Shown here piece after piece: positions 1-51,909 of a DNA stretch of 51,909 bases. The notes beneath the pieces were generated by a model. It was not told the origin of the DNA and did no database searches. It saw only the letters and a list, made by a program, of their open reading frames with translations. Every line of letters starts with the position of its first letter. The first letter of the stretch is position 1. A program made the position numbers and the translations under genes. The stretch covers positions 1-51,909 of the forward strand of contig JALJPK010000018.1 in NCBI GenBank assembly GCA_022968985.1, given 5' to 3'. This stretch comes from Pseudomonadales bacterium (GTDB taxonomy: Bacteria > Pseudomonadota > Gammaproteobacteria > Pseudomonadales > Natronospirillaceae).

Positions 1-411
1 CCTACTCAACAAGCAGATTTGTACGGTACCTTATTAGAACGGGATCATATAATTAGTTGTAAAAATCCCAAGATTTATGGTGCCATTTTAGCGCTAAATG
101 AAAACGATGCAATTACAGCGGATAATGAATTTACCGATGGTCATGTAGGGATGGGGGGCTCTGATGGAGCGCCGGGTGAATATAATTCTGCTGTTGTGCC
201 ATCAAGTGAATGTGAAACTGATATCAATGGGCAGCTTATATATAGAATTGATGGTGTGATCGTAACAAAAGTATTAATCGATGGTGAAGTTAAATATCAA
301 GATGTTGATGGTGATCTAGTTGATGGGCTAGCGAGTGTAAATTGTTATGTGGAAGATGATCCTGATGCTACCAAAGAAACAATCAAAGTTTCTTGGACTC
401 GTTTTTTATAA
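1..411 (+). CDS. C-terminal part of an unrecognised protein (5' end outside window)
   Basis: The frame is open from the first base and ends in TAA at 409-411, so the visible 136 residues are the C-terminal part of a longer protein. The first in-frame start-like codon is a TTG at 19 with no ribosome binding site, so I treat the gene as truncated by the window edge. The protein is acidic, glycine- and aspartate-rich, has three cysteines (in ISCKN, SSECE and VNCYV contexts) and ends in IKVSWTRFL. A beta-strand ending in VSW near the C-terminus is common in minor type IV pilins such as PilV, but I could not confirm a pilin without the N-terminal methylation site. A terminator-like hairpin follows about 40 bp downstream. 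Confidence 0.6.
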   Translation, partial: PTQQADLYGTLLERDHIISCKNPKIYGAILALNENDAITADNEFTDGHVGMGGSDGAPGEYNSAVVPSSECETDINGQLIYRIDGVIVTKVLIDGEVKYQDVDGDLVDGLASVNCYVEDDPDATKETIKVSWTRFL

Positions 412-448
412 TTTAATGACTTAATAAGCACACTTAAAATAATATTTT

Positions 449-488
449 TTAAAAAAAACAGGCTCATTTATGAATCTGGTTTTTTTTT
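449..488 (+). terminator. Rho-independent terminator-like hairpin
   Basis: An A-run and CAG arm pairs with CTG and a run of nine T residues, with an inner TCAT/ATGA stem. The hairpin is imperfect, but its position just downstream of the first stop codon and its T-tract fit an intrinsic terminator. Confidence 0.5.
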
Positions 489-540
489 GCTTAGATTTTA
501 GAATTCTGAATTGTATCGTAAGAAATGTTAAATAGCCTTT

Positions 541-619
541 TTGTAAGATTGTAAGATTGTAAGATTGTAAGATTGTAAGATTGTAAGATTGTAAGATTGT
601 AAGATTGTAAGATTGTAAG
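541..619. repeat. Octamer tandem array (TTGTAAGA)x9.9
   Basis: Nine perfect copies of TTGTAAGA followed by seven bases of a tenth, with no mismatch, lie in a non-coding gap between two plus-strand genes. Perfect identity between units indicates recent expansion by slipped-strand synthesis or active homogenisation. It is about 420 bp upstream of the first PKD/DUF1592 gene, too far to be part of a core promoter. No coding frame across it is supported. Confidence 0.97.
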
Positions 620-767
620 TATAAAAACTCAGTCGGTTAATTCAAAAGAAACAAAAGTGTTCACGACTTAACATATGTTTACATATAACATTTTGAGAAT
701 AATGCAAATTTAAATATGAGTGTTGGGATGCGGGTGTAAAAAACCAAATAAAAAATACAGACAGGTC

Positions 768-801
768 AAAACCAATATATTGTTAAGATATGTTGGTTTT
801 T
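768..801 (+). terminator. Hairpin with T-run in the 412-1037 gap
   Basis: AAAACCAA (768-775) pairs with TTGGTTTT (793-800), extended by ATAT/ATAT, with a 7-nt loop and a terminal T-run. It resembles an intrinsic terminator but has no gene directly upstream, so it may end a small transcript crossing the octamer array. The rest of the 626-bp gap holds nothing else I can assign; a purine-rich AGAGAG at 1023-1031 precedes the next gene. Confidence 0.35.
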
Positions 802-1037
802 GCATTTTAGTGAGATGGATCTCAAAACAATGTTTTATTACAATACAAAAACATAAGTTTGACAAAATAAGGCGTATAAAGTGACTAAATATAGCCATTT
901 AGCTTTTGTAATGTAACTCGTAACACGTAGTGAGTAGGTAATCTGTGTATTGTTTTGAACGCTGTCTCAATATAAATGCTTAAAAATTGCTAAAATGGTC
1001 AAGTTAATAAAAGAATACACTCTAAGAGAGAACGCTT

Positions 1038-4000
1038 ATGAACATACGAAGTATATTTTTCAGTTTAAGTTTGTTAATCGCTTTAGGTAGCTGTGGCGGT
1101 GGTGCACCTCCTATAAAAGCTGTCAGTAAGATAGAAAGACAAGAGATGTCAATCCAACCTGTTGAGTCAAACGGAATGGTGACAATTAACTTAATTGACG
1201 ACATCGAAATGAGTGATGATGTTGATGCTGTATATACTTGGTATTTTGGTGATGGTTCAGAGCCGCAAGTTACTAATGTTGCATATATGGAGCATGAGTT
1301 TGCAGAGAATGGAAACTACGAAGTTTTATTGGTAATTACGGATGCCAATAATAATGCCGAGAAACTCAATGTTGAACTAACGATTGTTGTTGAGACCGCA
1401 TTTACAGAACCTAACCTCGATTTTACATATGAATCTAATAAATTAGAAATTTCTTTTACTTCAAAAGTGGCTGGCTTAATGGGTGATCAACCTATTTTCA
1501 GCTGGAACTTTGGTAATGGTCAAGTTTCTTCTGAAGCTAATCCTGTTCATACTTTCGATCAGCCAGGTTCATATACGATTTTATTATCAGTGAATGACAA
1601 TGAGTTGACTGTTACTCGTGACATCGAGGTATCAGATATTGCAAATACTTCCCCCACTGCATCAATGACTATAGTGGAACAAAATTTATTAATGATCAAA
1701 ACAAGTGCTACTGGTTCAATGGATCCAGAAGGTACCAACCTAACTTACTCTTGGGATTTTGGTGATAACACAGTATTAGACAATGCCAATATTTCTGAGT
1801 CACATACCTATGTAAATGCGGGTACTTATACAGTTAGCTTAACGGTTTCAGATGGTGAGCTTTCAGATAAAACTCAAACATCAGTAACTGTAATGGGTGA
1901 GATGAATGGTGTTGACTCATTAGTGCAGCAATCCATTGATGCGTTTATAACGACTCCTTGTAGTTTATGTCATTACGCTGGTGGACCTGGCGAAGGCAAC
2001 TTTGAACTGTCAAGGGACAACTTGACAGAACAAACAGTAACACAGACGCTTAAAAACTTAGTCAGCGCGGATGGTGGTAGAGATAAATTATCAAATCCAA
2101 TAGATGGTGGAAGTCTGGATGCTGATGGTGAACCTGTCCACTTAATATTAAGTAGTGAAAACGCCGATTTATGGAATGCTGTTATTGCACAAATGATTGA
2201 ACTAGTTGATAACGAAGAGCCACCAACAGGCCCTGTTGTTACAGCTGCGTTTACATTTGATGTTTCTGATCTAACCGTGTCGTTTGATTCAGCGGGTTCT
2301 TCAGATGGAACATATTTATGGGATTTTGGTGATGGTCAAGATTCAATTGAAAGCGCACCTACTCATACTTATGCGTCATCGAATGAATACACAGTAACGT
2401 TAACAGTCAGTGAAGAATCAGTAACCGCCCAAGATATTAAAAAAGTAGGTGCTTTTATTGGTAATTCAATAAGTGGTGCAGCTCTTTATGATCAGCAGTG
2501 TTTTGTATGTCACCAAGAACAGGGAATAGGTATTGATAAACAAATCGAAGCCCTTTCTGTTAATGCTTATTTAAAAGGGTTTAAAGAAGCATATCCAATT
2601 ATTAATATTTCTATGCCTAAAGAAGGTGAAGGGTTTGAGCCTGCTCATTGTGTAGGGCAATGTGCAAAAGACATTGAAGCTTATATGTTAACTTGGGATC
2701 CAATTGTGACTGAGGTGTCTTGTACTAAACCAGAAGATGAAACGTTATATGGTCCAAGGCAGATGCGTTTATTAACAATTGAAGAGTACGCTAATACAGT
2801 ACAAGACTTATTTGGTGTAGATGTTGATACATCAAACTTAACCGCTAATTTACAGATTCATGCGATGGATAACCATGTAACGGTTGGTGTGGAATACAAT
2901 CGATTAAAAGGCTTTGAAACAACATCACACTTAATAATTGATGAAATAGTGGCCAATAACTTTACATCAGTAAAAGGCTTAGAAAGTTGTATTTCTGATG
3001 GGGATTGTGCCGAGAAGTTTGTTTCAGATTTTGCACTTAGAGCATATCGTCGTCCATTATTACCGACTGAAATCGCACGTTATAATACAATATTTACAAA
3101 TACAGCTTATTCAATAAGTTTGGAGCCAATTGAGGTATTAGAAGCAGCGGTACGTTCAGCATTATTGTCACCTTATTTTTTATATCGTTCAGAAGTAGGA
3201 ATGACTAAAGTTGATTATGAAGCCTATATAGAAGAAGTGAATACACCTCCAGTTGTACCTATTACTACAATTGATCCAAGTGAACTGATGGGATCAAATG
3301 GCCAGAATTTGGAAAATGGAGTAATAAATGCGTATCAAGATGCTAAAGTCAATGTTTTATTTACAGGTAATGACGTAATTAAAGTGAATTTACATGCTGA
3401 ATCTCCAGCGCATAGTTTTGCTTCGATAACAATTGGAGATGATAAGCTTTGGGAAGGTGTTACTAGTGAGTTAGAAGAACTTGAAGTCTTTTATACTGGT
3501 GAAGCTGGTACATTTCCTTTAAAAATTAAAGCAGGTAATATGCCAGCAACACTTGGTTTAATTATCGTTCAAGAAAACATAATTTTCGAAGCGCCCGTTA
3601 TCATTGAATTTCCAGAAATTGATGATGATGCTTATGCATTATCCCCTTACGAAATTGCAACTTACCTTGCTTATACTTATACAGGCTCTATGCCAGATGA
3701 TACTTTATTAGCTGCTGCTGAAATTGGTTTAAGTACCGAGGCGGATGTTGAATCGCAGATTCTAAGATTAATGGATACCGATAAAGCAAGAGTACACTTT
3801 GGTAATTTTGCCGCACAGTGGTTAACTACCGATGCTGTGATTGATGCAGCCAAAGACGCGGTATTATTCCCAACTTATACAAAAGAAGTAAGACTGGCGA
3901 TGGCGCAAGAAGTACGTGAAATATTTACCAATGTATTATTTGACGACAGTGCATCATTCTCTGATTTGTATAACAGTAATTATACATTTGTAAATGACGT

Positions 4001-4796
4001 ATTAGCCGATTTTTATGGTATTCCAGGTGTGAACGGATCAGACTTTGAAAAAGTAGTGATACCTGAGCGTGGAGGTTTAATTACTTCTGGTGCATTCTTA
4101 AGTGCTTGGTCAAGCCCAACTGACAGTAAATTAATAATACGTGGCGTAAGATTACGTGAACGCTTTTTATGTCAGCATTTACCTCCATTCCCAAGTAATG
4201 TGGATTTAGATGAAATACGTTTAACACAAGCAGCAAAAGTAGTAGAAATATCCGAACAAAATAACGGTAATATTCGTCAATCTCATTTGGATTATATCAC
4301 TACCGATGTTGAAGCCTGTAAAGGTTGTCATGAATACATCATTAATCCTCTTGGTGTAGGTTTAGAAGATTTTGATGCAGTAGGTTTACCTCGTACTAGT
4401 TATTCAGCTAATGGTTTAAGTGTTGACTTTCAAGGGTTTGAGCCTGAAAAAGCAGCACATAATTCAACATTTTATGGTATCAATGATATTGATGATTCGA
4501 CTGAGTTTAGAACTTTCCAAGGTGCCAAAGAGTTAGGTGAAATTTTTGCTGGTGAAGACGTAGCTAAGGCTTGTCTAATCGAAATGGGTTTCCGTTATAT
4601 GATGGGTACCGGGCCAGACGAATTTGATCATGACAATAAAACACGTATTGTAATGACAACTGACGAAAAAATTGACTTTGAATGTGTGAGTTCAGTGATG
4701 ATGGCTGAAATGGAAAATCAATTAAGTCCAAAAGCTGCATTTATTAAAATGGGTTTATCAGACATTGTTCGTTTTAGAAAACAACGTAACCGTTAA
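1038..4796 (+). CDS. PKD-domain lipoprotein with CxxCH heme motifs and DUF1587/1595/1592/1588/1585 domains
   Basis: A 1252-residue protein. A short hydrophobic N-terminus ends in a lipobox (LGSC, Cys19), so it is predicted to be a lipoprotein. Three PKD-type beta-sandwich repeats occupy roughly residues 45-285 (YTWYFGDG, FSWNFGNG, YSWDFGDN) and a fourth lies near 400-470 (YLWDFGDG). CxxCH motifs occur at Cys308 (CSLCH), Cys488 (CFVCH) and Cys1094 (CKGCH); the second sits in a cytochrome c-like segment followed by a candidate Met ligand (SMPKEGEG). The C-terminal two thirds carries the domain series typical of planctomycete-type DUF1592 proteins: GPRQMRLLTIEEYANTV (DUF1587), AYRRPLLPTE (DUF1595), SPYEIATYLAY onward (DUF1592), RGGLITSGAFL to DFDAVGLPR (DUF1588) and a C-terminal DUF1585. 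A beta-rich insert lies between DUF1595 and DUF1592. Biochemical function is unknown; a heme redox role is inferred from the CxxCH motifs. The next gene is a DUF1552 protein 25 bp downstream, a pairing known for these families. Confidence 0.9.
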   Translation: MNIRSIFFSLSLLIALGSCGGGAPPIKAVSKIERQEMSIQPVESNGMVTINLIDDIEMSDDVDAVYTWYFGDGSEPQVTNVAYMEHEFAENGNYEVLLVITDANNNAEKLNVELTIVVETAFTEPNLDFTYESNKLEISFTSKVAGLMGDQPIFSWNFGNGQVSSEANPVHTFDQPGSYTILLSVNDNELTVTRDIEVSDIANTSPTASMTIVEQNLLMIKTSATGSMDPEGTNLTYSWDFGDNTVLDNANISESHTYVNAGTYTVSLTVSDGELSDKTQTSVTVMGEMNGVDSLVQQSIDAFITTPCSLCHYAGGPGEGNFELSRDNLTEQTVTQTLKNLVSADGGRDKLSNPIDGGSLDADGEPVHLILSSENADLWNAVIAQMIELVDNEEPPTGPVVTAAFTFDVSDLTVSFDSAGSSDGTYLWDFGDGQDSIESAPTHTYASSNEYTVTLTVSEESVTAQDIKKVGAFIGNSISGAALYDQQCFVCHQEQGIGIDKQIEALSVNAYLKGFKEAYPIINISMPKEGEGFEPAHCVGQCAKDIEAYMLTWDPIVTEVSCTKPEDETLYGPRQMRLLTIEEYANTVQDLFGVDVDTSNLTANLQIHAMDNHVTVGVEYNRLKGFETTSHLIIDEIVANNFTSVKGLESCISDGDCAEKFVSDFALRAYRRPLLPTEIARYNTIFTNTAYSISLEPIEVLEAAVRSALLSPYFLYRSEVGMTKVDYEAYIEEVNTPPVVPITTIDPSELMGSNGQNLENGVINAYQDAKVNVLFTGNDVIKVNLHAESPAHSFASITIGDDKLWEGVTSELEELEVFYTGEAGTFPLKIKAGNMPATLGLIIVQENIIFEAPVIIEFPEIDDDAYALSPYEIATYLAYTYTGSMPDDTLLAAAEIGLSTEADVESQILRLMDTDKARVHFGNFAAQWLTTDAVIDAAKDAVLFPTYTKEVRLAMAQEVREIFTNVLFDDSASFSDLYNSNYTFVNDVLADFYGIPGVNGSDFEKVVIPERGGLITSGAFLSAWSSPTDSKLIIRGVRLRERFLCQHLPPFPSNVDLDEIRLTQAAKVVEISEQNNGNIRQSHLDYITTDVEACKGCHEYIINPLGVGLEDFDAVGLPRTSYSANGLSVDFQGFEPEKAAHNSTFYGINDIDDSTEFRTFQGAKELGEIFAGEDVAKACLIEMGFRYMMGTGPDEFDHDNKTRIVMTTDEKIDFECVSSVMMAEMENQLSPKAAFIKMGLSDIVRFRKQRNR

Positions 4797-4821
4797 TTAC
4801 GCCAATATTAAGGTATTCAGT

Positions 4822-6123
4822 ATGAAAAAATTAAAAACACCTCAAGATGTACAGCGTCGTAATTTTTTAAAGACGGTTGCAAGTTCAGGTATTGCAGTCA
4901 ATACACTTAAAGCCAGTGCATTAGGTATGGGTATTATGGCAAGTCGAACTGCCGCTGCAGCAGGCCCAGGTGGTTTGAAGCGTGTAATATTTGTATATAC
5001 ACCCGACGGTGCACCAAATGGTACTTATACATTAAATAACGGCACATTAGGTGAAAATGCGGTAGGTTTAGAGGCTGTAAAAGACAATTGTATTATTTTC
5101 GACGACTGTACAACCGGTGGTAACGGTCACAGTGATGGCGGTTTAGGTATTTTAGGCGGGGCAGGTACACCACCTGCTGGTCAAGAATTCCGTATAGACA
5201 CTTATGATGTGCATTTAGAAAAATACCTAGGCGCGGCTTCGGTTATTCCCTCATTGCACTTAGGAGTTGAGTCAAACAGTGAGAATTGTATTGGTTTTCG
5301 TAGTAAAAACCGTATTAAATATCAGGACAATCCGATTGCTGCGTTTACAGGTATGTTTGGCGCTGGTGGTGAAGCGGTAGATCCCGCTTCAATCGCACGT
5401 AAAAAAGCCCCTTTTGAATCTTCATTAGCTGAAATTCGAGCAATTAAAGCTAAGTTAAGTGCATCTGAAGTTTTACGTATGGAAGAGCATGAAGAAGCCA
5501 TTGAGCGTATGATTGCTAACTTTGATCAAGGCACAACGGCGGGTTGTGATGATATTTCTCAATTTAAATATGGTCTTGATGGTACCGAAATTGGTGAATT
5601 TGCTAAAATCAGTAAAATGCAATGTCAGAATATTGTTGATGCCTTTAAATGTGATTTAACCAATGTAGCCACGTTACATTTAGGTAACCATTCAGCGGAA
5701 TTTACAATATCAGCAGATCCTGAGTTAGCTGCATTAGGTACTTACCATACCGCGGTACATTTTCCTGATACTATTGGTTATGGCGCTTATCGTAGGTTCT
5801 TCACAGAACGTTTAGCTGAATTAATTGCATTATTAAAAACTACAAAAGGATCTGACGATGAGTTTTTAATCGAAAGTACCCTTGTATTACAAATAACCTG
5901 TATGGGTAATGGTAATGCACATGACCAAGCCCAAGCACCATTCACTTTAGTGTCAGGATCAACTCAGATGGTTGGTGGGCGCGGATTTAATGCCGGTCAT
6001 AGTTATAATTTATTAGATACTGTGTCAGCAGCATTGGGTGTTGATGATCAAATGCCAAAATACGCATCAATTGGAACCGGTGATGGTGGTGGAGTTGTTT
6101 CTGGTTTATTAACGGCTGTTTAA
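4822..6123 (+). CDS. Tat-exported DUF1552 (HXXSHH-family) protein
   Basis: A 433-residue protein. I chose the ATG at 4822 because an AAGG sequence precedes it and because it gives a clean N-terminus with a twin-arginine motif (RRNFLKTVAS, Arg12-Arg13), a hydrophobic stretch and an ASRTAAAA cleavage region; an upstream TTG at 4765 would bury this signal. The body matches the DUF1552 family by its order of motifs: VKDNCIIFDDC, NGHSDGG, a DNPIAAFTGMFG segment, a C-terminal CMGNGNAHDQAQAPF and GHSYNLLDTVSAALG. The signature expected as HxxSHH appears as HTAVHF, so two of its conserved positions are changed. These proteins are commonly encoded beside DUF1592/DUF1588 proteins, as here. Function is unknown; export to the periplasm in folded, possibly metal-bound form is inferred from the Tat signal. 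Confidence 0.88.
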   Translation: MKKLKTPQDVQRRNFLKTVASSGIAVNTLKASALGMGIMASRTAAAAGPGGLKRVIFVYTPDGAPNGTYTLNNGTLGENAVGLEAVKDNCIIFDDCTTGGNGHSDGGLGILGGAGTPPAGQEFRIDTYDVHLEKYLGAASVIPSLHLGVESNSENCIGFRSKNRIKYQDNPIAAFTGMFGAGGEAVDPASIARKKAPFESSLAEIRAIKAKLSASEVLRMEEHEEAIERMIANFDQGTTAGCDDISQFKYGLDGTEIGEFAKISKMQCQNIVDAFKCDLTNVATLHLGNHSAEFTISADPELAALGTYHTAVHFPDTIGYGAYRRFFTERLAELIALLKTTKGSDDEFLIESTLVLQITCMGNGNAHDQAQAPFTLVSGSTQMVGGRGFNAGHSYNLLDTVSAALGVDDQMPKYASIGTGDGGGVVSGLLTAV

Positions 6124-6147
6124 TAATATTTAATATTTTTTGATAAT

Positions 6148-6178
6148 AAAGCCGCAATTTAAATTGCGGCTTTTTTTT
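6148..6178 (+). terminator. Rho-independent terminator
   Basis: GCCGCAATTT/AAATTGCGGC forms a perfect 10-bp self-complementary stem followed by eight T residues, 25 bp after the stop of the first DUF1552 gene. This ends the first two-gene unit. Confidence 0.92.
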
Positions 6179-6506
6179 GTCTAAGGGAAATGAAATAGGT
6201 GTGGAATAAAATTGTTATAAAATATTGAAGGCTATAAAAAAAATTGGAGCATAAGTTTAAAAATCCACATTTAAATGTCATGGACAAAACAAAAAAGCAA
6301 AGTTGATTTTACGTTTATTAATCGGTTTTTTTGAAACGATTAGTTGAGCGCAGAGCGAAGGATGATAATGCTATTGGTTTGTATTTTTTAATTAATAAAA
6401 GTGAAACAAAAGTCCCTGTTGCTGTCTTTTAATTTGTTTATAATAAACCGTTAATCTCTGTAAATTCCCTCAAAATTTTAAAAAGTTAACCAAAAGGATT
6501 AAAAAC
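6179..6506. other. Gene-free leader region of the second DUF1592 unit
   Basis: No gene, RNA or clear repeat was found. The region is AT-rich and must contain the promoter of the next gene; an AAGGA ribosome binding site precedes the ATG at 6507. I could not fix a specific promoter. Confidence 0.5.
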
Positions 6507-9500
6507 ATGTCTTTGAAAGGTATTGTTTTAAATGTGCTAACTGTTTTATGTTTAATCAGTTGTGATGTTAAAAAAGAAAGCGATTCTACAATCACTCTTC
6601 CAAGCCCCACTCAAAATGTCGTTATAAGTAGTATCAGTATTGAATCCAATATAACAATACCCCATGAAAGTAATGGCTTAGTTATAATTGATTTAACAGA
6701 TAAAATCGACATGACTGATGATGTGAATGCTTTATATACATGGTATTTTGATGGTGAGAATTTAGATTCTGTTACAACTACTGATCCGAGAAATTATTAT
6801 AATTATACTCAAAATGGCAGTTATCAAATAACACTGATTATCTCCGATGTAAATGAAAAAGCGCCAGCAGTTACTCTTGAGATGTCGATTGAAATCACAA
6901 GCCTAATAACCCCTGCAAAACCAATATCTTTACCCGTCATTAATCAGGGACATGTTTCATTTGATCTTAGTAATCAATTTGAAATGTCTGATTTTGAAAA
7001 CCCTGAATTCACTTGGGACTTTGGTGATGACTCAAATCAGCTCATCACAACAACCCCTGTTTTAGAGCATAATTATGTTTTAAATGGCGAATATGAAGTG
7101 ACTGTAATTATTACAGAAAAACAAAATCCAACAATATTTGAAAGTGTTAGTTTAATAGTTTCAATTGAAAATATAGTTGTCGATGAGATTAATGAAAAAC
7201 CCATTGCCAGTTTTGCTTATTTTATCATTGATAATGTAGCCACTTTTGACGCTTCAGAATCTTATAATCCAGTGAATAACCCTTTAAGTTATTTTTGGGA
7301 TTTTGCCGATGGATTAACTAGTAACGAAAAATATCCAGAGCATGTTTATACACAAAGTGGAATTTATGCAGTTAAGTTAACTGTAAGTAATGGTGTTAAT
7401 TCTGTATTTGTTATACATGATCTTACGGTTCATATTGTCGAAAACACTGCTCCTGTAGCCAAACTTACATACACACGAGATAGCAATATTCAAAACCTGT
7501 ATACATTTGATGCTTCGAACTCAACCGATGTTGATGGTGACTCATTAACTTACAGTTGGGAATTTGATAATACTACCTCTAGCAGTATGCTGAGTTCTCA
7601 TACCTTCGATACTAATAAAGATTACTGGGTAAGCTTAACTGTTTCAGATGGTAAATTAAGCGCTACAGAATCAATTTTAATCACTGTATTTATAGTGCTT
7701 GAAGGCGACCCAGTTGCTGGTGAGGTTTTATATCAAACTCAATGTGCAATTTGTCATGAAGGGGATGATAACAATAGATACGGTGAAGGTGATCATTATT
7801 CTATGGTCGAACCAATTGAAATTAATTCTTATCTTAATGGATATTTGGATTTATTCGCAAAAATTGATAACTCTATGCCTGCTGAAAATCCTGAGTTATG
7901 TATTAATCAATGTGTCGCTGACATCGAAGCGTTTATGAAAACTTGGGATTATCAATCCACAGAAATATCCTGTTTAATTCCTGATGAAGAAACAAAATTT
8001 GGTTCTAGACAGTTAAAATTATTAAACATTAATGAATACACAAACTCAGTCAAAGACATTTTAGGAATTGATATTGATGACTCTCAATTGTCGGCTGACT
8101 CTAAAGTGTATGGTTTTTCTAACCTATCTGAAACGGCGATTGATTATTCACGTTTTCAAGGTTATCAGTCTGTTGCCATTTCAACTTCTAAAATATTATA
8201 TAACAATGATTTCATAACAGTAGTGGGTTTAGAAAACTGTGTAACACAAAATGATTGTGCCGATAAATTTATAGCTGAAACATTAACACGTTTTTTTAGA
8301 CGTGAAATAACCCCCGCTGAAAGCGTTACTTATTCAGATTTATTTGATGTGGAATTTGTTACAAAAGGCAATCAAAAAGCAGGCTTGAAATTAGCTATTA
8401 GAACCGCACTAATGTCGCCTAATTTTTTATATCGTTTTGAACTGGGTATGACCCAAGCACAATATGAAACCCATAATGCGCAGTTAACGCAGCCGGGTTC
8501 TTGGCTGTTTGATGAATATAATGGAAGTGATTTTCATGAAAGTTTTATTAGTGGTCCAACATTAGAAAATAGTGAATTGTCTGCATATAACACTGCTTAT
8601 TTAGAGCATAATTTTACAGGGAATGACTTAATTAAAATCAGCCTGTTAGCACAGACAGATAATCAAGAGGCGCAATTATTAATTGCTGATGAAGTAATTT
8701 GGTCTGGCCAAACATCACAGATGACAACGATAGAGTTAAGTTATAGTGGTCTTGCAGGAGTACAAGACATTAGACTAAAAGCGGGCAGCAGAGAGCTGAT
8801 AATTGGTGAATTAAAAATTGGACCACAATTAATTTATCAGGTGCCATTAACCGTACCTAATGTAGATGAAGGTGTTTATGTATTAACCCCTGCTGAAATA
8901 GCTACTTACCTTGCATTTAACTTTACAGGCACCACACCAGACGACACATTATTAACCGCTGCAATTAACGATGAGTTATTAACAGACAGTCAAATAAAAG
9001 CGCAAATAAAACGTCTTTTAAATACCGATTCAGCAAAAACACACTTTGCTGATTTCGCCGCTCAGTGGTTCGCAACCGACGCAGTATTAGACGCAAGTAA
9101 AGACCAAGTGCTTTTCCCAAGTTATACAGATGAAGTACGTCAATCAATGGCACAAGAAGTTCGTGAAATATTTAACGATGTAATGTTTGATGACAACGTA
9201 CCGTTCTCTGAACTATACGATTCTAACTACACCTTCCTTAATCAAACCCTTGCTGATTTTTATGGGATTGGTGGGGTAGCAGGTGATGATTTTGTTAAAA
9301 GATACACACCAGAGCGTGGCGGAATTATAACGTCGGGCGCATTTTTAAGTGCTTGGAGCTCACCAACTGAATCGAAGCTAGTATTGCGAGGTGTAAGAAT
9401 TCGTGAGCGTTTAATGTGTCAGCATTTTCCACCATTCTCATCAAATATTGATTTAGGTAATATTTATGAACAACAAGCAAACAAAGTCCAAGAGATAAAA

Positions 9501-10064
9501 GAGCAAGAAAATGGTTTGATTAGGCAGCCACATTTAGACTTTATACAAACCGATGTAAGCGCATGTCAGTCATGTCACGAATACATCATCGACCCATTAG
9601 GTTTAGGTCTAGAAGACTTTGATGCTGTAGGTTTACCACGCACGCAATATGCAAACGGTTTGTCAGTTGATTTCACAGGGTTTCACCCAGAGCAAGAAAC
9701 TCATCAATCAGCTTTGTATGGCATTAACGATATATACGATTCCTCAGAAAGAATCGCTTTCCAAGGTGCTAAGCAGTTAGGTCAAATTTTTGGAACGGGC
9801 GGCGCGTCACAAGTAGCTAAAAGTTGTTTGATTGAAATGGGTTTTCGTTTTATGACAGGCACAGGCACACAGGTTTATGATTTTGATGATAAAACTTTTC
9901 GGGTGTTATCTTATTTTGAAAAAATGGATAACCTCTGTACGGCAAACTTAATGTCGAGCGCAATGGATGTTACAGGTAATCCTAAAGATGCATTCATTGA
10001 ATTGGGACTATCCGATATAGTTCGTTTCAGAAAAGAATTCAATACAACTCAAAACAATCAATAA
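6507..10064 (+). CDS. Second PKD-domain DUF1592-series lipoprotein with CxxCH motifs
   Basis: An 1185-residue paralogue of the protein at 1038-4796. A lipobox (LISC, Cys19) predicts a lipoprotein. Four PKD-like repeats lie in roughly residues 45-395 (YTWYFDGE, FTWDFGDD, YFWDFADG, YSWEFDNT). CxxCH motifs are at Cys413 (CAICH, cytochrome-like, followed by SMPAENPE as candidate axial Met) and Cys1020 (CQSCH, inside DUF1588). The first paralogue's extra CSLCH segment and its fourth PKD downstream of it are absent. DUF1587 (GSRQLKLLNINEYTNSV), DUF1595 (RFFRREITPAES), DUF1592, DUF1588 (RGGIITSGAFLSAWSSPTES) and DUF1585 follow in the same order. The C-terminal half is much closer to the paralogue than the PKD half, so the repeats evolve faster. 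An AAGGA site about 10 bp before the ATG supports the start. A DUF1552 gene follows after 31 bp. Confidence 0.9.
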   Translation: MSLKGIVLNVLTVLCLISCDVKKESDSTITLPSPTQNVVISSISIESNITIPHESNGLVIIDLTDKIDMTDDVNALYTWYFDGENLDSVTTTDPRNYYNYTQNGSYQITLIISDVNEKAPAVTLEMSIEITSLITPAKPISLPVINQGHVSFDLSNQFEMSDFENPEFTWDFGDDSNQLITTTPVLEHNYVLNGEYEVTVIITEKQNPTIFESVSLIVSIENIVVDEINEKPIASFAYFIIDNVATFDASESYNPVNNPLSYFWDFADGLTSNEKYPEHVYTQSGIYAVKLTVSNGVNSVFVIHDLTVHIVENTAPVAKLTYTRDSNIQNLYTFDASNSTDVDGDSLTYSWEFDNTTSSSMLSSHTFDTNKDYWVSLTVSDGKLSATESILITVFIVLEGDPVAGEVLYQTQCAICHEGDDNNRYGEGDHYSMVEPIEINSYLNGYLDLFAKIDNSMPAENPELCINQCVADIEAFMKTWDYQSTEISCLIPDEETKFGSRQLKLLNINEYTNSVKDILGIDIDDSQLSADSKVYGFSNLSETAIDYSRFQGYQSVAISTSKILYNNDFITVVGLENCVTQNDCADKFIAETLTRFFRREITPAESVTYSDLFDVEFVTKGNQKAGLKLAIRTALMSPNFLYRFELGMTQAQYETHNAQLTQPGSWLFDEYNGSDFHESFISGPTLENSELSAYNTAYLEHNFTGNDLIKISLLAQTDNQEAQLLIADEVIWSGQTSQMTTIELSYSGLAGVQDIRLKAGSRELIIGELKIGPQLIYQVPLTVPNVDEGVYVLTPAEIATYLAFNFTGTTPDDTLLTAAINDELLTDSQIKAQIKRLLNTDSAKTHFADFAAQWFATDAVLDASKDQVLFPSYTDEVRQSMAQEVREIFNDVMFDDNVPFSELYDSNYTFLNQTLADFYGIGGVAGDDFVKRYTPERGGIITSGAFLSAWSSPTESKLVLRGVRIRERLMCQHFPPFSSNIDLGNIYEQQANKVQEIKEQENGLIRQPHLDFIQTDVSACQSCHEYIIDPLGLGLEDFDAVGLPRTQYANGLSVDFTGFHPEQETHQSALYGINDIYDSSERIAFQGAKQLGQIFGTGGASQVAKSCLIEMGFRFMTGTGTQVYDFDDKTFRVLSYFEKMDNLCTANLMSSAMDVTGNPKDAFIELGLSDIVRFRKEFNTTQNNQ

Positions 10065-10095
10065 TTAATTACGATAGATAAGTAGGTAATAAAAA

Positions 10096-11413
10096 ATGAA
10101 AAATCTAAAAACGCCTCAAGATGGTCGTCGTCGTAATTTTTTAAAAACGGTAGCGAGTTCATCAATAGCAGCAACAACATTAAAAGCTAGTACATTAGGT
10201 TTAGGATTAATGGCAAGTCGTATAGGTTTTGCTGCTGGCCCAAATGGTATAAAACGTTGTGTAATTGTTTATATTCCAAACGGTGCAGCACCAGACACTT
10301 ATAGATTTAATAATGATGGTACATTAGGCCCATCGGCAGCTGCATTAGAATCGGTAAAAGAAAATATCGTAATTTTTGATGGGTGCAAAACTGCAGGGCG
10401 TGGTCACAGTGATGGTGGAGTAGGAGTATTAGCAGGCTCATCATTAACTGATGAAACCTATGATGTGACCCTAGAAAAAGTCATAGGCATAGGCCAACAA
10501 AAAGTAGAAATAGATATCAGAAATTATGCTAAAGGAATTTACTACCTCCAACTTTCTGTTGACGATGAAACAGTTGTAAGACAACTATTAAACACAAGGT
10601 AGTACTAGTATTAGTCGTCGTGATGGTGCCAGTGTAATGTATATAGACAATCCAAGACTTGCGTATACTCGATTGTTTGGAGATATAGCTGGCGAAGAAT
10701 CTGAATCAGACGGCATGTTAAAAGAGCCCTATTCACATAATTTAGCTGAGTTAGCTGCGCTTAAGTCTAAGTTAGGTCCACAAGCAATAGCGCGTATTGA
10801 AGAACACGAAGCCGCGATAAAAAGAGCAATATTAAATTTAGAACAACAAGTGGATGTAGGATGTGACAATCAAGTTCAATCTACATATGGCTGGGAAAAC
10901 ACAGGATCTAAGCCTGAAGTAGGGCACTTTACCCAAGTCAGTAATCAGCACTGTGACACAATCGCCTTAGCGCTTAAATGTGGCTTAACTAATTTAGTGA
11001 CACTAAGTTTAGGCACCAGCGATGTTGATTTTACAGTCCCAGAATTTGCTGAATTAGGTCCGTACCACACTGTAATTAACTCAAATACACCGCACTACAT
11101 TAAATTTAGAAATTACCTGTCTGAACGTTTGGCCTATTTAATTAATGTATTAAAGACAACCACAGATGAAAATGGTGATAGTTTATTGGATAGCACTATA
11201 GTGCTGCAAGTGACTTGTATGGGGGATGGTAGTGCACATGATCAAGCAAACGCCCCTTTCACTATGGCAACAGCAACAAAAAATATGATCGGTGGACGTG
11301 GTGTTACTGTTTCGCATAGTCATTCGTTATTAGATACGGTGACAGCAGCACTTGGGGTAGAAGATCAAATGCCTCAATATGGTGATGGAGCAGTTCCTAG
11401 CTTGTTGCTTTAA
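10096..11413 (+). pseudogene. Second DUF1552 gene, interrupted and frameshifted
   Basis: The 5' part (10096-about 10489) encodes a twin-arginine N-terminus (RRRNFLKTVASS) and the start of DUF1552 closely matching the paralogue at 4822-6123 up to YDVTLEKVIG. The reading frame then runs into unrelated sequence and stops at TAG 10600-10602. From about 10601, in the +1 frame, DUF1552 resumes with SISRRDGASV and YIDNPRLAYTRLFG and continues to TAA at 11411-11413 (CMGDGSAHDQANAPF, SHSHSLLDTVTAALG). Compared with the paralogue about 15 residues are missing at the junction. The downstream part has an ATG at 10637 and could be made as a separate 258-residue fragment, but it would lack a signal. The HxxSHH signature is lost (HTVINSN). 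I consider it a recent pseudogene, or an assembly artefact if reads do not support the junctions. Confidence 0.85.
10490..10600 (+). other. Foreign-looking insert inside the second DUF1552 gene
   Basis: About 110 bp with no counterpart in the paralogous DUF1552 gene. In the upstream frame it encodes KVEIDIRNYAKGIYYLQLSV followed by a short tail ending LLNTR and a stop. The pattern G-x3-V-x-I-D-(I/L)-x-N-Y-x-x-G-I-Y, then a hydrophobic strand and a basic C-terminus, resembles the end of Bacteroidota type IX secretion (type A) sorting domains. No transposase, terminal repeat or target duplication is visible. Breakpoints are inferred from comparison with the gene at 4822-6123 and may be off by several bases. 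Confidence 0.6.
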
Positions 11414-11439
11414 TTATAATCATCTATTAAAAAATAATT

Positions 11440-11478
11440 AAAAAAACCTGATGATTTTATGTTATTGGGTTTTTTTTT
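11440..11478 (+). terminator. Rho-independent terminator-like hairpin
   Basis: A run of A residues plus CC pairs with GGG plus ten T residues across a loop of about 18 nt, 27 bp after the end of the second DUF1552 gene. The G-C core is short but the T-tract is long. Confidence 0.6.
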
Positions 11479-11841
11479 GAATAAAATTTATATGTTAATT
11501 TGACGTTAATAGAATTAATTATTAATAATGTGGGTGTCACTATCGGTGCTATTGCCTCCGCCTTTAAACGCTTCTGCCTAGCAGTTCTCTAATTGTGTTA
11601 ATGAATTTTTTCGTAACTAATCCTCGTGATTTATTAGTTAAATCTTAAATATCGTGTAAAAACAGATCGTCTATCTATTCGTTATATGAACCTAACATGA
11701 ACAGAAGGTTTGTAGTGGGTTTCTCTGAATGTCTGGATATTTTAAAATAGGATGTCATGGTTTAAAATGTTATGTGAATTTGTTAGATGATAGTGTTATT
11801 AAATAAATAAAATAATCTGTGTGTAATATAAGGAAAAACAA
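11479..11841. other. Gene-free leader region of the molybdenum hydroxylase operon
   Basis: No gene is supported. A short open stretch around 11521-11603 reads VGVTIGAIASAFKRFC before a stop and has slightly higher GC content; it might be a decayed gene remnant but has no start or recognised homology. An AAGGA site just before the GTG at 11842 belongs to the next gene. Confidence 0.4.
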
Positions 11842-12759
11842 GTGAATCATATTCAACAAATACTGCAAAAGTGGTATTCACGCAGAAATGAGTGTCAGTG
11901 GGTTTTGGCTAGTATTACCCATGTAGTAGGTTCCAGTTATCGTAAACCTGGTGCGATGATGTTGATGAATCAATACGGTGAGAAATTTGGTCAACTCAGT
12001 GGTGGTTGTATTGAAAATGATCTGTTAAAACAATGTCATAAAGTTCTTAGCACGGGCAAAGACATCCAAGTGTTATACGATGCACGTTCTCAATCTGATG
12101 AAAGTTGGTTTTTAGGCTGTGGTGGTTGTGTTGATATATGTTTGCAAACAGTGAGTCAAGAAAATGCTTATCAGCAGTTAGACAAACTGTTAGACAGCTT
12201 AAAACAACGCAAAACTAGTTATTACCAAATAAATCCACAACAACAAAATAAATTAAGTCTAAAAGCCAACCTTCAAAATGCATTTGTTATTAAAACACTA
12301 CCGCATTTATTAATATTCGGCGGCGGTCAAGACGCTATTCCTATGGTGAACATCGCCAAACAAATGGGCTGGTTAGTAAGCTTGGTTGATCCGCGTAGCC
12401 TTTTTGGAAAACTAAGTGATTTCCCTATGGTTGATAATTTATTTGGTCAACCCGCTTTAAGTTTAGATCAATCGTTTTTGAAGTCGATAGATGGTGCAAT
12501 TGTAATGAGTCATCAATTACATTTAGACGCCCAAGCAATTGAAGTATTACAAAATAGCAGTGCAAAATATATCGGTTTATTAGGCCCGACAGATCGCAAG
12601 AAAAAAGTACTCAAACTTGTAGCAAAACCAATCACTAAAAATATTACAGGCCCAATGGGTTTGGCAATTGGAGGTGAATTACCTGAAGCCATCGCTCTTG
12701 CAACTATTAGTCAATGTCATCAAGTTTTGTTTGCTAAGGCCACGGTATGTTTGTCTTAA
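11842..12759 (+). CDS. xdhC: XdhC/CoxI-family molybdenum hydroxylase maturation protein
   Basis: A 305-residue protein starting at GTG 11842, with AAGGA seven bases upstream. Family motifs are visible: VGSSYRKPGAMM near residue 30, GQLSGGCIEND, a cysteine-rich LGCGGC motif, then a Rossmann-type LLIFGGGQDAIP near residue 155 and the C-terminal GLLGPTDRKKK and GPMGLAIGGELPEAIALA. XdhC-type proteins bind molybdenum cofactor, promote its sulfuration and insert it into xanthine-dehydrogenase-family enzymes. The gene opens a four-gene set with a MobA/MocA-like enzyme and the two subunits of such an enzyme, so it very probably matures that enzyme. It overlaps the next gene by 13 bp, which suggests translational coupling. 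Confidence 0.9.
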   Translation: MNHIQQILQKWYSRRNECQWVLASITHVVGSSYRKPGAMMLMNQYGEKFGQLSGGCIENDLLKQCHKVLSTGKDIQVLYDARSQSDESWFLGCGGCVDICLQTVSQENAYQQLDKLLDSLKQRKTSYYQINPQQQNKLSLKANLQNAFVIKTLPHLLIFGGGQDAIPMVNIAKQMGWLVSLVDPRSLFGKLSDFPMVDNLFGQPALSLDQSFLKSIDGAIVMSHQLHLDAQAIEVLQNSSAKYIGLLGPTDRKKKVLKLVAKPITKNITGPMGLAIGGELPEAIALATISQCHQVLFAKATVCLS

Positions 12760-13370
12760 TTTTAGCTGCTGGAAATTCCACTCGATTTAACGGCATTAAA
12801 CAACTTGCCAATTTTAATGGCCTGTCTTTATTACAACGTTGTATTGATTTGGCTGAACAGGTAGCCGCTGATAAATACGCGGTTGTATTAGGTGGGAATT
12901 TTGAATTAATTAAATCCCATTTAAAAGCGAATACTTGTTATGTGTATAACAAAAATTGGCAAAAAGGATTAGGTAACTCGATAAAAGCTGGGTTACAAAT
13001 AATGCCTAAAAATACAGACGCTGTTTTATTATTGTTAGCCGACCAACCATTGATCACTATTCAACAAATAAAACAATTACTTAAAAAATTTGATGGGAAC
13101 CATCCGGCTTGTGCCAATTATGCCACTACTAAAGATTTTCCCGTTACAGGTGAGTCTGTAATATATGAGTCTGTAATAGGTGTGCCCGCTATTTTCCCAG
13201 CCAGTTATTTTGATCAACTTAAAACACTTGATGATAAATCGGGTGCTAAAAAAATATTAAAAGATAATCAAGATTCCTTAACGTTAGTGCCAATGTCTGA
13301 AGCGAAATTAGATATTGATTCCAAACAAGATTTCCAAAAAATACTAGAAATTTCTAATTCTGCCATATAA
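12747..13370 (+). CDS. MobA/MocA-like molybdenum cofactor nucleotidyltransferase
   Basis: A 207-residue NTP-transferase-fold protein. The N-terminal nucleotide-binding loop (LILAAGNSTRFNGIKQL) and the later LLLADQPLIT, equivalent to the metal-binding LADQP motif, fit the family that attaches CTP or GTP to molybdopterin. In operons with XdhC and a Mo-hydroxylase the usual member is MocA, making molybdopterin cytosine dinucleotide, the cofactor form used by iorAB-type enzymes. That assignment is by context; the sequence alone does not fix the nucleotide. The gene starts inside the 3' end of xdhC and is followed after 44 bp by the 2Fe-2S subunit gene. Confidence 0.82.
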   Translation: MFVLILAAGNSTRFNGIKQLANFNGLSLLQRCIDLAEQVAADKYAVVLGGNFELIKSHLKANTCYVYNKNWQKGLGNSIKAGLQIMPKNTDAVLLLLADQPLITIQQIKQLLKKFDGNHPACANYATTKDFPVTGESVIYESVIGVPAIFPASYFDQLKTLDDKSGAKKILKDNQDSLTLVPMSEAKLDIDSKQDFQKILEISNSAI

Positions 13371-13414
13371 AAAACAATCAAATTTAACAAAAGAATAAAA
13401 AAGGGAAACAAACT

Positions 13415-13864
13415 ATGCAACTTAAAATAAATGGACAATCAATGGATGTATCAGTCGATCAAGACACACCACTTCTTTGGGTGTTGCGTGATCATTTGAA
13501 ATTGACAGGCACTAAGTTTGGTTGTGGTAAAGGTTTGTGTGGTGCTTGTACTGTATTAGTTAATGATAAACCACTACGCAGTTGCTCAGTGCCAGTAAGT
13601 GTTTTAAAAGGCATGAATATTACAACCATCGAAGGTTTATCAGGCTCTACGGCAATACAACAAGCGTTCGTAAAACACGATGTGCCCCAATGTGGATTTT
13701 GTCAGTCGGGGCAAATAATGGCGGCCACTGCATTATTGGCGACCAATGCCAATCCAAGTGAAAATGACATCAAAAATACAATGACCAATTTATGTCGATG
13801 TGGCACTTACCCAAGAATTAAAGCTGCGATTCAAGATGTTGCAAAAAAGGAGTTAATACTATGA
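13415..13864 (+). CDS. iorA: 2Fe-2S subunit of an isoquinoline 1-oxidoreductase/aldehyde-oxidase-type enzyme
   Basis: A 149-residue protein of the usual length for IorA-type small subunits. An N-terminal plant-type ferredoxin cluster site is seen as GCGKGLCGACTV near residue 40, with its fourth cysteine in RSCSVP. The second 2Fe-2S domain has CGFCQSGQ near residue 93 and CRCGTY near residue 128. A GGGAAA-type site precedes the ATG. The stop codon overlaps a following ATG (ATGA at 13861-13864), which originally was probably the start of the large subunit; a tandem duplication has since displaced that start by 83 bp. The electron acceptor is unknown. The specific substrate cannot be read from sequence. 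Confidence 0.9.
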   Translation: MQLKINGQSMDVSVDQDTPLLWVLRDHLKLTGTKFGCGKGLCGACTVLVNDKPLRSCSVPVSVLKGMNITTIEGLSGSTAIQQAFVKHDVPQCGFCQSGQIMAATALLATNANPSENDIKNTMTNLCRCGTYPRIKAAIQDVAKKELIL

Positions 13865-13958
13865 TTTTTAATATATGCCGTTGTGGAACTTACCCAAGAA
13901 TTAAAGCCGCGATTCAAGATGTTGCAAAAAAGGAGTTAATACTATGATTTTTAATATA
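13793..13958 (+). repeat. 83-bp direct tandem duplication at the iorA-iorB junction
   Basis: Copy 1 is 13793-13875 and copy 2 is 13876-13958. Each contains the last 23 codons of iorA, a GGAG-type ribosome binding site, the overlapping ATGA stop/start and the first five codons of iorB. They differ at four positions, all third codon positions (TGT/TGC, CGA/CGT, GGC/GGA, GCT/GCC) and all silent for the peptide. Confidence 0.95.
13861..13947 (+). CDS. 28-residue mini-ORF created by the duplication
   Basis: Begins with the ATG that overlaps the iorA stop and ends in a TGA that overlaps the iorB ATG at 13944. It fuses the first five IorB residues (MIFNI) to the last 23 residues of IorA (CRCGTY to ELIL). 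The same ATGA overlap and ribosome binding site occur at both ends, so ribosomes may pass iorA, mini-ORF and iorB in sequence. It may be simply a bridge that keeps coupling intact; a functional peptide is unlikely but not excluded. Confidence 0.5.
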   Translation: MIFNICRCGTYPRIKAAIQDVAKKELIL

Positions 13959-15983
13959 AGTCGTCGTGGATTTATAGCCGGGTTGGGTATTGCAAGTTCA
14001 AGTTTAACCTTAGGCTTTTCAGCCCATGCAAAACAAATAAAAACGTTAATTGATTTAAACGGGTATGTCAGCATTGATGTAGATAATAATGTGCTGCTTA
14101 CTTTACCTAAAGCAGAAATGGGACAGGGAGTGAATACAACCTTCGCTATGTTTTTAGCCGATGAAGGGGATTTAGATTGGTCAAAAATATCAGTGCAATC
14201 TTCGAATGATTTAAGTTTAACAGGTGGCAGTGGTTCAATATCTGGAAATTGGCGCTCTATACGTAGAGCGGGGGCAATATTAAGAGTGCAGTTAATTCAA
14301 GCTGCTGCTGAATTTTGGCAAGTAAGCGCAGATGAAATAACAGCCAAAAATTCAATATTAAGTTATCAAGATAAAAGTATAACTTATGGTCAATTAGTTT
14401 CAAAAGCAACGTTACTTAAATTACCCAAACGACTTAAACCCAAAAAATGGGACGAATTAAATCTAGTGGGTAAACCAACCATAACCATTGATGCCCAACA
14501 AAAAATTAGTGGCGAACTAAAATACACAGGTGATATTCAACTTGATGGCATGTTATACGCTGCCATTTATCACGCGCCTTTTTCTTTGGAAGAACGCATT
14601 AAAACCACTTATAAACAATTAGATCAAATTGAAGGGTTAAGTTATAACAATCAAATCTCTCAAAAAGGTTTAGTGATTATCAACGGTGCGATTGCTTTAC
14701 TTGCAGAAGATTATTGGCAAGCACAAAAAAGATTGGATGCTCTAGAATTACATTTTACCGATGATTTAACTGTCATTGATACTCATAAATATGCCAAACA
14801 GCTTAATACTATTTTAAAAGATCAATCGACATTAGAAAATGTCAGTATTGATCAATATTTTGAAATTGGTAATTTAACCCATAGCTCAATGGAAACCAGT
14901 ACCTGTACTGTGGGTTTTATTGATGAAAAATGGCATGTATGGGCACCCACTCAAAATGCAAATGATGCAATGAGGTTTGCGCAAGCAGGATTGATTGTAG
15001 ATAAACCCATTCAACTGCATACCATGCCTCTTGGTGGGGCCTTTGGCAGACGACTAGTTAATGATCATGTGGGTCAAGCAATTAGTATTGCCGAGAAAAG
15101 TCTCAAACCGATTCAATTAATTTGGTCAAGAGAACAAGAAATAAAACACGATCATTATCGAGCGATGATACATGCGCGTATTCAGGTGAGCGTAGATGAA
15201 ACTGCCTTAAGTGCTTTTAAAAATGGCACGACTAAATTAAACAAAGCAATTACTTGGTTAGGTTCAGTTGCTAGTCAAGACAGTCAATTAATCATGGGTC
15301 TAAATCCAATATATCGCTTTGAAGATCAATCTATACGAAGTGGTTCTATTAATACCCCTATTCTAAATGGATATTGGCGCTCGGTTGGGGATTTTCCCTC
15401 TGCTTTTTTTAATGAAAGTACCATGGATATTTTGGCTGATAAAATAGGAATGGATCCATTAGAAATGAGGTTGGCTTTATTATTACCCAGCTCAAAAGAA
15501 GCCAAGCTACTTACTTTAGTTGCCCAAAAAGCAAACTGGGGCAAAAGTAAATATGCTCAAGGCATTGCTGTTAAAAAGACATTTGGAACTGAAGTTGCAA
15601 TGGTTGTGGATGTGTCAGTCGATAATAATAAATTAACCATTCATAAAGTGGTAGCAGTGGTAAATATTGGTTTAATAATGAATCCAAGTGGCGCAAAAGC
15701 ACAGGTTGAGGGCAGTATTGTTTTTGGTTTAACAGCGGCATTGTATAAAGGGGTTGATGTGGAAAACGGAGTAACAACCAATTCTAACTTTCATGATCAG
15801 AAATTATTAACACTTAAACAATGTCCTGAAATTGAAGTGTATTTTGTTGAGGGTGGGCGCTCACCAAAAGGTTTGGGTGAAGCGCCAGTGCCACCCGTTG
15901 CACCAGCATTAATGAATGCAATTTTTGCAGCAACAGGTAAACGTATTACATCTTTAGGCTTGGAAGATGAATTTATTTTTTAA
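13944..15983 (+). CDS. iorB: Molybdopterin-binding large subunit, IorB-type, Tat-exported
   Basis: A 679-residue xanthine-dehydrogenase-family molybdopterin subunit, slightly short for the family. The N-terminus has a Tat signal (SRRGFIAGLG, then a hydrophobic stretch and SAHAKQ). Family features are the LPKAEMGQGV segment near residue 52, MPLGGAFGRRL near 360 for cofactor contact, and the C-terminal GLGEAPVPPVAPALMNAI with the expected catalytic glutamate (GEAP). With the 2Fe-2S subunit it should form a periplasmic molybdenum hydroxylase oxidising an aldehyde or N-heterocycle. The start at 13944 follows GGAG and overlaps the mini-ORF stop. A strong terminator lies just downstream, so the operon ends here. 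Confidence 0.9.
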   Translation: MIFNISRRGFIAGLGIASSSLTLGFSAHAKQIKTLIDLNGYVSIDVDNNVLLTLPKAEMGQGVNTTFAMFLADEGDLDWSKISVQSSNDLSLTGGSGSISGNWRSIRRAGAILRVQLIQAAAEFWQVSADEITAKNSILSYQDKSITYGQLVSKATLLKLPKRLKPKKWDELNLVGKPTITIDAQQKISGELKYTGDIQLDGMLYAAIYHAPFSLEERIKTTYKQLDQIEGLSYNNQISQKGLVIINGAIALLAEDYWQAQKRLDALELHFTDDLTVIDTHKYAKQLNTILKDQSTLENVSIDQYFEIGNLTHSSMETSTCTVGFIDEKWHVWAPTQNANDAMRFAQAGLIVDKPIQLHTMPLGGAFGRRLVNDHVGQAISIAEKSLKPIQLIWSREQEIKHDHYRAMIHARIQVSVDETALSAFKNGTTKLNKAITWLGSVASQDSQLIMGLNPIYRFEDQSIRSGSINTPILNGYWRSVGDFPSAFFNESTMDILADKIGMDPLEMRLALLLPSSKEAKLLTLVAQKANWGKSKYAQGIAVKKTFGTEVAMVVDVSVDNNKLTIHKVVAVVNIGLIMNPSGAKAQVEGSIVFGLTAALYKGVDVENGVTTNSNFHDQKLLTLKQCPEIEVYFVEGGRSPKGLGEAPVPPVAPALMNAIFAATGKRITSLGLEDEFIF

Positions 15984-15997
15984 CTTATAATAAGTAT

Positions 15998-16036
15998 AAA
16001 AAAGGCTCTGTAATTTATATTACAGAGCCTTTTTTA
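15998..16036. terminator. Bidirectional intrinsic terminator between iorB and speE
   Basis: GGCTCTGTAAT (16004-16014) pairs perfectly with ATTACAGAGCC (16019-16029), flanked by an A-run on the left and a T-run on the right. It can terminate the iorB operon on the plus strand and speE transcripts on the minus strand. Confidence 0.95.
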
Positions 16037-16045
16037 TTGGAAAAT

Positions 16046-16152
16046 TAAACCTAAACCTAAACCTAAACCTAAACCTAAACCTAAACCTAAACCTAAACCT
16101 AAACCTAAAATTAAAATTAAAAGCTAAAAGCTAAAAACTAAAAACTAAAAAC
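16046..16152. repeat. Composite tandem array: TAAACC x10, TAAAAT x2, TAAAAGC x2, TAAAAAC x3
   Basis: Ten perfect TAAACC hexamers (16046-16105) grade into two TAAAAT, two TAAAAGC and three TAAAAAC units, ending exactly at the speE stop codon. On the minus strand the hexamer reads GGTTTA, i.e. the TTTAGG-type pattern known from eukaryotic telomeres; here it is chromosomal and lies in the 3' untranslated part of speE, between its stop codon and the terminator. The stepwise change of unit length and sequence suggests successive local expansions. Confidence 0.96.
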
Positions 16153-17006
16153 TAATCCAATATTTTTTTCATAAATTGTGGTGTACAAAGCGCACCTAAA
16201 TGAATGCCATAATTATAATATTGTGTTTCAAACGGTTTATTTTGCGCGTCACCAGCACGAAAATGAGTGACATCTAAGTCTTTACTGGCAATCGTACAAC
16301 TCCACCAGCCAGACGGATAAATAGGCTGTGGAAACGGCAGGGTTTTTAATGAAGTAAACCCAGAGGCTTTTAATTCGCTGTGTAAATCTTTAATCAGTGT
16401 TTTAGTGTGAAATAAAGGCGATTCACTTTGTTGCACTAATACGCCATTTTTATTTAAAGCACGTAGACACTCACTTAAAAATTTCCGATTAAATAAACCC
16501 GCTGCTGGTCCAACTGGGTCAGTTGAATCAATAATAATGACATCTAAAGAATTACTTGCACGTGCTTCTAACCATTTAATGCCATCACCAAAATAAAAGT
16601 TGGCACGTTCATCGTTATTGCTTGCACATAATTCAGGAAAATATTCTTCGGCAACTCGAGTAACCCGTTCGTCTATTTCAACTTGCCACGCTTCTTTAAC
16701 TGTTGAGTGTTTTAATACTTCTTTTAATACACCACAATCTCCACCACCAATTACTAATACCTTTGTAGGATTTGGATGAGTGAATAATACTGGATGGGAC
16801 ATCATTTCATGATATAAAAAATTATCACGTGTACTGACCATATAACAACCATCTAATACCATTAGGTTGCCCCAATGTGTTGTTTTGTAGATGTCTATTT
16901 TTTGATATTCACTTTGTTCACTATGTAATACTTCACTGATTTCTAAAGAAAAACTTGAACCTTCTGGAGACCAAACTTCTTCAAACCATGATGGGTTGTT
17001 CGACAT
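16152..17006 (-). CDS. speE: Polyamine aminopropyltransferase (spermidine synthase)
   Basis: A 284-residue protein, close to the E. coli SpeE length. It transfers the aminopropyl group of decarboxylated S-adenosylmethionine to putrescine. Motifs include WGNLMVLDG near residue 45, YHEMMSHP, VLVIGGGDCG (usual GGGDGG, so one Gly is Cys), VEIDERV, FYFGDGIKW and the catalytic DSTDPVGPA. No speD lies nearby. The stop codon TAG (16152-16154 on the minus strand) is formed by the last unit of a tandem repeat array, so the array abuts the coding end. spoT lies 33 bp upstream on the same strand and both may be co-transcribed. Confidence 0.95.
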   Translation of the reverse strand: MSNNPSWFEEVWSPEGSSFSLEISEVLHSEQSEYQKIDIYKTTHWGNLMVLDGCYMVSTRDNFLYHEMMSHPVLFTHPNPTKVLVIGGGDCGVLKEVLKHSTVKEAWQVEIDERVTRVAEEYFPELCASNNDERANFYFGDGIKWLEARASNSLDVIIIDSTDPVGPAAGLFNRKFLSECLRALNKNGVLVQQSESPLFHTKTLIKDLHSELKASGFTSLKTLPFPQPIYPSGWWSCTIASKDLDVTHFRAGDAQNKPFETQYYNYGIHLGALCTPQFMKKILD

Positions 17007-17039
17007 AAAATACTCTATACTTTTTTTTGACTGTTTAAT

Positions 17040-19202
17040 TTAGTTATGTGTTCTAACAATTTTGTAAATCGCATTTAATTTACGCAAACGTTTCATTACT
17101 TTTGCCAAATGGGTTCGGTGTTCAATTGAGATGTTTATTTTAAGTCGACTGATGTGGTTGTCATTTTTATTTATATCAATCGAATTAATATTGGCGCTTT
17201 CTAGTGCTACGGTGCCAGCAATTTCAGCTAATACACCAGGGTGATCTGATGCATCAATTTGCAATGTTGCAAAGAACTGACCATGCATGTCTTTGTCCCA
17301 TGTTAAATGTAAACAACGATCTGCTTGGTTACGTATCTCAGTTAAATTTGAACAACGTGAACGATGGATAACAATACCTTTACCCACACTTACTACCCCT
17401 AAAATATGATCACCAGGGATTGGGCTACAGCATTTTGCATAAGAAATGACTAAACCTTCGTTGCCGTGAATTTGTAATGGTGTTTGTATAATTTGTTTTC
17501 TATCGTTTAATGCTTCATCACTTTGCACTAATTTAGACGCAACGATATACGCCATTTTATTACCCAAACCAATGTCTTCTAATAATTCATCAACAGTTGA
17601 AAAATTAGATTCATTAAGCACCGATTCGATAACCGTGGCAGAAATAGCTTCTAATGTGTTGCCTGTAATCGATAATGCATTGTCTAACAGATTACGTCCA
17701 AGAATAGTGGCGTCGGATGATTTTAATTGTTTTAAATAACTGCGAATATTACTGCGTGCTTTTTGAGTTTTAATAAACGATAACCACGCAGGGTTAGGTT
17801 TAGCGCCTTCTACAGTTTTAATCTTAATAGTATCGCCATTTTTAAGTGGCTCACTTAAACTTGAAATTTTATTGTTAATTTCACAACCCACACATTGTTC
17901 ACCAATTTTAGTGTGAATGGCAAACGCAAAATCCACAGCGGTGGCGCCTGCGTGTAATTCTATAATTTTACCTTTAGGGCTAAATACATAAATTTCTTCA
18001 GGAAATAAATCACTTTTTACATCTTCAATAAACTCTAATGGGCTCGATGCTTTTTCTTGCATGTCTAATAAACTTTTAACCCATTTTTGTGCGCGTAAAT
18101 TAGTTAAAGAGTTGTTTTGACTGCCGTTGTTATCGCCGTCGTCGTCTTTTTTGTATGACCAATGACTCGCCACACCATGGTTAGCATGTGCTTCCATTTC
18201 ATGAGTGCGAATTTGAATTTCAAGTGGCATACCCCGAGGACTAATCACAATAGTATGTAATGATTGATAACCATTTGCCTTGGGCACTGCGATATAATCT
18301 TTAAATCGATCTGAAATAGGTGTATATAAGCTGTGTACAGCGCCTAAAGCACGATAACAATCGTCGCTATTATTTAAAATAATTCGAAACGCAAATACAT
18401 CCAAAATATCACGAAACGATTTATTACTGGCTTTCATTTTATTGTAAATGCTGAACAGATGTTTTTCGCGACCAATAATTTCTGATTCGATGTTTAAGTA
18501 GTCCATTTTATCGCGAATCGAATTAACAACCTGATCGATATTGTCGATACGACGGCCACGCATTTTTTTAGTTGCATTTTGAATCATTTTCGCACGCATT
18601 GGGTAAAGTGCATGAAAACAAAGATCTTCTAATTCAATCCTAAAATTATTAATTCCCAGACGAGAAGCAATTGGTGAATAAATATCTAACGTTTCGCGGG
18701 CAATACGGCGTTTTTTATCAGGGCGAAGCGCCCCCAATGTGCGCATATTATGAATCCGATCGGCAAGTTTTACTAAAATAACTCGAATGTCTCGGGCCAT
18801 CGCCATCATCATTTTCTGGAAGTTTTCTGCTTGTTCGTGTTTTTTGGTTTCAAACTCAAGGTGGGTTAGTTTGCTGACTCCATCAACCAAATTGGCCACT
18901 TCGTCACCAAATTGCGCCACAATGGCCGATTTTGGAATGTTAGTGTCCTCAATAACGTCATGTAACATCGCCGCCATTAATGTTTGGCTATCAAGTTTAA
19001 TCTCACTTAAAATATTAGCCACCGCCAATTGATGAGTCACATAATGCTCACCAGATTGACGATTTTGACCTTCGTGTGCTTGCTCAGCGTAATAATACGC
19101 ACGCTTAACCTGACGAATTTGTTCTTCAGGTAAATAGGTTTTAAGTCGTTCGGCAAGGTCGTTAATACTAGGCAAGACAGTAATCTCTTTAGTTAGTTTC
19201 AT
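17040..19202 (-). CDS. spoT: Bifunctional (p)ppGpp synthetase/hydrolase SpoT
   Basis: A 720-residue RelA/SpoT protein. The N-terminal hydrolase domain keeps the metal-binding HD (His81-Asp82 in MLHDVIEDT) and HxxD-type surroundings, which points to a hydrolase-competent SpoT and not a RelA. The synthetase domain follows (RFKDYIAVPKANGYQSLHT, EIQIRTHEMEAHA), then TGS (IYVFSPKGKIIELHAGATAV), a conserved CCSPIPGD segment and a C-terminal ACT domain. It controls the stringent-response alarmone. The common gammaproteobacterial neighbours gmk and rpoZ are absent; here it sits upstream of speE and diverges from a sugar kinase gene, with a 65-bp shared promoter region. Confidence 0.95.
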   Translation of the reverse strand: MKLTKEITVLPSINDLAERLKTYLPEEQIRQVKRAYYYAEQAHEGQNRQSGEHYVTHQLAVANILSEIKLDSQTLMAAMLHDVIEDTNIPKSAIVAQFGDEVANLVDGVSKLTHLEFETKKHEQAENFQKMMMAMARDIRVILVKLADRIHNMRTLGALRPDKKRRIARETLDIYSPIASRLGINNFRIELEDLCFHALYPMRAKMIQNATKKMRGRRIDNIDQVVNSIRDKMDYLNIESEIIGREKHLFSIYNKMKASNKSFRDILDVFAFRIILNNSDDCYRALGAVHSLYTPISDRFKDYIAVPKANGYQSLHTIVISPRGMPLEIQIRTHEMEAHANHGVASHWSYKKDDDGDNNGSQNNSLTNLRAQKWVKSLLDMQEKASSPLEFIEDVKSDLFPEEIYVFSPKGKIIELHAGATAVDFAFAIHTKIGEQCVGCEINNKISSLSEPLKNGDTIKIKTVEGAKPNPAWLSFIKTQKARSNIRSYLKQLKSSDATILGRNLLDNALSITGNTLEAISATVIESVLNESNFSTVDELLEDIGLGNKMAYIVASKLVQSDEALNDRKQIIQTPLQIHGNEGLVISYAKCCSPIPGDHILGVVSVGKGIVIHRSRCSNLTEIRNQADRCLHLTWDKDMHGQFFATLQIDASDHPGVLAEIAGTVALESANINSIDINKNDNHISRLKINISIEHRTHLAKVMKRLRKLNAIYKIVRTHN

Positions 19203-19267
19203 ATTTAATAATATGAATTTAATTCAATATAGCAATACTAAATTTGATTAAATAGGGCAATTTTAAA

Positions 19268-20221
19268 ATGATTTTATGCTTTGGTGAAATACTCATCGAT
19301 TTCTTGAATTTTAATCAAATTCAAGTTGATAAAACTGCACTCAATGAATTTCGTCAATACCCAGGTGGCGCACCTGCCAATGTGGCAGTAGCGGTTGCTA
19401 AACTAGGTGGACAAACACGATTTTTAGGTCAAGTGGGTGATGATCAATTTGGTCGGTTTTTAATCGAAGCGATGCAACAATATAATGTGGATACGCAGTA
19501 TTTATACGTTCACCCTCATGCGGCCACAGCATTAGCGTTTGTGTTTTTGGATGAACATAAAGAGCGCAGGTTTGAATTTTATCGTAAAAATACTGCGGAT
19601 ATTGTATTTAGTGAAGAGCAACTTGTTGATGAGGTTTTTGCAGGTGCAACGATTTTTCATTTTTGCTCCAACACATTAACCGATGAATCTATTTTTAATG
19701 TGAGCATAAAAGCCATTAAAAAAGCAAAAGCTCGAGGTTGTTTGATTAGTTTTGACGTAAATTTACGTTTTAATCTTTGGTTAGATAATAAAGTCGACAT
19801 CAATAGAATCAAACAGGCCTTAATATTGGCTGATGTGATTAAGGTCAGTAAACAAGAAGCGCAGTGGATAATTAACAACGGATTTGAAATTAAAGCGTGG
19901 TTAAACACAGCACAGATTATTTGGCAAACTGACGGCGCTAATAATATTGAAATATTCACTAAAGATAAGCATTTTATTGTGCCTACTAAAAAAGTGCAGG
20001 TAGTAGACAGTACAGCGGCAGGTGATGCGTTTAGTGCGGGTTTATTAATGGCACTTAATCAATTTGATTGCCTTTTTAATAATAAATATACTTTAAGTGA
20101 AGACGACATAAAAAAAATCACTGTATTTGCAAGTAGTTGTGGTGCAGTGGCCGTTACAAAATTAGGTGCATTCCCAAGTTTACCTACAATGGATGATGTA
20201 CAACAAGATTGGGGATTTTAA
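19268..20221 (+). CDS. PfkB-family sugar kinase, fructokinase-like
   Basis: A 317-residue ribokinase/PfkB-family enzyme. The N-terminal FGEILIDF and YPGGAPANVAVAVAKLGG (sugar-binding signature 1) and the C-terminal DSTAAGDAFSAGLL (signature 2, with the catalytic Asp in GDAF) are intact. The GGAPANVA pattern is typical of bacterial fructokinases, so phosphorylation of fructose or a similar ketose is most likely, but substrate specificity in this family cannot be read with confidence. It stands alone between divergent spoT and the convergent M48 protease gene. No transporter or hydrolase for a sugar is adjacent. Confidence 0.85.
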   Translation: MILCFGEILIDFLNFNQIQVDKTALNEFRQYPGGAPANVAVAVAKLGGQTRFLGQVGDDQFGRFLIEAMQQYNVDTQYLYVHPHAATALAFVFLDEHKERRFEFYRKNTADIVFSEEQLVDEVFAGATIFHFCSNTLTDESIFNVSIKAIKKAKARGCLISFDVNLRFNLWLDNKVDINRIKQALILADVIKVSKQEAQWIINNGFEIKAWLNTAQIIWQTDGANNIEIFTKDKHFIVPTKKVQVVDSTAAGDAFSAGLLMALNQFDCLFNNKYTLSEDDIKKITVFASSCGAVAVTKLGAFPSLPTMDDVQQDWGF

Positions 20222-20290
20222 ATAGGTAAGTCATGCTTTATTGTCTTGTAATATGTGGGTCTTCTTTTAGCTTGTATTGTGAAATTAGTA

Positions 20291-20313
20291 GGTCGACACG
20301 AAAAGTGACGACC
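20291..20313. other. Hairpin between convergent genes
   Basis: GGTCG-A-CAC and GTG-A-CGACC form an 8-bp stem with one A-A mismatch and a GAAAA loop, placed between the sugar kinase and the M48 protease genes. Neither strand has a good T-tract, so I do not call it a terminator. Confidence 0.4.
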
Positions 20314-20327
20314 GACTTTGAATCAAT

Positions 20328-21122
20328 TTAGTATAAAAACGCATTACATTTTGGTTTATTTGTTACCGCTTGGTAATGATGCATCACTAAAGAAGTATGC
20401 TGAGTTAAACCATCAATTCGTGTTTTATGGCTTGGGTGGCTCGACATAAACTCAGGTGGTTGACCGTTCGAAGCTGCTGCCATGTTTTGCCATAAACTCA
20501 CAGCATCGTTTGGATTAAAACCAGCTTTTGCCATTAATATATGTCCTTTTACATCGGACTGTGTTTCATGTGAACGACTAAAAGGTAATGTTACTCCAAA
20601 ATTAACCCCCATACCTAAACCAGCCATAATTAATCCACGGTTTTCCTCAGACGCGCCTTTTAAGCCACCTTCACCTAATGCTAATGCTGCGCTGGCAACT
20701 AAACCCAAACTCATTCTTTGATTGGCGTGTTTTTCTATTACGTGTGCTACTTCGTGCCCAATAATAGCTGCCAATTGACCTTGGTTTTCAGCTACTTTTA
20801 AAATACCCGTGTAAACACCAATTTTACCGCCTGGTAATGCAAAAGCATTAATGTCATCAGATTCAAATACTACTACTTCCCACTGGCCATCAAAATCTGC
20901 TTTTGGTACTTGGTCAGTAATAGCATTAGCGACACAACTGACATAACGATTGGTTTTAACATTGGTGTTAATGGGTAATGTTGTTTTCATTTCTTCAAAT
21001 GATTGAATACCCATTGCACTCATTTTTGAATTTGGAATAAGTGTAATAGCACTCAGTTTGATGCCTCCACAAGCACTTATTGCTAATATCGCAACAGTTG
21101 CGATTATTTTTTTATATAACAT
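20328..21122 (-). CDS. M48-family zinc metalloprotease lipoprotein
   Basis: A 264-residue protein with a lipobox (ISAC, Cys18) after a hydrophobic signal, so it should be membrane-anchored in the periplasm. The zinc site is clear: HEVAH near residue 125 and the third-ligand region RSHETQSD near residue 185. Size and layout match single-domain M48 proteases of the LoiP/YcaL type, which act in outer membrane protein quality control. Its ATG begins directly after the moaE stop codon with no spacer, so it is the last gene of the moa cluster transcript, though a functional link to cofactor synthesis is not obvious. Confidence 0.9.
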   Translation of the reverse strand: MLYKKIIATVAILAISACGGIKLSAITLIPNSKMSAMGIQSFEEMKTTLPINTNVKTNRYVSCVANAITDQVPKADFDGQWEVVVFESDDINAFALPGGKIGVYTGILKVAENQGQLAAIIGHEVAHVIEKHANQRMSLGLVASAALALGEGGLKGASEENRGLIMAGLGMGVNFGVTLPFSRSHETQSDVKGHILMAKAGFNPNDAVSLWQNMAAASNGQPPEFMSSHPSHKTRIDGLTQHTSLVMHHYQAVTNKPKCNAFLY

Positions 21123-21593
21123 TTATCTTTCCCATTTCTCTAATTGTTGTTGGTCGCTGTCTTTAGCGTCTACCCAAAAAGTTTGATTGTTTTTTGTTTC
21201 CTGTTTCCAAAAAGGTGCTTTTGTTTTTAGAAAATCCATCAAAAAATCACAAGCAAAAAATGCTTCTTTTCGATGTTTACTACTCACACCAACAAATACT
21301 ATTTGCTCACCACGCTCTAATTTACCAACACGATGATTAATTAAAATTGCACCGATGTCCCAGCGCGTTAATGCTTGTTCGCATAAATCTCCCAGCACTT
21401 TTTGGCACATAACCGGATAATGATCAATAATAAGCGCTTGAGTATTCTCAGCTAAACCATCATCAGCAATTAAATCACGTACAGTGCCTGTAAAAGTGAC
21501 AATTGCACCTAAGTTGGCATTATGAAGGCTTTGTTGTAATAAACCAACATTAAAATCTTCAGTTGAAATCTTAATCGAATAAGCTTTGTTCAT
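21123..21593 (-). CDS. moaE: Molybdopterin synthase catalytic subunit MoaE
   Basis: A 156-residue protein. GAIVTFTGTVRD near residue 30, IDHYPVM, GAILINHRVGKLERGE and VFVGVSSKHRKEAFFACDFLMD are the usual MoaE blocks, and FLKTKAPFWKQE carries the active-site lysine that contacts the MoaD tail. With MoaD it inserts two sulfurs into cyclic pyranopterin monophosphate to make molybdopterin. The gene follows moaD by 5 bp and abuts the M48 protease gene. Confidence 0.95.
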   Translation of the reverse strand: MNKAYSIKISTEDFNVGLLQQSLHNANLGAIVTFTGTVRDLIADDGLAENTQALIIDHYPVMCQKVLGDLCEQALTRWDIGAILINHRVGKLERGEQIVFVGVSSKHRKEAFFACDFLMDFLKTKAPFWKQETKNNQTFWVDAKDSDQQQLEKWER

Positions 21594-21598
21594 GTTGA

Positions 21599-21844
21599 TT
21601 AACCGCCTGTTACCGGTGGAAAAAACGCAACTTCATCACCTGGGTTTAATGTTGTTGTCTCATCTGCCATATCTTGATTGATTGCAATCAACAAACTATG
21701 GGTGTCTTTAAGAGTAGACAGCTGTGTATGTTGCTTAGTTAATAGATCAAACAACTGATCGATGGTTTGACAAGGTGACTCAATTTTTACTTGATCAATT
21801 TTAAAATCGTCTCTTAACTTGCCAAAAAATAATACGTTAATCAT
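21599..21844 (-). CDS. moaD: Molybdopterin synthase sulfur-carrier subunit MoaD
   Basis: An 81-residue ubiquitin-fold protein, the normal MoaD length, ending in PPVTGG whose terminal Gly-Gly becomes the thiocarboxylate. I use the ATG at 21844 because AAAGGAG precedes it at good spacing and the extra N-terminal residues of the longer frame are not family-like. It delivers sulfur to MoaE. It lies 13 bp downstream of moaB and 5 bp upstream of moaE. Confidence 0.94.
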   Translation of the reverse strand: MINVLFFGKLRDDFKIDQVKIESPCQTIDQLFDLLTKQHTQLSTLKDTHSLLIAINQDMADETTTLNPGDEVAFFPPVTGG

Positions 21845-21857
21845 CTTTGATTCTCCT

Positions 21858-22406
21858 TTAATTTCGACTCTCACAAAGCTCAACTTCTACATTATTAACT
21901 TGTTTAAGTTGTGCGACAAAGTTACAAGGTTTATGGGTGGCATCAAGTTGTTGTTTAATGATTTTATTCCACGCAGTTTTACAAGCGCCAGTTGATCCAG
22001 GCATACAAAAGATAATGGTTTTATTCGCCATACCCGCTAATGCACGAGATTGAATAGTTGATGTACCAATTTCATCAAATGATATTTGGCGAAATAATTC
22101 ACCAAAACCTTCAACGGTTTTATCTAACAATACTTTGATTGCTTCAGGTGTGCTGTCTCTTGCAGTGAACCCAGTGCCGCCTGTAATTAATATCACTTGA
22201 GTGTCATCACTTGCGATCCATTTTGAAGTGATAGCGCGTATTTTATAGATGTCATCAATAACTATTTGTTTGGCACATAAATGATGTCCCGCTTCTTTTA
22301 AAGCGTCACATAAAGTCAAACCTGAGGTGTCGGTTTGTTCATTTCTTGTATCTGAAACCGTTAATACTGCAATGTTTAACGCTTTGAATTGTTTAGTTGC
22401 GCTCAT
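21858..22406 (-). CDS. moaB: MoaB/Mog-type molybdopterin adenylyltransferase-family protein
   Basis: A 182-residue MoaB-family protein. VLTVSDTRNEQTDTSG, VILITGGTGFTARDSTPEAI and FCMPGSTGACKTAWNKII are the family signatures (TGGTG and MPGS motifs). In enterobacteria MoaB is dispensable and Mog performs adenylylation; where Mog is absent, MoaB-like proteins may take that role. It overlaps the end of mobA by 14 bp. Confidence 0.93.
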   Translation of the reverse strand: MSATKQFKALNIAVLTVSDTRNEQTDTSGLTLCDALKEAGHHLCAKQIVIDDIYKIRAITSKWIASDDTQVILITGGTGFTARDSTPEAIKVLLDKTVEGFGELFRQISFDEIGTSTIQSRALAGMANKTIIFCMPGSTGACKTAWNKIIKQQLDATHKPCNFVAQLKQVNNVEVELCESRN

Positions 22407-22950
22407 TTTGTAAGTACTCCGCCCATTGCTCGGGTGTGTTGATGTTTAATAAATAGTTTGGATTGATTTTAATAAACTGTGTATTTAAAAATCTTGAAAA
22501 AGCTTTTATTGACCAATTAGTTTCATTTTTTAATTGATTATCTAGCCAGTTTTTTACAGTACTATTAATAGGAAAAACTAACGGTAAAATAGAGTCTAAA
22601 CAAGCGACCGACTGATTATTGTTTGCAGAATAATCAATTAATTGCTCAATAACCTGGTTAGTAATATTGGGCATGTCGACAGGCAAACAAATACAATAAT
22701 CAAAATCGTTAAAATCGGATTGTTGAAATAAAACATCAATACCCGCTAATGGACCTTGATTAATAAAACGATCAACAATGTTTTTATTATCACAATTGTA
22801 GATTTTAGTAATTTTTGTTTGAGTTAATACTTGAATTTGACGTTGCTCTAAAGACTGGTTGTTTATTAATAATTGAGCTTTGTCTTGGCGCATTCTAGTG
22901 GATAACCCACCACTTAAAAGTGCCGCTGCAAATTTAATGTTGGATCTCAA
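22393..22950 (-). CDS. mobA: Molybdenum cofactor guanylyltransferase MobA
   Basis: About 185 residues. The N-terminal LLSGGLSTRMRQDKA is the family's GG-S-RMG-DKA loop with Gly changed to Arg, and CLPVDMPNI matches the PxDxP metal site. It makes molybdopterin guanine dinucleotide. I prefer the TTG at 22950 because GGAGG lies five bases upstream; the alternative TTG at 22962 overlaps that ribosome binding site. The gene begins one base after moaA ends. Confidence 0.88.
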   Translation of the reverse strand: MRSNIKFAAALLSGGLSTRMRQDKAQLLINNQSLEQRQIQVLTQTKITKIYNCDNKNIVDRFINQGPLAGIDVLFQQSDFNDFDYCICLPVDMPNITNQVIEQLIDYSANNNQSVACLDSILPLVFPINSTVKNWLDNQLKNETNWSIKAFSRFLNTQFIKINPNYLLNINTPEQWAEYLQNERN

Positions 22951-22951
22951 T

Positions 22952-23950
22952 TTAACCTCCAATCATGGCTAAATGTTTGGTTGAACCTGTATTGCCATTT
23001 TGTAAAAAGTGACTGTCTTTTTTATAACCTAATTGGTTTTGCAGTTGTTTTATCAATTCATCTTGTTTAACCGATGATTGCATAAAAGGTCTTAGATCAA
23101 ATCCGCCGTCACCAAATAAACATAAATGTAATTTACCTTTTGCGCTGATTCTCAAACGATTACAGGTTTTACAAAAGTCGTCACTATAAGGTGTAATAAA
23201 GCCAATGTTGCCTTTTGAATCTTTGTGTTCGTATTCTGTAGCCGGGCCAGCTGTGATGGATTTTTTAATGGATTGCCAGCCAAGTGATGTAAGTTGAGCA
23301 ATTAAGTTATCGGCACGAACATGTTCTTTATCAAAAAACTTTTTGTTATCGCCTGTTTGCATCAACTCAATAAAACGAAGTGTAATCGGTTTGTCTTTTA
23401 CCCAATTAATAAAATGTAAAAACTCGTTAGCATTAAACGATTGCATTAAAACTACATTAACTTTGATAGCTTTAAAACCTAATAAAACAGCTTGCTCAAG
23501 CCCGTTTAAAATTTCATCAAGAATAGAGTGCCCTGTAATTTTTTGAAACGTAGACGGGTGCAGGCTGTCAATTGAAACGGTTAAGGCGTCTAGCCCTGCG
23601 TCTTTCCATTGTTTGATATATTTATTGATTTTGTAGCCGTTGGTTGTCATGGTGACTTCTTTAATGCCCGGAGTGTTTTTCAGCAGTTTAATGATTTCAA
23701 CGTGGTCTTTACGTAAAACAGGCTCACCACCGGTGATACGAATCTTTTGCACACCTAATTTTGCTAACGCAGAGGCGCTTTTTTGAATTTCATCAAGAGT
23801 TAAAAACGATGTGTCGGCGCTTTTTTTATAACCGTCGGGCAAACAATAGTCGCACTTAAAATTACACACATCGGTGATAGATAAACGCACATAGCGAAAT
23901 TGACGCCCTTGGGGGTCTGTTAACCCTGGCGCCTTAAATTGAACAGTCAT
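22952..23950 (-). CDS. moaA: GTP 3',8-cyclase MoaA (radical SAM)
   Basis: A 332-residue radical SAM enzyme. The first cluster motif is CNFKCDYC near residue 30, the second set of cysteines is CKTCNRLRISAKGKLHLC near residue 255, and the protein ends in a Gly-Gly tail (MIGG) as MoaA does. It catalyses the first step of molybdenum cofactor synthesis from GTP. I chose the ATG at 23950, with AAAGG five bases upstream, over an upstream in-frame start at 23962. It heads a moaA-mobA-moaB-moaD-moaE series; moaC, needed for the next step, is not in the window. Confidence 0.95.
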   Translation of the reverse strand: MTVQFKAPGLTDPQGRQFRYVRLSITDVCNFKCDYCLPDGYKKSADTSFLTLDEIQKSASALAKLGVQKIRITGGEPVLRKDHVEIIKLLKNTPGIKEVTMTTNGYKINKYIKQWKDAGLDALTVSIDSLHPSTFQKITGHSILDEILNGLEQAVLLGFKAIKVNVVLMQSFNANEFLHFINWVKDKPITLRFIELMQTGDNKKFFDKEHVRADNLIAQLTSLGWQSIKKSITAGPATEYEHKDSKGNIGFITPYSDDFCKTCNRLRISAKGKLHLCLFGDGGFDLRPFMQSSVKQDELIKQLQNQLGYKKDSHFLQNGNTGSTKHLAMIGG

Positions 23951-23959
23951 ATACCTTTC

Positions 23960-24062
23960 CAAATCGGGAGACTAGGTCGTTTCCGGCCTAACCCGGTAAA
24001 CTCAAGGTTTACGGTTAACAGCTCATAGTGGTATACCTTAGAGCTGAGAACTTCGGTTATTG
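23960..24062 (-). ncRNA. Putative Moco riboswitch upstream of moaA
   Basis: The moaA leader on the minus strand contains three successive hairpins. The first, at 24046-24019, has stem CAGCTC/GAGCTG and includes CTAAG on one side and TATG on the other, the core of the 11-nucleotide GNRA tetraloop receptor. The second pairs TAACC-GTAAAC with GTTTAC-GGTTA (about 24015-23988). The third has a GAAA tetraloop (complement of 23980-23983). A GNRA loop docking into a tetraloop receptor is a known feature of the Moco RNA motif, which controls moaA operons in Gammaproteobacteria. The match is structural; I did not align to the Rfam model. Confidence 0.65.
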
Positions 24063-24069
24063 AACTAAA

Positions 24070-24075
24070 ATTATA
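24070..24075 (-). promoter_or_regulatory. Candidate -10 box of the moaA operon
   Basis: A perfect TATAAT on the minus strand (ATTATA on the plus strand) about 8 bp upstream of the start of the structured moaA leader. No convincing -35 box is at the expected distance. Its location gives a transcript starting at about 24063, right at the riboswitch-like element. Confidence 0.5.
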
Positions 24076-24310
24076 GAATATTTTTGGCGTAAGGCATACG
24101 TGTAATGCTGTTATGATGGCAAAGTATAGAATGTAGGGTAGTAGGAAGAGAATATGCCAATTATACGGTTATCAGCTAAAATTGAGTGGATAGGCCTTTA
24201 TTGGGTGTTGTACTGTGCTTTAAAATGATCAAACAGGACTTAAAAACCACAACTGGCTAAATTGTGGATATTTGTCATTTTTATAGTTTAAAGGTTAAAG
24301 GTAGGAATAT

Positions 24311-24676
24311 ATGAAACGAATATTATTTGTTATTTTGGGTTGGATGTTTGTTGTAATAGCTATGATAGGCGTAGTTTTACCTATTTTACCTACTACACCT
24401 TTTTTAATTGTGGCTCTGTTTTGTTTTGCTCGATCATCAAAACGCTGCCATCAGATGTTATTAAATAATCGATTTTTTGGTGAGGGTTTAAGAGATTGGG
24501 AAAACAATAAAATTGTTAAGCGTAAGATTAAAATACGTGCAACCTGTTTGATAGTGCTTACTTTTTCGCTATCAATTTGGATGCTGTATCCGAAATTACA
24601 GTTGGATTTGATGTTGTTTGCTCTTATGACAGTGTTATTGTTTTTTATTTGGCGATTACCGCAAGAGACTGTTTAA
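24311..24676 (+). CDS. ybaN: YbaN-family (DUF454) inner membrane protein
   Basis: A 121-residue protein with hydrophobic segments at about residues 5-40 and 78-115 around a basic cytoplasmic loop. VVLPILPTTPFLIVALFCFA near residue 21, followed by SSKRCHQMLLNNRFFG, is the DUF454 signature. Function is unknown. An AGGTAGGAATAT leader provides the ribosome binding site. The gene is divergent from the moaA operon and convergent with purT. The region 24076-24310 upstream has no other recognised feature. Confidence 0.88.
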   Translation: MKRILFVILGWMFVVIAMIGVVLPILPTTPFLIVALFCFARSSKRCHQMLLNNRFFGEGLRDWENNKIVKRKIKIRATCLIVLTFSLSIWMLYPKLQLDLMLFALMTVLLFFIWRLPQETV

Positions 24677-24692
24677 AACTAATAAATCATTC

Positions 24693-24735
24693 AAAAAAGG
24701 TAGGCTTGAGATAAAGCTTAAACCTACCAATTTTC
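24693..24735. terminator. Bidirectional terminator between ybaN and purT
   Basis: GGTAGG (24699-24704) pairs with CCTACC (24723-24728), with partial pairing further in, flanked by six A residues on the left and TTTT on the right. It fits both the plus-strand ybaN and the minus-strand purT. Confidence 0.7.
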
Positions 24736-25929
24736 TTAATCAAGAATGACTTCTATCATATTCGCCAATTCAACTGACCGAAGTACTGCCTTTTCAACTG
24801 TTGTATTTTTATGTAATACAACGGCTAATCGTCTTGAGCCATTTATCTCTGGTTTTGCAAATAATCTAACCTGTGTATTCACTTCTTTTAATACAGTATT
24901 TAGTCCTGCAAATTGAATATCTTGTGATACTCCATTTGCCAATACTACCGCTGATGCACAAGCACCATATTGTTCTATATTAGAAATTGGTAAATTTAAA
25001 ATAGCACGTACATGTAATGCAAACTCTGATAAATTCTGCGAGATTAAAGTGACCATTCCTGTGTCATGTGGGCGCGGTGATAGTTCAGAAAATATAACTT
25101 CGTCATCTTTAATGAAAAACTCAACACCAAATAAACCAAAACCACCTAATTCAAGTACCACTTTTTTGGCCATAGCTTGTGCGCTTTTTAATGCTTTATC
25201 GCTCATTTTAGCCGGTTGCCATGACTCTTGATAATCGCCGTTTTCTTGTCGGTGTCCAATAGGTGCACAAAAGTGGATACCGTCAATAGCATTAATGGTT
25301 AGCAATGTTATTTCATAATCAAAATCAACAAAAGCTTCAACAATGACACGGCCTTTTCCTGCGCGTCCGCCTTCTTGTGCGTAATCCCAAGCGTGTTGAA
25401 TGTCTGATTGTGATTTTATAACAGACTGGCCTTTACCTGATGAGCTCATTATGGGTTTAACAACACAGGGTGTTTTTATTTGCTTTATGGCGGTTTTAAA
25501 TTCTGTAAAGGTTTCACAAAATTGATAATTTGATGTTGGAATTGTTAACTTTTCGCTTACAACAGTACGTATACCTTCACGGTTCATCGTAAGGTTTACC
25601 GCTTTAGCGCTAGGGACAACATTAAAACCCTGTTGTTCTAATTCAACGAGTTTTTGTGTGTTAATGGCTTCAATTTCAGGCACGATATAATCAGGTTTTT
25701 CTTTATGGATTATTTCTTCTAATTTTTGAGCATCTAACATGTCAAATACATAACAGCGATGTGCAATATGCATAGCAGGCGCATTTGCATATCGATCACA
25801 AGCAATCACTTCAATGCCTAATCGTTGAGCTTCAATGGCGATTTCTTTGCCTAATTCACCACTACCTAATAACAGCATTTTTTTTGCGCTGTTGCTTAGT
25901 GCGCTTCCTATGATTACATCTTTGCTCAT
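24736..25929 (-). CDS. purT: Formate-dependent phosphoribosylglycinamide formyltransferase PurT
   Basis: A 397-residue ATP-grasp enzyme, the normal length. The N-terminal [19 protein letters not shown] binds the nucleotide/GAR side, followed by [37 protein letters not shown] (ATP loop), [19 protein letters not shown] and [20 protein letters not shown] (metal-binding Glu/Asn-type region). It makes formyl-GAR from formate and ATP in purine synthesis. It stands alone with its own terminator. Confidence 0.97.
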
Positions 25930-26008
25930 AATTTAGACTATTTTAAATATAAAAATAGATTGTAGCATTTTAAAGAAGGGGTTTCAGTGCTGGGTTTTGA
26001 TTGAGTTT

Positions 26009-26634
26009 TTAGGTTTTCATAAAATAAAAAGAGACAGAATTAAAATTAATTGTTTTTGAAATGCTGAATCCTTTTTTCTTATATAGTTCAATATTATTGA
26101 TATTCGATGTTTCTAAATAGGTGGACACATTATTGGTTTGGCATATTTCTAAAATGGGATTAATTAATTCGCTGGCAACACCTTGACCTCTTTTGTCAGG
26201 TAATACAGCAAGCATATTTAAATAGAAATATTCACCTTTTGCAGGAAGTTGTTTATGAATGATTGATTGTAATTTTAATAAACGAATTAAAGTGGGTAAC
26301 TTAAAATTAAGTATTAACATTATTGTGCGTTTAATCAGATTAATAGAAAGTCGCTCTTTTTTATGTGTTGCCCACATTGATATAGCACAATGATTTTTAT
26401 CGATGTAAATAAATCCTTTATTAAAAATTTCATCAATTAAATAATCAACCAATATGTTTAGTTTTTTAGGGTTTTTTAGGGTTTTTTAGGGTTTTTTGTT
26501 GATTCTAATAACCATTTAAAACCAACGTCATGACTAAAAGACTGCATTATTATTTTATGTATAATCTGTTTGTCTTCTTTTTTTGCTAACTTTAAATTGC
26601 TGTGTTTTTCGTTTAGTTGTATATTGATATCCAT
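26009..26634 (-). pseudogene. GNAT acetyltransferase gene disrupted by a decamer tandem array
   Basis: Read on the minus strand, an ATG at 26634 opens a frame (MDINIQLNEKHSNLKLAKKE, later GFKWLLESTKNPKK) that enters the decamer array and stops at TAA 26478-26476. The other part of the gene continues in another frame from the array to 26009 and encodes the GNAT core, including YLNMLAVLPDKRGQGVA (acetyl-CoA binding R-G-Q-G-V-A) and a C-terminal NIELYKKKGF. Removing exactly two 10-bp units joins both frames into one 202-residue protein reading STKNPKKLNILVDYLIDE across the junction, a typical GNAT order. A TTG at 26452 could start a 147-residue truncated product. The gene is therefore off as sequenced, or reversibly off. 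Substrate unknown. Confidence 0.85.
26461..26497. repeat. Decamer tandem array (GTTTTTTAGG)x3.7 inside the GNAT gene
   Basis: Three perfect copies of GTTTTTTAGG plus GTTTTTT. In the gene's sense direction the unit is CCTAAAAAAC. A unit length not divisible by three shifts the frame with each unit, and from the third copy onward the upstream frame always meets TAA within the array. Confidence 0.97.
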
Positions 26635-26712
26635 AAATTAAGCAAATACTGTTTTTTGGGTTTTACGCGAATACTATTAGATAGAATTTAAAGTAGGCAA
26701 TAGTTGAATAAA

Positions 26713-26752
26713 TAGGCTTTAGAATTGTGTGTTAGAATTTTTCTAAAGCCTA
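26713..26752 (-). terminator. 12-bp inverted repeat downstream of the aminotransferase gene
   Basis: TAGGCTTTAGAA (26713-26724) and TTCTAAAGCCTA (26741-26752) are perfectly complementary with a 16-nt loop, 11 bp after the aminotransferase stop on the minus strand. The following TTTATT is a weak T-tract. Confidence 0.6.
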
Positions 26753-26763
26753 AAGTAGGTTTT

Positions 26764-27972
26764 TTAAACCTTAGATAACTTTGTCATCTCTTCTTTTAAT
26801 ACTTTAATAGCAATTTCAATATTATCAGCTGTTGCGTGAGTGAAATTTAACCTTAAACCTGGTTGTTGTTTTTCAATTGAAAAATCTTGAGGGTAAAATA
26901 CGTTACTTGGTACAACGGCAACATTTTTAGTTAATAACATCCTTGCAAAAGTTTCAATATTTTCAGAAGCAATTAAGTCTGTTTTTAGCCATACAAACAT
27001 TCCACCAGCAACAGCAGATGCTTGGGCTAATCCGTTTAACTGCTTATTGATCGACTTAATCATAATGTCATGTTTATTTTGATAGTGACGTCTCATTTTA
27101 TCAAAATGACTTTCAAAATTTTCGTGAGTTAATAACTTTAATAACAACGCTTGCATCGGTACGCTGCTGTGTAAGTCAGACGTTTGTTTGATTGTGATCA
27201 TTGTATTGATCAAGTCTTTTTTGGCTATTAACGCACCTAAGCGAATTCCCGGTGTGGCTATTTTTGAAAACGAACGTAATGTGATTGTGTTTTTATATAA
27301 CGATGACACTAATGGTAATTCTTCACCAGTAAAACGTAATTCACGATAGGGTGCGTCTTCTATAAAATACACCTGATATTTTTCACATAATAGTGCAACG
27401 TTTTTACGTGTCTGTAATGACCAGCATATTCCAGTTGGGTTATGGAAATCGGGAACCGCATAAAAAAACTTAATGTCATTGTTTTTAAATATCACTTCAA
27501 GCGCTTCAATATTAGGTCCAGTGAAGTCATTGTTAGGTTCAACGCAGTGAATTTTTGCTTGAGCGAGTTCAAATACTTGTAATGCACCTAAATAACTGGG
27601 TGCTTCCATCACAATTTGGTCGTTAGGGTTAATAAAAGCGCGTGCAATTAAATCTAAGGCTTGTTGTGAGCCTGTGCAAATTAGTGCGTCTTCATCTTTA
27701 TTGGGTACATACGTGTCTTGAATGTATTTTAATAACGCTGGATGACCTTGAGTGCTTCCGTATTGAAATAAACTTGAGTCAGATTTTATCTCATCCATGG
27801 CCTGTTCAATAATCTGCATCGGGAAAAAACTTTCGTCCGGTAAACCTCCTGCAAGAGAAATCATGCCTTTTTTGGTGGTGGCCGCTAATATCTCACGGAT
27901 ATAACTGGGTTTAATACCTTTGATGCTTTTTGTGGGCTCTAATTGGATGCTCATAATATTGATTTCATTCAT
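26764..27972 (-). CDS. PLP-dependent class I/II aminotransferase
   Basis: A 402-residue fold-type I aminotransferase resembling the 2-aminoadipate/LysN and MocR-type catalytic group. Visible are ISLAGGLPDESFFP near residue 38, FQYGSTQGHPALL, ICTGSQQALDLIA, FYAVPDFHNPTGICWS, the PLP-stacking EDAPYRELRF, and SFSKIATPGIRLG with the Schiff-base lysine (SFSK) followed by the usual PG-RLG. There is no N-terminal HTH domain, so it is an enzyme and not a MocR regulator. Exact amino donor is unknown. The ATG at 27972 has a weak ribosome binding site; a second ATG six codons later is possible. Confidence 0.9.
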   Translation of the reverse strand: MNEINIMSIQLEPTKSIKGIKPSYIREILAATTKKGMISLAGGLPDESFFPMQIIEQAMDEIKSDSSLFQYGSTQGHPALLKYIQDTYVPNKDEDALICTGSQQALDLIARAFINPNDQIVMEAPSYLGALQVFELAQAKIHCVEPNNDFTGPNIEALEVIFKNNDIKFFYAVPDFHNPTGICWSLQTRKNVALLCEKYQVYFIEDAPYRELRFTGEELPLVSSLYKNTITLRSFSKIATPGIRLGALIAKKDLINTMITIKQTSDLHSSVPMQALLLKLLTHENFESHFDKMRRHYQNKHDIMIKSINKQLNGLAQASAVAGGMFVWLKTDLIASENIETFARMLLTKNVAVVPSNVFYPQDFSIEKQQPGLRLNFTHATADNIEIAIKVLKEEMTKLSKV

Positions 27973-28105
27973 GGATTAACAAAAGTATAAATCTAAATGC
28001 AATATTAAATATGTCCATTTATGCTTTAAAAGTTGTCCATTTATGCGATATGCTTCAAACTTGTCTATTAATAAGTATGAAGAACTACAGTTTTAGAGGT
28101 TTGAT

Positions 28106-28972
28106 GTGGAAAACGCTCAATCAAGAATTAACGATGTGTTGTATAAAATTCATCAAGATGTGTCGGCCCATTTGCCTGCTGCAAAACTTGCGCAAGTGGC
28201 GGCTTATTCAGAACAGCACTTTCACAGGGTGTTTAAGCAGGTTGTGGGGCAATCAGTGCATCATTATGTGCGTCGTTGTCGGTTGGAGTATGCGGCTAAT
28301 CAATTGATGTTTGATGTGAATCGTCCAATTTTAGAGATTATGCTTAACTCTGGTTTTTTGTCTTTATCTTCATTTAGTCGTGCCTTTAAGCAACAATATT
28401 TGATGAGCCCCGGTAAATGGCGTAAACAAATTTTAGTGCATGAACGTCGTCCTTATTTACAAGATGTTGAAATTCATCAAGCTTATGACCGTTTAAAACA
28501 GCAAAAACTGCCCAAACCCAGTATTAAACAGATGCCACGTTATGATGTGGCGTATGTGCGTCATAATGGTTATGGGCGTGATATTGCGGATGCGTGGCGT
28601 GTATTACAAAGTTGGTGTTTAAAAGAGGGGCGCAGTTTTGATGTACAATTTGGTTTACATCATTCTAACCCAGCTTGTGTGCCTTTGCAGCAATGTAGAT
28701 ACGTGGCTTGTGTGCAAATTGATCGTCCAATATTAAAGCGTTCGAATGTAAATAGTTTGAGTATTCCTCAAGGATTACATGCCGTTTTCTATTTAACGGG
28801 GCGATATGGGGAATTATTACCTCAACTTTCTAAAATTTACGAACAATGGTTGCCTGCTTCAGGTTATAAAATGGCCTCGACTCCAGCAGTAGTGAGATAC
28901 ATAAAAAATCATTTTATTGAAGCAGATGAGCGTTTTGAACTGGAATTTTGTTTGCCAGTGGCTTTGTTTTGA
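28106..28972 (+). CDS. AraC-family regulator with GyrI-like effector domain
   Basis: A 288-residue protein with an N-terminal AraC HTH pair (LAQVAAYSEQHFHRVFKQVV at about residues 28-47 and ILEIMLNSGFLSLSSFSRAF near 75-95, then SPGKWR) and a C-terminal GyrI-like small-molecule-binding domain starting near KQMPRYDVAYVRHNGYG. This Rob/SoxS-like plus GyrI architecture usually senses amphipathic compounds or antibiotics. Start is GTG at 28106 with AGAGGT upstream. It is divergent from the aminotransferase gene, which is a plausible target, with 133 bp between them. Confidence 0.9.
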   Translation: MENAQSRINDVLYKIHQDVSAHLPAAKLAQVAAYSEQHFHRVFKQVVGQSVHHYVRRCRLEYAANQLMFDVNRPILEIMLNSGFLSLSSFSRAFKQQYLMSPGKWRKQILVHERRPYLQDVEIHQAYDRLKQQKLPKPSIKQMPRYDVAYVRHNGYGRDIADAWRVLQSWCLKEGRSFDVQFGLHHSNPACVPLQQCRYVACVQIDRPILKRSNVNSLSIPQGLHAVFYLTGRYGELLPQLSKIYEQWLPASGYKMASTPAVVRYIKNHFIEADERFELEFCLPVALF

Positions 28973-29722
28973 TTCAATTTAATATCGAGTTTTTGATAAT
29001 TAATAATATGTAAAAAAACTGTACAAAAAATAGCCAATAATTCAAGTAGGCAAAAACATGCTGTTTACACAGGTTATGAATTTGTTATCCTTATAGTTAT
29101 CCACATAAAATATGGAAAACTATTTGTATTAAAATCATTGACAAGCTTAAATTTTATGAAATTCAAGTTTGTTGAGTGAAATAATTACATGGCAGTTTTT
29201 GTATAAAAATGGAAGAAGGTAATGCACAATAAAAATTCGACTTTATACTCATTATGAATATTATATGGGTTAATTATTTTTTGCATAAAGCTATGTGTTT
29301 CAACGCTTTGAACGGTTTTTAGAAAGTGCATTGCGGTGTTATCTTTAAAAATACATCTGTTAACCTTTACTTATCCATAAACTTATCCACAAAAAATACC
29401 TTTTATTATTTGTTATATTTTTGAATTATGTCCGTCATTTTGTGCTTTAAATTGCATTAATTCTATCCACAAAAATGGTTTAAGTTATGTACGCATTAAG
29501 CTCAATTATTTGAGTTTTACCCAAGTGATATTTATTGTTGATATTTACTGATAATAGAATTGTCGATAAAATATACTATGTAGTGTGACAATAAAATGGT
29601 GGGCTGATCTACATAAAGCGCCAATATGCCTTTTCGTTTACAAAAAACTGTAATTAAGAGTCTCATTTTTTATTGAATTGTATGGTATATTATTAGACCG
29701 TTTTTTAAACAATTGGTGAGTT
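28973..29722. other. 750-bp gene-free AT-rich gap with clustered DnaA-box-like sequences
   Basis: No reading frame is supported on either strand. On the plus strand TTATCCACA, the perfect DnaA box, occurs at 29097-29105 and 29383-29391; single-mismatch forms are TTATCCATA at 29371-29379 and CTATCCACA at 29463-29471; a weaker TTATCCTTA is at 29085-29093. All point the same way and fall in two pairs plus one. An AT-only stretch follows the second pair (29399-29425). GATC sites are nearly absent. The gap has neither dnaA nor mnmG nearby, so it is either an unusual origin, a DnaA titration or reactivation site, or a coincidental cluster. The promoter of the cyclase gene must be at its right end. 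Confidence 0.55.
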
Positions 29723-31261
29723 ATGAGGCTGTTTTCAGCAATACCCTATGCATATCGTGTTGCATTGATGATTAATGCATCAATTGTGGTTGTGATGGCG
29801 GCATTTGGCGGTATCGTTTTAGATCGTCAGCAAAAACTGCTAGAAGAGCAGTTTACTCATTCAGGTCAATTAATCGCGACTCAATTTGCAGGTTCAGCTT
29901 TAGGCCCTCTATTTGGTGGAGATAAATTAGGTTTATCTCAACAAATAAAAGCATTGACTAATGACATGATCGATATTTCAGTTTTCGATCATCAAGGGCG
30001 AATAGTAGCTAGCGAAAGCGCTAGTGCGGGTTCTAAATATAATTCAAATCAATACAGCTATGACAATTCGAAGACTGATTTAGTTATTAAAACAACTAAT
30101 AAAGCGGAAGTTGAATACAATAAAGAGCTGAGAACAACGATTAACCATATTTATACTAAATATCGAAATCAGTGGTTAGAAGATACACCTATGTCTTTTG
30201 ATTGGCAGGATTTAGACTCAAAATATCAATGGACTACGTTTGTTGCGCCGGTTGTTTTTCGAGACTTAGTGGGCGGGCATGTATTTGTTACAACCAGTCG
30301 TAATGAAATTATCCAAGCAAAAAACGATATATTACAATTTATAATGGTTGTGAGTTTTATTTTAGTTGTTGCGGTTTTTACTTTATCTATGGCAATTGGT
30401 CGAAGGCTTTCTCGTCCAGTACTTGATCTTATTAAAGCCACTAATGCCATTTCTGATGAAGAATACTCTTATCGTATTGATAAAATTTACCATGGTGAAT
30501 TTGGACAATTAATTAACTCCTTTAACCACATGGCAGAAGAGGTTGAGCGAAAACAAAAAGTAGAAACTGCATTAACTCACTTTGTTTCAGATTCTGTCGC
30601 AGATCAGTATTTATCTGAAGGTGGTGGGCGTGGTGAAGGTAAAATGGTGGATGCGTCCGTTATTTTTGTTGATATCGTTGGGTTTACATCTTTTAGTGAA
30701 AACAATTCAGCCAAACATGTCGCTGAAATTCTGAATGAATATTTTGAATACTTCACTTATTGTTGTGAGTTTTACGGCGGTCATGTTGATAAATTCATTG
30801 GTGATGCAGCTATGTTTGTATTTGGTGCGCCAAATGATGACCCCGAACATCCTTTTAATGCGGCAGCTTGTGCTGTGTTAATGCAAAAAATTATAGCGGA
30901 TATTAATAAAAAACATGAAAGTGAAGGCAAACCTTGCTTAGAAATTCGAGTCGGTATTAGTTGTGGCCAAATGCTCGCTGGTGTAATCGGTTCGAAAAGT
31001 CGATTACAGTATACAGTTGTTGGTAATCCGGTGAATTTATCCGCACGTTTATGTGATTTAGCCGGTTCAGGTGGTATTTTAGTAGATGAAGCGTTCTTTG
31101 ATCGAGCCAATCATAATAACTATTTAAGTAGTGGAAAACGCGACAAAATAAAAGTAAAAGGTGTAAGAGAAGAGGTGAAAACAGTATTTATTAAAGATAT
31201 TATAAAAACACCTTATAGTCATTTTGAAACAGTTAGGGAGCAATTGAATTTACATGCGTAA
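29723..31261 (+). CDS. Membrane class III adenylate/guanylate cyclase with HAMP domain
   Basis: A 512-residue protein. A first transmembrane helix lies at about residues 12-32, then a roughly 170-residue periplasmic sensor region, a second helix near 205-225, a HAMP domain (RRLSRPVLDLIKATNAIS) and a class III catalytic domain from about residue 305. Metal-binding aspartates are in VDIVGFTSF and KFIGDAAMFVFG, the lysine of DKFIGD favours ATP, and the transition-state Asn/Arg pair is in VNLSARL. The second purine-selecting position reads LQYTVVGN in place of the usual Asp/Thr. cAMP production is most likely but cGMP cannot be excluded. It overlaps the next gene by 8 bp. Confidence 0.9.
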   Translation: MRLFSAIPYAYRVALMINASIVVVMAAFGGIVLDRQQKLLEEQFTHSGQLIATQFAGSALGPLFGGDKLGLSQQIKALTNDMIDISVFDHQGRIVASESASAGSKYNSNQYSYDNSKTDLVIKTTNKAEVEYNKELRTTINHIYTKYRNQWLEDTPMSFDWQDLDSKYQWTTFVAPVVFRDLVGGHVFVTTSRNEIIQAKNDILQFIMVVSFILVVAVFTLSMAIGRRLSRPVLDLIKATNAISDEEYSYRIDKIYHGEFGQLINSFNHMAEEVERKQKVETALTHFVSDSVADQYLSEGGGRGEGKMVDASVIFVDIVGFTSFSENNSAKHVAEILNEYFEYFTYCCEFYGGHVDKFIGDAAMFVFGAPNDDPEHPFNAAACAVLMQKIIADINKKHESEGKPCLEIRVGISCGQMLAGVIGSKSRLQYTVVGNPVNLSARLCDLAGSGGILVDEAFFDRANHNNYLSSGKRDKIKVKGVREEVKTVFIKDIIKTPYSHFETVREQLNLHA

Positions 31262-32312
31262 TTTATCTCGTGCATTATTATCTATTTCAATCGTCGTTTT
31301 AAGTCCTCTATCGATAGGGCAGTCATTGGTGTTGCAGGCAAAGGCTTTAATTGACAATAATCAATATTTAAAAGCTGAAGTCTTTATTTTGTCAGTGGAT
31401 ACTAATAACTCTGAATATAAAAATTTACAAAAAGTACTGTCTTCTATTGAACCGGCAAAAGAACAGTTTGTTAAAGACTCGATATCAGAAACTAATTTGT
31501 ATTACTTAAATCGAAATACTGATTATGGTCAGGCAATATTTGTGATTACACAGGCATTAAAAGTATTACCCAATAATGAAGATTTATTAGCGACTTTTGA
31601 ATCAATAGATATCCTGCGTAAAGATGAAGGTCAAAAATTACGTCAAGAGATTTTAGTCAAGCAGGGCAAGTACCTTTTAGATGTAGTTACGCTTGAAAAA
31701 TCGTATAAAGTACTTTATCCAGATGATCAATCGGTGGTGGCTAAATATGAGCGTTTTCAATTAGAGAAACAACAAGTTGCAAATGAATTGGCTATTCAAG
31801 CAAAATATCTTTTTAATGAAAGTTTCCAGTTAGCGGTTGCTAATGATATTGCAATGTTGGCATTTCAGCTGGATCCCAATGATAAAATTGAACTTATCTA
31901 TAATCAAATCAATCAGCGTATTCAAACCAGAACAGCGGATATTCGTGAACTAGAATCAAAACATCAGCAAAAACTAAATGAAGTTGAGATTAATTATTGG
32001 TCTGACCAATTTTCGGTTGATTTATCTAAAGGTAATATTACTGAATCAAACCAAGCAGTCAAAGAATTAGAAAGTTTTGGTGTGGATACATTTGAGTTTA
32101 AGATTCGTATTAATCGAAAAATTGAGCTTATGCTACAGCGCGCATTGATTCGTGGTAATACACTTTGGAGTGAAGGTCGAATTGAAGAGGCGTTAGCTAA
32201 ATGGCTTGAAGTTCAGCAATATGGCCGTAATAATCGTATCCTAAATACCAATATTAGCAACGCGCAAAGTTTTATTGCTTATTACAATGAAGTTAAACAG
32301 CAAAACCAATGA
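31254..32312 (+). CDS. Exported helical/tetratricopeptide-like protein, partner of the cyclase
   Basis: A 352-residue protein with an N-terminal signal peptide (hydrophobic core in LLSISIVVLSPLSIGQS). The remainder is predicted helical and charged, with TPR-like pairs such as ALIDNNQYLKAEVFILSV, ALKVLPNNEDLLATFESI and LWSEGRIEEALAKWLEV. Its ATG lies 8 bp inside the cyclase gene, so translation is coupled and a shared role, perhaps sensing in the periplasm for the cyclase, is likely. No enzymatic motif was seen. Confidence 0.75.
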   Translation: MRNLSRALLSISIVVLSPLSIGQSLVLQAKALIDNNQYLKAEVFILSVDTNNSEYKNLQKVLSSIEPAKEQFVKDSISETNLYYLNRNTDYGQAIFVITQALKVLPNNEDLLATFESIDILRKDEGQKLRQEILVKQGKYLLDVVTLEKSYKVLYPDDQSVVAKYERFQLEKQQVANELAIQAKYLFNESFQLAVANDIAMLAFQLDPNDKIELIYNQINQRIQTRTADIRELESKHQQKLNEVEINYWSDQFSVDLSKGNITESNQAVKELESFGVDTFEFKIRINRKIELMLQRALIRGNTLWSEGRIEEALAKWLEVQQYGRNNRILNTNISNAQSFIAYYNEVKQQNQ

Positions 32313-32353
32313 TAAAATAATACCCTTATTCAAATTCAGTTAGATTTTTACCT

Positions 32354-32701
32354 ATGGCACAACTAATTTTTAAAACTAAACATGTTCCAGACGACGAATG
32401 TATGGCTATTCGTTGTTTGTTGGTTGATAACGATATTCTGTTTCATGAAACGGGAGCGGGTTTATTGGGTTTAGCGATTGCGGGACTTTGGGTGGATAGT
32501 GAACAAGCTCAAGCAGCAAGAACACTAATAGATGCAGAACAAGCGGTGCGTAAACAACAAGTAGATCAATCTTATCAAGAAAATCCTCGTTCTTTTTGGG
32601 TTTTATTTATGGCTAATCCAATGAAATGGCTAGGTAGTATTTTTGCTATTATGGGTTTGTTAGCGCTAGTTTTATTACCTTTCTATTTTTTACAGTCGTA
32701 A
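32354..32701 (+). CDS. DUF6164-like small membrane protein
   Basis: A 115-residue protein. The N-terminal 75 residues (MAQLIFKTKHVPDDE, ending in DAEQAVRKQQ) resemble small alpha/beta DUF2007/DUF6164 proteins, and a C-terminal transmembrane helix spans about residues 92-113. Function is unknown. It follows the cyclase pair by 41 bp on the same strand and may belong to that operon; a weak hairpin at about 32719-32743 follows. Confidence 0.7.
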   Translation: MAQLIFKTKHVPDDECMAIRCLLVDNDILFHETGAGLLGLAIAGLWVDSEQAQAARTLIDAEQAVRKQQVDQSYQENPRSFWVLFMANPMKWLGSIFAIMGLLALVLLPFYFLQS

Positions 32702-32789
32702 ATGAGTGATTCCTTAAAATTCACACCCATTTTTTATGGTGAAGTTTTCTATATAAAAGTAAAAAACTGTGATGCAGTTCAAAAAAAGC

Positions 32790-32817
32790 TTGAATTATTG
32801 TGTTTTTTTGCTAAAAT
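32790..32817 (+). promoter_or_regulatory. Candidate sigma-70 promoter for the 92-residue ORF
   Basis: TTGAAT (32790-32795) and TAAAAT (32812-32817) are separated by 16 bp, giving a start at about 32824, just before the CRP-like site. A second -10-like TATAAC lies at 32852-32857. Confidence 0.4.
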
Positions 32818-32827
32818 GTTTGTGTAA

Positions 32828-32843
32828 TGTGATCTAGGTCACA
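32828..32843. promoter_or_regulatory. CRP (cAMP receptor protein)-type binding site
   Basis: TGTGATCTAGGTCACA matches the palindromic CRP consensus TGTGATCTAGATCACA at 15 of 16 positions, with AA before and AAA after as in strong sites. It lies 37 bp before the ATG of the small unknown ORF. Relative to both promoter candidates it sits at or downstream of the core promoter, which would favour repression or roadblock over activation. Confidence 0.75.
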
Positions 32844-32879
32844 AAATAATATATAACGTTTTATCAAGAGGGATAAAAA

Positions 32880-33158
32880 ATGACTACATTAATAACAGCG
32901 CAACAATATAACGCATCTTTTCACGAGCACCCAGGTCATGAAATCGACAATTATGTTCGAGTTGGTGATTTAATAAGCCCATATACACATCGTGTTTTAA
33001 CACAAGCAGAAGTGGATGCTTTTAATGGTTTTACTATGGCTTTTAATCGTTTACATAATGATTCAGCTAAAAACATATGCTTAGAAAGTCGCAAAGAATT
33101 TTTAATTGAATGCTTTTTAACGGATGCGGATCTAGAAGACATTATTATCGCTTCATAA
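32880..33158 (+). CDS. Small hypothetical protein downstream of a CRP-type site
   Basis: A 92-residue soluble protein starting at ATG 32880 after a good AGAGGGAT ribosome binding site. No signal peptide or transmembrane segment is visible. The N-terminal half is polar with several His residues; the C-terminus is acidic (LTDADLEDIII). I do not recognise a family. The preceding CRP-type site and the following hairpin cluster suggest a separately regulated monocistronic transcript. Confidence 0.7.
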   Translation: MTTLITAQQYNASFHEHPGHEIDNYVRVGDLISPYTHRVLTQAEVDAFNGFTMAFNRLHNDSAKNICLESRKEFLIECFLTDADLEDIIIAS

Positions 33159-33168
33159 AATTATCGTA

Positions 33169-33243
33169 AAACACCCAATGGGTGTTTGCGGTGAATATTT
33201 CCAAACGTTCGCTTTGGAATTCTTATTGCGCTTTATAAAAGCG
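33169..33243. other. Three consecutive short perfect hairpins
   Basis: AAACACCC/GGGTGTTT (33169-33187, 3-nt loop), TTCCAAA/TTTGGAA (33199-33219, 7-nt loop) and CGCTTT/AAAGCG (33229-33243, 3-nt loop) follow each other in the gap after the small ORF. None has a long T-run, so termination is uncertain; together they form a structured 3' region. Confidence 0.5.
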
Positions 33244-33306
33244 TCATCAAAAATTGATCATTTAATATTACTGCTAACCTTAATATAGATTTTAAGGTGT
33301 TGTGAT

Positions 33307-33852
33307 ATGAAATTTTGTCTTTTATTAATTCTTATGTATTTACCATTAAATGTTTACAGTTTCGATCAAATCCGTAATGGGCCGTTTGTAAGCTTAGCAA
33401 TGGGTGTAAATATTAATCAATCCAATTTGAATTTATTAGATAATACGACTGTTTTATTACAAGATGCAGGATCATCATTTCAATTTAGAATGGGAAGTGG
33501 TGCATTAAAACGTTTGTCTGTATTTAGTATGTTAAATCAAAGGAATTATTTTAATCAAGAAGAGCAGGGTGGTTACTTTATTACAGATGTAGGATTAGGG
33601 GCACAATATTATTTTACATCATATATTAGAACCGCTTACTTAATGGGTTCTGCTGCAACGGCTGTTTCTAAGTATAAAAATGAAAATGTAAATATTGGAA
33701 AAACATTTCAATTAGGTGTTGGATATGAAATTGTGGGTAATTGGCAATTAGAATTATCTTGGATGGGTACCAATTCAAAAATTAATCACACACTTTATAA
33801 TCAATTAGACTCACAAAGTGTGCAGTTAACAATTAACTACATTTGGTATTAA
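33307..33852 (+). CDS. Outer membrane beta-barrel protein, OmpA-like fold
   Basis: A 181-residue protein with a cleavable signal peptide (LLLILMYLPLNVYS). The mature part begins with NGPFVSLAMGVNI and consists of alternating strands (GGYFITDVGLGAQYYF, KTFQLGVGYEIVGNWQLEL), ending in QLTINYIWY with an aromatic residue at the C-terminus as expected for Bam-assembled barrels. About eight strands would fit. Its ligand or role is unknown. Confidence 0.75.
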   Translation: MKFCLLLILMYLPLNVYSFDQIRNGPFVSLAMGVNINQSNLNLLDNTTVLLQDAGSSFQFRMGSGALKRLSVFSMLNQRNYFNQEEQGGYFITDVGLGAQYYFTSYIRTAYLMGSAATAVSKYKNENVNIGKTFQLGVGYEIVGNWQLELSWMGTNSKINHTLYNQLDSQSVQLTINYIWY

Positions 33853-33864
33853 ACAAAGTGTTAA

Positions 33865-34476
33865 TTACTTAATTTCTAATAATTCGATATCAAAAATTAA
33901 TGTAGCGAATGGACCAATTTTTCCACCAGCGCCTTGCTCACCATAAGCTAGGTTGTAAGGAATAGTTAAACGCCATTTTGAGCCTGTAGTCATTAATAAT
34001 AATGCTTCAGTCCAGCCAGCAATTACGCCGCCAACAGGGAATTCAGCAGGTTGTCCACGATCATATGAACTATCGAAAACTTCACCGTTGATTAATGTGC
34101 CGTGGTAATGAGTGCTAACTGTGTCAGATGCAGTTGGGATTGCGCCTTCGCCAGTTGTCAGTACTTCATATTGTAGACCTGAATCAGTAACGATTACGCC
34201 ATCACGTTTAGCATTTTCTTCTAAAAACAAAGTACCTTCAGCAGATTGTTCTTTTGACTGTTCAGCTTGTTTTGATTGCATTTGTTCGTTGATCATTTGA
34301 AATGCTTTTTCTAGATCTTCTTGAGGTACTACTGACTCTGTACCAGCAAATGAATCTTGTACACCTTGAATTAAAGCTTGAATATCAAGCCCTTCAAATG
34401 GGTTAGCAGATAATTGATCGCCAAAATTACGGCCAATGCCATAGCTTGCTTGTTGTTCAGGTAGTTTATAAGACAT
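33865..34476 (-). CDS. fklB: FKBP-type peptidyl-prolyl isomerase, FklB/FkpA-like
   Basis: A 203-residue protein close in length and layout to E. coli FklB (FKBP22). The N-terminal helical dimerisation region starts YKLPEQQASYGIGRNFGDQ, and the C-terminal FKBP domain has TDSGLQYEVLTTGEG, VSTHYHGTLINGEVFDSSYD, FPVGGVIAGWTEAL and IPYNLAYGEQGAGGKIGP. It lacks a signal peptide, so it is cytoplasmic. It assists proline isomerisation in folding. It is convergent with the barrel gene after 12 bp. Confidence 0.93.
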   Translation of the reverse strand: MSYKLPEQQASYGIGRNFGDQLSANPFEGLDIQALIQGVQDSFAGTESVVPQEDLEKAFQMINEQMQSKQAEQSKEQSAEGTLFLEENAKRDGVIVTDSGLQYEVLTTGEGAIPTASDTVSTHYHGTLINGEVFDSSYDRGQPAEFPVGGVIAGWTEALLLMTTGSKWRLTIPYNLAYGEQGAGGKIGPFATLIFDIELLEIK

Positions 34477-34641
34477 AATGTTCTCTTATGTTGAGTTTAT
34501 AAGTATCAGCTAGTGACGCTGTAACTAGATAATTGTTAGGTAATAAAGTGCTGATAATTGGGGGTGGTTTTATTTGTTTCAAGCCCTACTAGTATATAAT
34601 ATTCAAATTATTTAACTTAGTTTAAAAGTGTGATGATATTA

Positions 34642-36048
34642 ATGAATAAAACATGGTTACTATTTCTTGTATATTTTATAAGTTTACCTGTATTTTCAGG
34701 TGATGAATTTTGGAAATGGCAAGAGGATCACAAAAAAAATAGATTGATTCCAGATGTCGAACTATCCGTGGATGACATTCAATATATAGACAACTTAAAA
34801 GTGAATTGGGCCGAGGTCGCTGTGAAAAACGATCGTTTTAAACCAATTGATTTTCCTATTAAGTTACCTGTAAAAAACAATATTCAACCAAAGTTATTTA
34901 ATTCTGCAAAGACTATTCAAAATATAATTACGCCTGTGGAGCTATTGGAAACACCTTATATTCTTACTAAGCGTATCGCGTTTGATTTCTATCAGCATAA
35001 TCTAAAAATTAAAGATTCAGTTAATTGGACAATGAATACTGATATTAAAAGTGAAAAAGACGTTATTTTGTATTGGCAGTATTTTTCAAGTCAGTCGTCT
35101 GAAATACTTTTGGGTCAATTTTTGATGTTAAAAGAGACGTTACATTTAAATGATTGGGACTATGCATTTATGTTGTTTCAATACAGTAAAATATGGCAGA
35201 AATCTTTAAATTCACAATTATTACAGACTCAATACTTATTAGTGCAATCGGGTTATAAAGTGCATATAGGGTTTGATGAGAGTTCACTGCAGTTATTAAT
35301 GAATACTCAGCATGAAATTCTAAATGAAAATTACGTACTAGATGAGCGTTATAAACGTTGGTATGTTATGAATTTCACAAAAGATATTAAGGTGTTATCT
35401 AGCATAAAATGGATGAATCAATCTCATAAAAAGTCGAAAGAAATTTTTGAATTAAGAATGAATCCAGATCTTAACTTAGGAGGGCAATGGGAAAATAAAT
35501 TGTTCAATTATCAAATTGGAAATGAACAATTTGATATCTACGTGCCTTTTAATAAAACAATGATAAGTCATTATAAAACATATCCTATTTTATCGGTTTC
35601 GAGTTATGTAAATAACGAGATTCATAATGTTATAAAACAATCGATTGTGGATCAAATAATTGAAAACATAGATATCAATAATGAAGAGCAGGCAATTAAC
35701 TTTTTATTGAATTTTGTGCAAACATTAATACCAAATAACGAGTCGTTAATTCAAAGTAAACCAAAGTTATTTCAACAAGTTGTGTTTTCAGGGAAGGTCA
35801 GTGTTTATGAAAATATTTTGTTATTTAAAGCGTTAGTTGACGAAATAACTGGGCATTATATGATGGTTGTGGAATATGAAAAGTATTTATCGGTGGGTGT
35901 TAAGTTGAGCGAAACACATAAATTAAAGACATTTCATGTTAATTTGGTCGATTATGTTTTTGCTGATCCTTCTTATTTGAATGGATTATTAGGCGAAAAA
36001 ATGCCAATTGAAGAAAATCCTTTTGTCCAATGGCATTCTTTGTACTAA
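34642..36048 (+). CDS. Exported transglutaminase-like protein lacking catalytic residues
   Basis: About 468 residues with a signal peptide (LLFLVYFISLPVFSG). Start choice is uncertain: GTG 34630, ATG 34633 or ATG 34642, none with a clear ribosome binding site. The C-terminal part follows the pattern of periplasmic transglutaminase-like proteins: AINFLLNFVQTLI near 350, LLFKALVDEITGH after residue 391, and FADPSYLNGLLGEKMP near the end. The catalytic DCEDR segment is replaced by SVYEN (Cys equivalent is Val388) and the expected His in YPGHV is Tyr415. I infer a pseudoenzyme or a very divergent member. It overlaps the next, convergent gene by 4 bp. Confidence 0.6.
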   Translation: MNKTWLLFLVYFISLPVFSGDEFWKWQEDHKKNRLIPDVELSVDDIQYIDNLKVNWAEVAVKNDRFKPIDFPIKLPVKNNIQPKLFNSAKTIQNIITPVELLETPYILTKRIAFDFYQHNLKIKDSVNWTMNTDIKSEKDVILYWQYFSSQSSEILLGQFLMLKETLHLNDWDYAFMLFQYSKIWQKSLNSQLLQTQYLLVQSGYKVHIGFDESSLQLLMNTQHEILNENYVLDERYKRWYVMNFTKDIKVLSSIKWMNQSHKKSKEIFELRMNPDLNLGGQWENKLFNYQIGNEQFDIYVPFNKTMISHYKTYPILSVSSYVNNEIHNVIKQSIVDQIIENIDINNEEQAINFLLNFVQTLIPNNESLIQSKPKLFQQVVFSGKVSVYENILLFKALVDEITGHYMMVVEYEKYLSVGVKLSETHKLKTFHVNLVDYVFADPSYLNGLLGEKMPIEENPFVQWHSLY

Positions 36049-36509
36049 ATTTGACCTGTAATCGCTTGAATACGTTGTTCAGTAATCGTTTGGATACAGT
36101 GTTTTAATGATGATTTTGTTATTTTTGAACAAGTTTGTGCTCTTAACGTTATCCAGTCAACTTGCTTTAAAATAGGGTGTGCACTTGTTTTATTAGCGTT
36201 TTCCCATTTTTTTAGAATGAAATTGAGGCGTTTGTCCTGATCACTTAAGTCAACATCGGCGCATATAGATTGTTCGATTATGTTGGTAGTACTTTCACAA
36301 TTTACATTATTAGATAAATGATCAAATGCAAAGGATTGTGTTTGAGTTGTTTTAACTGTTGTTGATACTTTTTTCTCTTTAATCGTGCTGGGTTTTGCTG
36401 GTGCAGGTGCTGTATTTGTATTGCTACTTGGTTTTACAATTTGTTTGAAGTCACTTTTGATTTGCTCAAAACTTTGAGATAACCAGTCTTTATCTTTATT
36501 AGAATACAA
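36045..36509 (-). CDS. LprI/DUF1311-like protein without signal peptide
   Basis: A 154-residue protein. The C-terminal 85 residues fit the LprI (DUF1311) pattern: NCESTTNIIEQSICADVDLS, DKRLNFILKKW, VDWITLRAQTC, HCIQTITEQRIQ, with four cysteines at family positions. Secreted LprI proteins inhibit lysozyme, but here the N-terminus is polar, rich in Lys, Pro, Thr and Ala, with no signal. I use the TTG at 36509 because AAGGA precedes it by about eight bases; no ATG exists upstream before the stop of the preceding DUF455 gene. Confidence 0.65.
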   Translation of the reverse strand: MYSNKDKDWLSQSFEQIKSDFKQIVKPSSNTNTAPAPAKPSTIKEKKVSTTVKTTQTQSFAFDHLSNNVNCESTTNIIEQSICADVDLSDQDKRLNFILKKWENANKTSAHPILKQVDWITLRAQTCSKITKSSLKHCIQTITEQRIQAITGQI

Positions 36510-36560
36510 AATATATCCTTGTAGACCACATATTATATTAATATGAAAATAATGAAGTTC

Positions 36561-37394
36561 TTAGACATGTTTCACCTTGTTTTTATTTATTTTGAAATCG
36601 TTATCCATTCTTTCAAGTTCATTTATCTCAAACTCACTAAAACCAGACGCTAATCTCGCTTCACGATTGAATGGGCCTTTTGGCGGATTTTTCAAATATC
36701 GCTGAACTAATTGTATAAAGGTTTGATCGCTATTAATTTGTTGTCTGTCACATTCGTGCTTAAACCATCTAGTAGAGGAGCTAATATGACCAATCTCTTC
36801 ATTAGCTATAATATTTAAAGTATTAACCATTTTTTTGTCGCCAATAGCTAAAAAACGAGGGATAACAATTGGCACTGCATCTAAAGCCCTAGCTTCTAGT
36901 ATTCTATGCACAACTCCCATGCGTTCTAATAAATTGTGCCTTGTTGTACGTGCCATTCCCCAAAGCTCACCATGCGCTTTAAAATCGCCATACTCAAAGC
37001 CTAGTATCTTTAAGGATTCACACAATAAAATAAAATGCGTCGCTTCTTCTTTTGCGCATTGAACCCAATCACGATAATAATCATTTGGCAGTCCGCGATA
37101 TCTGTAAACACTGTCCCAAGCTAAATTGACGGCTGTTAACTCAATATGCGCTAAAGCATGAATGGCACTTGCTTTGCCATACAATTTCTTAAATGGGTAA
37201 TATTTGACATCTTGTGGGCCAACAATTATTGGTTTGTCTTCTCTGCCAGGGTCGAGGTAATCAATAATTGGACTACCTTCATCCCAGCTAAGTTTATCTT
37301 GTTCAAATAAAGAAGCGCACTCAATGGTTAATGCGATTTTCTCATGGGGGTTTTGGCATAAGAATATTTTTTGAGCGTGCTCGAATAAGTTCAA
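36561..37394 (-). CDS. DUF455 ferritin-like protein
   Basis: A 277-residue all-helical protein of the DUF455 family. Putative di-metal ligands appear in AIHALAHIELTAVNLAWD near residue 80, KEEATHFILLCESL near 116, ILEARALDAVP and ANEEIGHISSS near 205, the E..H pairs of the ferritin-like/MiaE fold. WGMARTTRHNLLERMGVVHR is also conserved in the family. Function is unknown. It is divergent from lepB and is followed on the same strand by the LprI-like gene. Confidence 0.88.
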   Translation of the reverse strand: MNLFEHAQKIFLCQNPHEKIALTIECASLFEQDKLSWDEGSPIIDYLDPGREDKPIIVGPQDVKYYPFKKLYGKASAIHALAHIELTAVNLAWDSVYRYRGLPNDYYRDWVQCAKEEATHFILLCESLKILGFEYGDFKAHGELWGMARTTRHNLLERMGVVHRILEARALDAVPIVIPRFLAIGDKKMVNTLNIIANEEIGHISSSTRWFKHECDRQQINSDQTFIQLVQRYLKNPPKGPFNREARLASGFSEFEINELERMDNDFKINKNKVKHV

Positions 37395-37532
37395 AAGTAG
37401 GCCTTGGACATGGTTTGTGTAATTTAGAGCTTGTTATTTTACCTTATTTTGCAAAATAAAGGTCGTAGAAATTAGTGTACATTATAGTTGTTACCCAGTA
37501 GCCTTGCGCGAGATTAAAAATGAGGTCTTTTG

Positions 37533-38222
37533 ATGCTATTTAATTTACGAAAGCATTTGTTTGAATTTAAAGGATTTTTACTGTTAGTTCTATTAATGTT
37601 GATTGTTCGATCCAGTATAGTGGATTGGAATGCTGTGCCAACAGCTTCAATGAAACCCACAATAATCGAAGGAGACAGAGTAATAGTTGATAAGCTAGCT
37701 TATGATGTGCGAGTGCCTTTTATTAAATGGTCAATGATAAAGTTAGCTGACCCTGATCGAGGTGATATTGTAGTTATTAATTCCGGTAAAGCTAATAAAC
37801 GCTTAATAAAACGAATTTTAGCAGTACCTGGTGATCGTATTGCTTTGTTTGATAATGAAGTAATTGTAAATGATAAAAAATTAGATTATCAAAAAATTGC
37901 AACTCTGCATGATAAATTTGGTAGTTTTTTCGAGCGAATTGAGACTATCAAAACTAGCTCAGGCATAGAGGTGTCTTATTTAATTCGAGTCTATGTAAAT
38001 CAAAAAAACGTTTCCCCACTTAAAAATATGGATGTTATTACCATTCCCGATGGTTATTATTTTGTGATGGGTGATAATCGACATAAAAGTGATGATTCTC
38101 GATTAAACTTAAAATTAGTTCCACGCAATGAAATAACGGGCAAAGCATCGAGTATTGCTTTCTCTTTGGATTACGCTAATTATTATTTGCCTAGGAAGTT
38201 AAGGTGGTGGGTCCCACTATAG
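37533..38222 (+). CDS. lepB: Signal peptidase I
   Basis: A 229-residue serine-lysine protease that cleaves Sec signal peptides. One N-terminal membrane helix (residues 16-30) is followed by the catalytic serine in VPTASMKPT, the lysine in KRLIKRILAVPGD and the family block YYFVMGDNRHKSDDSR. It is shorter than the 324-residue E. coli LepB and has one membrane helix. I use the ATG at 37533 with GAGGT six bases upstream. It is not next to lepA or rnc, so it may be an additional signal peptidase. Confidence 0.93.
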   Translation: MLFNLRKHLFEFKGFLLLVLLMLIVRSSIVDWNAVPTASMKPTIIEGDRVIVDKLAYDVRVPFIKWSMIKLADPDRGDIVVINSGKANKRLIKRILAVPGDRIALFDNEVIVNDKKLDYQKIATLHDKFGSFFERIETIKTSSGIEVSYLIRVYVNQKNVSPLKNMDVITIPDGYYFVMGDNRHKSDDSRLNLKLVPRNEITGKASSIAFSLDYANYYLPRKLRWWVPL

Positions 38223-38299
38223 GCTTCTAAGGCTAATTACCTGTCAAATAAATGACTTTTGTTTATCTGTCAATTTACTGACGCTCTTGCCTGGTCTAA

Positions 38300-38620
38300 C
38301 TATAGGCTGATAGGTGAGCCTAAAAATACATATCCCGTTATGCTGACCAATGAAACAAAGAGTAAAACCCAGGCAAGTTTTGATTGTTTGATTATATATT
38401 TAGTTTCAATTTCCACGCTGTTTGCATTTGCTGTCTTCTTTTTAAATTTATCTTGTTCACGTAATTTTGCTTTATGTTGTTTCTTGTATTGCTCTATTCC
38501 TTTTTGAATACCCTGAGTGATCAATTTAGTTTGTTGTTTGGTTTGATTGGGTTTTTTAATCGAATTGGCAATTTTATTTGCCTCTTCTGAGGTTTTGTTA
38601 TTTGATGGTTTCATATACAT
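38300..38620 (-). CDS. DUF2956-family small membrane protein
   Basis: A 106-residue protein. The basic N-terminal half (TSEEANKIANSIKKPNQTK, QTKLITQGIQKGIEQYKKQ) fits DUF2956, and a single transmembrane helix spans about residues 83-102. Function unknown. The alternative ATG at 38614 would remove two residues. An overlapping plus-strand frame at 38259-38507 is its mirror image and not a gene. Confidence 0.8.
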   Translation of the reverse strand: MYMKPSNNKTSEEANKIANSIKKPNQTKQQTKLITQGIQKGIEQYKKQHKAKLREQDKFKKKTANANSVEIETKYIIKQSKLAWVLLFVSLVSITGYVFLGSPISL

Positions 38621-38820
38621 TATTAGTTAGAATTAAAAATAAATAGGATAAACACTTGATTTTAAAAGTAAATATATAATTTACATTTAAAATTGGGCAT
38701 GAAAATTGCTTAGTTAAATGTAGTGACAATTTTTTGAATTTTTTGAATTTTTTAGAAGTGCCTAAGCGGTAAATATAGGCACTTTAAATTTATCATTTTT
38801 ACATTACACGGAGACAAGTT

Positions 38821-39006
38821 ATGTCGATGAATTTATTACAGGTTGAGTTGAAGAACATTGAAAATCACGGTTTAAATAAACCAGCTGAAGTAAGTGAAAC
38901 TAAACGAGATCGAAACCATAGGAAATTAGCTGCAAGACGAGCAGTAGAAGAGCATCTAGAAAGACAGCGATTAAAGGATGATTTTGCAATGGAGTTGCTT
39001 GATTAA
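38821..39006 (+). CDS. PA3496-like small basic protein
   Basis: A 61-residue protein with a GGAG ribosome binding site before ATG 38821. The C-terminal RNHRKLAARRAVEEHLERQR and LKDDFAMELLD resemble the short PA3496-type proteins of Gammaproteobacteria, linked by annotation to envelope integrity. It is followed by a strong terminator, so the gene is monocistronic. Confidence 0.75.
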   Translation: MSMNLLQVELKNIENHGLNKPAEVSETKRDRNHRKLAARRAVEEHLERQRLKDDFAMELLD

Positions 39007-39033
39007 ATAAATTAAACCCCATACCGATCTTTT

Positions 39034-39068
39034 AAAAAGGCAGATATTAGTTTATCTGCCTTTTTTTT
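39034..39068 (+). terminator. Rho-independent terminator
   Basis: AAAAAGGCAGATA pairs with TATCTGCC and a run of eight T residues across a short loop, 28 bp after the PA3496-like gene. Confidence 0.93.
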
Positions 39069-39192
39069 GCCGTATGTTTTTATGCTTAAACCCAGACATC
39101 GCCTCATTGTGTATTTTTGTTATATCTCTTGTAAACTCAACAACGGCTACTAATCTAAATGATACAAATGTATCTATGGTTACGAGTGGGTT

Positions 39193-39555
39193 ATGTCAAA
39201 TATTTTAACAGTTGATGATAATGATGCGATGAGAAGGATGATATCTCATACATTATGTTTAGGTGGTTATGTGGTTGCTGAGGCACCGAGTGCTCAAGAT
39301 GCACTTGATAAAATGGAAAATCAATCATTTGATCTAATTATTACAGATATGAATATGCCGAACATGAATGGCATTGAATTTACCAAAGCCATACGCCAAT
39401 TAAATAACCATAGAACAGTGCCTGTTTTAATTTTATCCACTGAAAATAAAGAATCCTTAAAAAAAAATGCATCAACAGCTGGTGCAAATGGGTGGATCGT
39501 TAAACCATTTTCTCCAACAGATTTAATAGATAAGGTGAGGAGTGTCATTCATTAA
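39193..39555 (+). CDS. CheY-like single-domain response regulator
   Basis: A 120-residue receiver domain with no output domain. The acidic pair is in TVDDND, the phosphoacceptor Asp in IITDMNMPNMNG (about residue 53), the Ser/Thr switch in ILSTEN and the lysine in IVKPFSP. It resembles chemotaxis-linked receivers. No kinase is adjacent, so its partner is elsewhere. The next gene starts 41 bp downstream. Confidence 0.92.
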   Translation: MSNILTVDDNDAMRRMISHTLCLGGYVVAEAPSAQDALDKMENQSFDLIITDMNMPNMNGIEFTKAIRQLNNHRTVPVLILSTENKESLKKNASTAGANGWIVKPFSPTDLIDKVRSVIH

Positions 39556-39596
39556 TGGCATGTATTTAATTTATTGTGTAATCAGAAGTAAATGAA

Positions 39597-42347
39597 ATGA
39601 AGAATTCAATATACCTATTTTTTGTATGCGCCATGCTCTCTTGTCAATCGGATAATATTGAGTTGCAAGTAGATAAATATAATCTGGATCTGAGGCAAAA
39701 GTCAGTTTCAATTATTAGTGATGTAGTATTAGATTTTTCTGCAAGAGCATATGTGGATGGTGTTCGTTTAAGTTGGACACTTAATGCTTCTGATTCACAA
39801 GTCATGCTACGAAATAGTTCTTTTTCTCCAATAAATGCAATACAAGAAGGTGAGCTGATTTATAGAGGAGTTAACGACTTTTTTGAAGATGTAAGCGCCG
39901 AGTTAGCGGTCGATAATATATATTATTTTACGCTTTTTACTTTAGGTGATACGGGTGATTACGAGGTGTCTGCCCAGTTAACTATTTCGTTAGATGAGCA
40001 AAGCAGTGTTAATTTATTACCAATTGAATCTTTGATTTATTTAGTGAAAAATGAAAAGGTATTTATAAGCTGGGATTATCCAAATGATATTGAAATTATT
40101 AAATTTGATATTGTCATAAATGATGTATTGATAGCAAGTTCTACAGCCCCTTTTTGGACGGATAGAGCTGCTTTGATAGGTCAGTTTGTCAGTTATGAGG
40201 TATATAGTGTTAACTCTCTTGGGGTGAGGTCAAATTCTGTTATTGGTTTTGATGTCACAATCCCTGAGCCAATTGTTGAGGTTATTATTGAGCCACAAAT
40301 TATTGCAGAGAATAATCAGGCTCAATTGCAATGGAGTATTCCTGAGAGTATTTATTATTTAAAAACATTAGTGTATCGAGATAGTCAGTTAATTTATGAA
40401 GATTTAGAAGGAGTTGGGTTGTTTGTTGATTTGACAGTACTTGATAATCAAACTTACAGCTATTCGTTTTCTCATGTGAATGTTGCTCAAATTGAATCTT
40501 CCCTATATGTAGTTAATGTGACTGTACAGGACACAATAGTACCTGAAAATGTCACTGATTTTTTAGTTGACGCCAGAAATAATCAAGCAAGTATTAGTTG
40601 GGTTTTACCAATTGTCTCTGATTTTGATTCCATTGAATTATATAGAAATGACGTGAATATTTACGCAGGTAATGCAGTTTTTTTTCAGGATTTAGGTGTT
40701 TTGGATTTAGAAAGTGTCATTTATCGTATTCAAGTTTTGGATACATCAGCTAATGTTAGTATCCCTCAGCAAATTAGTACTGTTGTAATTGATGATGTTG
40801 AACCAGTGATAATTGCTGGTTTAAAAGTTGAAATATACGACTCGCAATTAAATGTTCATTGGTTAGAACCAAATGATGATTATTTAAATGTTGAAATTTA
40901 TAGAAGTGAATTACAGATTAATTCGTATGGTGAGGGAGGGCTTGTTCATACGCATACTAATGGCATCGGGCTTAATGGGTTTAAGGATTTAGAGTTAATA
41001 AATGATACTGAATATTTTTATGCTGTTTACGCCTTGGATGCGTCAGGTAATATTTCAGAAATAAATAATTTAAGTGCGACTCCAATTGTTGAGCCTAGTT
41101 TAGATCTTACATTTAATACTCAGGGTTATATAGAGTTTGCGCCTCATGATGGGATGATGACTTATTTGGTCGACAGTCAGATGGACTCTGCGGGAAGATT
41201 GTTATTATTGTGGCAAGATTATAGTTTAAGTCCACCAGGTTATAAAATTGAGCGTTGGTTGTCAGATGGGCAGTTGGATGTCACCTTTGGTCAAATGGGG
41301 CAGGTGATATCAACTGATATGGTAAATGACATTTATCCAGATAAATTGGTTTTAACTGATATTGGTGAAATTATCGTATCGGGTCGAGTGGGTGTTGAAA
41401 TTTCAGATGTGTATATAGCTAAATTTTCACAAGATGGAATAATTAAAAATGGATTTGGTGTAAATGGTGAATTGATAATTGCCGATGTGTTTGGCCTAGG
41501 TAATGGAATATATAATTTGTCAGAAGCCCTTTATGCTAATGGTTCGGTATTTTTGTTGGGTAATGGTTACGATGGTACTTCAAATAACCTATTTGTTATG
41601 AAATTAGATGAACTCACAGGCGCTAAAGATAGTGTGTTTGCTGGTGGAACGGGAATAAGTATTATTGATACTGTTTCGGATAGTTTTAATGAACTTCGTT
41701 CAAAAATAAATGCGGCAGGTCAATTATATATAGTGGGTTCAAATAGTAATACTGCATTACTGTGGCGTTTGACTGATCTAGGGGTGAGTGATGTTACATT
41801 TAATTCAGCAGCACCTATGTCACTTATACAAGATGTTTATTGTACGCAAATTCAAACAGTCGATGATATTTTATTAAATGCAGTTGATGAAATCTATATT
41901 AATCTAGATTGTTACGATAATGTAGGGTTTCAATATTATAAACAAATTCATAATATTGATACAAATGGCAATTATATAAGTGGTTTTGGAAATTCTTCGA
42001 ATGGAATTAGCAACTATTTTTCGGATCCAAGTGGTTATAATTCTAAGGTTGTTTTAGATGATCAAGAACAAATTTGGTCAGTGACCTCTGCTTATTCCGG
42101 GGTGGGAAATGATACAGTTTTAATTAAAATACAGTCCGACGGGATTGTGGATTCAAATTTCCCAAATATATATCAAGATACATTTGGAGTAGGAATTTAT
42201 GAAAATTCCGTTAATTTATTTTGGGATGTTAATAAAAACAAACCCATTATTTTGGGTAGTAAATACAATGGTACTTCAGATGAGTTGTATATGATGCGAT
42301 TGATTACTAAGTCGATAGATTATCTTGCGCCAATAATGAACCCATAA
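39597..42347 (+). CDS. FN3-repeat and delta-60-repeat lipoprotein
   Basis: A 916-residue lipoprotein (lipobox MLSC, Cys16). Residues about 45-500 hold four to five fibronectin type III-like domains (AYVDGVRLSWTLNAS, KVFISWDYP, QAQLQWSIPES, QASISWVLP, QLNVHWLEP). Residues about 505-916 contain delta-60-type repeats that start with LDLTFNTQGYI and LDVTFGQMGQVI and likely form a beta-propeller. Such proteins are surface-exposed adhesion or binding proteins; ligand unknown. The 3' end overlaps the convergent dehydrogenase gene by 41 bp. Confidence 0.85.
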   Translation: MKNSIYLFFVCAMLSCQSDNIELQVDKYNLDLRQKSVSIISDVVLDFSARAYVDGVRLSWTLNASDSQVMLRNSSFSPINAIQEGELIYRGVNDFFEDVSAELAVDNIYYFTLFTLGDTGDYEVSAQLTISLDEQSSVNLLPIESLIYLVKNEKVFISWDYPNDIEIIKFDIVINDVLIASSTAPFWTDRAALIGQFVSYEVYSVNSLGVRSNSVIGFDVTIPEPIVEVIIEPQIIAENNQAQLQWSIPESIYYLKTLVYRDSQLIYEDLEGVGLFVDLTVLDNQTYSYSFSHVNVAQIESSLYVVNVTVQDTIVPENVTDFLVDARNNQASISWVLPIVSDFDSIELYRNDVNIYAGNAVFFQDLGVLDLESVIYRIQVLDTSANVSIPQQISTVVIDDVEPVIIAGLKVEIYDSQLNVHWLEPNDDYLNVEIYRSELQINSYGEGGLVHTHTNGIGLNGFKDLELINDTEYFYAVYALDASGNISEINNLSATPIVEPSLDLTFNTQGYIEFAPHDGMMTYLVDSQMDSAGRLLLLWQDYSLSPPGYKIERWLSDGQLDVTFGQMGQVISTDMVNDIYPDKLVLTDIGEIIVSGRVGVEISDVYIAKFSQDGIIKNGFGVNGELIIADVFGLGNGIYNLSEALYANGSVFLLGNGYDGTSNNLFVMKLDELTGAKDSVFAGGTGISIIDTVSDSFNELRSKINAAGQLYIVGSNSNTALLWRLTDLGVSDVTFNSAAPMSLIQDVYCTQIQTVDDILLNAVDEIYINLDCYDNVGFQYYKQIHNIDTNGNYISGFGNSSNGISNYFSDPSGYNSKVVLDDQEQIWSVTSAYSGVGNDTVLIKIQSDGIVDSNFPNIYQDTFGVGIYENSVNLFWDVNKNKPIILGSKYNGTSDELYMMRLITKSIDYLAPIMNP

Positions 42348-43275
42348 GAAATGCATTAACTTTATCAATAAGTTGATCGGCTAATATTTGCATGGACTCA
42401 GTACTTGCCCAAGCAACGTGCGGAGTTACTAATAAGTTATCTAAATGGATATTTTGGATTACGATGTCATCTTTGTTTGGGGGTTCAATTGGTAATACAT
42501 CAATTCCAGCTCCTGCAATATCATTGTTTTTTAATGCATTTATAAGTGCACTTGAATCTATAATTGGACCTCTAGCTGTATTTATTAATAAACAACTTTT
42601 CTTCATTGTTCTTAATTCTTTGTCACCAATTAGGTTTAAAGTCTGCTCATTTAATGGGGTGTGAATCGATATTATGTCAGATGTCGATAATACTTCATTA
42701 AATCTCAGGCATGATTGTCCGTTAATTTTAACTCTACCAGATGGGCTATGAAAATTAACTTTCATACCAAATACTTCTGCAATTTTCGCTGTTTGTAATG
42801 CAATTGCTCCAGTTCCAATTAGTCCAAGTGTTTTGCCTTTTAATAGCGAGATAGGAGATGTGAAATAACAAAATTGATCAGAGTTTTGCCATTGCCCTTC
42901 TTGGGTGGTTCTATTGTAACTTTTAAGTTGTTTGCTCAGTGCAAGCATTAACATAAAAACATGTTCACTAACTGTGTGGGTCGCATAGTCAACTATATTA
43001 GTGACAGTAATATTATTTCTTTTACAAAACTCTAAATCAACAACGTTAACCCCAGTTGCAGCCACACAAATACATTTTAAGTTTGGTAGTTGTTGTAAAA
43101 TATTTTTATCTAAAATTACTTTGTTCGTAATTACAACGGTGGTTGATTTTAAGCGCTCTACTAGTTGGTTGGGTTTTGTTTGTGGGTATTCAATGTATGT
43201 AAAATGGTTATTCACGTCTTTAAGTTTAATTTGTGGTGCAAGTGTAGCGCGATCAAGAAAAACGATATCAGACAT
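42307..43275 (-). CDS. D-2-hydroxyacid dehydrogenase (glycerate/hydroxypyruvate type)
   Basis: A 322-residue NAD(P)-dependent dehydrogenase. The Rossmann motif is LGLIGTGAIALQTAKIAEVF, and the catalytic Arg, Glu and His are in LINTARGPIID, DVLPIEPP and TPHVAWAS. The N-terminal CVAATGVNVVDL and YATHTVSEHVFMLML segments fit glycerate dehydrogenase/hydroxypyruvate reductase. Exact substrate is unproven. Convergent overlap with the FN3 lipoprotein gene. Confidence 0.9.
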   Translation of the reverse strand: MSDIVFLDRATLAPQIKLKDVNNHFTYIEYPQTKPNQLVERLKSTTVVITNKVILDKNILQQLPNLKCICVAATGVNVVDLEFCKRNNITVTNIVDYATHTVSEHVFMLMLALSKQLKSYNRTTQEGQWQNSDQFCYFTSPISLLKGKTLGLIGTGAIALQTAKIAEVFGMKVNFHSPSGRVKINGQSCLRFNEVLSTSDIISIHTPLNEQTLNLIGDKELRTMKKSCLLINTARGPIIDSSALINALKNNDIAGAGIDVLPIEPPNKDDIVIQNIHLDNLLVTPHVAWASTESMQILADQLIDKVNAFLMGSLLAQDNLST

Positions 43276-43297
43276 GTAAGCTTCCTAAATTTAAGGC

Positions 43298-43331
43298 AAA
43301 AAAAAGTCGAACCTCAATTTAAGTTCGACTT
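43298..43331 (-). terminator. Terminator downstream of tRNA-Leu
   Basis: AAGTCGAAC (43304-43312) and GTTCGACTT (43323-43331) form a 9-bp stem; on the minus strand it is followed by eight T residues. It ends the tpiA-secG-tRNA transcript and also lies upstream of the dehydrogenase gene. Confidence 0.93.
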
Positions 43332-43345
43332 ACATAAAGAATAAT

Positions 43346-43431
43346 TGGTACCGACGACTAGATTCGAACTAGCACGAGCATAGCTCACCACCCCCTCAAG
43401 GTGGCGTGTCTACCAATTTCACCACGTCGGC
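43346..43431 (-). tRNA. leuU: tRNA-Leu (GAG)
   Basis: An 86-nt minus-strand tRNA. The acceptor stem pairs GCCGACG with CGTCGGT, followed by ACCA (CCA is encoded). The anticodon loop is CTTGAGG, giving GAG, and the long variable arm typical of leucine tRNA is present (GGTGAGCTATGCTC). The T-loop GTTCGAATC is intact. Its place just after secG is a conserved gammaproteobacterial arrangement. Confidence 0.97.
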
Positions 43432-43438
43432 AAGATAA

Positions 43439-43774
43439 TTATTCTAAATCTTCTATTGTAGAGTTAACTTCTTTAGTAGGAGTTGCTTCCATAATATTTT
43501 CAACACTTTCTACTTGAGATGTAGAAATTACATTACGTTCTTCGTAATCAGTTTTAGCTAAATATACTAAACCTAAGCTGGTTGCAAAGAACAAGGCCAT
43601 TAAAACTGACGTTGTTTTGGTTAAAAAGTTACCACTACCCGATGCTCCGAATATTGATTGTGATGCACCACCAAAAGATGCGCCAGCTTCAGCGCCTTTA
43701 CCGCGTTGTATTAAAACAAAGCAGATAATAGAAATAGCGATTAACACGTGTACGAAAAGAATATAACTAGACAT
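43439..43774 (-). CDS. secG: Protein translocase subunit SecG
   Basis: A 111-residue protein with two transmembrane helices (residues 3-22 and 52-70) and the conserved IQRGKGAEAGASFGGASQS loop between them. It is the accessory subunit of SecYEG. It lies 13 bp downstream of tpiA and directly upstream of tRNA-Leu. Confidence 0.96.
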   Translation of the reverse strand: MSSYILFVHVLIAISIICFVLIQRGKGAEAGASFGGASQSIFGASGSGNFLTKTTSVLMALFFATSLGLVYLAKTDYEERNVISTSQVESVENIMEATPTKEVNSTIEDLE

Positions 43775-43787
43775 TGTATTTCCTCAA

Positions 43788-44537
43788 TTAAACCGCGGCG
43801 TTACAGATTGCTACAAATTCTTCAGCAATCATAGATGCGCCACCGACTAAGCCACCGTCAATATCAGGTTGGCCGATAAGTTCTTTTGCGTTAGCAGCTT
43901 TCATGCTACCACCGTATAAAATAACAAGTTTGTCAGCAATGGATTCACTTAAATTAGCAAATAATGCTCGAATAAATGCATGTGCTTCTTGAGCTTGTTC
44001 AGCAGAAGCAGTAACACCGGTTCCGATTGCCCAAACTGGCTCGTAAGCAACAATAATATTACTGAATGCTTCAATGCCAACACGATCAATTACTACGTTG
44101 ATTTGACGTGCAATAACAGTTTCCATATTGCCAGATTCGCGCTCTGCAAGTGTATCACCAATACAAAATACAGGTGTAATACCTGCTTCTAATGCAGTGG
44201 CAGTTTTTTCTGCAACCACTTCGTCTGTTTCTCCGTTCATTACACGACGTTCAGAATGTCCTGTTAAAACGTGAGTACAGCCAACTTCTTTGATCATTGA
44301 TAAAGACGTTTCACCTGTAAATGCACCTTTTTCAGCAGTGTTTGCTGTTTGTGCGCCAACACTAATTTTACTGCCTTTTAATTGTTCTGAAAGAGCAGAT
44401 AAATATACATGTGGAGCAAAAACCGCTGCATCTACTTTAGAAGTATCGATGCCAGCTGCGAAAGCTTGAGCTAGTTTTGCATTTGAGGCTAAATCGCCAT
44501 TCATTTTCCAATTTGCAGCAACAAAAGGACGACGCAT
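43788..44537 (-). CDS. tpiA: Triosephosphate isomerase
   Basis: A 249-residue TIM-barrel enzyme. Active-site residues are in AANWKMNG (Lys), LTGHSERR (His) and VAYEPVWAIGTG (Glu), with the phosphate-binding YGGSMKAANA and GGLVGGAS. It interconverts glyceraldehyde 3-phosphate and dihydroxyacetone phosphate. Confidence 0.98.
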   Translation of the reverse strand: MRRPFVAANWKMNGDLASNAKLAQAFAAGIDTSKVDAAVFAPHVYLSALSEQLKGSKISVGAQTANTAEKGAFTGETSLSMIKEVGCTHVLTGHSERRVMNGETDEVVAEKTATALEAGITPVFCIGDTLAERESGNMETVIARQINVVIDRVGIEAFSNIIVAYEPVWAIGTGVTASAEQAQEAHAFIRALFANLSESIADKLVILYGGSMKAANAKELIGQPDIDGGLVGGASMIAEEFVAICNAAV

Positions 44538-44590
44538 AATAATACCTTTTTAATTATTGAACTAATTTTTTTAAGCGCGCAATCTTATCC

Positions 44591-44626
44591 GTTTTACGCC
44601 TTACTCGCAATGAAAAAGCGTAAAAC
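44591..44626. repeat. 9-bp perfect inverted repeat between glmM and tpiA
   Basis: GTTTTACGC (44591-44599) and GCGTAAAAC (44618-44626) with an 18-nt spacer. Without a T-tract it is not an obvious terminator; it could be an operator or a processing site in the tpiA leader. Confidence 0.5.
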
Positions 44627-44658
44627 AAAGAATATTACAGTATTTTTTTAATAAACGA

Positions 44659-46014
44659 TCAATTTATAGCTTCTTCAACAGCTGTTTTAACTTGTTCTGC
44701 TAGAGCCTGACAAACATCAGATACTTGATGCGCATCTTTGCCTTCAACCATTACTCTAACAACAGGTTCTGTGCCTGACGGGCGTAATAATACTCGACCA
44801 TTATCACCTAGCTCTTCTTCTGCTTTTTTAACTGCTAATTGAACCGATTCAATAGACATCACATCTACTTTAGAGGCTAAAGTTACATTAATCATTTCTT
44901 GAGGATATTTACGCATTCCAGATTTTGCGGTATAGAGTTTTTGCCCTGATTCTACTAACGCTTTTAATACTTGTAGCGCAGCCACAATACCATCTCCGGT
45001 TGAAGTCGCATTTTTACATAGAATATGGCCTGAGTTTTCACCTCCAATGACCCAGTTACGTTTATTCATCTCTTCTAAAACATAACGGTCACCAACTTTA
45101 GCACGAACAAATTCTATATCTGCTCGCTCTAAAGCACGCTCAAAACCTAAATTACTCATTAAAGTGCCCACTACGCCACCTTCAAGTTTGCCCTGTTTTT
45201 TAAGGAAGCTAGCAATAATGAATATTAGCTCATCACCGTCGACTATTTCGCCTTTATGATCGACCATTGCTACACGGTCACCATCACCATCAAATGCAAT
45301 ACCTAAATCAGCACCCGTTTCTAATACTTTACTTTGTAATCGAGCAGGTTTAGTTGAACCACATGCGTTATTGATATTGATGCCATCAGGGTTGATTGCA
45401 ATTGGGATGACGGTTGCGCCTAATTCTTCAAACACTTTTGGGCCAACATCGTAAGTTGCACCATTGGCGCAATCTAAAGCAATGGTCATACCTGTTAAAT
45501 CAAGGTGTCCACATGTACTTTTACAAAACTCAACGTAACGGCCACCAGCATCATTTAAGCGGCGAGCCTTGCCTAGGCTTTCAGAATCCACAGTTGTGAT
45601 TTCTCTGCTATCTAATATGTCTTCAATTGCGAATTCAATTTCATCATCTAGTTTTTCACCTTTGTTATTAAAAAACTTAATACCATTATCAAAAAACTGG
45701 TTATGTGATGCACTGATTACAATACCCGCATCGGCTTTAAATGTTTGTGTTAAATATGCAATAGCAGGTGTTGGCATCGGACCTACTAAAATAATATCAA
45801 CGCCGGCAGCTGATAAACCCGCTTCTAATGCTGATTCAAACATATAACCCGATATACGTGTATCTTTACCAATTAAAATTCTTTTTTTACCTGAGCTGGC
45901 AAATACTTTACCGGCGGCCCATCCAAGGCGCATGATAAAATCAGGGGTGATATTACCACGACCCACTAATCCACGAATTCCGTCTGTTCCAAAATATTTC
46001 TTTTTACGACTCAT
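44659..46014 (-). CDS. glmM: Phosphoglucosamine mutase
   Basis: A 451-residue alpha-D-phosphohexomutase. The active-site serine is in [13 protein letters not shown], the metal loop is DGDGDRVAM, the sugar-binding loop is GGENSGH and the phosphate-binding loop [12 protein letters not shown]. It makes glucosamine 1-phosphate for peptidoglycan and lipopolysaccharide. It overlaps folP by 11 bp. Confidence 0.98.
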
Positions 46015-46846
46015 ATTTTACCTTATTCATAGCTTCTACTATTTGTAGTGCTTGTTTTGTTTGAGGCACATCGTGCACTCTTAAAATTTGTGCGCCTTTC
46101 ATAGCACTAATGATGCCTGCGCTTATGCTTGAATGTAATCGTTGATCTTCAGGTTGTCCTGTAATTTGGCCAAGCATGGATTTTCTTGATAACCCCACTA
46201 ATAGAGGCAATTCCAATTTATGAAATTGCTCTAATGAATTAAGCATTTGCAAATTATGCTCAAGGGTTTTACCAAATCCAAAACCAACATCTAAAATAAT
46301 TTTATGTTTATCAATGCCCGCGTTGTAACACTGATTAATCTTAAATTCAAAAAAGTCAGTTACATCTTGTACGATATTATCGTATTTAGGTTTTAATTGC
46401 ATTGTATCTGGTGCGCCTTGCATATGCATCAAACAAACTGGTAAACCTGTTTTTGCGCTCACTTCTAATGCGTTGTCTTGACTCAGCGCTCTTACGTCAT
46501 TAATTAAATCGACACCGGCATTATAAGCTTGCCAAATAACATTTGGATTGCTGCTGTCCACAGAAATTAAACAATTAAACCTCTTTTTAATGGCTTCGAT
46601 GACTGGAATAACCCGCTTCAATTCTTCATTGTTATTTACTTTCGTGGCATTGGGTCTTGTAGATTCACCACCAATATCAATTATGTCAGCACCACCGGCA
46701 AGCATTTGTTCTGCATGTTGAAGGGCTTTATCAATGTCGTTGAACTTACCACCATCAGAAAATGAGTCCGGTGTAACGTTTAATATCCCCATTATAGAGG
46801 TACTTTTTGGAGGTAATCCCAAAATAGTTAGTGCATTTTTTTGCAT
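46004..46846 (-). CDS. folP: Dihydropteroate synthase
   Basis: A 280-residue TIM-barrel enzyme of folate synthesis. [17 protein letters not shown] and [12 protein letters not shown] are the two family signatures, and [14 protein letters not shown] and [14 protein letters not shown] are further conserved blocks. It is the target of sulfonamides. It precedes glmM as in E. coli, but is separated from ftsH by a terminator. Confidence 0.97.
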
Positions 46847-46897
46847 GCTTCGAGGCTCATTAAATTATATTGGGTGGCTCATTAACTTACAGGCAAT

Positions 46898-46926
46898 AAA
46901 AAAGACGACCTAAGTCGTCTTTTTTA
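46898..46926 (-). terminator. Bidirectional-looking terminator between ftsH and folP
   Basis: GACGAC (46904-46909) and GTCGTC (46914-46919) form a stem with loop CTAA, flanked by six A residues and six T residues, so it functions in either direction. It ends ftsH transcription on the minus strand. Confidence 0.92.
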
Positions 46927-46951
46927 AATTGATTTAACTTATTTTTAAAGT

Positions 46952-48862
46952 TTAATCTTTTTGTGAATCACTTTCATCTGATTCTTTAGATGTTTCTGAT
47001 TCTTTTGGTGTTTCTGATTTTGCTGGATTCTCTGCATTATCAACATTCCAGTTTTTTGGAGGTTGAACAGGGCGACCATGCATAATGTCATCAATTTGAT
47101 CCGGAAGTAGTGTTTCATATTCCATCAACGCATCTTTCATCGCTTCTAGAACATCTCTTTTTTCTTCTAGAATTTTAGATGTATTCGCATAAGCGGTTTC
47201 TAAAATTTTACGTACTTCGGAATCCACTTTTTCACGAGTCGCTTGAGAGAAATCACTTGAAGACCCGCCTCCTAAATAACTTTGCTCTTCTTTTTCATAT
47301 AAAATAGGCCCTAATTCTTTAGAGAAACCAATTTTAGCAACCATGTAACGAGCGTAGTTAGTCGCCATTTCAATATCATTACTAGCGCCTGTTGTTGTGC
47401 CGTTAAAACCATATAACATTTCTTCAGCAATACGACCGGCATACAAAGTTTCAATTTGAGTCAAAAACCATTGACGTGAATGACTTACGACATCACCTTC
47501 AGGTAATTGCATTAAGAAACCCAGAGTTTTAGCGCGAGGGATAATCGTTACTTTATGGATAGGATCAGACTCTTTACCCAAATAAGCTAAAATGGTATGA
47601 CCAGACTCGTGATAAGCCGTGTTTTCTTTTTCTTTATGAGTCATCACTTTGTTCTTACGTTCAGAGCCCATAACCACTTTGTCTTTCGCTTTATCAAAAT
47701 CTTCAGCACTTACAGTACGTTTATTTAAACGAGCGGCAAATAATGCAGCTTCGTTTACTAAGTTCGCTAAGTCAGCACCCGAGAATCCTGGTGTACCACG
47801 AGCAATAATACCTAAATTAACAGTGTTATCTAATGGTACTTTTTTAGAATGGACTTTAAGAATTTGTTCGCGTCCAATTACATCTGGAAGGGATACTTCA
47901 ATTTGACGATCAAAACGACCTGGGCGTTTAAGTGCCGGATCTAATATGTCTGGACGGTTGGTAGCTGCAATTACGATGATGCCATCATTTGCTTCAAAAC
48001 CATCCATCTCAACTAAAAGTTGGTTTAATGTTTGTTCACGTTCGTCGTTTCCGCCGCCGTTACCCACACCACGAGATCGACCTACCGCATCAATTTCATC
48101 AATAAATACAATACAAGGTGCTGCTTTTTTAGCCTGTTCAAACATGTCACGTACACGAGATGCACCAACACCTACAAACATTTCAACAAAATCAGAACCA
48201 GAAATTGAGAAAAAAGGCACTTTTGCTTCACCAGCAATGGCTTTTGCTAATAGCGTTTTACCAGTACCAGGTTGGCCTGCTAATAAAACACCACGTGGAA
48301 TCTTGCCACCTAATCGATGATATTTACCCGGATCGCGTAAAAAGTCGACTAATTCTTCAACGTCTTCTTTTGCTTCATCTACACCGGCAACATCATCAAA
48401 TGTAGTTTTGATTTCGTCTTCATTAAGCATACGTGCTTTGGATTTACCAAAACTCATAGGGCCACCTTTTCCCCCGGCACCACCGTGCATTTGGCGCATG
48501 ATGAAAAAGAACACAGCAATAATGATAAGAATCGGGAAACTAGCCACTAAAAGCTGCTGGATTAAATTAGGTGATTCCTTGGGTAAATAGTTGTATTCAA
48601 CATTATGCTGTTCTAAAAAAGGAATAAAACCTTGATCAAACGCATAATGGATATTGTTAGCAGTGGTGAGTTCTTTGCTATCATGTGTGGTAATTCTTAT
48701 GGTTTCAGAGCCAATATCGACTTTTCTAATAGTACCAATCTCAACCATTGACTTAAATTCACTAGCAGTAATATTTTCAGGTGCATTCATGCTCCCTATA
48801 TTTGTTGCAATCACCAAAAATATGGTGATTAACACCATCCATAACACTATATTCTTTGCCAT
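46952..48862 (-). CDS. ftsH: ATP-dependent zinc metalloprotease FtsH
   Basis: A 636-residue AAA+ membrane protease. Two N-terminal membrane helices (about residues 5-22 and 108-125) flank a periplasmic domain. Walker A is GQPGTGKT (Pro-Pro form is more common), Walker B is CIVFIDEID, the second-region-of-homology arginines are in [11 protein letters not shown], and the zinc site is TAYHESGH near residue 418. The C-terminal tail is rich in Glu, Ser and Lys. It degrades membrane and regulatory proteins such as LpxC. Confidence 0.98.
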
Positions 48863-48906
48863 AATTCTTACACTTACCCTATATTATTTATTAAATGTTA
48901 AAAGTA

Positions 48907-49527
48907 TTACCCAGTAAAACCTGTTGCGACTATATAAGTTTCTTTTGATCTTGCTCTTGATGAATCGGGTTTACGAATCACCACTTTTTTAAATCGTTTG
49001 CGAAGTGATTTGATGTATTCATCGAATCCTTCACCATGAAATATTTTGGCTACAAACGCGCCGTTTGGTTTAAGCGTATTTTGTGCCATCTCAAAAGCCA
49101 ATTCAATTAGGTACATAGATTTGGGTTGGTCGATAGCCGCCATACCACTCATATTGGGTGCCATATCTGAAATTACAAGGTCTGCTTTGTTATTTCCGAG
49201 GTAATCTAATAAAGATTGATAGACCGATTCTTCGGTAAAATCGCCTTTAATAAAGTCCACACCAGCAATGGAATCCATGTCTAAAATGTCAGACGCCAAT
49301 ACTCTGCCGTAGTCGCCAACGTATTTAACGGCAACTTGAGACCATCCTCCGGGTGCACTTCCCAAATCTACCACGGTCATTCCGGGTTTTATTAATTTGT
49401 CTTTTTCTTGAATTTCAATCAGTTTGTAACACGCGCGAGAGCGATAACCATCCGCTTTAGCCTTGTTTACATACTGATCATATTTGTGTTCTTGGATCCA
49501 ATCATTACTACTTTTTGAGCGTGCCAC
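48907..49527 (-). CDS. rlmE: 23S rRNA 2'-O-methyltransferase RlmE (FtsJ/RrmJ)
   Basis: A 206-residue Rossmann methyltransferase. [15 protein letters not shown] supplies the first catalytic Lys, [13 protein letters not shown] binds [12 protein letters not shown] carries the Asp, [12 protein letters not shown] the second Lys and [12 protein letters not shown] the Glu of the K-D-K-E tetrad. It methylates U2552 of 23S rRNA. Gene order yhbY (divergent)-rlmE-ftsH is as in E. coli. Confidence 0.97.
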
Positions 49528-49610
49528 GAAACTACCTTTTGTTCATTGGTGTATACTGCTTTAATATAAGCAGAATCATCCGATTTCTTTAAAGAAGTGA
49601 AATATCAACC

Positions 49611-49919
49611 ATGAGTTTAACCCAAGATAAGAGAAAACGTTATAGGTCAATTGGCCATAATTTAAATCCAGTTGTAATTGTTAGCGAAAATGGTCTAACT
49701 GCAAACGTCATTGACGCAGTTGAGCAAGCGCTTTTTGATCACGAATTGATCAAAGTAAAAGTCAATGTTGGTGATAGAGAAGATAAAAAAGCCATTATTG
49801 AAGAAATTATTAAACAAACCAAAAGCACATTAGTTCAATCTATTGGCAAAATGATTTTAATCTTAAAAGAAAACCCTAAAGCAAAAGAGAAACTTTCTAA
49901 TATTAAGCGTCCTTATTAA
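49611..49919 (+). CDS. yhbY: CRM-domain RNA-binding protein YhbY
   Basis: A 102-residue single CRM domain protein. SIGHNLNPVVIVSENGLTAN near residue 13 and HELIKVKVNVGDREDKK are the family blocks; the GxxG-type RNA-binding loop reads SIGK. It binds pre-50S ribosomal subunits. It is divergent from rlmE with about 83 bp between them. Confidence 0.95.
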   Translation: MSLTQDKRKRYRSIGHNLNPVVIVSENGLTANVIDAVEQALFDHELIKVKVNVGDREDKKAIIEEIIKQTKSTLVQSIGKMILILKENPKAKEKLSNIKRPY

Positions 49920-49951
49920 TTTAAACGTTTAAAGTCAGTTAATAGTGGGAG

Positions 49952-51202
49952 TTAAAGCTCCCACTGTATTACCATGGTTAAATTTAAACCATCCCACCAG
50001 TGAAATTGCTTATCATCGTCTTTTGTTGTTTCAGTCACATCCGTTGCAGTTAATTTTATTTCGTCGTCTTTTAATTCAGAATTAAAATTTGTGTCATTCC
50101 AATAAATTAATTGTTGTGCATTAATTGATAATAAAGCACTCTCAAATTGATAAGAGTATTTAAATTGAACCCTAGCAAGGTGCAAATCTATGCTTTTTAC
50201 CTTTACCGATTGATTTAAAATCGGAATACCCAAGAATAATAACGACTCATAATCTCGATATATAAAATCAGAAATATGAATAAAACTATAATCAAAACGT
50301 GCCAAAAAAGAATGGGCATTGATTGAACTGCTTTTTTCGACGAATAAATTCGTTTTATTAAAATCAAATTTACTAAATAGTATTTTACGGCCAAGCCCCA
50401 ATGAATTAGCGGCTGTATTTAAATAATATAGGTCAATAAAGGGCGATATTTCACCCGTTGTGGATTGTAAACCATAACGAGTTCGTTCTTTTTGATAATA
50501 AATCCCCGTATTTTTGATTTCACTTTTTAATCTGTATTTAATTTGAAAATCATCCGACTGAATATTGTTGTCTGAATATTCAAATGTATTATTGCTATGA
50601 TCCACTGCAAATTGATGATGACCCTGTTGATAGTTAAATTTAAAACGATGACAGTTACCAGGGTTTATTTTACTTTCACAGGTTAAATTTAATGATTTAT
50701 TATTGTTTATTTTATAATCAAACTTAAGTTGGTATAAATGGCTTTTAAACGATTCTTTAATTTTGAAATTAGCTAATTCTAAAAACAACTGATTATCAGT
50801 TGAGAATTGAGCGTATTCGACAGAAAATTGTTTTTTTGGCTTAATTAAAATAGATTGGGAATGATTACCAATATTTATTTTGCCATATCGATAATTAATG
50901 ATTAAATTAATATTTTGATTATTTTGGTTATGCAAAAAAGTCAGTTCATTATTGTTAAAGCGGTTAGATCTAAGTTGTTGCTTAAAATTTAACGCTCCCC
51001 ATTTTAAGTCTTGTTTAATGGAAAATTGATTAAGTTGATATTGATAACTATCAATATTAAATCTTTGATCAGTTAAAGAAATAGAATTCGCTGAATTGGG
51101 TGTAAGTCCATTATTTTGGAAGAATAATTGATTAACGAGATCATTGGCGTAAAGAGTAGATGGGAAAATCAACGCAATTGTAAATAAATAAGTTAGTTTC
51201 AC
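49952..51202 (-). CDS. Exported beta-rich protein, probable outer membrane protein of unknown family
   Basis: A 416-residue protein with a signal peptide (YLFTIALIFPSTLYA). The mature protein is rich in Asn, Lys, Gln and aromatic residues and consists of alternating hydrophobic/polar strands (for instance LNFKQQLRSNRFNNN, INLIINYRYGKINIG, FQIKYRLKSEIKNTGIY), suggesting a beta-barrel. The last residues are VIQWEL, so the usual C-terminal Phe is absent. A hairpin AGTGGGAG/CTCCCACT at 49944-49965 includes its last codons and stop. No family recognised. Confidence 0.7.
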   Translation of the reverse strand: MKLTYLFTIALIFPSTLYANDLVNQLFFQNNGLTPNSANSISLTDQRFNIDSYQYQLNQFSIKQDLKWGALNFKQQLRSNRFNNNELTFLHNQNNQNINLIINYRYGKINIGNHSQSILIKPKKQFSVEYAQFSTDNQLFLELANFKIKESFKSHLYQLKFDYKINNNKSLNLTCESKINPGNCHRFKFNYQQGHHQFAVDHSNNTFEYSDNNIQSDDFQIKYRLKSEIKNTGIYYQKERTRYGLQSTTGEISPFIDLYYLNTAANSLGLGRKILFSKFDFNKTNLFVEKSSSINAHSFLARFDYSFIHISDFIYRDYESLLFLGIPILNQSVKVKSIDLHLARVQFKYSYQFESALLSINAQQLIYWNDTNFNSELKDDEIKLTATDVTETTKDDDKQFHWWDGLNLTMVIQWEL

Positions 51203-51413
51203 ATTAAAATACTATATAAAATTAATATTTTCTAAATCGAATGAGTTCAATAATCTTATAAGAAGCTTGATTTGGCCAGGGGATATATATTGTAAAACCT
51301 GCATAATTTTTCCTTTTATTATAAAAAATGTTTTTTTTGGTTAATTTTCAGCGGAAGATTAAGTCAATAACAGGTAAAATGCAAAAAAAGCATTAAAAAG
51401 AAGATCAGTTGTT

Positions 51414-51782
51414 ATGAATATTCAAAATAGAGGCATATTTGTTTTAGCGAGTTTGGCAATGATAATAGCCATCGCGTTAGACGCAATGGCCGCCCATGTT
51501 TTAAAAGACGTATTAGATGAAAACCATCAAAATACATGGTCGATTGCAGGGCGATATTTATTGATACAATCCTTAGCATTAATAGTGCTGAGTTTAATTA
51601 AAGCCAATTCATTTTTTAACATTAGTTTACAAATGATTGCCTTTGGTATGTTGGCGTTTAGTATCAGCCTATATACACTATGCTTTATTCAATTTTCCAA
51701 TCTAGGCCTTGTTACTCCAATAGGTGGTGTTGCCATGAGGTTGGGCTGGCTCGGCGTAATAATAAGTGTAATTAAGAAGTAA
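51414..51782 (+). CDS. DUF423 (YgdD-like) inner membrane protein
   Basis: A 122-residue protein with four hydrophobic segments. ALDAMAAHVLKDVLDE near residue 22, RYLLIQSLALIVLSLIKA, and LVTPIGGVAMRLGWLGVI near the C-terminus are the DUF423 signature. Function unknown. A long run of A residues at 51381-51399 precedes it. Confidence 0.88.
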   Translation: MNIQNRGIFVLASLAMIIAIALDAMAAHVLKDVLDENHQNTWSIAGRYLLIQSLALIVLSLIKANSFFNISLQMIAFGMLAFSISLYTLCFIQFSNLGLVTPIGGVAMRLGWLGVIISVIKK

Positions 51783-51909
51783 TATGAACGATTACGTAAA
51801 AGAGAACATAGTCTTAAAGGATTGAAAATTCGTGATATCGGGGATTTCAAAGGATATTCAAAACAAGAGTATACCAAAGGTGTTTTACATTTTGATGATG
51901 AGAAAATCA
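51783..51909 (+). other. Open frame at the right edge without an acceptable start
   Basis: In the same frame as the preceding DUF423 stop, 42 codons run open to the window end and read as plausible coding sequence (ERLRKREHSLKGLKIRDIGD, then FKGYSKQEYTKGVLHFDDE). The only start-like codon is TTG at 51822 directly against AAAGGA, which is too close. It may be a decayed gene, the start of a gene with an unusual initiation site, or chance. Confidence 0.35.

Follow-up and report, generated by a model that had tools for sequence, protein, structure and literature searches.

How does a short reading frame that resembles the sorting tail of a Bacteroidota secreted protein come to lie inside a gene of a gammaproteobacterium? 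The question is raised by a contig of 51,909 nt (C90 in our numbering; 'the window' below means this whole stretch of DNA), which belongs to a 4.80 Mb assembly in 273 contigs with completeness 90.85 and contamination 2.68. The gammaproteobacterial label is one that we take to fit the gene content of the host. Positions 1038–11413 hold two tandem modules, in each of which a DUF1552 gene comes after a long gene that carries PKD and DUF1587/1592/1595/1588 domains, and it is the DUF1552 gene of the second module (PF07586, HXXSHH; 10096–11413) that is interrupted, after codon 131 (Table 1). Elsewhere in the window, a molybdenum/tungsten cofactor riboswitch (RF01055, 67.5 bits, 23938–24069, minus strand) lies directly upstream of a gene that by eye resembles moaA; the listed TTG start of this gene at 23962 overlaps the riboswitch, and translation probably begins at a more internal codon.

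Table 1. Features of the interrupted DUF1552 locus and its tandem counterpart (positions in the window)
Feature	Position	Strand	Basis
Reference tandem DUF1552 paralogue, uninterrupted	4765..6123	+	PF07586 E = 6.2e–27; 49% identity to 3' part of broken gene
Partner gene directly upstream of broken gene: PKD and DUF1587/1592/1595/1588 domains, single open frame	6507..10064	+	ORF list, domain search
5' part of second DUF1552 gene: domain start behind a leader that looks twin-arginine-like by eye	10096..10488	+	ORF, PF07586, alignments
Left junction: two tandem copies of the hexamer ATAGGC	10483..10494	+	Read from sequence
Putative foreign segment: GQQKVEIDIRNYAKGIYYLQLSVDDETVVRQLLNTR, like the C-terminal tail of T9SS type A, and TAG stop	10489..10602	+	PF18962, TIGR04183, AKGIYYLQ scan
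3' part of second DUF1552 gene, frame differs from 5' part	10603..11413	+	ORF 10637–11413; PF07586 E = 2e–12

Our data confirm that the gene is broken, as the first-pass annotation of this locus had proposed: it is split between two open reading frames, each of which matches a part of the PF07586 profile. The first (10096–10602, 168 aa) starts as a DUF1552 protein, with profile positions 1–73 matched at residues 54–118 (E = 2.1e–5; 24.7 bits against a cut-off of 30), and ends like a T9SS tail at an in-frame TAG (10600–10602); its product has no match to profile positions 74–307 of 307. The second, in another frame (10637–11413, 258 aa), matches positions 133–282 with 47.8 bits, and the frame that contains it runs uninterrupted from 10592 as far as its stop codon, 11411–11413 (273 aa). 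Two pieces, each covering part of the profile, place the gene in PF07586. It is like known DUF1552/HXXSHH genes in its neighbourhood, beside a DUF1592/1588 gene, and in possessing both domain halves, but differs from them in being interrupted.

The extent of loss and gain was read from an alignment of 17 DUF1552 loci (both strands), in which the halves of the broken gene were entered as separate rows. One locus (L019), truncated where its contig begins, stops short of the lesion; 16 sequences cover the place. The host protein can be followed as far as LEKVIG (codon 131, last base 10488) and is picked up once more near STSISRRDGASVMYIDNP, at ∼10601. Between LEKYLG and YQDNP the tandem paralogue (L015) has 29 residues, and 28–30 residues separate the flanking points in the seven closest matches that cover the place, namely L015, L018 and L020 from the same genome, L010 and L016 from G003, L011 from G019 and L012 from G017. 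Nine more distant members have 16–43 residues there and are little informative. In the broken gene the final 12–14 residues of this interval are left, according to the placement of the right edge, which corresponds to a loss of 15–17 codons (45–51 nt) relative to the tandem paralogue and of 42–54 nt relative to the seven closest matches. In place of the lost stretch stand about 109–114 nt of unrelated DNA, with the reading frame shifted behind them. The lesion is thus a replacement and not a simple insertion, and the earlier estimate of ∼45 bp lost, ∼110 bp gained and a shift of +1 proves right. The same segment in homologous DUF1552 genes, a finding that the annotation had named as speaking against its own reading, occurs in none of the 16 sequences covering the place. 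Both halves of the gene are open apart from the lesion, which points to a recent event or to an artefact.

The edges of the segment are uncertain by a few bases (left ∼10489, right 10597–10602). On the left the blur is due to the tandem hexamer ATAGGC, which is possibly a trace of microhomology. Further repeats lie near the joins: AAAAAGT stands on either side of the left one, the segment is flanked by direct repeats, one 14 nt long (86%) and one an exact 9 nt, and there is a small palindrome at 10600–10613. It should be noted that short two-copy families in a repeat search of this kind are often due to chance. An 8-nt perfect inverted match between the segment interior (10540–10547) and the right join (10597–10604) was also seen, and it too is perhaps fortuitous. 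Transposition was rejected as the origin of the segment, since part of the host sequence is missing and the two segment edges are not bordered by an exact duplication. The G+C content of the segment (31%, versus 39–40% for the gene halves, 35% for the window and 36% for a Bacteroidota-like contig of the same bin, C141, described below) is uninformative at such a short length.

What the segment encodes can be approached from its 33-residue frame. This frame matches the type A sorting domain of type IX-secreted proteins in both Pfam (PF18962, E = 0.0015, 19.2 bits) and NCBIfam (TIGR04183, E = 0.0026, 17.7 bits), in each case below the curated cut-off (27 and 23 bits, respectively). The match covers positions 46–72 of the 75 in PF18962; the presence of only the last part of the domain probably explains the low scores. 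A match of the same tail to TcfC (PF16967, E = 0.098) was set aside as weak. In addition we scanned 84,980 genomes of the genome_contigs collection for every DNA spelling of the motif AKGIYYLQ, with F admitted for L, and obtained 26 stretches with 28 places. In 17 of the 28 the motif ends a long frame (at least 80 open codons upstream) with a stop 13–19 residues further on, mostly 15, and 11 places fail this test of a long-frame C-terminus. The stop of our segment follows the motif after 16 residues, at the extreme C-terminus; this distance lies within the 13–19 range, so the segment probably carries the stop of the donor gene itself. Where the titles of the 17 places name a group, it is Bacteroidetes, Bacteroidia, Saprospiraceae, Flavobacteriales or Foetidibacter, all of which we take to be Bacteroidota; the title of L032 reads uncultured bacterium. 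One of the stretches found (L037, JACZWC010000015.1) has three long frames within 8 kb that end in similar AKGIYYLQ sorting tails.

The distribution of such tails among genomes bears on the same point. With a 38-residue tail query (E ≤ 0.01), matches were found in 9 of 98 genomes drawn evenly from the phylum of G102, the other 89 being without one, and in 10 of 99 if G102 itself, a centre picked for its motif, is counted. A set of genomes chosen by the motif, and hence biased, gave 11 of 12. Six of the phylum matches, five in drawn genomes and one in G102, were inspected, and each of them is followed by a stop only a few residues later. Of the host's 96 relatives, the own genome was the only one that this query matched, leaving 0 of the other 95, and at E ≤ 0.01 PF18962 has no place in those 95 either. 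In the own genome it has two, the segment (E = 0.00435, the second-best) and a protein on C141 (E = 4.2e–8, 35.8 bits). It should be said that below the cut-off PF18962 also has matches at E ≤ 0.01 in Deinobacterium chartae, Bacteroides ihuae and Lactococcus lactis, three of the 14 named genomes used as controls, and at E ≤ 1 in six of the 14.

These controls matter for the idea that the resemblance is a matter of chance, that is, that a local scramble (a deletion filled with DNA copied from the vicinity or from another part of the own genome) shifted the frame into something tail-like. Two of the control genomes with sub-cut-off matches, D. chartae and L. lactis, lie outside Bacteroidota, so the profile score by itself is not decisive; the scores of the segment are below both cut-offs, the small repeats near the joins, the inverted one included, could reflect such a scramble, and, the assembly being ∼91% complete, a source might sit in the ∼9% of the own genome that may be missing. 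We nevertheless consider this explanation improbable. In its motif, in where that motif sits in the frame and in the distance to the stop the segment conforms to T9SS tails; at E ≤ 0.01 no relative among the 95 matches the tail or has a PF18962 place; and outside the locus the own genome offers no better DNA match than 24 nt at 88% identity (E = 0.34). With no match there above about 29 nt, a copy from elsewhere in the own genome was rejected. The T9SS reading rests jointly on score, motif, stop distance and the contrast between groups of genomes, and on these the phylum of the segment is likely Bacteroidota. The earlier suggestion of a T9SS-like, Bacteroidota-like tail is in this sense supported by both profiles, by the motif scan and by the lack of a match at E ≤ 0.01 in the 95 relatives.

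The donor can be indicated only at the level of phylum, since the listed tail matches share just 27–54% identity with the segment. No near-identical donor turned up: none of 395 Bacteroidota genomes matched at E ≤ 2e–5 and none of 36 genomes of one order at E ≤ 1e–5, both weak negatives because relatives of the donor may be unsampled. The plasmids searched gave no match to the segment. A phage source was rejected as well, with three weak phage matches (E 0.2–0.6).

It is more difficult to dismiss the view that the contig, not the chromosome, was rearranged: an assembly or library chimera in which a Bacteroidota fragment from the sample was joined into a gene that is intact in the organism. The assembly is fragmented, with the contig number, completeness and contamination given above, and its bin holds C141 (G000, locus L065, 1–4234; 4.2 kb), which encodes a protein whose T9SS tail scores above the PF18962 cut-off, the match extending two codons beyond the stop of the protein, together with a TonB-dependent receptor that has a CarboxypepD_reg-like domain. 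This contig is probably Bacteroidota contamination of the bin, and Bacteroidota DNA was therefore probably present in the sample. The lack of PF18962 places at E ≤ 0.01 in the 95 relatives also speaks for this view, as does the otherwise undamaged state of the gene, which an artefact would produce. Yet a chimera needs two joins within ∼115 nt, each without a visible long overlap with the host, and k-mer assemblers require shared words of ∼20 bases or more for each join. From a chimeric read one would normally expect a single join and no return to the original locus ∼45–51 nt further on. C141 itself was rejected as the donor (its longest match to the segment and flanks is 14 nt with one mismatch), although other contigs of the genome it comes from could have supplied the fragment, and the partner gene upstream is open. 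On balance we regard a chimera as a serious possibility that we tend to doubt. The two alternatives put forward in the first-pass annotation, illegitimate recombination with foreign DNA or a chimeric assembly, were the right ones, and we lean to a real event.

What would such an event look like? Short-patch double illegitimate recombination (SPDIR) replaces a short stretch of host DNA, and microhomology at the joins is one of its features. The 2016 paper on SPDIR is said to have reported candidate events from genome comparisons as well. As assembled, the contig displays a replacement of this kind. In SPDIR (Harms et al. 2016, cited in PMC7192050) a short unrelated segment enters through two illegitimate joins in a process linked to natural transformation; double illegitimate recombination in Acinetobacter baylyi (Hulter and Wackernagel 2008) likewise has two such joins, and an excerpt of PMC4437187 calls this type of recombination independent of any homology (see also PMC13344027, PMC8116780 and PMC5312590). 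In contrast to these systems, the event here would be a natural one, deduced from a draft genome, and would cross phyla.

An SPDIR-like capture of Bacteroidota DNA that recently inactivated one of 12 DUF1552 paralogues is accordingly the reading to which we incline, with somewhat better than even confidence. The source piece would be the 3' end of a Bacteroidota gene for a type IX-secreted protein; it would have been taken up as free DNA, captured through two closely spaced illegitimate joins, perhaps with the help of microhomology, and would now be part of the chromosome of the cell. For the claim in its most specific form, a natural and recent inter-phylum micro-capture by double illegitimate recombination of ∼110 nt of Bacteroidota DNA together with the stop of the donor, our judgement is evenly balanced. 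If real, the event belongs to a known kind and is unusual in being both natural and inter-phylum. A gene of the ComEC/Rec2 family (PF03772) is present in the host genome and also in 10 of 14 controls, E. coli among them; this family is so widespread that the gene does not prove competence of the host.

For the gene itself, the capture would have brought a stop and a frame shift, leaving a product cut short at 168 residues whose sorting tail is of no use to the cell. The N-terminal domain of the translocon protein SprA (PF14349) was not found in the ∼91% complete assembly, while it is present in three of three Bacteroidota genomes, these having been reached through their tails; a separate first search for SprA had matched nothing in any genome. 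With SprA not found in its assembly, the host has no visible use for a sorting tail. In motif and stop distance the segment is like the T9SS type A domain (PF18962/TIGR04183, Por_Secre_tail), but unlike a full member it is partial, scores below cut-off and stands in an assembly where SprA was not found. These observations weigh on the proposal that the truncated protein and its new tail were retained for a purpose, as a domain swap with a function. In its favour, an uninterrupted frame runs through the fusion and reads both parts in phase; most of DUF1552 is cut off, however, and with no SprA found in the genome and no PF18962 place at E ≤ 0.01 in the 95 relatives, we hold such a swap to be scarcely credible. 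Under the capture that we favour, the second DUF1552 gene would have lost its function.

This loss was probably tolerated. With the 3' half of the broken gene as a query, the own genome gives 12 DUF1552 matches at E ≤ 0.001, 10 of them in stop-to-stop frames of 401–466 aa, another truncated at the start of its contig and the last the broken copy itself, so that intact-length copies would probably make the loss bearable. The same query matched five of the 95 other relatives, and identities outside the own genome are 26–37%. Among the relatives searched a close orthologue of the broken gene was not found; in genome_contigs, 25 stretches fit the pattern of the 3' half and none was confirmed. An expansion of DUF1552 to 12 matches looks unusual among the relatives compared.

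Short captures of this kind are supposed, according to a passage of PMC7192050, to be insignificant in natural populations. If the interruption is an artefact of assembly, it is a warning that small foreign inserts can pass the quality checks applied to bins. If it is true, such captures reach a detectable frequency in wild populations in spite of that supposition, and a case in which a protein sorting signal reveals the donor phylum would provide direct natural evidence of them. The finding also suggests a cheap survey, in which phylum-specific T9SS type A tails are sought inside interrupted genes of organisms that have no T9SS.
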